From NCBI GenBank assembly GCA_003152795.1, contig PMBA01000095.1:4449-10868 (forward strand): 6,420 nt of DNA, written 5' to 3'. Below are positions 1 through 6,420 of this stretch, one piece after another. The position numbers and the translations under genes were made by a program. Source of the DNA: Acidobacteriaceae bacterium. GTDB lineage: Bacteria > Acidobacteriota > Terriglobia > Terriglobales > Acidobacteriaceae. Under the pieces are notes generated by a model. That model was not told the origin of the DNA. It saw nothing but the letters and a program-made list of their open reading frames with translations, and made no database searches. Numbering within the stretch: position 1 is the first letter of the stretch; each line of letters opens with the position of its first letter.

Positions 1-740
1 ATGATGTCGGCGTCCGCCATGTGCTGCCAGCGCTCTTCAAACGCGATCGCAACTCCACCCAGTTTCTGCGCCAGTTCGACGGCGTGCTCCAGCGTGCGAT
101 TGATCACGCAGACGGAATGGGCGCCCTGCTTGAGCAACTCGCAGGCTGAGAGTTCACTCATCTGGCCCGCGCCCAGCAGCAGCACTTTCTTGTTTTCCAG
201 CGTGCCGAAAATCTGGCGCGCGAGTTCCACTGCGGCATAAGGAATCGAGACTGCCGCGTTACCGATGGCCGTCTCGCTGCGCACGCGCTCCGAGACAGCG
301 AGCGCCTTCTGCAACACGGCGTCCAGGAATCGGCCTGTGGTCCCAATCTTCTCCGCCTGCTTCCAGGCTTCCTTTACCTGGGAAACGACCTGGGGCTCGC
401 CCACCACCATGGAGTCGAGGCGGGACGCGACACGGAAGATATGCAGTAGCGCCGCTTCATCGAGCAAGCGGTAGAAGTGTTTCCACTCGCACAGCCTAAG
501 GCCATATTCGGCGCCGAGCAGTCGCATCACGGAGTTGGCGGCTAGGGTGACATCGGTAGCCCACAGCCAAAACTCGGTGCGGTTACAGGTGGCCATTACG
601 ATAAGTTCTTCAATGCCTTCCGCCCGCGACAACTGCACCAGAGCTTCGTAGCGCCGGTTCTCGCTGATCCAGAAGCGCTCCCGCACTCCCACCGGGGCGG
701 TGCGGTAGTTCAGGCCGACGACCATGAGGGCGGGTTCCAC
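1..740 (-). CDS. hemA: Glutamyl-tRNA reductase, N-terminal 246 residues (runs off the left edge)
   Basis: This enzyme reduces glutamyl-tRNA(Glu) with NADPH to glutamate-1-semialdehyde, the first committed step of C5-pathway tetrapyrrole synthesis in the cytoplasm. The visible part starts [13 protein letters not shown] and carries the catalytic cysteine, C52, in MATCNRTE. It continues with the tRNA/substrate-binding stretch [10 protein letters not shown] (about 108-117), the VRSETAIG helix (153-160) and the NADPH-binding loop GAGQMS (190-195). The family is usually about 420-450 residues, so roughly 40% is missing: the end of the NADPH domain and the dimerisation domain. I chose the GTG at 738-740 because GGAG lies 8 bases upstream and an in-frame TAG lies 15 bases upstream. 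An in-frame ATG at 723-725 is a possible alternative. The frame is open from start to edge. It lies 289 bases downstream of the AhbD-like gene on the same strand, which suggests a heme locus. The family call is essentially certain. Confidence 0.96.
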
Positions 741-774
741 GTATTCTTCTCCCTAGATCACCACATGGTAAGAA

Positions 775-790
775 AGCACCCGGCGTGCCA
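775..790 (-). promoter_or_regulatory. Candidate sigma-54 (-24/-12) promoter of hemA
   Basis: The minus strand reads TTGGCACG-CCGG-GTGCT (782-791 and 775-779 in outline) against the RpoN consensus YTGGCACG-N4-TTGCW. Only one base differs at the specified positions. The invariant GG (788-789) and GC (776-777) are separated by exactly 10 bases. A start near 764 would leave about 24 bases of leader containing the hemA ribosome site. The match and position are read directly. Function is inferred, and no enhancer-binding-protein site has been recognised upstream. Confidence 0.4.
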
Positions 791-906
791 ACGCCCCCGG
801 ACAACGATCTACATTTAGTTTCAGTGAGTTAGTGTAGTTAGGGCAGGCAGGGAAGTGGGAGTTATGAGCCTATATTGTGGGATATCACGCTGAGTTCGTG
901 TCTTTT

Positions 907-922
907 GGCCCCCTCCGGGGCC
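907..922. repeat. GC-rich 6-bp hairpin between hemA and the AhbD-like gene
   Basis: GGCCCC and GGGGCC are perfectly complementary across a 4-base loop (CTCC). Downstream of the AhbD-like gene on the minus strand it is followed by AAAAGA rather than a T-run, so it does not look like a classical intrinsic terminator. It could still stabilise or end the upstream mRNA 3' end. Confidence 0.35.
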
Positions 923-951
923 GTGCCGCGGAGCTGCGGAACGCCGGTTGA

Positions 952-973
952 AACGCACATTGGATTGTGCGTT
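952..973 (-). terminator. Perfect 8-bp stem-loop behind the AhbD-like gene, possible weak terminator
   Basis: AACGCACA and TGTGCGTT form a perfect 8-bp stem around a 6-base loop, 57 bases past the stop codon of the AhbD-like gene. On the minus strand the stem ends in GTTT followed by CAACC, so the U-tract is very short. The stem is clear, but its role as a terminator is a guess. The rest of 741-1029 contains no coding frame I believe in. Confidence 0.3.
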
Positions 974-1029
974 CGCTGCCGCGTTTGTGTCTGTAAGCCA
1001 ACCGGCCGTTTCGACGGGAAGCGAATCTC

Positions 1030-2334
1030 TTACCGTAAGACCTCGGCCGGCTTGGTTTCCTTCTCCTTTAAACCCTTCGCCTGCGGCTGGTAAACGCAGA
1101 ACGGCTCCTCGTCGAGATAGTTGCCTGTGGCGGCATACGCGCGTGCGCGGCAACCCATGCAAATGTTACGGAACTCGCAGCAGCCGCACTTGCCCTGCAG
1201 GTTGTTGGTGTCGCGGAGTTCATTGAATACCACCGAATTTTCCCAGATGTCGGCGAACGCCTGCTTTTTCAAGTCCCCAGCGAGGGCGGGCAAGTATCCG
1301 CAGGGAAAGACCTCGCCTTGATGAGAGATGAAACACACTGCGGTTCCGGCCAGGCATCCCTTGGTCATAGCGTTCATGTCGGAAGGATGAGATCCGGGGT
1401 GGCCCACGGGCTGTCCCAGACCGACTTTACCAGCCCCATGAGACTTCAGTTCCATGCCGGTTGAACCGGGCATCACCATTTCGGTGGGGCCGATGCTCGA
1501 AGGTTTCTGTGCGCCTTCAACCTCGGGGGGTGCCACGTGCACCGCCGCAGCCGCTGCCTCGGAGCGGTGCTCCGCAACTCGCCGTTGGCGAACCACACGG
1601 AAGTAGTGGGGCGCGCAAGTCGCCTTCATTTCGATGCCTCCTTCGAGCGAGCGATCGTAGAACCAGTTGAGCATCCGCTCGTACTCTTCCGGGGGAACCA
1701 TCTGTTCGGCAGCGATGTCGACGCCGCAACCTACCGGCACCAGCAGGAAGGTGTGCAGCGCGTCGGCTCCGAGCGACTTTGCCAGTTCGAGCACCTGCGG
1801 AAGCTGATGGGCGTTATGACGGGCGATGGTGGTGTTGATCTGCACCGACATGCCCAGATTCTTCAGATTGCGGAAGCCGGCGATGGCGGCATCGAAAGCG
1901 CCGGGAATGCCGCGGAAGGTATCGTGAGTTAGGGCATCGGCGCCATCCAGGCTGATGGCCACGCGCTGCACGCCGCTATCGACGATCATGCGGGCAACGT
2001 GCTTGGTCACCAGCGTGCCATTGGTGGCCAGCGCCACTCGCAGACCCTTGTCCGTGCCGTATCGCGCCAACTGAAAAATATCTGACCGAAACAGAGGTTC
2101 GCCGCCACTCAGCACCAGGATCGGCCTGGACACCTCTGCAATCTGATCGATGATATCGCGGGCCGATTCGGTCGAGAGATCGGAGGGGGAACTGAGTTCA
2201 GTAGCTGTGGCACGACAATGGATGCAGCGCAGGTTGCACCCTTTGGTCAACTCCCAGAAAATCAATCGAGGCTTGTTTTGAGGCGCTTGACTGGAATGAC
2301 TTGTATGTTGCCCATTGCCGTTTGAAGAAGCCAT
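1030..2334 (-). CDS. ahbD: Radical SAM/SPASM heme-synthesis protein, AhbD-like (Fe-coproporphyrin III decarboxylase / heme b synthase)
   Basis: The family member AhbD uses radical SAM chemistry to decarboxylate two propionates of Fe-coproporphyrin III, giving heme b without oxygen at the end of the siroheme-dependent pathway. The 434-residue product opens with WELTKGCNLRCIHC, placing the SAM-cluster cysteines at C33, C37 and C40, followed by SGGEP at 76-80. A C-terminal SPASM/twitch region has cysteines C327, C334, C345, C383, C386, C392, C395 and C413, with GCRARAYAATGNYL and EEPFC typical of AhbD/NirJ. The ATCAPHYFRVVRQR segment (239-251) also fits AhbD. Residues about 253-322 form a long Ala/Pro/Gly/His-rich insert before TKGCLAG. 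The ATG at 2332-2334 was chosen because GAAGGGA lies about 8 bases upstream and the promoter elements lie beyond it. An in-frame extension to 2493 would bury those elements. NirJ or AhbC activity is the main alternative. The family is firm and the exact reaction is probable. Confidence 0.82.
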   Translation of the reverse strand: MASSNGNGQHTSHSSQAPQNKPRLIFWELTKGCNLRCIHCRATATELSSPSDLSTESARDIIDQIAEVSRPILVLSGGEPLFRSDIFQLARYGTDKGLRVALATNGTLVTKHVARMIVDSGVQRVAISLDGADALTHDTFRGIPGAFDAAIAGFRNLKNLGMSVQINTTIARHNAHQLPQVLELAKSLGADALHTFLLVPVGCGVDIAAEQMVPPEEYERMLNWFYDRSLEGGIEMKATCAPHYFRVVRQRRVAEHRSEAAAAAVHVAPPEVEGAQKPSSIGPTEMVMPGSTGMELKSHGAGKVGLGQPVGHPGSHPSDMNAMTKGCLAGTAVCFISHQGEVFPCGYLPALAGDLKKQAFADIWENSVVFNELRDTNNLQGKCGCCEFRNICMGCRARAYAATGNYLDEEPFCVYQPQAKGLKEKETKPAEVLR

Positions 2335-2387
2335 GTGCGGTGTCCCTTCACTTGAACCCGGGTTCTCGAACCCCACCCTAGGGTGCA

Positions 2388-2393
2388 ACGATA
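2388..2393 (-). promoter_or_regulatory. Predicted -10 element of the AhbD-like gene
   Basis: TATCGT on the minus strand matches TATAAT at 4/6 positions, including the key TAnnnT. Its centre is exactly 32 bases from the centre of the nearest Crp/Fnr-type dyad (2422.5). This puts the predicted transcription start at about 2381 and the dyad at -41.5, the class II activator position. The leader would be 47 bases. Confidence 0.45.
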
Positions 2394-2414
2394 ATCGAGA
2401 ATCAAACGCCCAGC

Positions 2415-2430
2415 GGTGATTATCATCACC
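2415..2430. promoter_or_regulatory. Proximal Crp/Fnr-type operator of the AhbD-like promoter
   Basis: GGTGA-TTATCA-TCACC is a 16-bp dyad with arms GGTGAT and ATCACC perfectly complementary. It matches TGTGA-N6-TCACA at 8/10 positions and also matches the core of the FNR box (TGAT-N4-ATCA). It is centred 22 bp from the distal operator and about -41.5 from the predicted start. Confidence 0.7.
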
Positions 2431-2436
2431 GGAAAT

Positions 2437-2452
2437 TGTGATCTCCGTCACG
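2437..2452. promoter_or_regulatory. Distal Crp/Fnr-type operator of the AhbD-like promoter
   Basis: TGTGA-TCTCCG-TCACG matches TGTGA-N6-TCACA at 9/10 positions. Its centre (2444.5) is 22 bp upstream of the proximal operator centre, about two helical turns, so two bound dimers would lie on the same DNA face. It partly overlaps a separate perfect palindrome, GTCACGTGAC, at 2447-2456. Confidence 0.7.
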
Positions 2453-2535
2453 TGACCTAAGGCGTCTTGAATGTATGCATTGGAGCGAATCACGCAATGG
2501 AGCGGCGGGCGTCTGGCCGTTCCGGTCAGGGTGGC

Positions 2536-2557
2536 AGCCGGGCGGGGCTACCCGGCT
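2536..2557 (-). terminator. 7-bp stem-loop just behind the Crp/Fnr gene, possible terminator
   Basis: AGCCGGG and CCCGGCT pair perfectly across an 8-base loop, starting 18 bases after the regulator's stop codon. No T-run follows on the minus strand, so termination would be inefficient or factor-dependent. It separates the regulator from the AhbD-like promoter, consistent with separate transcripts. Confidence 0.35.
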
Positions 2558-2575
2558 CTCCAGTGCAGAAACTCG

Positions 2576-3298
2576 CTAGTTGTGGTTTGCCAGATCGCGC
2601 AGCGCTGCCGTGTTGCGAATGACCAGGGTCGAGCCTTTGGACTGGACGATCTGACGTTTCCGCATATCCGCAAACAGACGGGTAACCGTTTCGCGCGAGG
2701 TTCCGATCATCTGCGCGATTTCCTCGTGCGTCAGGCGAAGCTTCAAGCGGGGCTCGGTTTTCGCGGCCTCTCCGTTCTTGGAGCTCCATTCGAGTAGCAA
2801 CTTCGCCAGCTTTTCGGCGGCGGAGTGCGACAGCCCGAGCGAACCAGCTTCCTTACAGGCGTTGTGGTACTTTTCGCTTAACTGCTCGGCCACTTTGAAG
2901 CAGGCCTCCACATCATCCTTCAGGAACCGGAGAAAATCCTCGCGCTTGACGAAATTGACCTGGCAGGGATCGATCGTCTCCGCCGTCACCTCGTAAGGCT
3001 TGCCGGAGATGGTGGCGCTCAACCCCAGGACCTCTCCAGGTTCGGCAAGTTTCACGATGATTGTCCTGCCGCTGGGGGAGTTAATAGAAAGCTTTACGCT
3101 GCCTTTGCAGAGCACAAAGATGCCGCGGGGCAGCTGTCCTTCGACAAACAGCACCGCCCCCTGGGGATACGCGGTTGCATACTTGATGTTTTCAAAAGCC
3201 TGCAGCGCGTTCGCCGGCAGATCGCAGAAGATCCGATCGGTGCGCAGCTTGCAGGTTATGCAACTTTCTACAATCTCCATTCCGTATGGCGAGAGCAT
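2576..3298 (-). CDS. Crp/Fnr-family transcriptional regulator with FNR-like cysteines
   Basis: This is a 240-residue cytoplasmic DNA-binding regulator. It has an N-terminal cysteine segment, a cyclic-nucleotide-type beta-roll (about 30-125), a dimerisation helix (about 126-158) and a winged HTH (about 185-230). Cysteines C13, C16 and C25 (C-X2-C-X8-C) plus C112 occupy the layout of the four E. coli FNR cluster ligands, although FNR has X5 where this has X8. The cAMP-binding Arg-Ser pair of CRP is absent: the loop reads SGKPYEV. This favours a redox or oxygen sensor over a cAMP receptor. The recognition helix TSRETVTRLF (200-209) has R202, E203 and R207 where CRP has R180, E181 and R185, predicting TGTGA half-sites. 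Such sites flank this gene. The start at 3298 follows a perfect AGGAGG with 7-base spacing, and an earlier in-frame ATG (3349) lacks this support. Whether it truly holds a 4Fe-4S cluster cannot be told from sequence. Confidence 0.92.
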   Translation of the reverse strand: MLSPYGMEIVESCITCKLRTDRIFCDLPANALQAFENIKYATAYPQGAVLFVEGQLPRGIFVLCKGSVKLSINSPSGRTIIVKLAEPGEVLGLSATISGKPYEVTAETIDPCQVNFVKREDFLRFLKDDVEACFKVAEQLSEKYHNACKEAGSLGLSHSAAEKLAKLLLEWSSKNGEAAKTEPRLKLRLTHEEIAQMIGTSRETVTRLFADMRKRQIVQSKGSTLVIRNTAALRDLANHN

Positions 3299-3305
3299 GA
3301 ACGAG

Positions 3306-3311
3306 CCTCCT
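3306..3311 (-). promoter_or_regulatory. Strong Shine-Dalgarno that fixes the regulator's start
   Basis: AGGAGG on the minus strand lies 7 bases before the ATG at 3296-3298. It decides the start codon: the longer in-frame reading from 3349 would place this site inside the coding sequence and add 17 residues with no family resemblance. Confidence 0.85.
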
Positions 3312-3420
3312 GTACAAATACGAGCCGGACTCGCTTGTTTGGGACGCATCTTGCGCAGTCCATGAGCGATTTGAGCCGGTCTCGTCTGAGGTCAGTTTCC
3401 GTCTGCCGGGAACGCTTGGC

Positions 3421-3436
3421 TGTGCTGCCAGACACA
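3421..3436. promoter_or_regulatory. Proximal Crp/Fnr-type operator of the regulator's own promoter
   Basis: TGTGC-TGCCAG-ACACA matches TGTGA-N6-TCACA at 8/10 positions, with one mismatch in each half. It lies exactly 22 bp, centre to centre, from the perfect site at 3443-3458, on the side nearer the regulator. A class II -10 element would fall at 3394-3399, where the minus strand reads GAAACT, a poor hexamer, so the start point is uncertain. Confidence 0.6.
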
Positions 3437-3442
3437 CGCCAG

Positions 3443-3458
3443 TGTGATGTAACTCACA
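3443..3458. promoter_or_regulatory. Perfect consensus Crp/Fnr-type operator, likely autoregulatory
   Basis: TGTGA-TGTAAC-TCACA is a 10/10 match to the CRP-type consensus. It lies 145 bp upstream of the regulator's start codon in the divergent region shared with the malic enzyme gene. It is the distal member of a 22-bp-spaced pair. With an RETVTR recognition helix in the adjacent regulator, autoregulation is the natural reading. Confidence 0.8.
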
Positions 3459-3503
3459 TCGTATCGGACCCATCGCCGACGAGCATCCATCCTGTCTGGA
3501 TTC

Positions 3504-3536
3504 TTACCGGTCTCCCTCGCCGAAGGTTACCGTCTC
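3504..3536. repeat. Short direct repeat TTACCG(G)TCTC in the divergent promoter region
   Basis: TTACCGGTCTC (3504-3514) recurs as TTACCGTCTC (3527-3536), the second copy lacking one G. The TCTC cores are 22 bp apart. It sits between the regulator's operators and the malic enzyme operators and could be a site for another regulator, or chance. Confidence 0.3.
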
Positions 3537-3562
3537 GCGATGTCGGCCAATGGGTTAGGCTG

Positions 3563-3578
3563 ATTGACGAGTCTCACT
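3563..3578. promoter_or_regulatory. Distal, weak Crp/Fnr-type operator of the malic enzyme promoter
   Basis: ATTGA-CGAGTC-TCACT matches TGTGA-N6-TCACA at 7/10 positions, and its left half reads as the FNR-type TTGA. Alone it would be unconvincing. It is kept because its centre lies exactly 22 bp from the strong site at 3585-3600, the spacing seen at the other two promoters. Confidence 0.45.
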
Positions 3579-3584
3579 GTAGTG

Positions 3585-3600
3585 CGTGAGCGCCGTCACA
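3585..3600. promoter_or_regulatory. Proximal Crp/Fnr-type operator of the malic enzyme promoter
   Basis: CGTGA-GCGCCG-TCACA matches TGTGA-N6-TCACA at 9/10 positions. It lies 172 bp upstream of the malic enzyme start codon. A possible -10 hexamer, GATAGT (3623-3628), is centred 33 bp downstream, within one base of class II geometry. Confidence 0.65.
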
Positions 3601-3622
3601 GCACAACCAGGAGTGAAGGATT

Positions 3623-3628
3623 GATAGT
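3623..3628 (+). promoter_or_regulatory. Predicted -10 element of the malic enzyme gene, with a long leader
   Basis: GATAGT matches TATAAT at 4/6 positions and lies one base from the ideal class II position relative to the 3585-3600 operator. The resulting leader would be about 138 bases and GC-rich. It includes a GCGTCC/GGACGC inverted pair (3638-3643 and 3675-3680) with a 31-base loop. I recognise no riboswitch there. Confidence 0.35.
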
Positions 3629-3772
3629 TCAGATGATGCGTCCCGCAGGGGGCGGGGCTTGCCTTTCTCCTGATGGACGCGGGGGAGACGCGGCGCGCCT
3701 CCAGGCGGAATCAAGGCTGGGCATTGAAAGTCGACCTTCTTGCGGGTCACTGGAAACGACTAAGGAGCATAT

Positions 3773-6064
3773 ATGGTTACAAAGCAACAAGCGCTCGACT
3801 ACCACTTTGGGACACACCCGGGAAAAATCGAAGTCACTCCCACCAAGCCTTGCCGCACCCAACGCGATCTAAGCCTTGCCTACACACCCGGAGTGGCAGA
3901 TCCCTGCCTGGAAATCCAGAGGAACCCGCACGATGCGTTCAAGTACACGGCCCGCGGAAACCTGGTGGCAGTGGTGACCAACGGGACTGCAGTCCTTGGA
4001 CTCGGTGACATCGGGGCGCTCGCAGGCAAGCCCGTCATGGAAGGGAAGGCGGTTTTATTCAAGCGCTTTGCCAACGTGGATGTATTCGACATTGAACTCA
4101 ACACCCACGATCCGGATGAAATCATCAAGGTCTGCCAGTTGCTGGAGCCGACCTTCGGCGCCATCAACCTCGAGGACATCAAAGCGCCGGAGTGCTTCTA
4201 CATCGAAGAGACGTTGAAAAAAACGATGAAGATTCCGGTCTTTCACGACGACCAGCACGGCACCGCGATCATTTCGGGGGCGGCATTGCTCAACGGCCTC
4301 GAAGTAGTGGGCAAGGACATCGACAAGATTCGGGTTGTGGTAAACGGGGCGGGGGCCGCGGGGTTTGCTTGCGCCGAGCACTACGTGCGGCTGGGCGTGA
4401 AACGTGAGAACGTGATTTTGTGCGACACAAAGGGAGTCATCTACAAGGGCCGCACGGCGGGCATGAATCCCTACAAGGAGCGGTTTGCGATCGACACCAA
4501 GTTCCGCACTCTGGCGGAAGTGATGGTGAACGCCGATGTGTTCCTCGGCCTGTCTGTAAAAGGCGCACTCACGCCCGACATGGTGCGTTCGATGGCAGCT
4601 CGTCCCATCGTATTCGCGATGGCCAACCCGGATCCGGAAATCACCTACGAAGAAGCGAAGGCGACTCGGGATGACGTGATCATGGCCACGGGGCGGTCCG
4701 ACTATCCGAACCAGGTGAACAATGTGCTCGGGTTCCCGTTCATTTTTCGCGGCGCTTTGGATGTGCGCGCCACCACAATCAACGAAGAGATGAAGCTGGC
4801 CGCCACACGCGCCCTGGCAAATCTCGCGAAGGAAGATGTGCCCGACTCAGTGTGCCGCGCGTATGGTGTGGCGCGGCTGAAGTTCGGCCCCGACTACCTG
4901 ATCCCCAAGCCGTTTGATCCCCGGGTGCTGGTGTGGGAGTCCTCCGCCGTCGCCCAGGCAGCGATGGAAACCGGCGTAGCCCAGGAACCGGTGGACATTT
5001 TGCAATACCGCGAACAGCTCGAGCGTCATCTTGGTAAAGCGCACGAGATCTCGCGGATGATGATTCACAAGGCCCAGGCCACGCCGAAGCATGTTGTTTT
5101 TCCCGAAGGCGACAACGAGAAGATCCTGCGCGCAGCTCATTCCATACTGGACGAGAAGATCGCCACGCCGATTCTGCTCGGCAACGCCGCGACCATTCAG
5201 GCGAAAACCGCTGAACTTGGACTGGATCTGAAACAGGCGCAGATCGTGGATCCAGCAACGTCGCCCCTGCGCGAGCGCTACGTCCAGGAACTGTTCCGGC
5301 AGCGCCAACGGCGCGGCGTGACCCTCAGCGAAGCTTACACGCTGATCGACGACCGCAATATTTTCGCGTCCATGATGGTGCACATGGGAGACGCCGATGC
5401 TCTGGTGGCCGGCGTGACCCAGCACTTTCCCGACACCATCCGGCCCGCGCTGCAAGTGGTGCGCATGCGCGAAGGTCTGCACAAGGTAGCCGGCTGCTAT
5501 CCGATGATCACGAAAAAAGGAGAGCTCTTCTTCCTGGCCGACACCAGCGTCAATATCGATCCCTCAGCGGAAGACCTGGTGGAAATTGCATTGTGTGCCG
5601 CACAAGAGGCCCGGCGCTTTGACGTGGTGCCGCGAGTCGCGATGCTCTCGTTCTCCAGTTTTGGCAGCACCCGGCACCCGCAGTGCGACAAGGTCCGGAA
5701 AGCGGTAGAGTTGCTGCACAAGGCCGACCCAACCCTGATCGTGGATGGAGAGATTATGGCCGATGCGGCCGTCTCCCCCGAAATACTGGAGCAGACTTAT
5801 CCCTTCAGTTCGCTGAAGGGCGGCGCCAATGTGCTCATCTTCCCCGACCTCGCTTCCGCCAACATTGCCTGTAAGTTGCTGACAACCATCGGTGGCGCTG
5901 AAACCCTGGGCCCCATCCTCATGGGCATGACTCGGCCCGTGCACCTGCTGCCGCGCGGCGCCGAAGTGGAGGAAATCGTCAATGTCGTCGCCATTGCCGT
6001 AGTGGACGCGCGCGAGAGCGACCCCTCCACGGCGACCCCCGAAATCTCGAAATCGCTGGTATAA
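3773..6064 (+). CDS. maeB: NADP-type malic enzyme with C-terminal phosphotransacetylase-like domain
   Basis: This enzyme oxidatively decarboxylates malate to pyruvate and CO2 with reduction of NAD(P)+, in the cytoplasm. At 763 residues it is full length for the MaeB class (E. coli MaeB is 759). The N-terminal catalytic half has YTPGV with the catalytic tyrosine Y37, KPVMEGK with the probable general-base lysine K92, metal ligands E134 and D135 in [10 protein letters not shown] and D160 in FHDDQHGT, and the nucleotide loop GAGAAG (192-197). [12 protein letters not shown] (306-317) is a further family signature. Residues about 430-763 form a phosphate-acetyltransferase-like domain. In this class it is known as an allosteric acetyl-CoA-sensing domain, generally not an active transferase. 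TAAGGAG lies 5 bases before the ATG. It diverges from the regulator gene and carries a paired Crp/Fnr-type operator upstream. NADP preference over NAD is inferred from the family. Confidence 0.96.
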
Positions 6065-6103
6065 GCGGACCAGGGCGGTTGCCCAAACGGACGCCCCGGT
6101 TCG

Positions 6104-6127
6104 GCCGGCGAGATGCGCTCGTCCGGC
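6104..6127 (+). terminator. Stem-loop after the malic enzyme gene, weak terminator candidate
   Basis: GCCGGCGAG pairs with CTCGTCCGGC around a 5-base loop with a single bulged base, 40 bases after the stop codon. No T-run follows, so if it ends transcription it is not a standard intrinsic terminator. Confidence 0.3.
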
Positions 6128-6257
6128 GCGGGTGGTGCAAGCGCTGTAGTGTTCTTGCCAGATCTCGACTGCGACAATTGACGGCAATGGTGCGGCAGGT
6201 TCCTAGCCGTGTGGCTTGCGAGTTGCCGGGGGGCCGTGTTCTGCGCCAGAAAGCAGC

Positions 6258-6281
6258 GGGCACAAGCGAGCGCTTGTGCCC
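6258..6281. terminator. Long perfect inverted repeat between convergent genes, possible bidirectional terminator
   Basis: GGGCACAAGCG and CGCTTGTGCCC are perfect 11-bp arms separated by 2 bases; as RNA this would be about a 10-bp stem with a 4-base loop. It lies between the malic enzyme (plus) and the gene entering from the right edge (minus). The minus-strand side is followed by GCTGCTTTCTGG, slightly T-rich. A dispersed palindromic repeat is an alternative. I see nothing else in the remainder of 6065-6338. Confidence 0.45.
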
Positions 6282-6338
6282 CGACTGGTTCTGCGACCGG
6301 TCCACAGATAGTGACCGGAACGATGCTGAGCCGACGTG

Positions 6339-6420
6339 CTACTTCGCTTGCAGCGATTCGATGTACTTGTTGAGGTTCGACACGCGTTGCTGCACTTCAC
6401 TCTCGTGGCCGCTACTCATA
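6339..6420 (-). CDS. Probable 3' end of an unidentified gene entering from the right edge
   Basis: The minus strand reads 26 codons ending in TAG, product MSSGHESEV...NKYIESLQAK. The frame is still open at the window edge, so the ATG at 6417-6419 may be internal. Third codon positions are mostly G or C, as in the neighbouring genes, and the residues have a hydrophilic, helical, coiled-coil-like character (SNLNKYIESLQ). It would be convergent with the malic enzyme gene, with the 6258-6281 hairpin in between. I do not recognise the family. Confidence 0.45.
   Translation of the reverse strand, partial: MSSGHESEVQQRVSNLNKYIESLQAK

Follow-up and report, generated by a model that had tools for sequence, protein, structure and literature searches.

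Three promoters in a 6,420-nucleotide stretch of DNA from an Acidobacteriaceae bacterium (here called the window; GCA_003152795.1, contig PMBA01000095.1, forward strand, positions 4,449 to 10,868) each carry two TGTGA-N6-TCACA dyads with centers 22 bp apart, and this tandem recurs in the home genome and across its order as part of a longer module, TGTGA-N6-TCACA-N6-nGTGA-N6-TCAC-n-GC-N20-NAnnnT. The 22-bp distance, the offset of the hexamer, the GC after the proximal dyad, and the co-occurrence of the pairs with homologs of a CRP/FNR-family regulator are observed directly in the DNA. These features suggest that the modules probably hold two abutting CRP/FNR-type activator dimers, the proximal one centered near −41.5 in a class II position and the distal one near −63.5.

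The window contains the start portion of hemA (3 to 740, minus strand), a gene for an AhbD-like radical SAM/SPASM protein (1030 to 2334, minus strand), the gene for the 240-amino-acid CRP/FNR-family regulator (2576 to 3298, minus strand; the start codon at 3298 was inferred from the lengths of homologs), and a gene for a malic enzyme-phosphotransacetylase fusion (3773 to 6064, plus strand). The radical SAM and malic enzyme genes are predicted targets. Upstream of the radical SAM gene, on the minus strand, a distal dyad matching 9 of 10 positions (2437 to 2452) and a proximal dyad matching 8 of 10 (2415 to 2430) are followed immediately by GC (2413 to 2414) and then by a predicted −10 hexamer, TATCGT (2388 to 2393), at the offset peak described below. 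The regulator's own promoter, also on the minus strand, has the same arrangement (distal dyad, 10 of 10, 3443 to 3458; proximal dyad, 8 of 10, 3421 to 3436; GC, 3419 to 3420; predicted −10 hexamer GAAACT, 3394 to 3399). On the plus strand, the malic enzyme promoter consists of a weakly conserved distal dyad (7 of 10; 3563 to 3578), a proximal dyad (9 of 10; 3585 to 3600) with GC immediately after it (3601 to 3602), and a predicted −10 hexamer, GATAGT (3623 to 3628), one base farther out than at the other two promoters. The regulator leader also contains two near-identical 12-mers 51 bp apart, GAGCCGGACTCG (3322 to 3333) and GAGCCGGTCTCG (3373 to 3384), perhaps another operator or a hairpin; similar GAGGCCGGCTC stretches were seen by eye after the −10 hexamer in relatives.

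Rescoring reproduced the positions, the scores (8+9, 8+10, and 7+9 of 10), and the common 22-bp distance given in the initial annotation, whose per-position chances of about 4 in 10,000 (8 of 10 or better) and 35 in 10,000 (7 of 10 or better) are correct for equal base frequencies. Its judgment that three partners at one distance are unlikely to arise by chance was borne out by 2,000 dinucleotide-preserving shuffles of the window, which never placed more than one pair at one distance. Qualifying pairs at 22 bp were absent from 1,998 shuffles and occurred once in each of the other 2, compared to three in the window itself; when every distance between 17 and 60 bp was considered, no shuffle exceeded one pair per distance, a maximum reached in 118 shuffles. 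Dyads scoring at least 7 of 10 were not enriched in the window (22 versus 18.9 expected; 55 of 200 shuffles reached 22). Dyads scoring at least 9 of 10 numbered 3 versus 0.17 expected (0 of 200 shuffles).

We searched the home genome assembly (4.72 Mb, 475 contigs, 82% complete) with a 38-bp tandem pattern, allowing up to 3 mismatches in 20 bases, and used the reversed pattern as a control. The tandem was found at 10 places and the reversed pattern at none, and single dyads with at most one mismatch numbered 92 compared to 35 in the control. Around 15 perfect dyads, taken from 18 listed in this genome and chosen regardless of pairing, 8 of the 30 sides had a partner scoring at least 6 of 10 at 22 bp; no other distance from 16 to 70 bp was occupied on more than 3. 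A search of 150 order genomes for exact GTGA/TCAC cores at any distance from 16 to 46 bp yielded at least 75 distinct pairs; among the 75 listed, 43 were spaced at 22 bp and no more than 3 at any other distance. The 22-bp spacing is thus preferred in both the home genome and the order, the comparison on which the initial annotation had staked its reading. The same preference was seen at 80 loci encoding homologs of the regulator (80 kept of 133 found in titled genomes; some isolates contribute two loci, and some loci are paralogs), where 193 pairs lay at 22 bp, followed by 48 bp (19 pairs) and 70 bp (18 pairs), with 1 pair at 22 bp in the reversed control.

The tandem (up to 3 mismatches) was present in 75 of the 150 order genomes. 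Because it stands at 10 sites of the home genome and precedes genes of many kinds, the earlier proposal of a small local regulon is too narrow, and we read the tandem instead as a code used throughout the genome and the order. Few genomes outside the window's family carry it (15 of 179 genomes of the phylum, with one place in 14 of these and two places in one; reversed control, 0), compared to 11 of 20 genomes of the window's family in the same search; the chance expectation is about 0.1 per genome, an arithmetic estimate for equal base frequencies. In genus g74 of family f22 (e.g., L193, L196, and L197), 6 of 9 genomes share one tandem with an outer half of TCCTA, which may point to a related single use beyond the order.

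To place the pairs relative to a promoter, hexamers were counted at each offset beyond each end of 239 distinct pairs (478 ends). With offsets measured from the center of the nearer dyad to the A of the motif, NAnnnT occurred at +30.5 on 137 ends and at +31.5 on 78 ends, compared to 43 at the highest other offset; the stricter TAnnnT occurred at 40 and 12 ends, respectively (highest other offset, 8). The +30.5 peak holds in every subset. NAnnnT counts at +30.5 and +31.5 were 78 and 26 for the 122 pairs at regulator-locus promoters (background mean 10.8, highest 29), 33 and 33 for 71 other pairs in regulator loci (mean 5.5, highest 13), 19 and 14 for 33 pairs in loci found by the tandem pattern alone (mean 3.4, highest 8), and 7 and 5 for the 13 home-genome pairs (mean 1.1, highest 5). 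At regulator-locus promoters, the +31.5 count did not rise above the highest background of that subset. Taking the hexamer A as −11 places the proximal dyad at −41.5 or −42.5 and the distal dyad at −63.5 or −64.5. A dyad about 30.5 bp from the −10 A is the geometry of class II activator-dependent promoters, the starts being predicted.

A further element emerged unsought from the alignment of 170 hexamer-oriented pairs less than 80% identical to one another. The proximal dyad is followed by GC (G at 0.86, C at 0.78), no comparable GC signal appears beside the distal dyad in these pairs, and a common core is found in both dyads of a pair. GC and hexamer fall on the same end: among 442 ends of 221 pairs, 127 had both, 34 had GC alone, 71 had the hexamer alone, and 210 had neither (odds ratio 11.05; p = 1.5 × 10−28). 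When the hexamer window was shifted in even steps from −12 to +18, the GC odds ratios ranged from 0.19 to 2.31. Of 298 genomes, 90 contain the exact 20-base composite; none contains the reversed form. In many genomes of genus g2, we observed one exact composite, GTGAAT-N4-TCACTGC with a GCGCACACT-like −10 hexamer, about 2 kb from a regulator homolog (e.g., G139:C110:2668-2731 and G031:C20:23742-23806).

The home genome contains 16 distinct exact class II modules, compared to 1 in the reversed control, and some of the 16 may be chance. Only 5 of the 16 have a distal dyad of at least 6 of 10 at 22 bp (no other single distance exceeds 2 of 16); therefore, a second dimer would not be a general feature of these promoters. 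The tandem appears to mark a subset of class II modules, perhaps promoters that need a steeper switch. The stronger dyad of the pair was the distal one in 74 cases and the proximal one in 5 at regulator-locus promoters, with corresponding numbers of 3 and 5 in the home genome.

Conservation in related genomes, which the initial annotation had expected of all three promoters, held for two of them and in part for the third. Of the 80 loci, 57 have a 22-bp pair no more than 450 bp upstream of the regulator gene, and 23 have none there at the scan threshold. The radical SAM gene is the next gene downstream at 24 of the 80 loci, and a pair precedes it at 23 of these 24. A divergent malic gene is found within 3 kb at 9 of the 80 loci, with at least one 22-bp pair between the genes in 9 of 9 and two pairs in one. 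Eight of these nine loci were inspected at the malic promoter, and the following statements refer to the five nearest relatives. In all five, the proximal dyad scores 8 to 9 of 10 and is still accompanied by the GC and by a hexamer at +30.5 or +31.5; however, the position of the distal dyad scores just 5 to 6 of 10, and four of the relatives keep its inner half-site, CTCAC. Because of this decay, the malic pair was rejected as a conserved pair; it is the weakest of the three in the window and is most readily interpreted as a class II site accompanied by a weak distal one. Groups picked by position comprised 52 pairs (HEM) and 19 pairs (MAL), but the former exceeds the 23 pairs before the radical SAM gene, the rest preceding another gene (by eye, a second regulator), and the latter takes in pairs that do not adjoin malic enzyme. 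Of the proposal that the sites join heme synthesis, the regulator itself, and malic enzyme, the regulator and radical SAM promoters stand and the malic pair is weak. The heme-synthesis label is uncertain because the radical SAM protein, whose best profile match is TIGR04545 (AhbD heme b synthase), scored 481.8 bits against it, below the curated cutoff of 500.

At the regulator promoter of L081, L082, L083, and others, a third dyad was observed about 48 to 49 bp downstream of the proximal dyad, where it would lie near +7. Upstream of the regulator, 18 pairs have a further dyad of at least 8 of 10 that starts 70 to 71 bp after the distal dyad. The third dyad may reflect autorepression in a subclade.

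The regulator itself belongs to the CRP/FNR superfamily, with both domains above cutoff (PF00027, 65.3 bits; PF13545, 67.5 bits). The CRP-like recognition helix noted in the initial annotation is indeed present: SRETVTR, kept in about 75 to 77 of 82 aligned proteins (four truncated), aligns with SRETV of Mycobacterium tuberculosis CRP, the helix type expected for TGTGA half-sites. Membership among the cAMP-dependent CRPs was rejected. At the places of the cAMP pocket residues of CRP, which we take to be Glu, Arg, and Ser/Thr, alignment to M. tuberculosis CRP and GlxR puts Leu, Tyr, and Glu in the regulator, and its score against the CRP equivalog NF008732 was 77.4 bits, compared to a cutoff of 266. 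Cysteines are conserved in the 82 aligned proteins (Cys7 and Cys10 in 82, Cys19 in 81, Cys58 in 80, and Cys106 in 63). The N terminus thus has a CxxC and a third cysteine, as in the [4Fe-4S] ligand pattern of FNR, but with different spacing: the third cysteine follows after 8 residues in the regulator and after 5 in FNR. The place of the fourth ligand, FNR Cys122, corresponds to Cys106 and holds a cysteine in just 63 of 82 proteins. We compared the predicted fold (alignment A3, mean pLDDT 87.8, replacing the A1 model at 54.6) with solved structures; the top Z score, 25.8, was to holo-FNR variants from Aliivibrio fischeri (rmsd 2.4, 224 aligned residues), and wild-type holo-FNR (5e44; 24.9), GlxR (24.7), and M. 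tuberculosis CRP (24.2) were about level. Foldseek ranked GlxR first. An FNR-like sensor is a plausible but putative assignment for the regulator.

Five CRP/FNR family members are encoded in the home genome, and the recognition helix of the aligned paralogs reads SRETV or TRETV. One paralog (L017:10087-10800, on home contig C428) is 51% identical to the regulator, has the same three N-terminal cysteines and the equivalent of Cys58, and lies near a pyruvate:ferredoxin oxidoreductase and its tandem. Across the 150 order genomes, binned by the E value of the best regulator homolog, pairs were found in 0 of 31 genomes lacking a homolog, 8 of 36 with a best homolog at 1e-20 to 1e-50, 31 of 44 at 1e-50 to 1e-60, 17 of 20 at 1e-60 to 1e-100, and 19 of 19 below 1e-100, the last averaging 9.4 pairs. 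The number of pairs correlated with closeness to the window's regulator (Spearman 0.78; 150 genomes, a statistic that ignores kinship).

Targets in the home genome were assigned by position and orientation to the tandem. In addition to the three window promoters (radical SAM protein, regulator, and malic enzyme), tandems precede 2-oxoacid:ferredoxin oxidoreductase genes on contigs C281 and C169, an operon whose last gene encodes a small cytochrome c, the pyruvate:ferredoxin oxidoreductase on C428, an isocitrate-dehydrogenase-family protein, an acyl-CoA dehydrogenase, an MFS transporter adjoining an acetyl-CoA synthetase, and a cluster with a glutamate-synthase-type oxidoreductase. Exact class II modules also precede genes for a [NiFe] hydrogenase small subunit, a cytochrome c, and an adenylate kinase. 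Among 30 hand-chosen open reading frames beside tandems in relatives, some pairs supplying both sides, were 7 universal stress proteins, 3 Crp-type regulators, 2 multiheme cytochromes, and 1 each with ResB, NnrS, and pyruvate:ferredoxin oxidoreductase domains. This list would fit a low-oxygen or redox regulon.

A CRP site is given as 22 bp long in PMC6301791, so dimers centered 22 bp apart would lie end to end; stacked dimers are the natural reading of the paired dyads. The proximal dimer would activate in the class II mode, contacting RNA polymerase and sigma at the −35 region, and the distal dimer would abut it upstream and help to hold it in place. The distal dimer would cover DNA that serves the alpha C-terminal domain at simple class II promoters. 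From sequence comparison we infer that the window's regulator, among the five paralogs, is the protein that binds and that it activates its targets, its own gene included; the rigid distance is the one feature that points to cooperative binding. The signal would be low oxygen or redox state rather than cAMP, as suggested by the FNR-like N-terminal cysteines and by targets that include 2-oxoacid:ferredoxin oxidoreductases, cytochromes, a hydrogenase, and a heme-type radical SAM protein.

Other readings of the tandem can be weighed against the same data. Different CRP/FNR paralogs might occupy the two dyads, so that the module joins two signals instead of doubling one. The five family members of the home genome and the likeness of their recognition helices would allow this; however, pair numbers track closeness to the window's regulator and both dyads have the same core, and we consider this reading unlikely. 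It is also improbable that the dyads are independent sites without contact, with a spare site raising the local concentration of regulator beside an ordinary class II site. Such an arrangement would suit the home genome, where 11 of the 16 exact class II modules lack a distal dyad of at least 6 of 10, but it should tolerate distances of 21, 32, and 33 bp, and the 80 regulator loci have 0, 2, and 1 pairs at these distances, compared to 193 at 22 bp. The sharpness of this preference argues for contact between the dimers.

Use of the pairs mainly as repression operators, autorepression included, has little probability. The 18 regulator-upstream pairs whose further dyad would fall near the start of transcription speak for it, yet the fixed class II offset of the hexamer and the GC element fit activation, and the offset disfavors repression as the sole function. 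Chance or base composition deserves practically no credence and was rejected as the cause: although single dyads of at least 7 of 10 are not enriched in the window, the shuffles, the reversed controls (10 tandems versus 0 in the home genome), the 193 pairs at 22 bp, and the composite counts (90 of 298 genomes versus 0) all speak against it. Two abutting activator dimers, the proximal one in a class II position, remain the preferred reading.

Soil Acidobacteria are abundant, and to our knowledge few of their regulators have been studied. The module amounts to a promoter code precise enough to be searched for, which points to likely targets in each genome and connects one family of regulators with pyruvate, acetyl-CoA, cytochrome, and hydrogenase genes. 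The tandem also poses the question of how RNA polymerase is activated by abutting CRP-type dimers that would leave little room for the alpha C-terminal domain. We tentatively suggest that the rigid dimer pair at −41.5 and −63.5 and RNA polymerase may form one platform, a further class of CRP/FNR promoter in which the distal dimer replaces the alpha C-terminal domain, and that an oxygen or redox regulator with CRP-type specificity may act as a switch for central carbon metabolism and respiration in this order of Acidobacteria.

In the literature searched, which included PMC4417206, PMC11264516, PMC3411108, and PMC6301791 and covered few subscription journals, we found neither a CRP/FNR tandem at 22 bp nor a regulon of this kind from Acidobacteria. 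Among solved structures, the best sequence matches to the regulator are M. tuberculosis cAMP-CRP and Corynebacterium GlxR, which have the same type of recognition helix; unlike these proteins, the regulator has Leu and Tyr-Glu where their pockets have Glu and Arg-Thr. It resembles the [4Fe-4S] sensors of the FNR type in its highest Z score (A. fischeri holo-FNR) and in its CxxC and third N-terminal cysteine but differs in the 8-residue spacing of the latter, the CRP-type helix, and the cysteine at the Cys122 place in 63 of 82 proteins. At class II CRP- and FNR-dependent promoters of Escherichia coli, the activator is centered at −41.5. The modules share with these promoters the TGTGA-N6-TCACA dyad, the corresponding proximal offset, and the overlap with the −35 region; in contrast, they have a second dyad abutting upstream at exactly 22 bp and GC after the proximal dyad. 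Like the tandem CRP or FNR promoters of E. coli, they would have a single promoter preceded by two dimers from the same regulator family. In the tandem promoters that Tebbutt in 2002 and Barnard in 2003 are said to have described, the upstream site reportedly lies farther off and at varied distances, whereas a single distance of 22 bp prevails across this order of Acidobacteria.
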